This document shows positions 1 to 64,000 of a stretch of 64,000 bases of DNA, piece by piece. The notes under the pieces are model-generated. The model worked only from the letters and a program-made list of their open reading frames with translations. It did no database searches and was not told the DNA's origin. Numbering within the stretch: the stretch's first letter is position 1; every line of letters starts with the position of its first letter. The DNA comes from Salvelinus alpinus. Its lineage: Eukaryota > Chordata > Actinopteri > Salmoniformes > Salmonidae. The DNA lies in assembly GCF_045679555.1 (NCBI RefSeq), contig NC_092096.1:29210364-29274363 (forward strand). The letters are read 5' to 3'. Both the position numbers and the translations under genes were made by a program.

Positions 1-691
1 GCCTCCAGGCATTCTCCTCCCCTCAGCTGATTTCCTTTCCCTCACTGCGAGTGGAATATCACCACAGACATCTAGTAGGCCGTCTCAGAGGACTTGGTTG
101 TCTCGACAATATCCTATTTCTATTCTTCCATTTTAGAGTCATACAAAACGCTGCTCATTCTCCAAGGCAACCTTTCCTCCGTCTATTTGCACTTCAATCT
201 TATTAGTGTAGCTGGATAGTTTTTTATTTTTTTGTCCAAATGTCGAAATTGTATACTGATATGAAAATTGATATCCTTCAATCATGTTATTCTTGCCCTG
301 ACAAAAGCACAGTCTGTGTGCCAGGGGCTGAGTTCTAGTAGCCTGTGTGAGTGAAGGATTTTGGATTTCTCCCCCTGGTCTATCCCACTGCCAACAGTGT
401 CTAAACCCACTTCCAGTGATCCGTGCAGCTCCTTTAGTCTACGAGCATTTGGATACAATCACTACAGTGCTGAAATCCATTCTGAAAATGACACATTTCC
501 TTTGCCAGGCTGACACCACTTGTAATATAATGGAAGGGTTGAATGACAGATGAATGTAAGCGATATGCTAGGAAGATTTAATTGTCAGCCCCCAAAACCT
601 TTTTCTGCCCTCTTCCCATAGTAACGACACCAGCTGGTGGTAGTTTGTCACTCAATGTGTTTTTTCTATATTTTTTCTCCTCCCCCCGCAG
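1..691. other. Upstream flank of gas2l3, no gene recognised
   Basis: This stretch precedes the first recognisable gas2l3 coding exon. It ends in a pyrimidine-rich tract and a CAG acceptor immediately before 692. A short open frame at 347-553 has no recognisable similarity or splice support. An upstream non-coding or short coding exon of gas2l3 could lie here or left of the window, but none can be identified. Confidence 0.5.
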
Positions 692-3600
692 ATGTGGTTC
701 GGGGAGAAGTTTGACACGCCTCTGCAGAGTCCACGCAGCCCTTTGACGCTGCGCCATGGGCCGGGCTTGGCCGATGTCTTCCAGTATGACCAGTGGCTGG
801 CCGTGCGCCACGAAGCCACACTGGTACCCATGCAGGAGGACCTAGCCATCTGGCTCACCGGGATGCTGGGTAAGACCAGGAGGGTCATGGGGGAAAATAA
901 TTCAAAAAGTGTCGTTGTCTTGTTCCTGTGGCATTATTTGTACTCTGAACCTGGCAATGGAAGTTTGTTGGATGTGCAGCCTAGAATTCTTTCTTTTTTG
1001 TTAATAATTTGGCCTTAAATGTCTCGCCCTGTCACTCACCCCTCACTCCCAACAATACACACTAACACACTCATGCTAATATTTTCCTTTGTCTCTGATA
1101 CACAGGAGAGGAGGTGAGAGCGGAGAGCTTCATGGCGGAGCTGAACAACGGGGTGAAGCTGTGTCGGCTAATCGGAGCTCTGCAGAGCAGGATCTCTCAG
1201 AGCGGGGCCTCGGATATGGGCAAGGTGAGCTGTGATTAGAGGAATGGCAGGGGGAACAGGATATTAAGGAAGAGTGGGGAGAGTGGTAAGGATAGGGTAG
1301 TTTGAGATGGCGGTCTGTTTCCCATCTGAAAAGAGTTGGTGCGTTTGGTTCTGAAATGTTTTGTTTTTCTGTCCATTTGAAAATATTACCTAACCAAGAA
1401 TGGTCATATGTCAACTGTGATGCAATGCATGTGTGGTTAATTTGTTGTACTTTTTGAATGCCTTTCCCTGCAGTTGTTTCCCATGAAGAAGGTGGCATGT
1501 AAGTGCAATGCCTCTCCAGGGTCCTTTTTCGCCCGCGACAACACTGCCAACTTCCTGGGCTGGTGTCGCCGCATAGGCGTGGAAGAGACATACCTGTTTG
1601 AATCGGAGGGCCTAGGTACGTGTTTTAGTTGGTGGGGAGGCTGTACTGACCAGTAAGCACAGCAAGTAGGAGCTAATCACAAACGGCCATCGCTCCAGAC
1701 AGTTTTGAAGTGCATATTTGGGTTATTTTTTCTCGGCAGCCTCTAGTTAGCTTAGCATTCTGGCACGAATGTCCACAGGTATCAATCAAACCAAAACCCA
1801 TTCCGTCTTGTGTAATCAGTAGAGCAGAACCATGGTTGTACAGTCGAGGTAGGGTCCAACTCCATTCCATCCCACCACTCTTGTAACATTACTACATTAT
1901 CCTTGGAGTTAATTACCTAGGAGTTGATTAATACATTACTATGTTGCCCTTGGTGTTGTTTGATATATTACGACATTACCCTTGGAGTTGATTAATGGCT
2001 TCTTAGCTTAATCGGTTCAAAGAAACATGGGCTGAGTTGTAAGCCTTTAATGACTGAACGGAGCAGATGCCTCCACTGCAGCCATTGTCTGGCTTTTGTT
2101 TAAGCCATCCTCCTTAATGACATAATAGGATCCACCATAGAGAGCAATTAACATAAGTTCTTTATGTGAACACCTCGTTAAAAGTAATGGGTTTGTGACA
2201 CTGCTGCGATACTATACAACCATGTCGTCTCTCTACAATATGTATTTTCTCTGTCTCGCAGTTCTGCACAAGGATCCCAGGCAGGTGTGTCTGTGTCTGC
2301 TAGAGATCGGCCGCATCGTCTCCAAGTAAGTTTCCCTTGGTTGATTGATGATGTACAGTACCAGTCAAAAGTTTGGACATGCCTACAGTGATTCCATGTG
2401 TTATTTCATAGTTTTGATGTCTTCACTATTATTCTACAATGTAAAAAATAAAGAAAAACCCTTGAATGTGTAGGTGTGTCCAAACTTTTGACTGGCACTG
2501 TATGTGCTGTAGGTGTTGCACTGTGACAAAGGTAAGATAAGATCATTCTAGAACATGACCACCACATTTTGTTTTGACCTTTCACTGATCCTGTAGTTAT
2601 GAAATGTGGTATGTTGCAGCTGTGTTGGGGTAGAAAGATGGACAATGCAGCAAATGTGTGGCATCTTTTTTCCTATCCTAACAGTCCCTTTAGAGCACTG
2701 AACTGATCTGTTTTTCTCCATAGGTATGGGGTGGAGCCTCCGGTACTGGTGAAACTGGAGAAGGAGATTGAGCTGGAGGAGACCCTGCTGAAGACTACAG
2801 AGCCTGCTCCTGCAGTCAAAACCTTCACTGTGTGTTGCCAGCATGGGGGCCTCTACCAGCCTGGGGTAAGTCACTCCAAGAGTTAAAACTGCTATTGTCA
2901 AATTTGTACTGACTAAATAGGGACTCGGCTCCACTTTCGTCTCATCTCTTGTTGTTCTATTAAAATAGTTAGTTGGTGACCCAGTTCATCAGATCCAAAA
3001 TGGCGGCAGCAGTGGCTCTAGTTGCCTCGCTGCTCAGGGCTGTATGAGTCATTATGGTCCTTGTGATGCTCCATCCATCCGGGGTCATGTGACTCTGTAG
3101 CCTGTGGCACCAATGCAGCGCAGTCACAACATCAACAAACATCAGAACGCTTCCTGTGTCCACAGCCTAAGCTGCATGACTCTTAGCCTTTGATTAGTGT
3201 GTTTGCCAAAGCGGTCCTCTTCAACTACAGTATTCAGAGGCTGCTACTGAATGCTGTTCTATAGCCTTTCAAGTCTTTTCAACTTAAAATTGGTTCATTT
3301 GAGTTCATCGGTTCATTGGGTTTTCCTGTTAGCAACTCCGCTTTATCCTTAGGCGATGGATAATGAAACAGGGTTTCTCAATGTTTTAGAGAATTTCTTT
3401 CTCATGTTCTTACTTACTTATCCAGGACTCTATAGACCCATGTTAATTCTCCATCTCTGTGTTACAGGAGCAACATCTGACGGACGAGCCTCCGTGTAAC
3501 TGCTCCCAGAGAGTATCTATTGAATACCTGTCAGAGGGCCGTTACAGACTGGGAGACAAGACCCTCTTCATCCGGGTGAGCAGCACACACTGTATAGTGA

Positions 3601-6600
3601 CACACTGAACACTCCCAACCAAGCATTGAACACCAGTGTTGGGGTCAATTCCACTGCTAAGTGAGCATTAGACCTGTAGCTAGTGACACACCCTTTCTGT
3701 CCTCTGCCAAGAGACCAGGAAACATCTCTCCACCGTAACCTCATTCATTACCTGGCCACTAATCCAAAGGTTCAGTCTTGGTACCTGGCACACGTTTGGC
3801 TGTGTCAGCACCGTATAAATTAAATTACTACACATGACGTAATTCTATGGTCAGTACTTGTCTGGTCCTTTATACCTTCACATACTATAGACTGAATAGT
3901 CCTGTAGACTTGAGACCAACCTGCTATATAGACTACATAGTCCTGTAGACTTGAGACCAACCCTACTATATAGACTAGATGGTCCTGTAGACTTGAGATC
4001 AACCTGCTATATAGACTAGGTAGTCCTGTAGACTTGAGACCAACCTACTAGATAGTCCTGTAGACTTGAGACCAACCCTACTATATAGACTAGATGGTCC
4101 TGTAGACTTGAGATCAACCTGCTATATAGACTAGGTAGTCCTGTAGACTTGAGACCAACCTACTAGATAGTCCTGTAGACTTGAGACCAACCCTACTATA
4201 TAGACTAGGTAGTCCTGTAGACTTGAGACCAACCCTACTATATAGACTAGATAGTCCTGTAGACTTGAGACCAACCCTACTATATAGACTAGATGGTCCG
4301 GTAGACTTGAGACCAACCTACTAGATAGTCCTGTAGACTTGAGACAAAGACATTTTGGGAAAGTAAGCTTAGTACCGATGTTGGGTATTTAAGGCTGATA
4401 AAATGGTGATACAACTGGAAAGTAAAAGGCCGTGCCAAGTGTAAAACCCAGCGGTGTAGGGTAAAGGAAGGAGGAAACGTCTGTCTGTTGCTCACGGTTC
4501 TACACAGCAGCAGATCACACCCTAAGCTCATTAGGGAAGCAGAGTGGATCTTGTTAGTACTGGACCTACAGGAGGGATTACATCATTATTGGCCAAGGTA
4601 CAGCGTTAACACTTCCATCAAACAGCAGCTGAAAAATAGATGGTAGCTGTAGATAGTAGTTGGCAGCACTGTAGATATTAGTTGGTGGTAGTAGGAGTGA
4701 GTAGTGAGCGGTTAGTTGTGGTGGTAGTAGGAGTGAGAAGTGAGTGGTTAGGAGTGAGAAGTGAGTGGTTAGGAGTGAGAAGTGAGTGGTTAGGAGTGAG
4801 AAGTGAGTGGTTAGGAGTGAGAAGTGAGTGGTTAGGAGTGAGAAGTGAGTGGTTAGGAGTGAGAAGTGAGTGGTTAGGAGTGAGAAGTGAGTGGTTAGGA
4901 GTGAGAAGTGAGTGGTTAGGAGTGAGAAGTGAGTGGTTAGGAGTGAGAAGTGAGCGGTTAGGAGTGAGTAGTGAGCGGTTAGGAGTGAGTAGTGAGCGGT
5001 TAGGAGTGAGGAGTGAGTGGTTAGGAGTGAGGAGTGAGTAGTGAGCGGTTAGGAGTGAGTAGTGAGCGGTTAGGAGTGAGTAGTAGGAGTGAGTGGTAAG
5101 TAGTAGTAGGAGTGAGTGGTAAGTAGTAGTAGGAGTGAGTGGTGGGTAGTAGTAGGAGTGAGTGGTAAGTAGTAGTAGGAGTGAGTGGTAAGTAGTAGTA
5201 GGAGTGAGTGGTAAGTAGTAGTAGGAGTGAGTGGTTAGTAGTAGTAGGAGTGAGTGGTTAGTAGGAGTGAGTGGTAAGTAGTAGTAGTAGGAGTGAGTGG
5301 TAAGTAGTAGTGGGAGTGAGTGTAGATGCGGTTAACCCTTTAAAGAGACCAACTGCAATGTCTCACAATGTCACTCTCTCTCTCACTGTGATAGATGCTG
5401 CATGGGAAGCATGTGATGGTGCGTGTGGGGGGTGGCTGGGACACCCTAAGGGGTTTCCTGCTCAAGTATGACCCCGGCCGGGTGCTCCAGTTCACCACTC
5501 TGGAGCAGAAGATCCTGGCATACCAGAAGGGTCCACCGGGCCACGGTGGCCACGGCTCTGCAGCAGCAGCCCCTCCACCTGACATGGACCCTCTCGCTGC
5601 AGTCAACCTCATCCCCTCGTCTTCTTCCTCGTCTTCCTCTGGTTCGGCCTCCAAAGCCACCTGCACCCCCGTCTCGACCCCTACTCTGCCCAGGAAAGCA
5701 GCCGCAGCACCCAAAAAGATCCTGCAGATGCCCCTTCCCTCCCCCAAGAAGCCCACCCAGAAGCCCTTGCCAATCCCCAAGAAGGTGGCTGCTGTGTTGC
5801 CCACCCTGTCTTCGCAGCAGGGCCCAAGCCCTTCCATTCACAGTGGCAAGAGCCAGCAGACGGCGCCTCTGCTCCATTCCTCTTCTTCCTCAGCCGTGGC
5901 TCCTTCTGCCCCCAAGCTGAAGCTCAGGCCGTCCCCTCGTGGCGCCCTCTCCCAGCCTCGTAGCCCTGTGTGCCCCGAGCCCTCCCGTAAATGTCCTAAA
6001 CCCTCCTCCACTCCATCCACCCACACCTCCATCACAGTGCCTCGCCCCGCCACAGCCCCATCAAGGGTCCCCTTCCAGAAAGAGGGCCGACCCCCAACCG
6101 GCGCCACTCAACGCCGCCTGTCTCAGAGACGGCCCGCCTCCCCGGCCTCGCGCCTTCGTCTGGATGCTGCCAGACGGGTCCGTCCAACCCCCCGTGTGAC
6201 TGTGCCAACACCCAGGCCGGCAACAGCCCAACCCGCCAGGACACTAACCCCTACCTCCAGGACTGCCACAACAGCCCTGCCCAAATCCACCATCTCACTC
6301 CCCAAGAGCAAAGACACCACAGCCAAAAGCCAGGCCCAAACCAGGGCCATCTCCAAAGTGGTTGTGCCTCTATGTGGCGGCACCCCTGGGCCGTTACCAG
6401 GGGCCCCTAGTGGCTCTACTGCTGTTGGCAAGACCAACCAGAGAACGGTACCAACTGCCCAGAGGGCAGTACGGAGGCAAGCGCCCTCTGCCATCACCCC
6501 CTCTCTCAAACCGCAGCCCACCAAAACGGCCCCCCAAAATACCAGCCCCAACATCAAAGCCCTCCCTTCCCAAAAGAACACTGCTCTCACAAAGAAGACC

Positions 6601-6666
6601 CAACTCAAGAACAAAAGTGAGGACCCTTATTTTGAAATGAACGGTAGAAGGCATCAGAAGACGTGA
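692..6666 (+). CDS. gas2l3: GAS2-like protein 3 (growth-arrest-specific 2-like 3), seven visible coding exons
   Basis: This is a cytoskeletal linker of the GAS2 family, which binds actin through a calponin-homology (CH) domain and microtubules through a GAR domain. Exons: 692-869, 1106-1224, 1474-1615, 2262-2325, 2724-2865, 3468-3575, 5395-6666. All junctions are GT/AG with consistent phases, giving 674 residues against about 694 remembered for human. Residues about 1-170 carry the CH domain ([35 protein letters not shown]). Residues about 216-280 carry the GAR domain ([31 protein letters not shown]). The large last exon encodes a long Pro/Ser/Thr/Lys-rich basic tail typical of GAS2L3, and the C-terminus ([10 protein letters not shown]) resembles the mammalian end. 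The ATG at 692 sits directly after an acceptor, so it may be the start codon or an internal codon if an upstream exon adds a few residues. The last intron holds two minisatellites. Homology call is by remembered sequence. Confidence 0.93.
2356..2500. mobile_element. Short Tc1-type MITE in a gas2l3 intron
   Basis: The 145 bp element begins CAGTACCAGTCAAAAGTTTG and ends with the inverted copy, differing at one base over about 24 bp. It is flanked on both sides by TA (2354-2355 and 2501-2502), the Tc1/mariner target duplication. It carries no coding sequence. It lies in the intron between gas2l3 exons 2262-2325 and 2724-2865. Confidence 0.85.
3890..4345. repeat. Minisatellite, about 43 bp unit
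   Basis: About ten tandem units share the core TCCTGTAGACTTGAGACCAA followed by a TATATAGACTAG stretch. Full units are about 43 bp and are mixed with shorter units of about 30 bp that lack the TATATAGA part, so there is a higher-order pattern. It lies in the last intron of gas2l3. Open frames across it on the minus strand are products of the repetition, not genes. Confidence 0.9.
4679..5330. repeat. Purine-rich minisatellite, 21 bp unit grading into a 24 bp unit
   Basis: The first part (about 4735-4960) is a near-perfect array of a 21 bp unit, GGAGTGAGAAGTGAGTGGTTA. It passes through diverged copies into a second array with units around GGAGTGAGTGGTAAGTAGTA. The plus strand is almost free of C. 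It occupies the end of the last gas2l3 intron and stops about 65 bp before the last exon. A 119-codon open frame inside it merely reads the repeat and is not a gene. Confidence 0.92.
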
Positions 6667-8520
6667 GACGTAGTTGGGGGGCGTAGTAACGTGACGGGGA
6701 GGGACTGTACTGTCCTACTGAACATTAGTGCTTCCATCACGGTATTTGTCTGAATAAGTCCCCAACCAGGATTCTGCAGAACACCAATGTCCACACAAAT
6801 ATATACCCAACCGGTTACAGATGCAGCAACTGTCAAGACACGCCAGTGTGTAACTTTCAAAACGCCATTTGCACCGCTACCATCTTTACATTTGTTTCTC
6901 AGTTGGTACGATTTTCTTTGTTACTTACCTTGTCATTTTATTGTCCTGTTGTCGAAAGCTCATGCTTCAATAGCATTTGACAATAAGTATGTTTTTATAC
7001 TGTCTTTGAATGGGTTGAGAAGTGAGTGATACTGATTTTATCTGAGGTCAGCTCAATTCAGTCTTAAGCCTAACACAGAAACACTCAATGGAAGCGTTGT
7101 AAACCAACATCCCATCAACAGCCTTTTGTTTCTTATCCTTTTTCCATCATTTTGAGTGTTTTTGAAAGCTTTCTAATGTCTATTCGTATGTCTTGAGGTT
7201 CCCTAGAGGGCTCTATCTTTGTCCATCTGATCTGATACATATTTTTCTCTGCATATAAAAGTTATACTTTTTAAACATTGGCATTTTCTTTTCAGAAAGG
7301 GTCATTTCTGTGCAGAGCTAACTAAGGCAGCACACTTTGAAAATGTTAATTATTCATTACAAAGCAGGTTATTGTAACCAAATGTTTGACAGGAAGTATA
7401 ACTGGACTGAATGTTTGTGCTCAGTGTGGATAAGCTTTTCATTGATGGAGGTTTGATTGAATATAGACGTTTGTTTCTCTTTGTCACAGACTGGAGGATG
7501 ATGGGGTGTTTTCCATTTTAGAGGTAAAATTAAGCACTGTTGTAATGTTTCTCGTGTGCCTTTAGAAATGACTGTTGCTGAGTGGCGTTAGAATGTACTA
7601 GAAACTAGGGTTTTAATATTTTTTACAAATGAGAATTGCACAAAGTACAAGCGCTCGGACTGAGTTTTTTTTAATTTTTTATTACATGGTCAAATCTCAA
7701 ATGAGTTACTACTGATAATATGCCTGTTACACATCCTTTGAACACATCGAGGCGATGGCAACTAAAGGACAAGCAAAGCCATTAATCATTTTCCAGAGGG
7801 GGAAGTTATCGTGAGGTAGATTTTTATTTGTTTTGTCATCTGAGTCTTTTCATTGATCATATTTTTACTTTTCTATGTGGTCTTCATGTCTAAGTTACTT
7901 TGTCTGTTTTCTTGGTCAGCACTTTATGAAAACCTCTTGGTGTGTTTGTCACTTTGAATGTTGATTCTGTTGATTTGTGTTGTCTGATCTACCTTTGTTA
8001 CATTGTCCAATAAAAGGCCAAACGTTGGCAGACTTCCAGCAAAACATGTCTGTGCTTCATAATTGACAGTAACATTTGAAGTCAGTGGAAATGGTATTGA
8101 TATTGACTTCCAGGAACTAAGCATACTCATACCCTTTTCACACTCTTGTGCTAACCCCAACCGTACGGAGCTGGCTTTCACATGGTCCTTTCCAGCACAG
8201 TTTTAGCAACTACAATGGATGTGTAACCAGGCTGGCACAGTAGAGCTTGGCTTGGCCTAGAATAATCCTAGGGTTTGGCTCAGTAGTGTGAAAAAAGGTA
8301 TGCGTAGATGTACAGATATGTGCAGTATAAAGTACTAGAAGGTCTTTGAAAGTTGAGATCTGTGCCGTCAGAGTAGAGCCGTATACTTAGTTCAATAGGG
8401 ATTCATATAATTTCCACAATAGTCCTTGGTTACCACTTCATTTACTTGATCAGCTCAGTGATGACTGCTTTGAGGAACATTTTTACTTAATGTGATGGTT
8501 GGTTGTCTCAGCTGGGGACC
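6667..8520 (+). other. gas2l3 3' UTR with candidate poly(A) signal, then plain spacer
   Basis: The stretch follows the gas2l3 stop codon, is AT-rich and holds no plausible gene. A canonical AATAAA lies at 8009-8014, which would give a 3' UTR of about 1.36 kb. From about 8035 to 8520 nothing is recognised. Small open frames here lack similarity or splice context. Confidence 0.55.
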
Positions 8521-11500
8521 TTAAAGCAGCAATCAGCAGTTGAAACGATAACAAATCGTCCTCCCCGTTTTGGTAAAAAGCTGACTACTGGGGCTGGAGA
8601 AATGTAACCACTGAAATTCATAGAGCTATGGTTGCAAGGAGTGACCTTCCATAATATACAAAACATGGTTAAAAGTAGCATTTGAGGCTATATGGTGTTT
8701 ATACTTTGTTTACAAACAAAGTAAAAACAAGCTTGTATTTTGGATTCTGATGGGGTATGACAGTTGAACTAAGCTCATGAGGCATTTACACTGAGTGTAC
8801 AAAACATTAGAAACGCCTTCCTGATATTGAGTTTCACCCCCCTTTGCCCTCAGAACAGCCTCAATTTGTCGGGTCATGGATTCGACAAGGTGTCAAGTGT
8901 TCCACAGGGATGTTGACTCCAATGCTTCCCACAGTTGTGTGAAGTTGGCTGGATGTCCTTTGGATGGTGAACCATTCTTGATACACAGGAAACTCATAAA
9001 CATGAAAAACCCAGCAGCGTTGCAGTAGACACTCAAACCGGTGCGCCTGGCACCTACTACCATACCCCGTTCAAAGACACTTAAATATTTTGTCTTGCCC
9101 TTTCACCCTCTGAATGGCAAACATACACAATCCATGTCTCAATTATCTCAAGGGTTAAACATCCTTAAAGTGTTGTCAATAAGGGATCATAGATTTCACC
9201 TGGTCAGTCTGTCATGGAAAGAGCAGGTCTACCAAATCCATTAATTTTAATATGTTGATTACTTCTCCTTGCCATTATCATTCACCTGATAAGACAAGAT
9301 GTGTTGCTAACATGGGGTGGGGGGGGGGGGGGTCGCTGGGCATGAAAAGGTTAAAGATCCCTGCTCTAGATGTCTCTGTGTACAATGTGTTATGTCACTA
9401 TATTTATTCCCAGTAATTATATCTAATAAAACTTGTTTTTAAATATAATTTGTTGAGGGAGACTGTTGCGTTACAGCCTGAATTTAAAATTGATTAAATA
9501 TAGATATTTTGTAACTGGCCTACAAACAATACCCCATGATGTCAAAGTGGAATTATGTTTTAACTGAAGACCTGAAATGTCTTGAGTCAATAAGTATTCA
9601 ACCTCTTTGTTATGGCAAGCTTAAATAGGTTCAGGAGTAAAAATGTGCTTAAAAAGTCACAATAAGTTGCATGGACTCTGTGTACAATAATAGTGTTTAA
9701 CATGATATTTGAATGACTACCTCATCTCTGTACTCCATGGCTGTGATAGGAGGAAACTGAGGATGGATCAACAATATTATAGTTACTCCACAATTTTTAT
9801 TTTATTTATTTAACCTTTATTTAACTAGGCAAGTCAGATAAGAATAAACTCTTACTTACAATGACGGCCTACCAAAGGCTTCCTGCGGGGACGGGGGCCT
9901 GGGATTAAAATAAATAAATAAATACAACATAAATCTAGGACAAAATACACATCACAACAAGAGAGACAACACAACACTACATAAAGAGAGACCTAAGACA
10001 ACAACATAGCAAGGCAGCAACACATGACAACACAGCATGGTAGCAAAACAACATAACAACAACATTGTAGCAACACAACATGGTAGCAGCACAAAACATG
10101 GTACAAACATTATTGGGCACAGTCAACAGCACAAAGGTCAAGAAGGTAGAGACAACAGTACATCACACAAAGCAGCCACAACTGTCAGTAAGAGTGTCTA
10201 TGATTGAGTCTTTGAATGAAGAGATTGAGATAAAACTGTCCAGTTTGTGTGTTTGTTGCAGCTCGTTCCAGTCGCTAGCTGCAGCGAACTGAAAAGAGGA
10301 GCGACCCAGGGATGTGTGTGCTTTGGGGACCATTAACAGAATGTGACTGGCAGAATGGGTGTTGTATGTGGAGGATGAGGGCTGCAGTAGATATCTCAGC
10401 TAGGGGGGAGTAAGGCCTAAGAGGGTTTAATAAATAAGCATCAACCAGTGGATCTTGCAATGGGTATACAGAGATGACCAGTTTACAGAGGAGTATAGAG
10501 TGCAGTGATGTGTACTATAAGGAGCATTGGCGGCAAATCTGATGGCCGAATGGTAAAGAACGTCTTGCCGCTCGAGAGCACCGTTACCTGCCGATCTATA
10601 AATTATGTCCCCGTAATCTAACATGGGTAGGATGGTCATCTGAATCAGGGTTAGTTTGGCAGCTGGGGTGAAAGAGGAGCGATTATTATAGAGGAAACCA
10701 AGTCTAGATTTAACTTTAGCCTGCAGCTTTGATATGTGCTGAGAGAAGGACAGTGCACCGCCTAGCCATACTCCCAAGTACTTGTATGAGGTGACTACCT
10801 CAAGCTCGAAACGCTCAGAGGTAGTAATAACACCTGTGGGAAGAGGGGCATTCTTCTTACCAAACCACATGACCTTTGTTTTGGAGGTGTTCAGAACAGG
10901 GTTAATGGTAGAGAAAGCTTGTTGGACACTAAGAAAGCTTTGTTGTAGAGCGTTTAACATAAAATCCAGGGAGGGGCCAGCTGAGTATAAGACTGTATCA
11001 TCTGCATATAAATGGATGAGAGAGCTTCCTACTGCCTGAGCTATGTTGTTGATGTAAATTGAGAAGAGCGTGGGGCCTAGGATTGAGCCTTGGGGTACTC
11101 CCTTGGTGACAGGCAGTGGCTGAGACAGCAGATTTTCTGACTTTATACACTGCACTCTTTGAGAGAGGTAGTTAGCAAACCAGGCCAAAGACCACTTAAA
11201 GACACCAATACTCCTTAGCCGGCCCACAAGAATGAAATGGTCTACCGTATCAAAAGCTTTGGCCAAGTCAATAAAAATAGAAGCACAATATTGCTTAGAA
11301 TCAAGGGCAATGGTGACATCATTGAAAACCTTTAAGGTTGCAGTGACACATCCATAACCTGAGCGGAAACCAGAGAATACCCGAGAGAATACTATAGACA
11401 TCAAGAAAGCCAGTTAATTGGTTATTGACAAGTTTTTCCAACACTTTTGATAAACAGGGCAAAATAGAAATAGGCCTATAACATTTAGGATCAGCTTGAT

Positions 11501-12735
11501 CTCCCCCTTTAAATAAAGGACGAACTGTGGCTGCCTTCCAAGCAATGGGAACCTCCCCAGAAAGGAGAGACAGGTTAAAAAGGTTGGAGATAGGCTTGGC
11601 AATGATAGGGGCAGCAACCCTAAAGAAGAAAGGGTCTAAACCATCTGACCCAGATGTTTTTTTGGGGTCAAGTTTAAGGAGCTCCTTTAGCACCTCAGAC
11701 TTAGTGACTGCCTGCAGGGAGAAACTTTGTAGTGGGGCAGAGGAAAAAGAGGGAGAAGCATCGGGGATAGTCGCATTAGAAGGGGTGGGAGATGAGGAAA
11801 TGTTGGACAGGCAAAGAGGCATGACTGAGTCAAATAGGAATCATGACTTAATGAAGTGGTGATTAAAGAGCTCAGCCATGTGCTTCTTGTCAGTAACAAC
11901 CACATCATCAACATTAAGAGACATGGGCAGCTGTGAGGAGGAGGGTTTATTCTCCAGGTCTTTAACCGTTTTCCAGAACTTTTTGGGGTTAGACCCAGAG
12001 AGAGAGAACTGCTCCTTAAAGTAACTAACTTTGGCCTTCCGGATAGCCTGAGTGCACTTATTTCTCATTTGCCTGAATGAGAAATAAGTCAGCTTGAGTA
12101 TGCATGTGCCGAGTCTTTCGCCAAATGCAATTCTTGAGGTGGAGTAACTCTACAAGATCACGGTCGAACCAGGGGCTGAACCTGTTTTTAATTCTCATTT
12201 TCTTTATGGGGGCGTGTTTGTTAACAATACCACTGAAAATATCAAAAAAGAAGGTCCAAGCGTCTTTGACAGAGGGGAGATCAAGCTGATTCTATACCAT
12301 TTTACAGAGGCCAGTTCATGAAGGAAGGCTTGCTCATTAAAGTTTTTTAGCAAGCGTCTATGACAAATCAGGACAGGTCGTTTCACTGAGCAGCCATTAC
12401 GAACACAGGCTATAAAACAGTGATCACTAAGGTCATTACCGAAAACACGAGACTGATACCTATAAGGATTATTTGTGAGGACAACATTGAGGAGAGTAGC
12501 CTTTACTGGGTGTTTGGAGTCATACCTTGTGAGATTGGTGAAAATCTGAGAAAGATTTAGGGAGTCCCATTGCTTTAGGACTTGGTCAGGTGGATTAAGC
12601 ATGTCCCAGTTTAGGTCACCTAGCAGGACAAATTCAGACTTAGTGTAAGGGGCCAGGAGAGAGCTTAGGGCAGGTAGGGTACAGGCCGGTGCTGATGGAG
12701 GACGATAGCACCCAGCAACAGTCAACAAAGAGCTA

Positions 12736-14215
12736 AACTTAGCAAAATTAGAAACGTCCCTTTTTCAGGACCCTGTCTTTCAAAGATAATTTGTAAAAAT
12801 CCAAATAACTTCACAGATCCTCATTGTAAAGGGTTTAAACACTGTTTCCCATGCTTGTTCAATGAACCATAAACAATTAATGAACATGCACCTGTGGAAT
12901 GGTCGCTTAGACACTAACAGCTTACAGACGGTAGACAAATAAGGTCACAGTTATGAAAACGTAGGACACTAAAGAGGCCTTTCTACTGACTCTGAAAAAC
13001 ACCAAAAGAAAGATTCCCAGGGTCCCTGCTCATCTGCGTGAACGTGCCTTTGGCATGCTGCAAGGAGGCATGAGGACTGCAGATGTGGCCAGGGCAATAA
13101 ATTGCAATGTCTGTACTGTGAGACGCCTAAGACAACGCTACAGGGAGACAGGATGGACAGCTGATCGTCCTTGCAGTGGCAGACCACATGTAACAACACC
13201 TGCACAGGATCGGTACATCCGAACATCACACCTGCGGGACAGGTACAGGATGGCAACAACTGCCAAAGTTACACCAGGAACGCACAATCCCTCCAGCAGT
13301 GCTCAGACTGTCCGCAATAAGCTGAGAGAGGCTGGACTGAGGGCTTGTAGGCCTGTTGTAAGGCAGGTCCTCACCAGACATCACCGGCAACAACATCGCC
13401 TATGGGCACAAACCCACCATCGCTGGACCAGACAGGACTGGCAAAAATTGCTCTTCACTGACAAGTCGGGTTTTTGTCTCACCAGGGGTGATGGTCGGAT
13501 TCGCGTTTATCGTCAAAGGAATGAGCGTTACACCGAGGCCTGTACTCTGGATCGATTTGGACGTGGAGGGTCGTTCATGGTCTGGGGCGGTGTGTCACAG
13601 CATCATCGGACTGAGTTTGTTGTCATTGCAGGCAATCTCAACGCTGTGCGTTACAGCGAAGACATCCTCCTCCCTGATGTGGTACCCTTCCTGCAGGCTC
13701 ATCCTGACATGACCGTCTAGCATGACAATGCCACCAGCCATACTGCTCATTCTGTGCGTGATTTCCTGCAAGACAGGAATGTCAGTGTTCTGCCATGGCC
13801 AGCGAAGAGCCTGGATCTCAATCACATTGAGCACGTCTGGGACCTGTTGGATCGGAGGATGAGGGTTAGGGCCATTCCCCCCAGAAATGTCCGGGAACTT
13901 GCAGGTGCCTTGGTGGAAGAGTGGGGTAAAATCTCACAGCAAGATCTGGCAAATCTGGTGCAGTCCATGAGGAGGAGAAGCACTGCAGTACTTAATGCAG
14001 CTGGTGGCCACAACAGATACTGACTGTTACTTCTGATTTTGACCCCCCCTTTGTTCAGGGACACATTATTCAATTTCTGTTAGTCACATGTCTGTGGAAC
14101 TTGTTCAGTTTATGTCTAAGTTGTTGAATCCTGTTATGTTCATACAAATATTTACACAGTATGTTGAAAATAAATGCAGTTGACAGTGAGAGGACGTTTC
14201 TTTTTTTGCTGAGTT
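12736..14215 (+). mobile_element. Tc1-A, near-complete Tc1-like transposon inside LINE 1
   Basis: The 1480 bp element is flanked by TA at 12734-12735 and 14216-14217. The ends are inverted (left AACTTAGCAAAATTAGAAAC; right the inverse of AACTCAGCAAAAAAAGAAAC). It carries one transposase gene on the plus strand. The family is recognised from memory as one of the common salmonid Tc1 types. Both insertion boundaries are exact, so it is the innermost and youngest layer of the nest. Confidence 0.92.
13013..14023 (+). pseudogene. Tc1-A transposase, nearly full length but disabled
   Basis: A Tc1-like DDE transposase with an N-terminal paired-type helix-turn-helix region (about 13055-13250, MRTADVARAINCN, VRRLRQRYRETG) and a C-terminal catalytic domain. 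The expected start is ATT at 13013-13015 where the family has ATG, so translation would have to begin downstream at 13055. The first catalytic Asp is in LLFTDKSGF (family: TDES). The second is in HDNATSH. The third residue is in NHIEHVWD. A TAG at 13718-13720 replaces the Gln codon just before HDNA and separates the first Asp from the rest. The frame stays open to the stop at 14021-14023. Apart from these sites the gene is well kept. Confidence 0.88.
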
Positions 14216-16642
14216 TATTTGAAAGTTTAATGCTTAAAACCAGCAAATCAAATTGTTTGGGGACAGACTTGATGGAGACAACCGAGCACTGAAGGTGATC
14301 CTTGGTAAAGATTGCCACTCCCCCACCTTTTGAAGATCTGTCTTGCCGAAAAAGGTTAGAACCAGAAAGGTTAACACCAGTATTCAAAACACTCTTTCTT
14401 AACCACGTCTCAGTGATGACCAACACATTTGGATTGGAGCTGTGAACTCACACTTTCAATTGATCCATTTTAGGTAATAAGCTTTTAGTGTTAACGTGCA
14501 GAAAACCCAGGCTTTTACGAGAGCAGAAATCAGTGAAGCAGATATCAGAGCACAAGTCAGAATTGGGTTAGCAACTATAGATGGGCCAGGGTGTACATAC
14601 GCATTTCCAGATATCATCAACAGTAATACAATCAAGGCACGGCACAGTACAGGGAGAGATCTGCAGTGCTGATTTATGACATCTGAATGTGCATCAGATG
14701 GCAACAAGATCATATTGTACAGCAATTTCATCAGGTAACATGAATACAAAGCCGGCGAGAGGTGGTTAGAATAGGATGGGAGGCCAAAAGTCTGTGTAAC
14801 CAGTAGAGAGTCAGAGTCCCGAGTGTGGGAACAAACATAGTCTGTCCCACGGTTGGGTAAAGAAAGTTTGTAGTCAACAAAGTATGCAGGAGTCATGAGG
14901 CAAATAGCAAAATGCACAAGAAAAAAAAGTAATATTTAAAGACTTGGGGCTAGCCATTGTAAGTTCATGTCAGTCGCCCCAACAGTGCGTGTGTGCTGGA
15001 GGCGAGCGAAAGCTCGGGAGAGACGGGTGAGTGTGATGGAGGTACCTGTACCAGACAGGGGGAGACAGGCCAGGGCAGACGGTGAACAGATCGCCAGGTG
15101 GAATCCAAGCAGCAGTGCAGCAGGCAATGGGAGTAGGTGTCACACCCACTTGGAAGAAGCTTTCTTGTAGAAAATGCCAGTGAATGGTCTTTGGACAGCA
15201 AGACGGGGCTTCAGAGGACGCTTCAAGGACTCCTGACACTTGTTGGGCCCAAAGGCCTTTTACTTCACACCTTAGTGCTAATTGAATTTGTATCTAGCTC
15301 AGTTCCAGGTTGGAATGGTGTCCTCAAGTCTCTGCTGTTTGTTGGCTAGAGCATCCTCCCAATACTAAATGATAGAGTGAAAAGAAGGAAACCTGTACAA
15401 AATAAAAATATTCAATATCCCTTTGAGCATGGTGAAGTTATAAATTACACTTTGGATGGTGTATCAACACACCCAGTCACGACAAAGATACAGGCCTTCC
15501 TTACTCACTTGTCAGAGAGGAAGGAAACCACTCAGGGATTTTACCATGAGGCCAATGGTGACTTTAAAACAGTTACAGTTTAATGTCTGTGATAGGAAAA
15601 CTCTGAGGATGGATCAACAACATTGTAGTTACTCCACAAAACTAACTTAAATTACAGTGAAAAGAAGGTAGCCTGTACAGAATAAAAATATTCCAAAACA
15701 TGCATCCTCTTTGCAGTAAGGCACTAAAGTAATACTGCAAGAAATGTGGCAAAGCAATTACATTTTTGTCCTGAATACAAAGTGTTACACATTACTGAGT
15801 ACCACTATTCATATTTTCAAGCATAATGGTGGCTGCATCACGTTATGGGTTCGCTTGGAATCCTTACGGATAGGGGAGTTTTCAGGATTAAAAACTAATG
15901 GAGCTAAGCACAAGCAAAATCCTAGAGGAAAACCTGGTTCAGTCTGCTTTCCACGAGAGACTGGGAGATGAATGCACCTTTCAGCAGGACAATCACCTAG
16001 AACACAAGGCCCAATCTAAACTGGAGTTGCTTTCCAAGAAGACGGGGAATGGTCCTGAGTGGCTGAGATACAGTTTTGAGTTAAATCTACTTGAAAATCT
16101 ATGGCTTGACCGGAAAATGTTTGTCTAGCAATGATCAACAACCAATTTGACAGAGCTTGAAGAATTTTGAAAATAACAGTGGGCAAATGTTTCACAATCC
16201 AGTTGTGGAAAGCTCTTAGAGACTTACCCAGAAAGACTTATAGGTGTAATCGCTGCCAAACATGCTTCTACAAGGGGGGACTCAGAGGTGTAAATACTTA
16301 TGTAAATTAGATCTATCTGAATTTCATTTTCAACAAATTTGCTACAATTTCTGAAAACATGTTTTCCAGTTAATGGGGTATTGTGTGTAGATGGGTGAGA
16401 AAAATGATATATTTAATCCATTTTGAATTCAGGATTTAACACAACAACGTGGAATAAGTAAAGGGGTATGAACACTTTCTGAAGGCACTGTATGTGATGG
16501 AAAGAGCAGATGTTCCTAATGTTTTGAACACTCAGTGTATAAATTATATTCTTCAGGAATCAATAGGTACATATCATTAATAGTCCAAAAATTGATGTAG
16601 CAATTACATATTTTCTATGGCTGTAGAAGATGACCCCTTTAA

Positions 16643-17203
16643 GATGAGTGCACTAACTGTAAATCGCAAATGAGATTGTCTGCTAAACTAATCAAATGTT
16701 ATGTAAATGTAATACCCAGTGCCATTTCTAAAAAGGGATGAGATTCAATCCATCCACATTTGCTAGGGTATGCATGTCCTAATGAATATGACCGTGATAA
16801 CCATATAATACTCTTGCAAACTTCCATAGCGTAAAACAACAGACTGTCTGAATCAACCCAACTGAAACAAATTTACAGGGCAATCAATGCCAAAATGCCT
16901 GTGCCCCAACTCCAGCTTTTAAACTCCCAATTGTAAGGTTCTATATGCGTTACACTCAGGCCTCCTGGTGGCTTGAATTGGAGGTGAAACAGGACAAAAA
17001 TTGTGACAGAAAAATGTAAAACACAAATTCATATTTATCATACTCCAAAAATTCAAACATATTGTACAAAATATTATTTTACATAAATAATATTACTTAT
17101 TTTCCCCATAAACTGTAGCTGGGTCACATTTGACCCAAATATTCTCATCGGTCATTTTCCACTAAATTTCCTCTTGGCTCACTGAAGTTAGGATATGTAC
17201 TTA
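16643..17203. other. Short single-copy-looking spacer between two nests
   Basis: The stretch is AT-rich and lies between the end of repeat R and the TA that begins Tc1-D (17202-17203). No gene, RNA or repeat is recognised. It could be older degraded repeat. Confidence 0.4.
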
Positions 17204-18610
17204 CAGTGCCTTCAGAAAGTATTCATACCCCTTGACTTATTCCACATTTTATTGTTTTACAGCCTGAATAAAAAAATGATTGTCTTGAAAACATGTTTGT
17301 AGAATTTTTTTTCACATTTATTGAAAATGAAATGCCAAAATATGTAATTTACACAAGTATTCACACCCCTGAGTCAATACTTTGTAGAAGCACCTTTGGC
17401 AGCGATTACAACTGTGAGTCTTTCTGGGTAAGTCTCTTAGAGCTTTCCACACCTGAATTGTGCAACATTTACCCATTATTCTTGAAAAAATTCTTCAAAC
17501 TCTGTCAAATTGGTTGTTGATCATTGCTAGATATTGAAACAAACATTTTCAGGTCTTGCCATAGATTTTCAAGTAGATTTAAGGCCACTCAGTATCAGTC
17601 AGTCTTCTTGGTAAGCAATTCCAGTGTAGATTTGGCCTTGTGTTTTATGTTATTGTCCCTCTGAAAGGTGAATTCATCTCCCAGTGTCTAATGGAAAGCA
17701 GACTGAACCAGGTTTTCTTCTAGGGTTTTGCCTGTGCTTAGCGCCATTCCGTTTCTTTTTTATCCTGAAAAACTCCCCAGTCCTTAACAATTACAAACAT
17801 ACCCATAACAAGATGCAGCCACCACTATGCTTGACAATATGAAGAGCGGTACTCAGTAATGTTTTGTATTGGATTTTCTCCAAACATAACACTTTCTATT
17901 CAGGACAAAAAATGTAATTGCTTTGCCACGTTTTTTTTGCAGTATTACTTTAGTGCCTTGTTGCAAACAGGGTACATGTTTTGGAATATTTTTATTCTGT
18001 ACAGGCTTCCTTCTTTTCACTGTCATTTAGGTTAGTATTGTGGAGTAACTACAATGTTGTTGATCCATCCTCAGAGTTCTCCTATCACAGCCATTAAACT
18101 GTAACTGTTTTAAAGTCATCATTGGCCTCATGGAAAAATTCCTGAGCAGTTTCCTTCCTCTCCGGCAACTGAGTTAGGAAGGCCTGTATCTTTGTAGTGA
18201 CTGGGTGTATTGATAAACCATTCAAAGTGTAATTTTTAACTTCACCATGCTCAAAGGGATATTTAATGTCTGCTTTTTATTTTTACCCATCTACCAATAG
18301 GTGCCCTTCTTTGCGAGGCATTGGAAAACCTCCCTGGTCTTTATGGTTGAATCTGTGTTTGAAATTCACTGCACGATTGAGTGACCTTACACATATTTGG
18401 ATGTGTTGGGTTCAGGGATGAGGTAGTCATTCAAAAATCATGTTAAACACTATTATTGCACACAGAATGAGTCCATGCAACTTATTATGTAACTTGTTAA
18501 GCAAATTTTTACTCCTGAACTTATTTAGGCTTGCCATAAAAAAGGGGTTAAATACTTATTGACTCAAGACATTTCAGCTTTTCATTTGTAATTCATTTGT
18601 TTAAAAAAAA
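17204..18610 (-). mobile_element. Tc1-D, degraded Tc1-like transposon, same family as Tc1-B
   Basis: After a TA at 17202-17203 the element begins CAGTGCCTTCAGAAAGTATT, the inverse of Tc1-B's right end. The transposase sense strand is minus. Remnants include the reverse complement of the segment around 17640-17730 (ENLVQSAFH region, as in Tc1-B). The left part reads continuously to about 18610, where Tc1-C begins. The remaining right end expected for the family is not found beyond Tc1-C. No open transposase survives. Confidence 0.78.
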
Positions 18611-18616
18611 TATATA

Positions 18617-19804
18617 CACTCCCGTTCAAAAGTTTGGGGTCAATTAGAAATGTCCTTGTTTTTGAAAGATAATTTAAAAAATTGTCCATTAAAATAACAT
18701 CAAATTGATCAGAAATACAGTGTTGACATTGTTAATGTTGTAAATGACTATTATAGCTGGAAACGGCAGATTTTTTATGGAATATCTACATAGGCGTACA
18801 GAGGCCCGTTATCAGCAACCATCACTCCTGTGTTCCAATGGCACGTTGTGTTAGCTAATCCAAGTTTATCATTTTAAAAGGCTAATTGATCATTAGAAAA
18901 CCTTTTTGCAATTATGTTAGCACAGCTGAAAACAGTTGAGCTGATTAAAGAAGCAATAAAACTGGCTTTCTTTAGACTAGTTGAGTATCTGGAGCATCAG
19001 CATTTGTGGGTTCGATTACAGGCTCAAAATGTCCAGAAACAAAGAACTTTCTTCTGAAACTCATCAGTCTATTCTTGTTCTGAGAAATGAAGGCTATTCC
19101 ATGCGAGAAATTGCCAAGAAACTGAAGATCTCGTACATCGATGTGTACTACTCCCTTCACAGAACAGCTTTAACTGGCTCTAACCAGAATAGAAAGAGGA
19201 GTGGGAGGCCCCGGTGCACAACTGAGCAAGAGGACAAGTACATTAGAATGTCTAGTTTGAGAAACAGAAGCCTCACAAGTCCTCAACTGGCAGCTTCATT
19301 AAATAGTACCCGCAAAACACCAGTCTAAACGTCAACAGTGAAGAGAAGACTCTGGGATGCTGGCCTTCTAGACAGAGTTGCAAAGAAAAAGCCATATCTC
19401 AGACTGGCGAGGGGAAGATTGGGAAAAAATGTTATGGACAGATGAATCTAAGTTTGAGGTGTTCGGATCACAAAGAAGAACATTCTTGAGACGCAGAAAA
19501 AATGAAAAGATGCTGGAGGAGTGCTTAATGCCATCTGTCAAGCATGGTGGAGGCAATGCGATGGTCTGGGGGTGCTTTGGTGGTGGTAAAGTGGGAGGTT
19601 TGTACAGGGTAAAAGGGATCTTGAAGAAGGAAGGCTATCACTCCATTTTGCAACGCCATGCCATACCCTGTGGACGGCGCTTAATTGGAGCCAATTTCCT
19701 CCTACAACAGGACAATGACCCAAAGCACAGCTCCAAACTATGCAAGAACTATTTAGGGAAGAAGCAGTCAGCTGGTGTTCTGTCTATAATGGAGTGGCCA
19801 GCAC
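18617..19804 (+). mobile_element. Tc1-C, left part of a Tc1-like transposon entered by the gypsy element
   Basis: The element begins CACTCCCGTTCAAAAGTTTG after TA (18615-18616), the terminus of a third salmonid Tc1 family. It runs through the transposase gene until the gypsy 5' LTR at 19805. The remaining third, with the final catalytic Glu and the right terminal repeat, is absent on the other side of the gypsy element, where LINE 2 follows instead. Confidence 0.82.
19029..19804 (+). pseudogene. Tc1-C transposase fragment
   Basis: From ATG 19029 the frame encodes the DNA-binding half (MSRNKELSSETHQSILVLRN, EGYSMREIAKKLKIS, GRPRCTTEQEDKYIR). A TAA at 19326-19328 interrupts it. Near 19400 about 20 codons expected from the family are missing (between KKKPYL and GEDWEKMLW). 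The catalytic half continues with WTDESKFEVFG (first Asp), SVKHGGGNAMVWGCF and [12 protein letters not shown] (second Asp), and stops at the EWPA motif where the LTR begins. The third catalytic residue is not present. Confidence 0.85.
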
Positions 19805-20385
19805 TGTCATGTTTTGTCATTGATTATCATGTCTTGTCCCTGTGCTTCCCTTCTATTCGTTTCCCTCTGCTGGTCTTATTAGGTTCTTTCCCTCTTTCTA
19901 TCCCTCTCTCTCCCCCTCCCTCTCTCCCTCTCTCCCTCTCTCGCTCTCTCTCTCTATCGTTCCGTTCCTGCTCCCAGCTGTTCCTCATTCTCCTAACTAC
20001 CTCATTTACTCTTTCACACCTGTCCCCTATTTTGCCCTCTGATTAGAGTCCCTATTTCTCCCTCTGTTTTCCGCTTCTGTCCTTGTCGGATCCTTGTTGG
20101 ATGTTTGCTGTTCTGTGTCCTTGTTCCGCCCTGTCGTGTTTTTGCCTTCTTCAGATGCTGCGTGTGAGCAGGTGTCTATGTCAGCTACGGCCTGTGCCTT
20201 CCCGAAGCGACCTGCAGTCTGTGGCCGCGTCTCCAGTCGTTCCTCTCTACTGACGAGAGGATTTCAGTTTTCCTGTTTTGGATTTACCTAAGATAATATC
20301 CAGGAGTATCGGTTTTTGTTTAAGACTGGAATAAAGACTCTGTTTCTATTAAGTCGCTTTTGGGTCCTCATTCAGCAGCATAACA
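19805..20385 (+). repeat. 5' LTR of the gypsy element
   Basis: The repeat starts TGTCATGTTTTGTCATTG and probably ends ...CATAACA, with gag about 20 bp further on. Its first about 520 bp recur at 24657-25172. The CT-rich tract at about 19895-19960 is a simple-sequence part of the LTR. Confidence 0.85.
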
Positions 20386-20403
20386 GAAGGATCCGACCAA
20401 GAA

Positions 20404-21323
20404 TGGACCCAGCGACTACGGATTCTCGCAACACTGCCGTCGAGTTCCAGGGAGCAATGCTCGGCAGACACGAGCAGGAATTGTCTGCTGCTCGTCATGC
20501 CGTTGAGACCCTGGCCGCTCAGGTCTCCGACCTCTCAGGACAGTTTCAGAGTCTTCGTCTCGTGCCACCAGCTACTTCCTGGTCTTCCGAGTCTCCGGAA
20601 CCTAGGGTTAATAACCCACCATGTTACTCTGGGCAGCCCACTGAGTGTCGCTCCTTTCTCACCCAGTGTGATATTGTGTTCTCTCTCCAGCCCAACACAT
20701 ACTCTAGAGAGAGAGCTCGGATCGCTTACGTCATATCACTCCTTACTGGTCGGGCTCGGGAGTGGGGCACAGCTATCTGGGAGGCAAGGGCTGAGTGTTC
20801 TAACGATTATCAGAACTTTAAAGAGGAGATGATACGGGTTTTTGATCGTTCAGTTTTTGGGAAGGAGGCTTCCAGGGCCCTGGCTTCCCTATGTCAAGGT
20901 GATCGATCCATAACGGATTACTCTATAGAGTTTCGCACTCTTGCTGCCTCCAGTGACTGGAACGAGCCGGCGTTGCTCGCTCGTTTTCTGGAGGGACTCC
21001 ACGCTGAGGTTAAGGATGAGATTCTCTCCCGGGAGGTTCCTTCCAGCGTGGACTCTTTGATTGCACTCGCCATCCGCATAGAACGACGGGTAGATCTTCG
21101 TCACCGAGCTCGTGGAAGAGAGCTCGCGTTAACGGTGTTCCCCCTCTCCGCATCTCAACCATCTCCTCCCACCGGCTCAGAGACTGAGCCCATGCAGCTG
21201 GGAGGTATTCGCATCTCGACTAAGGAGAGGGAACGGAGAATCACCAACCGCCTTTGCCTCTATTGCGGTTCTGCTGGACATTTTGTCATGTCATGTCCAG
21301 TAAAAGCCAGAGCTCATCAGTAA
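20404..21323 (+). CDS. gag: gag-like polyprotein of the gypsy element
   Basis: This is the structural gene of the LTR element, likely starting at MDPATT. A gag-type central region ([29 protein letters not shown]) is followed by a basic linker and one CCHC zinc knuckle ([15 protein letters not shown]). It overlaps pol, which lies in the neighbouring frame, as is usual for this family. Confidence 0.85.
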
Positions 21324-24300
21324 GCGGAGGGCTACTGGTGAGCGCTACTACTCAGGTCTCTCCATCAAGATCCTGTACTACCTTGTCGGTCCATCTACGC
21401 TGGACCGGTTCGGCTGCTTCCTGCAGTGCCTTGATAGACTCTGGGGCTGAGGGTTGTTTTATGGACGAAGCATGGGCTCGGAAACACGACATTCCTCTCA
21501 GACAGTTAGGGAAGCCCACGCCCATGTTCGCCTTAGATGGTAGTCTTCTCCCCAGTATCAGATGTGAGACACTACCTTTAACCCTCACAGTATCTGGTAA
21601 CCACAGTGAGACCATTTCCTTTTTGATTTTTCGTTCACCTTTTACACCTGTTGTTTTGGGTCATCCCTGGCTAGTATGTCATAATCCTTCTATTAATTGG
21701 TCTAGTAATTCTATCCTATCCTGGAACGTTTCTTGTCATGTGAAGTGTTTAATGTCTGCTATCCCTCCTGTTTCTTCTGTCCCCTCTTCTCAGGAGGAAC
21801 CTGGTGATTTGACAGGAGTGCCGGAGGAATATCATGATCTGCGCACGGTCTTCAGTCGGTCCAGAGCCAACTCTCTTCCTCCTCACCGGTCGTATGATTG
21901 TTGTATTGATCTCCTTCCGGGGACCACTCCCCCTCGGGGTAGACTATACTCTCTGTCGGCTCCCGAACGTAAGGCTCTCGAGGATTATCTGTCTGTTTCT
22001 CTCGACGCCGGTACCGTGGTGCCTTCTTCCTCTCCCGCCGGAGCGGGGTTTTTTTTTGTTAAGAAGAAGGACGGTACTCTGCGCCCCTGCGTGGATTATC
22101 GAGGGCTGAATGACATAACGGTTAAGAATCGTTATCCGCTTCCCCTTATGTCGTCAGCCTTCGAGATTCTGCAGGGAGCCAGGTTCTTTACTAAGTTGGA
22201 CCTTCGTAACGCTTACCATCTCGCGCGCATCAGAGAGGGGGACGAGTGGAAAACGGCGTTTAACACTCCGTTAGGGCATTTTGAATACCGGGTTCTGCCG
22301 TTCGGTCTCGCTAATGCTCCAGCTGTCTTTCAGGCATTAGTTAATGATGTACTGAGAGACATGCTGAACATCTTTGTTTTCGTTTACCTTGACGATATCC
22401 TGATTTTTTCACCGTCACTCGAGATTCATGTTCAGCACGTTCGACGTGTACTCCAGCGCCTTTTAGAGAATTGTCTCTACGTGAAGGCTGAGAAGTGCGC
22501 CTTTCATGTCTCCTCTGTCACATTTCTCGGTTCTGTTATTTCCGCTGAGGGCATTCAGATGGATCCCGCTAAGGTCCAGGCTGTCAGCGATTGGCCCGTT
22601 CCTAAGTCACGTGTCGAGTTGCAGCGCTTTCTCGGTTTCGCTAATTTCTATCGGCGTTTCATTCGTAATTTCGGTCAAGTGGCTGCCCCTCTCACAGCTC
22701 TGACTTCTGTCAAGACGTGCTTTAAGTGGTCCGGTTCCGCCCAGGGAGCTTTTGATCTCCTCAAGAAGCGTTTTACATCCGCTCCTATCCTTGTTACTCC
22801 TGACGTCACTAAACAATTCATTGTCGAGGTTGACGCTTCAGAGGTGGGCGTGGGAGCCATTCTGTCCCAGCGCTTCCATTCTGACGATAAGGTCCATCCT
22901 TGCGCTTATTTTTCTCATCGCCTGTCGCCATCGGAACGCAACTATGATGTGGGTAACCGCGAACTGCTCGCCATCCGCTTAGCCATAGGCGAATGGCGAC
23001 AGTGGTTGGAGGGGGCGACCGTTCCTTTTGTCGTTTGGACTGACCATAAGAACCTTGAGTACATCCGTTCTGCCAAACGACTTAATGCACGTCAAGCTCG
23101 TTGGGCGTTGTTTTTCGCTCGTTTCGAGTTCGTGATTTCTTATCGCCCGGGAAATAAGAACACCAAGCCTGATGCCTTATCCCGTCTCTTTAGTTCTTCG
23201 GTGGCTTCTACCGACCCCGAGGGGATTCTCCCTGAAGGGCGTGTTGTCGGGTTGACTGTCTGGGGAATTGAGAGACAGGTAAAGCAAGCACTCACTCACA
23301 CTGCGTCGCCGCGCGCTTGTCCTAGTAACCTTCTGTTCGTTCCTGTCTCTACTCGTCTGGCTGTTCTTCAGTGGGCTCACTCTGCCAAGTTAGCTGGCCA
23401 TCCCGGCGTTCGGGGTACGCTTGCTTCTATTCGCCAGCGGTTTTGGTGGCCTACTCAGGAGCGTGACACGCGCCGTTTCGTGGCTGCTTGTTCGGACTGC
23501 GCGCAGACTAAGTCAGGTAACTCTCCTCCTGCCGGTCGTCTCAGACCGCTTCCCATTCCTTCTCGACCATGGTCTCACATCGCCTTAGACTTTATTACCG
23601 GTCTGCCTTCGTCTGCGGGGAAGACTGTGATTCTTACGGTTGTCGATAGGTTCTCTAAGGCGGCACATTTCATTCCCCTTGCTAAGCTTCCTTCCGCTAA
23701 GGAGACGGCACAAATCATCATTGAGAATGTGTTCAGAATTCATGGCCTCCCGTTAGACGCCGTTTCAGACAGAGGCCCGCAATTCACGTCACAGTTTTGG
23801 AGGGAGTTCTGTCGTTTGATTGGTGCTTCCGTCAGTCTCTCTTCCGGGTTTCATCCCCAGTCTAACGGTCAAGCAGAAAGGGCCAATCAGTCGATTGGTC
23901 GCATATTACGCAGCCTTTCTTTTCGAAACCCTGCGTCTTGGGCAGAACAGCTCCCCTGGGCAGAATACGCTCACAACTCGCTTCCTTCGTCTGCTACCGG
24001 GTTATCTCCGTTTCAGAGTAGTCTTGGGTACCAGCCTCCTCTGTTCTCGTCCCAGCTCGCCGAGTCCAGCGTTCCCTCCGCTCAGGCTTTTGTCCAACGT
24101 TGTGAGCGCACCTGGAGGAGGGTCAGGTCTGCACTTTGCCGTTACAGGGCGCAGACTGTGAGAGCCGCCAATAAACGTAGGATTAAGAGTCCTAGGTATT
24201 GTCGCGGTCAGAGAGTGTGGCTTTCCACTCGTAACCTTCCCCTTACGACAGCTTCTCGCAAGTTGACTCCGCGGTTCATTGGTCCGTTCCGTGTCTCTCA

Positions 24301-24535
24301 GGTCGTCAATCCTGTCGCTGTGCGACTGCTTCTTCCGCGACATCTTCGTCGCGTCCACCCTGTCTTCCATGTCTCCTGTGTCAAACCTTTTCTTCGCGCC
24401 CCCGTTCGTCTTCCCCCCCCCCCCCCCCGTCCTTGTCGAGGGCGCACCTATTTACAAGGTACGGAAGATCATGGACATGCGTTCTCGGGGACGTGGTCAC
24501 CAGTACTTAGTGGATTGGGAGGGTTACGGTCCTGA
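21254..24535 (+). CDS. pol: pol polyprotein of the gypsy element: protease, reverse transcriptase, RNase H, integrase
   Basis: Domains in order are aspartic protease ([13 protein letters not shown]), reverse transcriptase ([35 protein letters not shown]), RNase H ([24 protein letters not shown]), an integrase zinc-binding region (HPGVRGTL...CSDCAQTK) and the integrase core ([40 protein letters not shown]). A chromodomain-like segment follows (about 24460-24600, [17 protein letters not shown]), typical of chromoviruses that target chromatin. It is part of a fossil copy, not a host gene. Confidence 0.88.
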
Positions 24536-24656
24536 GGAGAGGAGTTGGGTTCCATCTCGGGACGTGCTGGACCGTTCGTTGATTGATGATTTCCTCCGTT
24601 GCCGCCAGGGTTCCTCCTCGAGTGCGCCAGGAGGCGCTCGGTGAGTGGGGGGGTAC

Positions 24657-25172
24657 TGTCATGTTTTGTCATTGATTATCATGTCTTGTCCCTGTGCTTC
24701 CCTTCTATTCGTTTCCCTCTGCTGGTCTTATTAGGTTCTTTCCCTCTTTCTATCCCTCTCTCTCCCCCTCCCTCTCTCCCTCTCTCGCTCTCTCTCTCTA
24801 TCGTTCCGTTCCTGCTCCCAGCTGTTCCTCATTCTCCTAACTACCTCATTTACTCTTTCACACCTGTCCCCTATTTTGCCCTCTGATTAGAGTCCCTATT
24901 TCTCCCTCTGTTTTCCGCTTCTGTCCTTGTCGGATCCTTGTTGGATGTTTGCTGTTCTGTGTCCTTGTTCCGCCCTGTCGTGTTTTTGCCTTCTTCAGAT
25001 GCTGCGTGTGAGCAGGTGTCTATGTCAGCTACGGCCTGTGCCTTCCCGAAGCGACCTGCAGTCTGTGGCCGCGTCTCCAGTCGTTCCTCTCTACTGACGA
25101 GAGGATTTCAGTTTTCCTGTTTTGGATTTACCTAAGATAATATCCAGGAGTATCGGTTTTTGTTTAAGACTG
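24657..25172 (+). repeat. 3' LTR of the gypsy element
   Basis: The sequence matches the 5' LTR from its first base, except for 8 bp in the CT-rich tract. It is preceded by a G-rich stretch (GTGAGTGGGGGGG), a plausible polypurine tract. At its right it abuts LINE 2. Confidence 0.85.
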
Positions 25173-28100
25173 AAATTATTTTGTAAGGTGTTCCAAGACG
25201 ATGGCGCAGAGTACATAAAAGCCCTTTTACCAAATTCAGTTCGGACATTTGGAACAGTTAGCAGGATAAAGTCTAGCGAACGAAGAGAGTACCCACCACA
25301 TTTCTGAACAATAAAAATGCCCAAATAAAAAGGTAGTAAACCCAAAATGGCTTTGTAAATAAAAGTATACCAGTGACTGAGCCTACGAGTGACTAGAGAA
25401 GGCCAGCCAACCCTGGTATATAAAGTGCAGTGGTGCGTAAGGGTTTTGCAGTTTAAAATAAATCTCAAAGTGCCATGGTAAAGAGTGTTAATTGATTCCA
25501 AACACTGAGCGGAAGCATTCATATATAAAATATCCCCATAGTCTAGTAAAGGCATAAATGTAGCTGATACTAGCCTCCTTCTGGCTTCAAAAGAAAAACA
25601 GGCCTTATTCCTAAAATAAAATCCCAATTTCAGCTTCAATTTTTTTGTAAGTTGTTGAATATGCAATTTAAAAGAGAGGCCGTCATCAATTAGAATTCCA
25701 AGATATTTATATGAGGTTACAACCTCAATCTCCTTGCCCTGACAGGTAGTAATAGGTGATAGGTTCAGAGGTCTATTTCTTGCATTAGAAAACATCATTA
25801 GTTTAGTTTTGTCAGTATTGAGGATAAGCTTCAATTGACACAAGGTATGTTGAATAGTATAAAAAGCAGTTTGCAAGTTCTGGAAAGCTTTTGTAAGAGA
25901 TGAGGCACAACAGTAAATAACAGTATCATCAGCATAAAAATGAAGTTGTGCATTTTGGACATTTTTGTCTAAATCATTTATATAAATAGTGAATAAGAGA
26001 GGACCAAGTACAGAGCCTTGGGGCACACCATTCAGGACAGACAATTTAACAGACATAAGCCCATCAAATTGAGTGCACTGAGTTCTATCAGACAGATAGT
26101 TAGCAAACCATGCAACTGCATGCTCCTAAAGACCTACACTCAACAATCTCTGCCTTAGTATAGCATGATCAACTGTATCAAAAGCCTTAGAGAGATCAAT
26201 AAAAAGTGAGACACAGTGCTGTTTTTTGTCAAGGGCTTCAGTGATATCATTTAAAACCTTCATGGCTGCTGTAATTGTGCTATGCTTCTTCCTGAAGCCC
26301 GATTGGTACATTGATAAAACAGAGTTAGTAAATAAAAACTCTTTTAGCTGTTCACTTACAAGGGTTTCAAGTATTTTCACCAGGGGTGACAGCTTTGAGA
26401 TTGGCCTATAATTATTTAAAAGAGTTGGATCTCCCCCTTTTAAAAGTGGTAGGACAAAAGCTGATTTCCAGATCTTTGGAATTTCATTACATTCCAGGGT
26501 TAGATTGAACAGATATGTAAGTGGTTCAGCTATGAAATCAGCAGCCAGATTTAAAAAGCAGGGATCCAAAAGATCAGGACCTGCAAGCTTTCTTTGATCT
26601 AAGGATTTCAGGGCTTTATGTACCACCTGCACTGAGAATGGCAGAAAGCTAAAAGTTTGACCAGCTCTCACTGGTTCATCCACACAGGGTTGTACAGAGA
26701 CAGAAGACACTGGTTCATCCACACAGGGTTGTACAGAGACAGAGGACACTGAATCAAACAGCCTACCAGATGATACAAAATGCTCATTGAAACAATTCAG
26801 CATTTCAGTTTTGTCATATATAGCAACAGTCCTTCAAAACACATGACGGTAATTCATTAACATTACTGTTACCAGACATAGACTTAATAGCATTCCAAAA
26901 CTTTCTAGGGTCATTCAGGTTATCAGTGGTAACAGACATAAAATATTCAGACTTGGCCTTCCTGAGAAGAAAAGAACACTTGTTTCGTAACTGCCTAAAA
27001 ATAAGCCAATCAGCATCAGAACAAGATTTCCTTGCTTTAGCCCAGGCTAGATTACGGTTGTGAATAATACAAGACAGCTCAGAAGAAAACCATGGATTAT
27101 CCCGCCCTTTAACCCTGAACCTGCGGAATGGTGCATGTTTGTTTACTATTTGGAAAAAAACATCATGAAAGAATATCCAGGCAGTTTCCACATCAGGGGC
27201 CTGTTGCACAAAACTAGGATAAGGGATTAAGCCAGGATATCTTGGTGATCCTGGCTCAATTGATCCGTAATCCGGTTGCACTAAAGATGGATAGGGGGCA
27301 GGAGGATATGTTATGGTATAAATTACCATGGAGATTTATTCTGTGGAGCTAGCCTGCTCCAGACCAGGCTAAATTCCAGGATCTATTTAATCTCATCCCT
27401 AATGTCAGTCAGCAGTCACCACAAATGGAAACCAATAGTTATTTCACTGCTCACTATACATTGTTATCACATATAACTAGACCCACTGTTATTATTTAAA
27501 CGTTTGTGATCATTAATTTCAATGATTTTGGATAAAAAATGATTTTTAGATGATGTTGCTATCATTAGATAATTTACAGTTTCCCATAGACTATAAGGCT
27601 ATATATAAAATGATAGAATATTAGGGCCACAGAGGGGGAAAAAACACAAGTCATAATATTGTAACCAGTTGTTTTAAAGGAGGACAGTTGTTAAAATGAC
27701 AGATGTGGGGCATTTCGTGAAATTGTACTTCAGTATGGTTTCATAAACAAAGACATGCTGATGTGCCAGAATATTAAGTATCACATTGTCATAAGTATCA
27801 AAACTGTAAAAACAATATGTAGCTTTTCTGCAGAAAGAACCAGCCTCATAAATTTATGACTTTATCCTTTTTCTTCAGTGTGGCCCTAGTACTCTGTCAT
27901 ATAAACAAATACACATTCCATATGAATATAAAAACACAATGTGTAACATTATGTTCCTTTATTGAATAAGGACAAAACAAAGCAGGTAAACCATCAGCTC
28001 CTTTCGAAACTGAAGTCACAGTGACTCTACAAGATGGAAAGCACAGAATCCAAGCATATTATACAAAATGATACATACACATTCAAAGGTCTGTATATAA

Positions 28101-28324
28101 CACACCCTGCATGTCTGCACACTAAAATAAATGCAGGACAAATCCATACACATCAACTGAACAGACAAATGAATGGATGCAGTAGCCTCCCTGCAGCCTT
28201 GTATTACACACAGTATACCGCACAAACATCATAAGAGGCCAAATTCGTCAAAAAACGAACCCAAAAAAACCCAAATTCCTCTGCCACCGCAGGACATATT
28301 TAACCAAAATTGAAAGCACACATA

Positions 28325-29615
28325 CTAACTAAAATAATTCAACACATATTGGTCCCTCAGCAGCCGACCACTGTCGTCATCAGGGAAGATTGCCGGATTG
28401 TCCCGGTCCATGGCTGGTGGCACTCTGGGGGCCCTCTCCTTCCTCAGGCAGGCCACATTGTGGAGGACAGCACAAGCCACAGTAATATCACATGCCCTAA
28501 CAGGGCTGACCCTTAATTTGTGAAGGCAGTGAAAGCGTGCCTTCAGGAGGCCAAAGGTCATTTCAACTCTGGCCCTGGTCCTGGCATGGGCATGGTTGTA
28601 GGCCTGCTGTGCTTCCTGGGGGTCTGTGAAAGGTGTCAGGAGAAAAGGCTGGCAGCCATACCCCCTGTCTCCCAGCAACACACCAGAGAATTCACCTGTC
28701 AACACAAAATCTCATCATTACTACCTCATAAACACAGTGATATTCTTGACACAGCCATGATGGTTATAAATAGGGGTTGTGTGGCTTACCTTGTGATAGG
28801 CACTGATAGATTTCAGAGGCCCGAAAGATTCTGGAGTCATGGACTGAGCCAGGCCATTTTGCCACAACATTGCTGATCACACAGTCAGCATTGCAGACCA
28901 TCTGAAATCATAAGATGAGGAATATTACACCAATCAATGCACATCACTGGCAATGCAGAGTGTTCGTCAATGGACAATATCAAAAAGTTATGTTCACCTG
29001 AACATTAATGCTGTGAAAGGATTTCCTATTCACAAAATCGGCCTCATGGGCACCTGAGGGGGCTTTTATCCTTATGTGTGTGCAGTCCACTGCACCAATG
29101 ACATTGGGGAAACCTGTCACACAAAGTAATGAGTATCCTACTATGTGTTAACAGTTGTCCTGTAATTTGTAGATCCTCTTACCTGCAATCCTATAGAACT
29201 CCTCTTTGATGTCACAGAGTCTTCTGTGGCCAGGGAAGGAGATGAAGACATCTGCTAATGCTTTGATAGCCAGACACACACTCCTTATTGTGCGGCAAAT
29301 TGTGGCCTTGTTCAGCTGTTCTGCATCCCCCACTGAGTACAGGAAGGCTCCACTAGCAAAAAAGCGCAAGGCCACACAAACCATTTGCTCCACACTCAGT
29401 GCATGGCTCCGTGCAGTGCGGTGCTTAATCCTGGGACCCAGTAGTCTGCATAGATACCTGATGCCATCTGCAGAAAACCTGTATCTTTCATATAGATGGT
29501 CATCAGGGAAGGCCAGTGGGTCCAACCGGTCCCTGAAGACCCTTTCTCGCCTGAAGGCTCTCCTCAGCACAAGTGCTTCTTCATCCACCACATCTCGCAC
29601 GAATGGGCATGCCAT
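28325..29615 (-). CDS. Harbinger transposase (HARBI1-like DDE nuclease), four exons, open
   Basis: Exons in reading order: 29615-29183, 29113-28998, 28901-28790, 28695-28325. All junctions are GT/AG and phases agree, giving 343 residues, near the usual size for HARBI1-like proteins. The start is [16 protein letters not shown]. The N-terminal part has a helix-turn-helix-like region ([20 protein letters not shown], then [17 protein letters not shown]). The catalytic triad is visible: Asp in [12 protein letters not shown], Asp in [10 protein letters not shown], Glu in [15 protein letters not shown]. The C-terminal [14 protein letters not shown] motif is typical of the family. An upstream in-frame ATG (29672) would add 19 residues and is less likely. 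It is adjacent and parallel to the Myb-like gene. Confidence 0.9.
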
Positions 29616-29835
29616 TGTCAGAGCAGAAAGGAACACACAATTTTGGGCCTTCATATAGGCTAGTGGCCACACCTGGTGCTGGGGGGGTGGGCAAAAGAGG
29701 GCGATGCCTTATAACGATGACTTGGTTGTACTGATTGCTGGGAAAATAAAAAAAACCTTAGAAAGATGCCACCGTCCTGTGTGCTCACAATAAGAGCTCA
29801 TATGTCATGGCTCACTTGACTTTACGAGAATATAC

Positions 29836-30975
29836 CTAATTTTTATTTTGAGCTGTGTCATCTTCTTGGAGCTGGGGGAGGAAAGAAAAATAATGATTAA
29901 TACATTTGTGTTACAGTTAGCATACAGTGTACATTGAAGGCATATCTCACCTCCCTCTCAAGTTTTTTTATTTCAAGGTCCAGTTTCCTAATTGTCCTCT
30001 TTTTTATTTCGGACTCCAGTGCAAGATTTTCCATCTTTTTCTTCTTGTACTGAATGTCTATGTCTGCCAGTTCTATTTGGCGCCGGAGGTGGTTGCCATA
30101 CAACTTTCTGATAGCTTGTGAGCTCTGTGAACACAATACAATTAGCGCAGCTGGAATTTGGCAGGATGTGGTGTCCTTTTATTAATACGCACTATGTTGC
30201 CAGGCTGGTTTTCCCACTGTATAGCATCTGGGTCCTGTAAAAGAAATTAGATTTTTTGATTTTGATGAGGACTCCTCACCATTGTAGAGTAAATAGTACT
30301 TTCACAGTCTTAACATGATACCTCATGCCTTCTGGAATCCAGAGAGATGGTCTCCTCCTCATCATCGTCTCCATCATGTGCTGTTGCTGCTGCACTGGGG
30401 CCTTCACCCTATCACATTTAATCGGATTCATATTGAAGCTAGTAGACAAGACATGCCAGGCCTACAGTATGCCTTTGATGGAGTACTCACTGGATCAGCA
30501 TCGTCTGGTGCTTGTGCTGGTGGCTCTAACAGGAACACAGTGCTGCCAGACACTGCAAGGCAATAGGTAAACCAAAGTCAGACAGTCCAAATTGATTCAA
30601 TATGAATGTGGTTGTATCCCATGTAGAGATGGAAGGACATACCTTGAATGAAGCGGGTGGCATCTTGGGAGGAACCTATGCTCGTCTCTTTCCCCCCAGG
30701 GATCCCCTCTAAGACGGGCCTGCCTTTATTTAGCTCCAAGGCCATGTCCTCTGCTGGGGTAAGGTCAGCCTTTGGTGACCCACCACCCGTGCCTTGTCTG
30801 TGGGTATTCTTTTTCACTGCTAAAACAGTACAGACAATGTGTGAGCAGGCACCTTCTGGGTACAATATATGCTTGTGCTTTGTTAAATATTAGTCAGGGA
30901 CCATACCATTCTGCAGAATGTTCTTGTATTTGATTTTGACCTGCTGCCATGTCCGTTTTGGCCCGTTCATGTTTA

Positions 30976-31015
<40 letters not shown>

Positions 31016-31434
31016 TTAATGGAGTCACACTGCAAAAAATTACTTGGTATTTTTGTCTTGTTTTCAGTAAAAATATCAAAAAATTTATCATAGCTTTATA
31101 CAGTGTGATGGAGTTACTTTACACAATTTCACTCATATCTGCAGTGCATTTCAATAAAAAATGTAACCGTTTCATAATTACAGTACAACTGCATTTTTGG
31201 AGATGTGAATTAAATATTTGAATTGTAATTGTGATGTTTCAGCGGAGCGGTGAGTGTGTAATTGTGCACTACTTACGCATTCAGGCGGTCTGCAATACTT
31301 TGCCACGCTTTTTCTCTTTGCTTTATCACTGTGGCGGTGTTGCCTTTCTTCTTAATTATATCTTTTACCTCCTCGTATGCCTCCATGAGGATTTGTGCTT
31401 CCGACGGGGAAAAGTACGCGGCTCTAGTTGCCAT
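29836..31434 (-). CDS. Harbinger Myb/SANT-like DNA-binding protein, eight small exons, open
   Basis: Exons in reading order: 31434-31277, 30977-30907, 30819-30643, 30552-30491, 30408-30322, 30234-30193, 30124-29951, 29871-29836. They join in phase to 268 residues. The N-terminus (MATRAAYFSPSEAQILMEAY, then WQSIADRLNALNMNGPKRTW and QQVKIKYKNIL) is a Myb/SANT-like trihelical domain. The middle is acidic and low complexity (DGDDDEEETISL). The C-terminus is a charged coiled coil (SSQAIRKLYGNHLRRQIELA through LDLEIKKLERE). In Harbinger elements such a protein partners the transposase. The first intron's acceptor directly follows an (AC)n microsatellite (30980-31013). Exon 8 is only 36 bp and is the least certain. 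Confidence 0.8.
30980..31013. repeat. (AC)n microsatellite
   Basis: About 17 dinucleotide units lie immediately upstream, in the reading direction of the minus-strand Myb-like gene, of that gene's second exon. The acceptor therefore has a (GT)n tract in place of a normal polypyrimidine tract. Confidence 0.9.
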
Positions 31435-32152
31435 GGTAAATCAGTTAATCTGTGATCTGTGGCGGGGTCTATTTGAGTGAGCCGTGAGCGCGCACCTATC
31501 CAGGATTGGTTTCACCTGGCTTAATGAATCCGTGTCTGCTCATCCTGGCTTGGTCTTTGTGCAACCAATTAAGCCTGGACGCACATGTTTTGGCTTCATT
31601 GAGCTCAGCTGAGTCATTTATCCCGGATGTCTTAATTCTACTTTTGTGCAACAGGCCCCAGGGATAAACTCAATCTTGCTCCAGTCAAAATAAAACAAAT
31701 CATGAAAGAAAGCCTGCTCATTAAAACACTTCAAATTTCTCTTACGAATAAAACGTGGATTTGTCTTTGGAACCTTAGTATTTCTAACAGCAACAACAGC
31801 ACAATGGTCACTTAAATCATTACAAAAAACACCAACCGCAGAATATTTATGTGGAACATTTGTCAATATCAAATCAATCAGGGTAGATTTATCTGGGCAT
31901 TTAAGATTTGGGCGAGTGGGTGAATTAATCAACTGGGTAAGATTCATAGAATTACAAAACATTTTTAAATCATCAGACACCGGCTTTAACCAACACCAGT
32001 TGAGATCACCAATCAAGATCATTTCACTGTAAAGAGGTTTAGACATAAGGTGCGTCAAAGAAGAAAATGCATCACCGAGAGCAGAGGGGGGTCTATAACA
32101 GCCAATCACAGTTATAGAGAGGCCCTTTGAAACCTCAATATTCAAAGCAAGA

Positions 32153-33136
32153 AATTACCGTAACAGTCCAAAAAAGTAATAAACCAATACCTTTCTAATA
32201 TTTTGTTCACATTTCTCGCCAAATAAAAAAACCTGAGTTAAACATAACACTGAAAATAAATGTAATTATAAAAAAGCTATACAATTATATCAGACTTTTT
32301 CCCAGTTTGAGTGTTTTAGCCGTTTTTGTAATGAGAAGGTCAATTGCGGTAAAGTGGGTGATTGAGAATAAGAACTTCATTCTGAAGGCATTTAAATGAA
32401 TACATTTACTTAACCTCTACAACTCTAGATGATGCATCATAGGTAAATAAAACTAAATATGATAGTTTAATGTAAATGTCAACGTGTATTACATTTTATG
32501 ATTTATGGACAAACTACAGCAACATATTTTGTGTTTTATTCAAATAAGTTTGTTTTTCTAAAGTAAAATTGTATACAATTCTGGACACGAGAATTTAGTC
32601 TGGATGCATTTCGATAATGAGAATTTGGTATGAAAATTTACAAAATTCTGTAGAAAGTTAAAAACGGATTTAAAATATACACGTTTGCCAAAAACGATAC
32701 ATCTTAGTCCTTAGAATGATAGTTGATTTATCAGATGCATCATGGTTTTGTAACTCAATTTGCTACAGATATGTTTAAAACTGGTTTCATGGTAATCACC
32801 CAGTTGCTGTTTTGTTCAGGGATTGGGCAAATGTAAACCCAGCACGAGGTTACAATCTATGCGCTCTGGAACGCCCGCTAGGACTAGGGACTGGGACCTG
32901 CCCAGTTTGTTTTGACGTCTCCTGGAGAAAGGAAGTGGCTTGCAGCAGTTGACATTCGTAGTACGTTTGAGCGACCGGACATGGTTGGAGTTGTTCCGCG
33001 GAAGCAACAACAGCAATGAAAACGAATTTGTAGCCACACTATGTTGCACTGGCCTGTAGCCTTTATTGAATATCTCAGCAACTGTGTTGCAAGTGAATGT
33101 AGCAGACTAGGAAGTAGGAACGTGGGCCTGAAGAAA
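32153..33136 (+). other. Spacer and probable promoter / 5' UTR of tm7sf3
   Basis: From LINE 2's 5' end to about 32780 the sequence is AT-rich with nothing recognised. From about 32820 to 33136 it becomes GC-richer with several CpG (for example around 32860-33000), consistent with a promoter and 5' UTR. An in-frame upstream ATG at 33041 precedes the chosen start. The exact transcription start cannot be seen. Confidence 0.45.
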
Positions 33137-36100
33137 ATGCCGTCCTCCTGGCTAATGTACATATTTTTATATGTCTTGGTCTGTGATGGAGTTGTAGCAC
33201 AAGTGGAAAGTAAGTCGTGCTTTTAATATTTTAAAATACAATTGGCAAGAGATTAATTTGTATAACTTTCAGATTACATCAAGGTTGCTGGCTGAAAGCC
33301 AATCATACTCTAGCTAACGTCTTATTGTTTTATATGAAGAAGATATATACGCCTTCTTTGAATCAGAGATATCAACTCCACTAACTTAATGAATTGTTAA
33401 CCATTCCCATGTTTGGAGATGTTACCTATTGTTGTAGTTAGTCTTCACATTGAGGCTGGAGAAATATGAACCACTCTCAAATTCATAGATGGAACTGTGG
33501 ATGCACGGGCTGATAGTCCATAACATGGACTAACGTTAACTAGTTGTATTTTGAAATGGCATTGTTTGTTTACAAAGACTCAAATATAGACAAAAACAAA
33601 CAATGGATTTAAACATCCTTATTGTTTGGGTTATGATGAAGTGAAGACAGTTGTACTAGTTGCTGGAAAAGTGGAAGCAAAACACTTCAATATGTCTTCA
33701 ACAGTAAAATAGTTCTGTGGAATTAGTCTGGGATTTCAAAAAAGGCTATTATTGTTCATGGTAAAAATATATGTTTTATCTTTCACTCAATTTCATACCC
33801 AGGTTGTATAGGCTATGTAAATGCTACACGAAACATAGGATAAAATGCTGATTGTATACACCCACTCTTGCCATGCCAGTATGCACAGCATTTAAAAATA
33901 TATATTTCTCCCATGGAATCTAATTCCTTTACTACTACATATAATTGAAATGTAGGGCTAATTACACTGCAAGTGAAATGGTCGCTAGTGAGGCATCTTT
34001 GGATTGGCCCTAGTGAACAGGTGGTATGCCATTGACATATTTAATGCTTGAGAAAGCAGCAGGCATTAGGAATTGGCTGCTTACGTTTTTTTGTTAAACG
34101 AATGTTAAACGAATGGAAAAGAACCCATCATGGCAGTCATGCTTCTTTTTCAGTCTAACCTTTAAATCGGTCACGATGAGAATACAGTATACCCATGTGC
34201 AAATTACCCTTGTACCCTGACAAACCATCACATGTGTTGGAAGATTCAACAGAGAGAGAGAGAGAGAAAAGAGACCGGTGAGAAAGACAGGTGACAATTC
34301 AGGAGGTATGGACAGACAGAGAGACCAGAAAAGTAGACATAAGGCTGTACAAAGGATGGGGAGAGTATAAAGTGAAAAAGCATTTGTAATACACAATCAG
34401 TGAGAACAACCAGTAGTCTATTTGTTGTCACAATAGTTACAATACAATAATATGGCCTGCCTTGTTTTTGGTATATGTTGTGGATTAAAGGTGTCATTCT
34501 CAGATGTATTTACGATAAGCTCACATCCTGGATGATGTTGTCACAACCACAGGGGTAACCACATAGTCACGGGACCCTGTGCGAGATTTATCAGTGGGCT
34601 GTCAACGGAAATCAGAACAGCAGAACTGGAAAGACATTCACACTTACGGGTGGCCAACTCATAAAACATTTTAGAAAAAAGCTCAGTGCTGTTATCCTTG
34701 CAAGGTGAGGTATTGAGTGGTATTGAAAATAGCGGTGTCAATATTTTTTACCACTACCTTTTTGAGAAAAAAGTGTTACTAGTTAAACAGAATCTCTTTC
34801 TCTGAGCGATTGTATTAGTTTAAAACGATATAATTTCCAAATTTGTTGAGCATAGAATATACTGTAGCTCAGTATTTGACTTTTTGATTTTATACAGTCA
34901 TTTTGGCTCATCTTTAACGGTGTGAATAATTTAGGAACCACTGTATATAATTGAACCTAGTAACAGGTTGTGGATAGCCTGGGAGGATAATGCTGTAACA
35001 TGTATTTCCTCTCTCAGATCGGGTGGTTTTCCTATTCAACACCTTTCAGAACGTGAATGTGAATGAGAACGAGACAGTTCAGGCAGTGGTCTCCAGAATC
35101 CCCCCTGAAGTGGCCTTTATCACCCTCCAGTTCCACACACAGCACAGCAATGCTACACTGTCCTACACCAGGGTAAGACACTGGCTCACGCACAAACACA
35201 CATGCTCACAGTAAAATATATTTATGTAATAGTCTAATTCAGGTCAATGTTCATTCATTCAATATGACCTATTACCCTATCAAACATGTACAAACAAACA
35301 CACACACACACGATTGGCACTGATTGGTCCACTGACTTGTGGAGGGAAGTCAGATGATGTGGAACCAGACGTGTTGCTCATCATGGGAGGAAGATGGGGC
35401 ATGAGGCAAGGGTAAGATGGCCAATCCTGGCCTTGGTCCCAGATATCCTAAGGATTGGGTGAAGAAATAATCGCCAATCACCCTATCACACACACAACAT
35501 TTCTAGTGACCCACTTGCGGCAGAGTCTTGTGAGATTTTCAGACACTCTGAGTAGAGCTGTGGTCATGTGTTAGGCTGGTCACAAGCTCTTTGGTGCTGA
35601 CAGAAAACTTTGTGAACGCCTTTCCCTCTTTCTACTGAAAACGCTTTGAACTAACTCAAAGTAGTCGTAACTCAAAGTAGTCGTAACTCATGGTGGGAAT
35701 AGGCTAAAGCAGTAAACTGTAGTGAAGTCAACAATGAAAACTGTCCCCAACTGTTAAGGGGCAAATGTACCAAACACAGCATAGACAGTTAATGAGTGTC
35801 GTCTGGAAGTGAATATCACTACAAGTCATTCTTTCTCCACTGTCTGTCAAAACCATCTGGCAGGTATAGCCTACAGCTAGGTGAGAAGAGGTGGTCAGTC
35901 GGGCGTCTGTGCATATTTCAGTAGTACTTTACATTACAGCACTGAATAAAGCAGTAATAACATGGTGGTAGTATGGTAACTACTACGTTAGAGTTACTCA
36001 CAATGGAGATATTATTTGCCAGGATACATAGAAAATTGAGAGCAACTGAAACTTTCAGGCAAATCAGTGCATTGAAATCAACTTAAGATTGACTTTTAGA

Positions 36101-39100
36101 ACACGGGTCTTCGTGGGATTTCAGGCTTTGGTTTGGCGACTGAGTTGGATGGATTAGGGCTGTGTTGTTGACTGACTATTTGAGTGATTTTATGGTTGTC
36201 TGGTTGACTACTTTGGGCAGATGCCAGGGCTGGGCCTCTCTCTAACAGCGGTGGACTCAGGCCTTCTCTCACCCCTGATCCCCGGTCAGACCAAGCTCTC
36301 CTGGTTCCTGCTGGCCCCTGATGGGGACTCTGTGGCTGGCACTGGGGTCATCCTCCCCTACACCAGCTCTGGTATGTATGCCCTTTCATCTCCGCTTCCC
36401 AAAATAATCCGCCAATTCCTCTCAATTTTAGGTGGCCTCCCACTATCTGTCAAGGGGCTACAGTATGTTGCCTTACATCACTGTTAGCATTCCAGGATGT
36501 TTTACCTCTCACTACTCACCCTCAATCCACCATTGTTTTAACCACTCCATATACCATGTCAAAACAATAGCAAGAGTATCTAGTAGATGTGGAGCCTGTT
36601 TCAAACAAACCCCAAAACAAAGAATGTCAGGTAGATTATTGAACAAAACAAATAGTCAACTGAGAACAAATTTCAAAGCTGTTTTGTCTTCCACCAAAAT
36701 GATTGTATCTGTGTAGAGTAATCTGCACTCTACAACTTCTCCACAGTCACCAGTAGGCCATCTGCATAGACCAATGGTACAAACTCTCAACAGTCTGCTA
36801 CTGCTACTACTGCACTGTCAATGGACTTCAAGAAAAAACAGTGACTTGATTGGCTGGTTTTAATGACGTGTTTTCTCTCTCTCTGCAGACCCAGTCCCTG
36901 GAGCTTGTAATCTGGAGTTTGACCTGGACATTGACCCAAATGTCTATCTCCACTACAACATTTTTGAGACTACTATCCGCTTTGCACCTGCAAATATTGG
37001 ATATTCAAGGTAACAACACACTAAAGGGTTTATGTATGAGCATCTTGGATTTAATCACTTCTGTCTCACTGCAAACAAATGTGAGGCAGGGCACTCTGCA
37101 TATGTTTTTGTTTATACGTTTTAAAGTTAACCCTGGTGAAAAGTCAACAATTAGCCAAATAAATTGTCCTGTGACTGAAAGACAATGCATTCTTATGAGG
37201 GCATTATGTGTTGTCCTACATTTGTGTGGCTTTCGTTGTGGTGGAAGCAGAGTAAGAAATGTTTTAATGCCAGGGCTCTGGCTAGGAATGTGCTTTAGTA
37301 GAGAAAATAGATTTACCCACAAGTGGAGAGGTACAGTGATTGCAACCCAACCTCTTCAGCATTTTTGGATAGGGAAATCATTGATATTTTCTAATGTAAA
37401 TAAAGAAAATACTTTGTTGCTATTAATCAGGCTATGGTGTGATAATGATCATAAGAGTTGGCAAGACAGCCCAAACAGATCTGGTTGACCAGGATATGGG
37501 AAGTGCTGGCTTTTAGTATTTCCACATACAGTACCTACTCACTCGCATTACACGGACCGCAGAGTGGAAACACACACAAAATTCTGTCAGGGCCAAGCAG
37601 ACTGCAGAGCGGAAAACACACTTCCTGTTGTGCATCAAGCAGCTATAATTTAACATTGGCCTGTGGTCTGTAGACTGAACTGTATCTAAATTTACCAGGA
37701 ACAAAAATAAACAGATTTTGAAAAGCAGTGACTCAAAAAGCAAAAGACCAAAGAGGTCTAGGAAGGTCTGGGGTAGTCTGTGGCGAAACAAAAAAAGAGT
37801 CACAAAGATTTGGAATGAGACAAAAGTGATGGGGACACTTATTTTGCGTAGTCTCTAAATTGTATTTAAAAAAAGAAAGAGACTCCGGCCCTTTCTGTTG
37901 CAGTTTCATATTGCTGTGTTATTATTATTTGTGATGGCTTTTCTGAGCCATCTTATTTCATTGTGAAAAATATGTTGAATTTTTTTAAATAAAAAAAATC
38001 TACAACATTTCTGTTTAAAGCTAGAATCCTTAATAGGCGAAAGTGCCATGTCCGTTTAGGATATTACAACAACAAAGAAGTTACTGTAAACAACCACTGT
38101 TTTTCTCCTTTGACATCACTGTATACGCGATAGAACAGCCAAATATGCAGTGCATTTTTTTTACCCCGCTGCCGGACTCTTCTCTGCTCTGTTTTCATCA
38201 ACAAAACAATAACAAAGGCACTGGGGGGCAAACAGTGGTGCTGTTTCCCCAAATGCGTATTCGTACTTTAAAGAAAACTTTCAGAATCCATTGTGAACTG
38301 ACCTCTGTTTTCACCTCCTCAGGGGCTCCAATCCGCCCGCCTGTGACACTGAAGTAGGTGAAAACACTCGATGGCGCCTGAGGTATGACATCTACCAGTA
38401 CTTCCTGCCTGAGAGCGACCTTTCAGAGCAGAGCCTCATCACCAGCATCCAGAGTGTGGCCAATGTGCAGACCATGAGAGAGCATGGGAAAAGGGTGAGT
38501 TGATAACAGTGTGAATGTAGTGCAAAATGGACATGTATAAAAATACAGATTAGGATTGTAGACTGTAAACTTGCTGGTTGTGGTGTAATGGTATGGTGAG
38601 CTTTTCTCATTTTCTTTCTCCCTGTAGCTCATGACACTATCATCCAATGATAAGACAGAGGTAGTGTTTAGCTCCATCCCGGGCCAGGGTGTCATCTACT
38701 CTGTCATAGTCGGAGACCCAGTGCTTAACACCTCTTCCTCGTATATCCCTGTCCACACCTATGCCTGCAGCTTCTCCTCCACCCTGGATGGCTGTGACAC
38801 TCTGGGTAAGTGGGACAACCAGCACTGGGTCAAAAGGGTCTTTTTGCAGGGAAACGTCAGTCAATATATGTCTATAATGGAGACATTTCCAAAGATATCT
38901 GAGTATTCCTGTCTGAATTCCCGGGGCCTTATTCAATGAGACTTGTTGTTGAGTGGAAGAAGAGCATAATGTCATTCTACACAGAAGACGTTTACTGTAC
39001 TGCAATTGTTCTGGCTGAGACCTTGAGGGCTATTTCCGTGGAAATCTTATGGAATGCACCTTGAAGGCCAGCATGCATTTAAGACCAGGGAAGGTCAACA

Positions 39101-42100
39101 CCAGTCCCCTGGGAATATGTTGTCAGCTGATTTCAGCCTCTATTTTGATTGGCAACTGACTTATGAACCAATATGTCAACTCTTGTCAACAGTAACACAC
39201 TGTATTGGAGCAATAAGCAATTTCAGAGCAGGAGAAAAAAGACAAACAGTTGACACAGTGTCTCTTGTTTGACCAACAACAAGTTAGACCAACTATGGGG
39301 AAAGACAGAATGACTAAAGGCTGATGTACTTTCTTTTCTTCTAGGGAAGATATCCACAAGGATCTTCTTCACCATCGCTGGTTTAGCTGGCCTCTTCGTG
39401 TGCTTCTTTGGGCACCGCTTTTTCAAATGTGGTGAGTAGGGGGGAAACAAGTGTTGACATACCAAGTTTTCCACTACATCATTGGAAGATAAGTCTGGGA
39501 AGTCCAGGGCTTTTCCTCCCTGTAGAACACCAGTAATAAATAGCCGCTCCCAACTAGCTGTATCCCAGTTATTTATGGTTTGTGAAAGTCCAACTCTCAT
39601 TTAAAGTTCATGCCAGCCAGCTAATGAAAATATGGGCTGGAGGTTAAAGGTCTTGTTGTAAACTGTTGCTCCCACATAATGGGCAAAAATAATGTGAAAG
39701 AAAAATAATAAATAGACTATTCGCTGGTCATGTTTTTAGTCCAGTAGCAGTTTTAATCTGGGTCTGTGAAACCAGTCGTAGATGTCATGCTAGAAAATGT
39801 GTGTTTACTGTGTTGCTCTCCCGTATTAAACTTTCCTCCCTTGTTCCCCTCTCTATCTTCCTCTCTCTTAGAGCTATTCTGTATGGGCTTTGGCTTTGCA
39901 GCGTTTATTTTTTTTGTCCTGATCACAAGAACTACAAAACTGGACTATGACAGTAAGTTCAAGTGATTTCAAATGAACATAAGATTGTTGACCTTGTCAG
40001 CCAGGTTGATAAGGATATTATTATTTTTATTTTTTTTCTATAGTAAACATTGGCTTCAATTTATTTGGTCATATGCTTGTTCAGTTATCTCTGTACTCCC
40101 TCTGTAGTTTTTAATGCGTCTCCAAAGCATACAGTATTTTGGAATGAAATTAGCCATACAAACTGGCTTTGCGGCCAGACAAATTGCATTAATCGTCACA
40201 GGTCTTTCAGAAATGCGAATTAGATAGTCATGCCATATCGATATGATTTTCCCCCAAAATTATCCTATTTTCATTTGGAAGCTCCAGTCGGTGCCCCCTG
40301 AAAGCATAGAGTTTTTCTGTGATTCAATCAGGTCAGCTCAGTTGAAAGAAACTCCTGTTGGTCTCATTAACTGGGAAATGCAATCAGATTAGCCAGTGCT
40401 AAATCAGTACAGTTGTTACAGTGATATTTAATTTAAAAACATGTATGTAACCTTTGTTTAACTAGGCAAGTAAGTTAAGAAACTTATACAAACTTATTTA
40501 CAATTATTTATTTACTTATTTACTTATTTACTAGTTCAGGGGCAGAACGACAGACCTTGTCAGCTCGGGGATTCGATCTAGCAACCTTTCGGATACTGGC
40601 CCAACACTCTAACCACTAGGCTACCTGCCGCCCCACATGCCATCTAAAAGGCAGAGCAAAACATGTCACGTATGCATTTTATGCTTATGTTACAGTTTGT
40701 GTATTTTGATTTGGAGAAACCTAGAATGGCTTGCATGGGTGTTTGTGCTCCCCATATGCAAGGTGATGTCAGTGTTTGCTTGTATATGTGTTAGTCATAG
40801 AGGATGGCGGTGAGCGTATGAATTCAGAATTACACACTCGAACCCTAATGTGATTTGGTCAGTGGTGGAGCTGATGGATGGGTGGCAGAATTCATCCAGG
40901 ATGCAATGGGAAACTTCCCCAGTGCACAACACACAGTTCAGTGTGAAACAACACATTTCTGCATAGAACAAACATCTCACTGTAAAAGCACGTTCCAGTA
41001 ATTAAGTTGGCGCACGGGTTCCATCATGCTGAAGAGCACATGGTTTAGTGTAAAGATAATTAAAGAATGTTAATCTATCTGTAGAGCAGTTGAGTTTAGA
41101 ATTGATGGAGAAATTCCTGGACTTGCTTTCATTTATTTGGGGTCAGTCTGAGTTGGACCTCTTGCCAGAAGCTCAGGTTCTCATTCTTCTATAGCTCTAT
41201 GAAAAATAAAGATATTTTTCCAACTCCCTCTCCGTCTGACCCTGACAGAAGTGTCTGTGTTTCCTCCCTGCAGTCCGTCTGACCCTGACAGAAGTGTCTG
41301 TGTTTCCTCCCTGCAGTCCGTCTGACCCTGACAGAAGTGTCTGTGTTTCCTTCCTGCAGTCCGTCTGACCCTGACAGAAGTGTCTTGTGTTTCCTCCCTG
41401 CAGTCCGCCTGACCCTGACAGCAGTGATTGGCGTAGTGGGGGGAGTTATCCTGGTGATGAGCTGGTGGCGCTTCGGCTCAGTTATGTCCTGTGTCGTCGT
41501 CGTCGGTCTCATGTTGGGGTTCCTCATCTCCTCCATTGTCTTCTTCACGCCTGTCGGTAAAAGAACCAAAAAACACCTACGTCAGATTATTATTTATTTG
41601 ATTGACTAGTTCAAGCAGGATAATGCTCAATCAGATTAATGTTGTATGACACAGAAAATATTGTAACAAAGTTGTAAAAAAAAAATCTCATCACTTCCAC
41701 AGGTGACATACAGGTGTTCCGTTCGAATGTGGTGTTCTGGGTGACGTTCAGCTGCATCGTGGTGGGGGTACCACTCTTCTTTGTCCGCTGGCCAAGAGAG
41801 GTAGGCCCTGATCCCTGCCCTTCTGCACTTTCTTTACAGTGGTTGTCCAATTCAACGCCATAGTCCCCTCCCACTTTAAAATCAAGGGCTTAGAACTTTC
41901 AAAGATTTGTGAGGACAAATATGGAAATGGAGCCTCTGGGTAAAATTGCTGTGTGGGTGTTGTCTGTCTGCAGGGTAACATCACTACGTGTGGTGTAGCT
42001 GGAGCCTATGCTGTGGTGCTGGCTGTGAATGCTTACATCTATACCAGCCTCTCCTACATCACCCTTAACATCCTCAAACGCTTCCTCAACGACAACTTCA

Positions 42101-42504
42101 GCAAGGCCTTTACTGATGTGCCTTTCCAGGACATTGGTGAGTAAAATCACTTCAGAGAGTTTTCTTTTATTTAACCTGCAGGCAGGCCATATGTTGTGCA
42201 CCCGATTTTGACCTTTCAACCTAACATATTTTGTTCTCTTGGTCTTCCAGATTTCATCATGATCACAGTGTGGGTGGTTCTGGGTGTGTCTGGTATCGTG
42301 CTACAGCTCTACCGGGAACGCACACGGCCCTTCTTCCCCCCCAGCCCTTACCTCATGTGGCTGCAAGAGCGGGAGCGCCGCAAGACCAACGTTCTGGACC
42401 CAAGCCACCACACGTCCTCACTCCCTTCCCGTCTCCTCGCCCGTGCCCGACAGCTGACTGGCAGGAGAGAGTCCGCTGGCGAGTGCACACCCCTCCTCCT
42501 TTAA
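33137..42504 (+). CDS. tm7sf3: Transmembrane 7 superfamily member 3, twelve exons, complete
   Basis: A seven-pass membrane protein described in mammals as a stress-protective protein. Exons: 33137-33209, 35018-35172, 36221-36371, 36889-37009, 38323-38494, 38628-38805, 39345-39431, 39872-39952, 41404-41556, 41703-41800, 41974-42136, 42251-42504. Phases agree and give 561 residues (human about 570). ATG 33137 starts a signal peptide (WLMYIFLYVLVCDGVVAQ). The extracellular part to about residue 283 has N-glycosylation sites (NET, NAT, NTS) and the hallmark FDLDIDPNVYLHYNIFETTI. Seven hydrophobic segments follow in exons 7-12 (IFFTIAGLAGLFVCFF, GFAAFIFFVLITR, VIGVVGGVILVMSWW, VVVVGLMLGFLISS, VFWVTFSCIVVGVPL, AGAYAVVLAVNAYI, FIMITVWVVLGVSGIV). 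The C-terminus ECTPLLL matches human. Exon 9's acceptor lies at the end of a tandem repeat that duplicates it. Confidence 0.95.
33440..33690. mobile_element. Old diverged copy of repeat R in tm7sf3 intron 1
   Basis: Segments such as GGCTGGAGAAATATGAACCA, CAAATTCATAGATGGA and TTTGTTTACAAA match the left half of repeat R at 8521-8786 in the same order with many differences. The ends are not preserved. It is visibly older than the copy in the nest. Confidence 0.6.
40447..40634 (-). mobile_element. tRNA-derived SINE, HpaI type, in a tm7sf3 intron
   Basis: Reading the minus strand, the element starts GGGGCGGCAGGTAGCCTAGT, with RNA polymerase III A box (TAGCCTAGTGGTTAG) and B box (GATCGAATCCC). 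It ends in the LINE-derived tail (TTAACTTACTTGCCTAGTTA). A TTTA-rich tract interrupts the tail at about 40495-40532. The tail resembles LINE 1's 3' end, fitting the known dependence of such SINEs on a partner LINE. Confidence 0.88.
41231..41403 (+). repeat. 43 bp tandem repeat that copies the exon 9 splice acceptor of tm7sf3
   Basis: Four units (41231-41273, 41274-41316, 41317-41359, 41360-41403; the last is 44 bp) each contain the beginning of exon 9 (TCCGTCTGACCCTGACAG) followed by GTGTTTCCTCCCTGCAG. The true exon starts at 41404 with a fifth, diverged copy (TCCGCCTGACCCTGACAG). Each unit therefore ends with a full pyrimidine tract and AG, giving candidate acceptors at 41273, 41316, 41359 and 41403. 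Confidence 0.93.
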
Positions 42505-45174
42505 ACCCACCCACTCAACTTAGACCCATTTTACCCAGCAAGGTAGACTGATTCACCCCACTAGGAGGGTGCTATGGGGCATGGGCTCTCTATCTACAGG
42601 GGAAGCACCATTGCGTTTGGAGTCTTTCTATGCCAGATTATGGATGTTTTCATTCCTTTGATGATGGTAACAGTCCATTAAAGTAGTGTTTATATGCCTG
42701 GGGAGGAACTTTGCCACAAAGTGCACACAGAGAATTTTCAAAGCATTATTTTCGAGCATGATTTGTTTAACTTCCTCAGTCTTGTGGTATTTGGCTGCAT
42801 GTTTTTAGACGGTACTGAGGAAGTTGTTACCGCTGCAACTTAATATTGTGCCAAAATAGTTGGGCACTATCTCCCCTAGTACATCACAGTGCCTTTAAAC
42901 AACAAGGGTTACAGCATACCGGTATGGGCAACATATGTGTTTTAATAGCACTAAAAAGCACAAGAAAACATTTGGAACAGTAAGATGCAGACACATCATG
43001 CAGACACTCTTTTTGAGATGGCTTTGACAGCAACTTTTGGTTGGTAGGTATTCATTTTAGTGTAAAAGTAAGTATACTTTGTTTATCTTAATACCACTCA
43101 ATGAAATTGGAGGGCATATGTCCCCCGAGTTTTAATGAGTATGACACCACTGTCAGGGAGTTCTGGGTATGCCCATTTTGGCTCCAATGGCTTAATTGTT
43201 TTTAATGTTTTGTCAACATTTTCGTACGCAAACTGTCACTTTTACACCATGTTTTGTAAAACTGTGTATTTAGAGGCCACTATTTTTTTCTTTTCTTTTT
43301 ACAAATATGAACAATTACATTTTTAAGAAATATGAGATGTTTATATTAAAATATGCATGTGTTTTGGGGACCCTTTTTGCGAAACGTAGTTGTTGAATCG
43401 AACACTTAGTGGTATGGGTGAGAACTTGCAGCCTAAAATGTATCCTCTTGATTTCATGGACATGTTTGATAGCACTCTAAAATCATAAACCACAAGTGGT
43501 AGGTGTAGGTGGATCCTGAGCACTGATGTTTATAGGAAATGGTGATATAGCTAAGCAATTCAGGAGTGTTTTTTACAGTAGCAGGAAGAGCAAACTACAA
43601 GTGCCACAGCCTCTATTGCTCTGTCAGGTGGCCTAACGCTTCATTAAAGTGGGCCTGCTGTTTATGTTCTCTATTGCCAGCTTTCGTTTGGTAAAGCATT
43701 TTCAGTGTTTCCCCTATGACTTTTTTTAGCAGTGGTGTAAGGGTAGCAGGGTGGGTGCATTGCTAGTATTGTAAGCACAATGTCCTGCCAGCTGTTCCCA
43801 TAGACCTCCAATCATTGAGCCAATGACTATCCCTTTAAAAGCGCGTCTCAGCAATTTATTACAGCGGTGGCAACAATTTAGCAGAGGTGGGCCACCGCTG
43901 CTAAATGAACCTAGGGGAAACACTGATTTTAAGGTAGTCCAATATGTGTTTTGTGGGACTTTTTCTGTATGTTCTTTCTCTCTCATTACCCACCCAGTAT
44001 GTGATTTGGTATGAAAAGCTGGCTTATTGAGGCATTAATGATGTGTACAGGAGTTTGCCTTCAGTCACATGACATGGTTTATTAATGCATTCCATGACCA
44101 ATGTCAGTTTTTCCTCCAAATGTTCAGTAATATTGAAACTTAAGTGGATAATTTAAGAGGTTATTTTCCCTCTTGTGCAAAACAACAAGGTATCATCAGA
44201 TGCAGTGTAATATCCCACCAGTGATTTTGTAAATCCTCGCCATTTGCACACGACAGGATGTTGAATTAAAAATTGACAGGGAATTTATTGATCTTTTATG
44301 ATTAGCAGAATCACCTGACAGGATTCAGATTACAATGTCAAGGATGGGAAAGACTGAAATGCAGGTAGAACTGGCCATTTCTACTTTTCTCAGAGTTTCC
44401 AAACCAAAACACACAGGGGTGTGAGGACGCCGACATTGTAAAATTATAGCCATACTGTTGAAATTCCTCACTAGGAAATGCTTCTATGCACTAAGATTAC
44501 TGATGAAGCTTTCTTAAAGGTCAAGGTTACCTTTCAGTATTTTCCACTACAGCTCTTAGGTACTTACCTTTTCATGTGCCATGTCTTGTTTTAAAATGGG
44601 CTCTGTCTATAGTGTTTTTGTTGTGAGAAATTTGATAAATTGTTTTTCCTAAAAATCACTTGTTCGTTTCTCTGCTCCCCTTGTCCCAAAGTTTGTCATC
44701 AGTTAAGTTGTGATGTATCATGGTGCAACCATTAGGTCCAATTTACAGTCTACATACAGTAAGTTGTGCATTCCAAAGAGTCCTGTTCACGCATACGGTA
44801 TTTCCACCACTGGGTTTCAGCTGGAGAGCACTAGCCAAACTTTAACATGTTTCTTTCAAGTGTTTTAATGTCATTCAAGAGCAGCACATTCACTCATTCA
44901 CACTTTAAAACCCCACAGGCTCATCAGATAGCACAATGCGTGCCAAGACTAAAAATGCATGACAGACTAAACTGTTGGATTTTCCCATTTGTCTCAGAGG
45001 CTTCCTACTGTATACCTCCATTGTAGCGTGACAGGTGGGAGGCAGTATGACCTGGGGCATCGTTCGTTGTCGAGTTCCCTCTGTGTGGCTGTAGGTGATT
45101 GGGGGGTATGGTCTGTACAAGGTGGGGGCGCATATATACACACACACACACTCCAAGCTAGTGCTGGTGTGGGC
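42505..45174. other. Convergent 3' UTR / spacer between tm7sf3 and fgfr1op2
   Basis: The two flanking genes end facing each other here. A possible tm7sf3 poly(A) signal ATTAAA lies at 43345-43350. For fgfr1op2 on the minus strand TTTATT at 44284-44289 is one candidate, not a firm one. A MITE occupies 43703-43925. An (AC)6 stretch lies near 45139-45150. No other gene is recognised. Confidence 0.45.
43703..43925. mobile_element. MITE with CAGTGTTTCCCC termini (hAT-like)
   Basis: The 223 bp element begins CAGTGTTTCCCCTA and ends with the inverse, TAGGGGAAACACTG. The CAGTG terminus is common among hAT-derived elements. The 8 bp flanks (agcatttt and attttaag) do not clearly match, so the superfamily call is tentative. 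No coding sequence. Confidence 0.7.
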
Positions 45175-46308
45175 CTAACTCTTCCGGAGGCTGATGTCGG
45201 CGCTGGTCAACAGGGCAGACAGGGATGTGCTATCTGAGGCCTCCTCTCTTGTCAGAAGTAGGAAGGCCTCTCGACTGATCCCTAGCAGCTCACGAAGACC
45301 ACTGTTCTCCAGCTGCCCAAAAAAAACATGCATACATTTTTAACAGTATGTTTGAAATAGTAGTACTGTTAGTACTCAGTCAATGCTTTTAGTAAACAGT
45401 GAGAATAGAGACAACCTGTGTGACTCACCTCTAGTTGCTTGATCCTCTCCTCGTCTTCACACAACCTCCCCTCGTCCACTTCGATGGCCTTCCTCATCAC
45501 CGTAGCCATCTCGTTGATCTTGTCTATGTGCGCTTGCATTTCCTGCAGTCATAGAATATAAACAATATAAATATTTGCTTTGAACTTCCTCGATACAAGA
45601 AGAAAGGGTAGCTCCTGAGTGTGATGTGACACTAGAAGAGGGTGGGTCACTCACAGTGGTGTGCTGCTCCTTTAATTGGTTGACGATGGCTGGGTTGTCC
45701 TTCTTACTGGCCATGAGGAGTCTGAAGACCTGCTCCCTGTATTTTGTCATGATGAGCTCTATGGCCGACTGGTGTTCCTCCAGGGAGGTTCTCAACTCTG
45801 CAGGGAGAGAAGACATAGATACACACATTTCTATGGATTTATCCAGACAGGGTACTTTTTCAACTGGTAATATACCTGTTATGAAACCAGTAAATAGAGT
45901 AGCTTCATTTGTTTTTCAGCTTATCACACTCACTGCTCTACCTTTGTTTTCCTGCTGTAGGTCACGGATCTGCCGGTTTTCCTGCTGGATGCCCATGACG
46001 AGGCTGGAACGGGGCCGATGCCGGGCTACCTGGTTCAGCGATTCAATCTCCTCCTGATACTGCAAACAGATACACAGAACTCCAGTCAACTCAACAAAGG
46101 TCAGTTAAAGGCAAGTGTGTACCCTTTTCAACACCAATCAAAAGAGCTGCACCACCAGTGACATTGGCATTACCTGTTTCATGGCCTCCACCCTCTTGTT
46201 AAGGGACGTTGTCTGTTCGATAAGTACCTCCGCTGCATTGTCATGGTTGCGAAGTCTTTCCACCAGCGACTTGGCGTCTGACAATACATTTTCTAATGAA
46301 CACGTCAT
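45175..46308 (-). CDS. fgfr1op2: FGFR1 oncogene partner 2 homologue (SIKE family coiled-coil protein), five coding exons
   Basis: Exons in reading order: 46308-46174, 46059-45942, 45797-45655, 45542-45429, 45312-45175. All junctions are GT/AG and in phase, giving 215 residues. The start (MTCSLENVLSDAKSLVERLR) follows a CAG acceptor two bases upstream of the ATG, so the 5' UTR is spliced. The protein is nearly all charged coiled coil (RPRSSLVMGIQQENRQIRDL, EEHQSAIELIMTKYREQVF) and ends ADISLRKS, like the human protein. SIKE-family proteins associate with STRIPAK phosphatase complexes. The length equals the shorter mammalian isoform; the cassette exon of about 38 residues expected after EQHTT is absent, because the intron there is only 112 bp. 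It is convergent with tm7sf3 and divergent from med21. Confidence 0.93.
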
Positions 46309-46310
46309 CT

Positions 46311-47630
46311 CTGTTTGAAAAAGTACACTGGAAGGAAAATAAGGTTAAGATGCTGCTCCAAAGCGTCACCAAACATGAATACATCATTCAATTTCTCCCC
46401 CTTCTCCCTAGAATGTGCACTTGCTCACTGCCCCTCAAGGATTTGAAAGCATTAGATTGGTATAAGTATGTGCTAAACTTGAGGGAGATCCAACCATATT
46501 TATCAAATCAGTCCTAATGTAACTTAGAGGAAGACTTAAGATCTTAGGCAAAGTTGCATCTTGGCATCCAAGGCTACATCTTGGCATCCATTACATAAAT
46601 ACTTGGCATATGAACTTGTCAAAATGCATGGACTAAAATCCTGACAGAGTCACCATATCCAAACAATACAAAACATGATTTGACCTGGACCCTCATTCAT
46701 GTACCTTTACTGCCTAAGTAGCTCGCTAACTCGTATAATTTCCCGGTCAGCAGGGACGTATTCATTACGTAAACCGTTTACCCTTTAAGAAGCAAACAGA
46801 GACAAACAAGAGTTTCTACTGGACAATATAAGGAAGGTCCAGCCCCGTTTGCTTCCGTTTAGGAAACGTTTCACAATAGAATCGGCATAATGAATACGCC
46901 CCTGGTATACAGCTAACCTTCAGAGTTTCTGACTCTTTTTCCAGTGACTGACCAGTGGACACCAAAAGGATGTTTGCAAAGTATTCGAACAGGGTACTTT
47001 AGCTAGCTGATAATTACGACAGCCTACTGACTGTCGTAATCGGAATGATGTTGTTAGGCAGTTGTCAGTCAGATACTAGCTAGCGAATCAACAAGGTTAG
47101 CTAGCTACAGTAACTAGGTTAAATGCTACGGAAATCAGGTGAATCGGTCACTGAAAATACAAGCAAACAAAAGCTGCAAGAGTCTCATGTTGGTATTGTA
47201 TTTTCTGAAAAGTTGCTATACTTAGCTGTCAGAAGAAAAGTGAAATTACACATAAAACGAACCAATACTCGTAGATTTACCTTAGCGAGAAACTCCTTAG
47301 CCAAGCGGTACACTTCCTGTTGTTACTGCTGCAGTCTGGGAAATGTATGGGCACGTTCCGGATTCTTTAGATTACAAGCGCTGCGGTCAAACTGAATAGC
47401 CTCCCCTCCTTCTATATTCCAGTTAGGATAGCTAGGTCTATCAGACACTTTCCCCCAATCAGATACTGATTACATTACTTAACATCTCTGATGCTCCTTT
47501 TCCAGTTTTGTTTTCTTTCTTTGATTTTCTTTCACTGTGTGCGTTGTGTACTCCAACCTGTGGGTGGCAACAACACGCTAAGAAACGTTTAGTCTGCCCG
47601 GAAATCCAAGGAGTAGGAGAAACAACAAAG
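46311..47630. promoter_or_regulatory. Divergent spacer between fgfr1op2 and med21, probable shared promoter region
   Basis: fgfr1op2 leaves to the left and med21 to the right, with 1322 bp between the start codons. fgfr1op2's untranslated first exon should lie here, probably near 47280-47400, but its donor was not fixed. Near the med21 start there are ETS-like motifs (CCGGAAAT near 47599; CTTCCTG near 47311). A MITE sits at 46751-46904. A bidirectional promoter is inference from layout. Confidence 0.5.
46751..46904. mobile_element. Palindromic MITE in the fgfr1op2 5' region
   Basis: The left end CAGGGACGTATTCATTA is matched by the inverted right end TAATGAATACGCCCCTG. The interior is partly self-complementary (AAGCAAACAG against CCGTTTGCTT). 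It is about 154 bp without coding sequence. The pattern is a common salmonid interspersed repeat recalled from memory. Confidence 0.7.
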
Positions 47631-49504
47631 ATGGCGGACAGGCTAACGCAACTTCAAGATGCAGTCAATTCGGTATGATTTATTTTTTCATTTAGCTATT
47701 AGTACACCCCACAATTTTTTTCATGCTCAGCAAATTGTAATGGCACGTTTAGATTGACGTTTAGATTGACTGACTTAGTATTTGGAAGCGGACTAGGCTG
47801 ATTAATGACAGCTAGCTAGTTGGCTAAGTTCTCTTTATAGGTTCTCGGTTGCAAGGTTTGCTGAGCTAACTAACTTTAGCTACCTAACAAACAATCACGT
47901 TGTTTAATGTCTTATATTTGTGTTAAGTCAATATGCTCTCATGACAATATTTTTCTGACGTGTTTTTGATGTCTTTCAGCTTGCTGATCAGTTTTGCAAT
48001 GCAATCGGGGTGCTGCAGCAGTGTGCACCGCCAGCTTCGTTCAACAACATACAGACAGCAATCAACAAGGACCAGCCATCGAACCCCACTGAGGGTAAGG
48101 ACATGTCAGATATTAGATCGAAGTGGAATACCATTGGGGCCTGTTTGCCTTTGGGCCGGGCAACCTGAGTTCAAGACTTACACCCATCGTTTACTACAAA
48201 GCAAATGTTATTTGCGCCTAATACAACGGGTGTAGATCTTACAGTGAAATGCTTACATACAAGCCCTTAACCAACAATGCACTGGTGTCAGAAGTGGGTT
48301 GTACTACAGAAATAGAATCCGTGATTCTATTTCTATGATGTACTCTCATGTGATGCTGTTGGAGGCTAGGGTGGACATAGGAAGGCACTTGAAAGAAAGT
48401 TGGAATGCTTCCAGCTCTGAGGGGTTTGTATAAGGAACCTAGCAAATGTAAGTCTGTTACGACTTTTCCCAAGTTGGAGTAGTGGACAGTGTGTTTGCCT
48501 TCGGACAGGGTGACCCAAGTTCAAGACATACCCTTGCCATTCGCTTACATTGTTAGCCACCAGCAATGTGAAAGTCATTTTTGACACCTTGCTGATACTA
48601 ATGTAATTTTATGTTGCATAAATATAATACAATTTGACGGAAATAACGACTTTGACCGGACAGCGCTATTTGCATATGAAAAGTTTACGGATTACACCTT
48701 TAATTTGAAATGGGGTTGTTATTTCTTTCCCTAGAGTATGCCCAACTATTTGCTGCACTGATTGCCCGGACAGCTAAGGATGTGGACGTGCTGATTGACT
48801 CACTGCCTAGTGAGGAGTCCACAGCAGCTCTACAGGTATGTAGGTTGAATTTACTCCTGTGATTCAACAGGAGTGGAAAACCTCCAACTAGAGTGACATT
48901 CCCATCTTGAAAATTATTATAGTACATTCTTTCAAGTGAAAGCGATAGTTCACTTCTAATTCTGTATTGCTATACTCTTACTTTGGAAATAGTATATGGA
49001 TCCAGGGGAGGGCTGGCTGGAATCTGTAACTACTTTGGTTGCAATCCAAGTCAGACTTGTAAGTGGCTATCCTTAGCATTGGTTACCATAGCCCTGTCCC
49101 GGACATACAAACAAATAGCTTTGGTAAATCACCTTATAGGAAGTGTAGATGGGAATATTTACTCTCCACTCTCACTTTGGCACACATTACTTCAATGAGT
49201 TCACGCTCAAATAACTACAGTTTCTATACATTTTGTATGGAGATTTTATTGACTTTCTTCGCTCCCTCTTTTTCCCCTCGCCCCCTCTCATCTTTCTTGT
49301 CTTACTCCCTGCCCCTCTCCCTAGGCGGCCAGTCTGCGGCAGTTGGAGGAGGAGAATCATGATGCAGCGGCACGTCTCGAAGAGGTGGTATACCGAGGGG
49401 ACTTGCTACTGGAGAAGATCCAAAGCGCCCTGGCTGATATTGCTCAGTCACAACTTCGTACTCGCAGTGGAGGACCCAGCCAGACCACACCGCCTGAATC
49501 ATGA
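47631..49504 (+). CDS. med21: Mediator complex subunit 21, four exons, complete
   Basis: A small subunit of the Mediator middle module, which bridges transcription factors and RNA polymerase II; MED21 pairs with MED7 through a coiled coil. Exons: 47631-47672, 47980-48094, 48735-48835, 49325-49504. They join in phase to 145 residues (human about 144). The start [20 protein letters not shown] is the highly conserved N-terminus needed for general transcription. [20 protein letters not shown] and the helix [20 protein letters not shown] follow. A poly(A) signal AATAAA lies at 49587-49592, 83 bp after the stop. It is the plus-strand partner of a divergent pair with fgfr1op2. Confidence 0.96.
48236..48290. 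repeat. Small LINE-derived scrap in med21 intron 2
   Basis: The stretch TCTTACAGTGAAATGCTTAC followed by AAGCCCTTAACCAACAATGC matches a widespread salmonid LINE-derived repeat recalled from memory. It is short and of low consequence. Confidence 0.45.
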
Positions 49505-52500
49505 CCCCCACACATGGGGCAAAGACATTCTCACATCACTTTCTCACATAAATACACCAGAGGGTGCAAATGTGTACAGAAAATCAAATAAAGAGCCCAC
49601 TGGGTGGACCTGAACAGCTGACCTCTCAAGGATGTGAATCTATGGAAAATACTTCTCTCAATATGTGAGTGGAACATTGGGAAGTTGGTGCTTGGGGAAT
49701 TCAGTGAGGCAAGCCATGAACCCACATGTTCCTTTACACAAGGACCTTGAGTTCTGCCAGCAAGGAACTGTTTACTCTGTCCTTTTCTTAGCACACTCTA
49801 TTTTGGATTAAAAAAACACTGCTCGGGTGTCAACATCTGCTGTCATTTTCTTAACCCTGGTTATTTTGAGGATGCTAGTTAAGGGTCTGCTGACTGCTGT
49901 TGGTAGCCATTTTTGTACATACTGAAAGCAGCTGGTAAAAGGAACAACAATCCTAAATTGATAGAAGCCCATTTTGCATGCTGCATGCCAACAAATAATA
50001 GCCCTTTACAAGCAAGCCCTGTTGTTTTAGAAAGTCAGGTTTTGTATTATTTTATACCAATTTTTTAATCAACAGTTTATTTCAAGGCATAAATGGCATT
50101 TTAAAAGTAAGTCGACTGTTTGCATTTCATGTGGAATGTTAGTGCTTGTTTAATGTTTTGTATTTTGATATGCAACAGACAAACCTTGGCCCCACAGAAA
50201 GATGGCTTTCAGAATGCCCTTGAATTGAAAGTGTTTTTTTAGTCTTATATACTAAGGGGATTCGATTGAGCAGCCCGGGTTGACCCAGCTATATCTCCTA
50301 ACGTGACTGGGCGAACTCTTGAGTGAGGTGCACCCTGCTCAAATCGAACGGTAATCTGCACAGCTCGTGATATTGTCAACATTGTGCATCATTGAGAAAC
50401 ATGTATCATAAAATATGTTTGAATTCAACTAGTTTTCATTGGGATGGCAGATGAAGCCTTTTAATCAAAAGCAATCCATTTGGCATGTGAAAAGACAATC
50501 CTACTCATTACTACACATGCTTAACCTACATCCCTTTTGTTTTCAGTAGCCCAGTTCCAAAACGAATGCATCAAAGCTAACCCGATTCACCCGGGACATT
50601 GATAAAACTCCCTCACTAGCTGGGAAACCGGCCTTCAACGTTTAATTGAAGTGAGAAGTGTTCCAGAGGCTGACTACATTGCAGTCCTATCATCGTTAAA
50701 CCATTCCCTGTAATGTACTGTATTTTCAATTACTACAATGTAGGCGGCCTGGAACGCAACCATGCTCAGGGTAAACCGGTGGACCGACCTGAAAAAAAGG
50801 CATATTACTTTCCTCTGATTGGTAGATAGCTAGGTTACGTCCCCCCAATATTTCCACGACCGATTGCTTAAAATAAGCATTTATTTCATTTTATCTTCTA
50901 TTGGCTAATCTCGGTGTCATTTCTGTAGCATGTACTTGCGTGGAGTAAGCGTTATGTTTTTAGTGCATCCATTCTGGGACTAATTGGCTATTTTACTATT
51001 TACAGGGAGAGTTGAGGTCGAAGATGGATGAATGGAGATGAGCAACGCTTACCAAACCCTTGTACTGTTAGTCTTGTTAAATATCAAAAATAGTTGTCAT
51101 TGACTCAAGTCTTTTATTTTCTCCATACACAGTCAGTGTTTGCAGTGTGTGTATCTAGTTAACGTTAGATAGCTAGTAACGTTACATAACGTCGAGTCTT
51201 TCCCCTCATTCCCTAGCCAAATTTACGGACCTAAATTCTGTCATATTGGAGCAGGGCTGGGCAGCTAGCCTAGCCATCAATTGAATCTGGAGCAGGATAC
51301 AGAGGTGGGTAAAAGCTATTATTAAATCCAAGTCTGGATAGTTTTTACATTATGGTCAACGTCGATCAGCAACTATCAAGACATAGACAGCCTACACCTA
51401 GCCTAGATGTCAAATTGCAATGACAGCATTCAATACAGTTATCTTCTCGTTGGCAGACTTGTTTCGTTGCATGCATACCTGTGGTTTTGTCATGTTTACG
51501 TCTGTTACGCAACCCAATGCACAAATCATGGCAATGACGTGTTCATCATCACCTGCTCGTACAGTCCTTATTATTAACACTGGCGCCACATAAGCAGCGT
51601 CCTCATCATGGGCATCTTATAGACCTTGAGTAATTGGAATTGAGTGAAATAACATGTCCTTACATTCCAATGTTGCGTCTACGTCCAATCGTTTTCTATT
51701 TTGGATTTATCTATGTATCAAATTCAATAGTTAAACATTCTCAAATAACAATGGGACCTCTGAAGCACTGGTTTCAAATCAAACATCACAATTCACAAGC
51801 TTTGGTAAGGCCATCAGAAATATCCCTATTTCAATCATGCCTGAATAGTGATGAGATACAGAATGTCTGAAATCCACAAAACAAAGGACATTACTACTAG
51901 TACTAACTACTAGCTTAAATCTCAGGAAAATACAATATGTCATTGTTGCTAAATTGATATACCTAATAGTATAGGCAACCGGAGTAGGAGCCTGGTGCAC
52001 AACTCATGAAAACAGGCATTGGAAATTGTTGTGATTCATTGGACTGGTACATGAGCTCAACCCTATGGACCAGTCCCCCAAGACACTATTCCTCACTGCC
52101 TATTGAAATGTTTCTGAGGGCATGGAGCTTGGTGTTGTTCTTGGCTGTGTGTATGTGTCCCAGACAGTCCCCCTCCCTCTGGCATCATGACTGGGTCTTT
52201 TCATGCTGAAGGGGAGTTGCTTCCTGTCTGGTGCTGACTCACAGGGTGGAGACCACTTGGTTTCTTGATTGCATGTTTAACGTTCTTTTTTTGCACTGCA
52301 CACAATGGCCCCTCTCTCTCTCTGCACCTGTCTTTCAAGAAAGAGTGAACTTGCATCAAATCAACGTTTTTTGGTTACGTACACAGTTTAGCAGATGTTA
52401 TAGCAGGTGCAGCAAAATGCTTATGTTACTAGCACCTAAAAATGCAGTAAGATGTCAAGCAAGAACATAAATAATACAAGATTTTAACAAGCAATAAAGA

Positions 52501-52891
52501 AATATCCGAATGGATCCAATTAACCTAACAACCCAAATAGCACTGTAACAGTAATCCAAATGAACAACCCAAATAGCACTAACAGTCATCCAAATGCAAT
52601 CTATACGCATCTACACCGGAGGAATTTACATAAGGTATACTAAGAATAGGTACAGCAGTAACATTAGATGTTTTAGTGTGGGCATAACTGGTCTGTATTA
52701 TGCAAAGACAAGTTAAAACAGGCTCCTCACTGCTAGTAATAGACAGTAGCGATATAATGTCTCTCAGATATTACTCAACTGGAACTAAAAACTATTGGAT
52801 GTACAGTAGGCTTATGTTGAATATCAGTACATGTGTATTGGGCCTCAGTCACTCAGTGTTGTCATTATTTCCCTTTGCTCTACAGGATAGT
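49505..52891. other. med21 3' UTR, spacer and 5' region of stk38l
   Basis: The med21 3' UTR runs to just past 49592 by its poly(A) signal. From there to about 50900 no gene is recognised; a possible small palindrome with ends GATTCGATTGAGCA / TGCTCAAATCGAAC lies at about 50259-50350. The region around 50900-51310 is where an untranslated first exon of stk38l is expected, possibly ending at the AG/GTGGGT near 51305. The first coding exon follows a CAG acceptor at 52885. A LINE-tail scrap lies at about 52375-52720. Confidence 0.4.
52375..52720. repeat. LINE 3'-end scrap upstream of stk38l
   Basis: The stretch beginning GTACACAGTTTAGCAGATGT and GGTGCAGCAAAATGCTTATG resembles a widespread salmonid LINE 3' end recalled from memory. 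Within it a short segment (AACAACCCAAATAGCACT) is locally duplicated near 52528 and 52564. No coding part remains. Confidence 0.4.
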
Positions 52892-58548
<5,657 letters not shown>

Positions 58549-60068
58549 GATGAGGAGGCCATGAGGGAAATGGGAGAGACAATGTAGACACAGGGTTGGG
58601 CGGTAAACACCTGCTGTGCTGAAAGCACAGGATCAAGAATGATGATGATGAGGAGGAGGTTCTTGGCTTCATGCTTCACCGGGGTTTTCCTGCTTGGCCA
58701 CATCCATTGGGGCACCAACGGCAAGGGATATAAATAATACATGTATGTATTTTGTCTTAGGCCTTGCTTGGGCTGTTAAAGGGGAAGTTTGTGTTTTACA
58801 ACCTGATGTTAGATGGTTCCTCAACCTGAAAAAAACTGAACTTCCCCTTTGAAGTGACTACTACTAGGTGACTAAATCAACGGGCGCGTTCTTCTGCCCA
58901 GGCGTTACTGAAGTGTGCCAGATCTTACAACACTTGGATAGGTATTTTACCTATTGGCTAACCACATGTTATAGCAATCTGGTGTCCGAAGGCATAGTCG
59001 ATGACGAGGTACGCAACCATTGGTTGATGAAACGTCTGAGCAGGGGAACGCGACCATCATATCTGCATGTTTACACACTGATTTGCAGGGTCTAAAACGC
59101 TGGAGAAGGACTGCCCCACACACAGGGTATTCGTTTGGGGTTATCCTAGTGACCTCATGTATGACTGCAGAAAAATGCATGTAGTTAATGTTAAGTAAAC
59201 GTTGTTTGCTGAACTTGTAGGTATAAAAAGTTCTAACGTTTCAAGTCTTTTATGGTTGCCATGTTAGCCAAAAAGTTTCATGCTAGTTACAATGCAAATA
59301 GTAATCCTTCCGTCATGGAACGTTCGCTGCTAACATGGAATATGGTGAGCCATCCGTACATGTATCTATGGCTCTGGGATTAATCCATTGTGATGTCTAT
59401 TCAATGCCTTGATAATCTGGAATTTAATAGCTCAAAATTATTTAATGTAATGTAGAAGCAGATTTGTTTTTGCAAGTTAGAGGACAAGTCATGGATGTCA
59501 ATGGAAATTCAATGCTACTAATACTTAAAGGTTGCAATATGATGTAGATGCAGAAAGTAAACAGTATATTGGATCAATTTCCGCAACAACTAAGAGCGTT
59601 GAAGCGTGATACTCAACTTCTCTGCTTTTTTTTGGTCGCGTGGCTACCACGCTGTATATGGTATGAAGCGAACCCGTGCAGATGCTGTGTGTGACTGCGG
59701 GAGAGCAACATTGCGTCATTTTGCTGAGTCTAACTTTACATTAGTTACATTTCTGTTCAAATTTATTGACAAAGATATCAGATGGCACTTTTTTTTTTTT
59801 TAAAGAACATTGGAAATCATGTTTGATCTCCACTTCACATCGCTCCCCAAAATGCATCCATTTAAGTTAGGAACTACATTTTCAATTACATGTACTTTTT
59901 TTATAGTAAACATTTACTCAACTTTAGTGACCACCCACTGTGGGTGATGTCATAAAAATAGATATTCAAACGTAAGGGTCAAACATTTCAGCGATTCCGA
60001 TTTAGTTGTGCACCTCAGCACAACTTGCATATCCAATAATCTAAACTTGTGTAATGTTGCCCTGGCTA
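58549..60068. other. stk38l 3' UTR and spacer
   Basis: No clear AATAAA follows the stop within about 300 bp, so the 3' UTR end is not placed. At 58779-58852 a short hairpin-like element has ends AAAGGGGAAGTTTGTG and AACTTCCCCTTTG, a probable tiny MITE. The rest shows no gene. The sequence before Tc1-E ends in TA at 60067-60068. Confidence 0.45.
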
Positions 60069-61600
60069 CAGTTCCTTCCAAAAGTATTCATCCCCTTTGG
60101 CGTTTTTCCTATTTTGTTGCATTACAACCTGTAATTTAAATTGATTTTTATTTGGATTTCATGTAATGGACATACACAAAATAGTCCAAATTGGTAAAGT
60201 GAAATGAAAAAAATAACTTGTTTAAAAAAACGTCAAAGTGGTGCGTGCATATGTATTCTCACCCTTTGCAATGAAGCCCCTGAATAAGATCTGGTGCAAC
60301 CAATTACCTTCAGAAATCACATAATTAGTTAGATTGCAAACATGTGGACTTTAAGTGTCACATGATCTGTCACATGATGTCAGTATATAGACACCTGTTC
60401 GGAAAGGCCACAGAGTCTGCAACACCACTAAGCAAGCGGCGCAATGAAGACCAAGGAGCGCTCCAAACAGGTCAGGGACAAAGTTGTGGAGAAGTACAGA
60501 TCAGGGTTGAGTTATTTAAGAAAAATCTGAAACTTTGAACATCCCACGGAGCTCAATTATTAAAAAATGGAAAGAAAATGGCACCACAACAAACCTGCCA
60601 AGAGAGGGCTGCCCACCAAAACTCACGGACCAGGCAAGGAGGGCATTAATCAGAGAGGCAACAGAGACCAAAGACAACATTGAAGGAGCTGCAAAGCTCT
60701 ACAACGGAGATTGGAGTATCTGTCCATAGGACCACTTTAAGCCGTACACCCCACAGAACTGGGCTTTATGGAAGAGTGGCCAGAAAAAAAACATTGCTTA
60801 AAGAAAAGAATAAGCGAACACATTTGGTGTTCGCCAAAAGGCATGTGGGAGACTCCCCAAACATATGGAAGAAGGTACTCTGGTCAGATGAGACTAAAAT
60901 GTAGCTTTTTGGCCATCAAGGAAAAATACCTCCCATCACCCCAAGGACACCATCCCCACAGTGAAGCATGGTGGTGGCAGCATCATGCTGTGGGGATGTT
61001 TTTCATCGGCAGGGACTGGGAAACTGGTCAGAATTGAAGGAATGATGGATGGCGCTAAATACAGGGAAATTCTTGAGGGAAACCTGCTTCAGTCTTCCAG
61101 AGATTTGAGACTGGGACGGAGGTTCACCTTCCAGCAGGACAATGACCCTAAGCATGCTGCTAAAGCAACACTTGAGTGGTTTAAGGGGAAACATTTAAAT
61201 GTCTTGGAATGGCCTAGTCAAAGCCCAGACCTCAATCCAATAGAGAATCTGTGGTATGACTTAAAGATTGCTGTACACCCATCCAACTTGAAAGAGCTGT
61301 AGCAGTTTTGCCTTGAAGAATGGGCAAAAATCCCAGTGGCTATATGTGCCAAGCTTATAGAGACACCCCAAGGGACTTGCAGCTGTAATTGCTGCAAAAG
61401 GTGGCTCTACAAAGTATTGGCTTTGGGGGGGTGAATAGGTATGCACGCTCAAGTTTTGTTTTTTTGTCTTATTTCTTGTTTGTTTCACACACACAAATAT
61501 TTTGCATCTTCAAAGTGTTAGGCATGTTGTGTAAATCAAATTTATACAAACTCCAGGTTGTAAGACAACAAAATGGGGTAAATACTTTCCCAAGACACTG
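60069..61600 (+). mobile_element. Tc1-E, full-length but broken Tc1-like transposon
   Basis: The 1532 bp element is bounded by TA (60067-60068 and 61601-61602). The left end CAGTTCCTTCCAAAAGTATT and the right end inverse CAGTGTCTTGGGAAAGTATT are diverged inverted repeats. One transposase reading direction is on the plus strand. The many lesions mark it as older than Tc1-A. Confidence 0.9.
60444..61440 (+). pseudogene. Tc1-E transposase, several breaks
   Basis: From ATG 60444 (MKTKERSKQVRDKVVEKYRS) the frame stops at a TGA near 60528. The next piece (60535-60660) carries IIKKWKENGTTTNLPREG and LTDQARRALIREAT. Frames change again near 60665, and the following piece ends at a TAG at 60902-60904 after LWSDETKM (first Asp). 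About 15 codons expected after LFGHQG are missing near 60920. The last piece (60961-61302) is [26 protein letters not shown] (second Asp) and [15 protein letters not shown] (Glu), then a TAG at 61300-61302. At least five lesions. Confidence 0.85.
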
Positions 61601-62156
61601 TATCTGGCACAGGTCAAAGTTCAAATGCTATGTGATCTGGAGCAGGTGTAAATTCAATGTATTAAATTATTTATTTTGACCCTGAACAAATTGATAAATC
61701 TCCAAATGTTTGCAGAAGTTAACACCCAAACACACCACAAATTAGGATGCATCATGTGTTAATGAGCAATTAAAGTGTTGATAACTAAAACGAAATACCT
61801 CAAATATAACAATGCTAGAAGATACCCGTAGACTTCCAGTCATTGCGCTAACGCTAGTTAGCATTAACTTGCGAAACTACCTCTAACTTCCTTCATACTG
61901 GACACAGACATAAAAAGGGTATCCAGGACTTCATCTGACTCTGGGTAAGTAGATAAAGGGCCTCATTGCCAAAATCCTGAAGTATCCCTTTAACTTGTAA
62001 ATGATTCAAGAATGGAAATAAAAACGAATTGTTTACATAGAGAAGAAGAGTTAAGGTAACTTTTTCATAAAAGGTAGTTTAACTCAAATTCATTATTTGA
62101 TGCATTTGTTCATTCTTAACTTGATTTGTCTTTCACCGGAACATGTTACAAATATA

Positions 62157-62313
62157 TTAAAGGGATAGGTCACCCAAATTACAAAATTGCACATTGGTTA
62201 CCTTACCCTTAAGCAGTCTAAGCTTTGGTTTTAATTTCCTGGCACTGTTACCAAATGTTAATGTTTTAGCATTTGTGGCACAAATAACTGTAATTTGGGT
62301 GAACTATCCCTTT
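62157..62313. mobile_element. MITE with AAAGGGATAGGTCACCC termini
   Basis: The left end TTAAAGGGATAGGTCACCCA is matched by the inverted right end TGGGTGAACTATCCCTTT. About 157 bp without coding sequence. A TTAA at the left suggests a piggyBac-type origin; on the right the adjoining SINE obscures the flank. Confidence 0.75.
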
Positions 62314-62500
62314 TTATTTAACTATGCAAGTCCAGTTAAGAACAAATTCTTATTTACAATGACGGCCTATCGGGGAACAGTTGGTTAACTGCCTTGTTCA
62401 GGGGCAGAAAGACAGATTTGTACCTTGTCAGCTCGGGGATTCGATCCAGCAATATTTCGGTTACTGGCCCAACGCTCTAACCACTAGGCTACCTGCCGCA
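62314..62500 (-). mobile_element. tRNA-derived SINE, HpaI type
   Basis: On the minus strand it reads TGCGGCAGGTAGCCTAGTGG (A box), then GGATCGAATCCCCGAGCTGA (B box), then the body and the LINE-like tail TAAGAACAAATTTGTTC-type region ending AGTTAAATAAAA. It lies directly against the MITE at 62157-62313 without spacer. Confidence 0.9.
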
Positions 62501-63378
62501 AGATTATTATAATTTTTTGGTGAAAAGGCACCCAAGCATCGATCATCATGTCACCAGAATAAAACCCTCAGTGTCTATTGGAAAGGAGCATCAAGCTCAT
62601 CACTGTTCACTTTCACTACGGGTGGAATTCATCCTAATTTATTTCATCTGTAGCATATAAACTGCATGTTTTCCCGAGTCGTGGTGGGAGGACCACACAA
62701 TATCATCGCGTGACTCCAAATTTACTTCGAATGATGTTTATTATAGCAATACGTGCCCATAAAGGAGTTTCCACCGCCATTTATAGCATAATTCATTTTA
62801 TCTGCACAAAGATCGCCTATTGTCTACAGTGTTTTGTAGACATGTGTCGTCACATTTTTTATTCAACATGTACTTTACTCGCGTAAAAAGGTTGGATGGA
62901 AACCTGGTTAGTAACATATTATTTCCCACCCCAAAAAATCCTGTGAGGTATGTGCAAGTGTTTTAATGAACCCTGTTTTCTATTCCTGGGAAAGGAGATT
63001 GCAAGAGGATTTCCTTGGATGGAAGACTTGATTTCCATCAGAGTAAATCATTAGTTGTAATATCTTTCACAGCAAACAGCAGTATATTCCATAGGTACAA
63101 TCTCATAATATAGGCTACTCTGAATTATGGTCTTGAAGACAGTTGGACTAAGCGATTGTAGTGGATATTGTATAACTGCAATATATACTTGCAATAGATT
63201 GCTTGTTTGTTACATTTATAATCACTGTTTTTATTAAATAGTTAGGTAGCCACATAGAGGATATGACTGAACTGGAAGCCTAACGTGATGTATATATTTC
63301 ACTAGGGGATAAATGGTAATGACTGAGTGTACCTCGCCAAAACCAAATGAACTTGATCTAATGACCTCAGTCAAAGAA

Positions 63379-63545
63379 GGTCTTACACAGGCAGGCCAAT
63401 TCTGATATTTTTCCCACTAATTAGTCTTTTGACCACACACATTAGATATTTTCACATCATATATTTATCAGAGATTATCTGATTGGTTAAAAAAAATACA
63501 TGTGTGAAAAAATTATCAGAATTGGTCTGCCTGTGTAAACGCAGC
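63379..63545. mobile_element. MITE with TTACACAGGCAG termini
   Basis: Left TTACACAGGCAGGCCAATTC and right GAATTGGTCTGCCTGTGTAA are inverted copies. The interior is also partly palindromic (CTTTTGACC, GATTGGTTAA). About 165 bp without coding sequence. Confidence 0.75.
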
Positions 63546-64000
63546 CTTATTTTTATAGATGTGTTTTATTCAATAAGTTCTAATCTTAGCATTAATCGGC
63601 CATTGTTTTGCATGCCCATTAACTGTTGCCTCAGGACAATGATCCAGTGTTACTGAATGGTAAAGGAAATAACTGTCAGTGAACACTGACCAAGGATGTC
63701 TAAGTGTTTTATGTTGTTTATTTGTAATAGGTATAGTAAGGATGGATGGGGTAATTGATATATTCACTGTAGAACTATATATGTACAAAACTTTTTGAAT
63801 ATTTGAGTTCACTCACACTCAAAATAAACGATTCCAAAACTACAAAGCCCAGAATGATTTAGAACTTTGAGAACCAGGCTCCTATTGGTACAAAATGGAT
63901 CCAAATGGATAAGTCACTACATCGGTTGACTATCTTACTGTGTTAGGTACAAGGAACAATGAGCATGCAGTCAGATTTCTGCTGCTGAAAGTATCCCAGT

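Follow-up and report, generated by a model that had tools for sequence, protein, structure and literature searches.

A 4462-bp element at positions 27197-31658 of the window (the whole 64-kb stretch of Salvelinus alpinus DNA analysed here) is very probably a structurally autonomous cut-and-paste transposon of the NuwaI group, whose family has multiplied recently enough for its copies to be nearly identical. The genome search for near-identical copies that the original prediction had called for, in which 29 of 876 candidates were scored, returned at least 26 end-to-end matches with 98-100% identity on at least 15 contigs, including that of the window; these matches exclude a single diverged copy without siblings. 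The 18 best siblings were fetched with their flanks and compared with the window copy (19 copies); as the top-ranked matches, these 18 are biased toward good copies. We conclude that the family spread very recently because many almost identical complete copies lie elsewhere in the genome. Recent mobility of the family is well supported and, to judge from the sequences, the family may still be moving.

Structure of the element and its insertion site

The element contains two genes on the minus strand, the Myb-like gene first, between inverted ends that are identical over 17 bp. The prediction of an intact two-gene Harbinger-type transposon at this position, with its ends, CAG duplication, four and eight exons in phase and three acidic residues, was borne out.

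27197..31658, minus strand: complete element (inverted ends, CAG duplication, gene models, empty-site reading, siblings)
27197..27213, plus strand: left terminal inverted repeat GGGCCTGTTGCACAAAA (exact)
31642..31658, minus strand: right terminal inverted repeat GGGCCTGTTGCACAAAA (exact)
27194..27196, unstranded: target-site duplication CAG, left copy (restored-frame reading)
31659..31661, unstranded: target-site duplication CAG, right copy (restored-frame reading)

With up to three mismatches allowed, GGGCCTGTTGCACAAAA occurs in the 64-kb window at these two ends only, against 0.24 matches expected, and two or more such inexact matches were obtained in 2 of 100 shuffles. The inverted arms match at 22 of 24 positions inside the element; reading the inverted repeat as 25 nt at 92% counts one flanking base per side. 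The 17-bp ends are exact at both termini in all 18 fetched siblings. Five exact 17-base matches to GGGCCTGTTGCACAAAA in viral contigs were judged to be chance given the size of the collection, and our literature search for the end sequence found no transposon paper, judged by title.

The insertion is precise: when the window flanks are joined by a single CAG, the retroelement that it interrupts regains a 291-aa frame. Searches of the 64-kb window at the DNA (E 0.01) and protein (E 1) levels revealed no further copies of the element, Rfam gave nothing on the window at gathering score, and a scan of the right end for bacterial-type promoters and terminators, whose models are bacterial and uninformative for fish, gave no match. 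The element had been proposed as the best still-mobile candidate, which holds among the window DNA transposons examined. The companion claim that nearly all the others are broken stands for the three Tc1-like remnants that were read, and its scope is those three.

The transposase gene

The transposase gene is open, with four exons encoding 343 aa that join in phase over GT/AG introns without an internal stop.

29183..29615, minus strand: transposase exon 1, start codon at 29615 (gene model)
28998..29113, minus strand: transposase exon 2, D154 in AVDCTH (gene model and Pfam)
28790..28901, minus strand: transposase exon 3 (gene model and Pfam)
28325..28695, minus strand: transposase exon 4, D230 in LGDRGY and E265 in VEMTFG (gene model and Pfam)

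The catalytic residues are D154, D230 and E265, with a spacing of 34 residues from D230 to E265. Pfam places DDE_Tnp_4 at residues 153-300 (E 2.2e-38); the protein also matches two related DDE families, the sole remaining listed match is the sub-cut-off Marek_A, and no HTH family is listed at E 0.1. Codon 318 encodes R in the window copy and W in all 18 siblings read (W318R), so the window copy is not the cleanest of its family.

The predicted kinship with HARBI1 is present but distant: two HARBI1-like loci in the same genome, which we take to be HARBI1, share ~40% amino-acid identity with the transposase. The alignment to a HARBI1-like protein from this genome, read in one frame, spans all three exon junctions. 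Four loci (L014, L015, L021 and L022) encode transposases at 30-47% identity and a fifth (L013) one at 25%. No DNA match to the element was present in the best PF13359 loci (L006-L013) or in nine fetched regions (L014-L022). The window element was itself not among the matches listed in the PF13359 profile search of the genome (150 of 2266 candidates scored), probably because exons get scored separately. Pattern matches to transposase relatives numbered 3 in viral contigs and 43 in prokaryote genomes, with none confirmed, and a search of solved structures by sequence returned none for the transposase or the Myb-like protein.

The Myb-like gene

The Myb/SANT-like gene is likewise open, its eight exons encoding 268 aa in phase over GT/AG introns with no internal stop.

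31277..31434, minus strand: Myb-like exon 1, start codon at 31434 (gene model and Myb_DNA-bind_5)
30980..31014, unstranded: (AC)n microsatellite within the first Myb-like intron (unit counts of 11 to 26 among 18 of the 19 copies, L023 left out)
30907..30977, minus strand: Myb-like exon 2, acceptor inside the (TG)17 microsatellite (gene model)
30643..30819, minus strand: Myb-like exon 3 (gene model)
30491..30552, minus strand: Myb-like exon 4 (gene model)
30322..30408, minus strand: Myb-like exon 5 (gene model)
30193..30234, minus strand: Myb-like exon 6 (gene model)
29951..30124, minus strand: Myb-like exon 7 (gene model)
29836..29871, minus strand: Myb-like exon 8 and stop (gene model)

Pfam identifies Myb_DNA-bind_5 at residues 4-77 (E 4.1e-16), and an AATAAA running from 29847 downwards overlaps the 3' end of the frame. 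Scored with a simple ad hoc consensus measure devised for this analysis, the splice sites are mixed in strength. The weakest are the acceptor of Myb intron 1, whose tract is the (TG)17 repeat, the acceptor of intron 4 and the donor of intron 5. Myb introns 2-7 were placed from reading frame and splice signals alone. Transcripts of both genes would be spliced as predicted.

Sibling copies and recent multiplication

Over ~4416 bp each of the 19 copies carries 0-4 substitutions relative to the majority (35 in all), mean pairwise divergence is 0.079%, and no indels occur outside the microsatellite. In 17 of the 19, both genes are open and their splice sites preserved; one copy has an early transposase stop and another lacks the Myb stop. 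This count speaks against the expectation that two open genes are uncommon among vertebrate Harbingers, as do two studies: 269 fully intact copies are reported in the sea krait Laticauda colubrina, with only one in L. laticaudata (PMC8437027), and 11 NuwaI families have two intact ORFs (PMC4482050). Coding changes comprise 1 synonymous and 8 non-synonymous, counted per copy and including the early stop, the lost Myb stop and one change common to three copies. No purifying selection is visible, although the counts are too small to judge.

Two copies on different contigs (L028 and L029) match completely outside the microsatellite, which is of equal length in both. Together with the mean divergence of 0.08%, this identity counts against a rival reading in which the burst was very recent but is over, leaving young, intact, silenced copies that no longer move; it speaks for youth, though, not for activity. 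That reading, which concerns present activity only, is a serious possibility to which we give somewhat less than an even chance. Fish transposons are generally repressed (PMC9179366), and in L. laticaudata the expansion of a similar element was followed by a slowdown, with one fully intact copy left (PMC8437027).

Multiplication of the copies by assembly artefact, segmental duplication or gene conversion in place of transposition is very unlikely. Among 15 pairs of variant sites that copies share, 7 show all four combinations, which makes some exchange of sequence among copies (or recurrent mutation) likely, and one flank of L023 adjoins unread bases. However, the flanks differ among the 26 readable sites, each of which is bordered by CWG on either side, and the sites share a consensus context, ACCWGGT; duplication or misassembly would not yield this pattern. 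Two copies 80 kb apart on one contig (C17) also differ in their flanks. A domesticated host gene pair of the HARBI1/NAIF1 type, with no transposon, would fit the intact genes and the ~40% identity to the HARBI1-like loci, but domesticated pairs are single-copy and lack ends (criteria in PMC9710019). The ends, duplication and many near-identical copies refute this explanation, which we give practically no chance.

Classification and related systems

By published criteria the element belongs to NuwaI, the CWG-duplicating group within the PIF/Harbinger-like superfamily (PHIS), and is no new kind. NuwaI elements occur in bony fish and have a CWG duplication, 12-61 bp ends beginning GGG, and a DDE-only transposase accompanied by a Myb/SANT ORF (PMC4482050). 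Here the duplication is 5'-CWG-3' at 26 of 26 readable sites, the ends begin GGG and are exact over 17 bp (22/24 over 24 bp), and a DDE transposase without a second domain is paired with a gene encoding Myb_DNA-bind_5. At ~4.46 kb the element resembles NuwaI in all of these respects, with no difference in the features tested. The initial PIF/Harbinger label is thus right as to Harbinger type and needs refining to NuwaI, since the duplication is CWG (Han et al. 2015, PMC4482050). PIF/Harbinger in the sense of those authors (5'-TWA-3' duplication) is ruled out by CWG at 26 of 26 sites, and ISL2EU, which has an AT duplication and an ORF for a YqaJ exonuclease, by the CWG duplication and the Myb-like second gene.

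Likened by description, zebrafish Harbinger3_DR shares the two genes, a Myb-like protein with a 9-bp subterminal motif and a long target preference (PMC2836001, PMC9710019); it was made functional as a rebuilt consensus, whereas the present family consists of native copies with both genes open. Harbinger-Snek of sea kraits, also compared by description, is alike in its recent vertebrate expansion and many intact two-gene copies, but belongs to another host and has reported solo-gene and non-autonomous variants (PMC8437027). Rice Ping/Pong with mPing likewise needs two proteins and has an extended target preference, but makes TAA-type duplications, and its activity and precise excision are proven (PMC2836001). 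Our literature search found no recent salmonid Harbinger, judged by title.

Subterminal motif and predicted mechanism

A 9-mer test of every word of both ends picked out AATTAAGCC, whose motif score was equalled by 0 of 100 shuffles.

27214..27413, unstranded: left subterminal region, 3 of 7 copies of AATTAAGCC (up to one mismatch)
31442..31641, unstranded: right subterminal region, 4 of 7 copies of AATTAAGCC (up to one mismatch)

These copies form a possible binding array for the Myb-like protein, given that the Myb-like protein of Harbinger3_DR recognises a 9-bp subterminal motif (PMC9710019). Such motif guesses can fail, because a Harbinger3_DR-derived protein from another fish left a TIR-promoter motif unbound in gel shift, with ChIP positive (PMC11893794). 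CCWGG cores, four per 200-bp end, were our first idea for the motif and were superseded by the 9-mer test; TTAAGCCAGGAT, with three mismatches, had no window-wide enrichment (50 found against 63 expected).

The tandem genes on one strand would give rise to a Myb/SANT-like protein and a DDE transposase. By analogy with Harbinger3_DR, the former would bind the subterminal motifs and bring the latter to the ends, which the transposase would cut, inserting the element into ACCWGGT targets and duplicating CWG; we infer these roles in transposition from the related system. With many near-identical two-gene copies, this fish genome offers a natural vertebrate setting in which to study how two-protein transposition works, how it is controlled and how targets are chosen. 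Should the apparent youth of the family be real, insertions ought to differ among individuals and could serve as markers.

Target sites and mixed duplications

The target preference of the family is evident in the ACCWGGT context of its insertions. Harbinger3_DR targets AAAACACCWGGTCTTTT, the core of which is the core of the target found here. The duplication is identical on left and right at 22 of the 26 readable sites, and the other 4, at L027, L036, L038 and C16:52594049, pair a CAG flank with a CTG flank, differing in the central base only with the outer C and G constant. No prior report of mixed CAG/CTG duplications was found in our literature search.

One rather unlikely explanation is that the element may take single-stranded CWG letters of the donor site along to the site of insertion. 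The excised element would keep the three-base overhang of the donor duplication, and ligation would sometimes place this overhang in the gap at the target, leaving a W-W mismatch. Repair of this mismatch in either direction would produce CAG/CTG flanks exactly as in the 4 mixed sites. If this is true, the near-identical open copies would represent a native vertebrate Harbinger whose joining step is readable from genomic insertions.

An intact two-gene element within a retroelement

The Harbinger family represented in the window is real, intact and very young, and is of a kind already known. The original prediction described an intact two-gene transposon, and its ends, the CAG duplication, and both open genes were confirmed, with exons that give proteins of 268 and 343 aa. 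The two features concerned are, in window positions:

27197-31658, whole element (4462 bp), both genes on the minus strand, Myb-like gene first
25091-32154, non-LTR retroelement into which the transposon is inserted

The 17-bp ends are identical to each other and have no further occurrence in the window, even allowing three mismatches, and CAG adjoins the element on both sides. Excision in silico of the element and one CAG left a minus-strand frame that runs unbroken for 291 aa. The interrupted sequence is a non-LTR retroelement with an endonuclease match on the upstream side and reverse transcriptase matches on the downstream side, and the restored continuity of its frame demonstrates that the insertion edges are exact. 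Downstream of the insertion, the retroelement's coding sequence is also interrupted by an in-frame stop and a shift to another frame. At 27610-27900, in the element's left, non-coding part, are 47-nt inverted repeats, 72% complementary and 197 nt apart, perhaps an old nested miniature element common to the family. A Ty3/Gypsy-type retrotransposon lies at 19803-25176; its terminal direct repeats are 98.3% identical, and its gag and pol frames are long and open.

Coding capacity and predicted junctions

The Myb-like gene has eight exons, which encode the 268-aa protein, and the transposase gene four, which encode the 343-aa protein. Their start codons (ACCATGG and ACAATGG) are, by the usual rule, judged to be in good context. 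Pfam identified DDE_Tnp_4 in the transposase (2.2e-38) and Myb_DNA-bind_5 in the Myb-like protein (4.1e-16), and these matches extend across the second and third transposase junctions and the first Myb junction. Alignment to a HARBI1-like protein of the same genome, encoded in a single frame over that part, crosses transposase junctions 1 to 3. Myb junctions 2-7 are predicted from frame and splice signals only. Myb intron 1 is the least trusted junction, as its acceptor lies inside a (TG)n repeat whose length ranges between 11 and 26 units across the 18 counted copies. In the window copy this repeat is (TG)17, at 30980-31014 and immediately preceding the acceptor; it could tune splicing of this intron. 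A donor-like GT after the Myb-like stop codon and a good acceptor just before the transposase start, both within 29709-29850, make a common transcript for both genes conceivable. Two distant transposase-like loci, L014 on contig C33 and L015 on C5, encode proteins ~40% identical to the transposase over its first two thirds. We take these to resemble duplicate HARBI1 genes.

Sibling copies and age

We searched the genome (2.37 Gb, 928 contigs) with the whole element for the near-identical siblings proposed as a check. Copy counts are lower bounds, as 29 of 876 candidates were scored. The search gave 32 matches, 26 of which, including the window copy, cover bases 1-4462 at 98-100% identity on 15 contigs. 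A sixteenth contig, C5, has two more (1-4461 and 1-4417) as a tail-to-tail pair at C5:84519641-84528451 (loci L051-L053), whose centre is rearranged, leaving a left end on either outer side; CAG and CTG flank the pair, which may have moved as a dimer. On C2, one copy is in three pieces and another stops at 3791.

The window copy and the 18 best-ranked siblings were compared whole. These 19 copies, 4450 to 4480 bp long, carry 35 substitutions in total relative to the majority (0-4 per copy over ~4416 bases), and no indels except in the microsatellite. Pairwise divergence averages 0.00079, with a maximum of 0.0018. L028 and L029, copies on different contigs, are the same outside the microsatellite, and their microsatellite lengths are also equal. 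In 17 of 19 copies, both reading frames are open and the splice sites intact; of the other two, one is cut short by a stop at transposase codon 337 of 343 and the second lacks the Myb stop. The window copy, one among many, is not the cleanest: its transposase residue 318 is R, against W in the other 18. At an assumed neutral rate of 2-10 per billion sites per year, a general range rather than one specific to S. alpinus, 0.00042 substitutions per copy would put copy age between some tens of thousands and about two hundred thousand years. Anatomy and siblings show recent transposition of the family; present transposition is plausible.

Insertion sites

Both ends were available for 27 insertions (the window copy, 18 whole copies, and 8 by ends), and 26 have readable flanks, that of L023 adjoining unread bases. 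The C5 pair and the early-ending C2 copy, with CTG seen at one end, are outside this count. All 26 sites have CWG at both flanks. The symmetrised target context is A C C W G G T (71%, 73%, 100%, W, 100%, 73%, 71%), and the window copy's own site, ATCAGGG, fits it partially. A 15-bp target preference is described for vertebrate elements (PMC2836001).

Left and right duplications are equal at 22 of 26 sites, and at the remaining four the central base alone differs. These mixed sites (L027, L036, L038, and L056/L057) have CTG on one flank and CAG on the other, with the outer C and G invariant. Chance mutation is unlikely, as it would need to strike one base of three in 4 of 26 sites among copies so alike. 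Terminal gene conversion is possible, since among 15 pairs of shared variants, 7 have all four combinations. A donor-site overhang carried along would also explain the mixed sites.

Subterminal motif and transposition scheme

Allowing one mismatch at most, the 200 bp adjoining each end on the inside contain three copies of AATTAAGCC at the left and four at the right, a score reached by none of 100 dinucleotide shuffles. The 64-kb window has 13 occurrences, 7 of them in these two ends. The Myb-like protein of zebrafish Harbinger3_DR recognises a 9-bp subterminal motif (PMC9710019), to which AATTAAGCC may be the counterpart. In another fish, a Harbinger3_DR-derived protein was reported as ChIP-positive on its TIR-containing promoter and gel-shift negative on a similar-looking motif there (PMC11893794), the latter cautioning against easy motif guesses. 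For Harbinger3_DR and Ping/Pong, PMC2836001 describes transposition that requires two proteins: the Myb-like one attaches to the ends and contacts the transposase, which depends on it to enter the nucleus, and excision is as a rule precise, one duplication being lost. The S. alpinus element would be compatible with this scheme, which nothing here contradicts.

Relationship to published elements

A survey of fish Harbingers (42 consensus sequences, 154 individual copies) reports both ORFs retained in the elements studied and transfer between salmonids and carp (PMC9179366). Han et al. 2015 set CWG elements apart as NuwaI, with ends of 12-61 bp that usually begin GGG, a DDE-only transposase, and a Myb/SANT ORF (PMC4482050). 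They list 23 families, 11 of them with two intact ORFs, from 16 animal genomes, 12 of which are of bony fish (PMC4482050). The S. alpinus element has all NuwaI features testable here, and its assignment is by these features. Autonomous NuwaI elements average ~4462 bp (PMC4482050); since sibling lengths vary, the agreement with the window copy is a coincidence.
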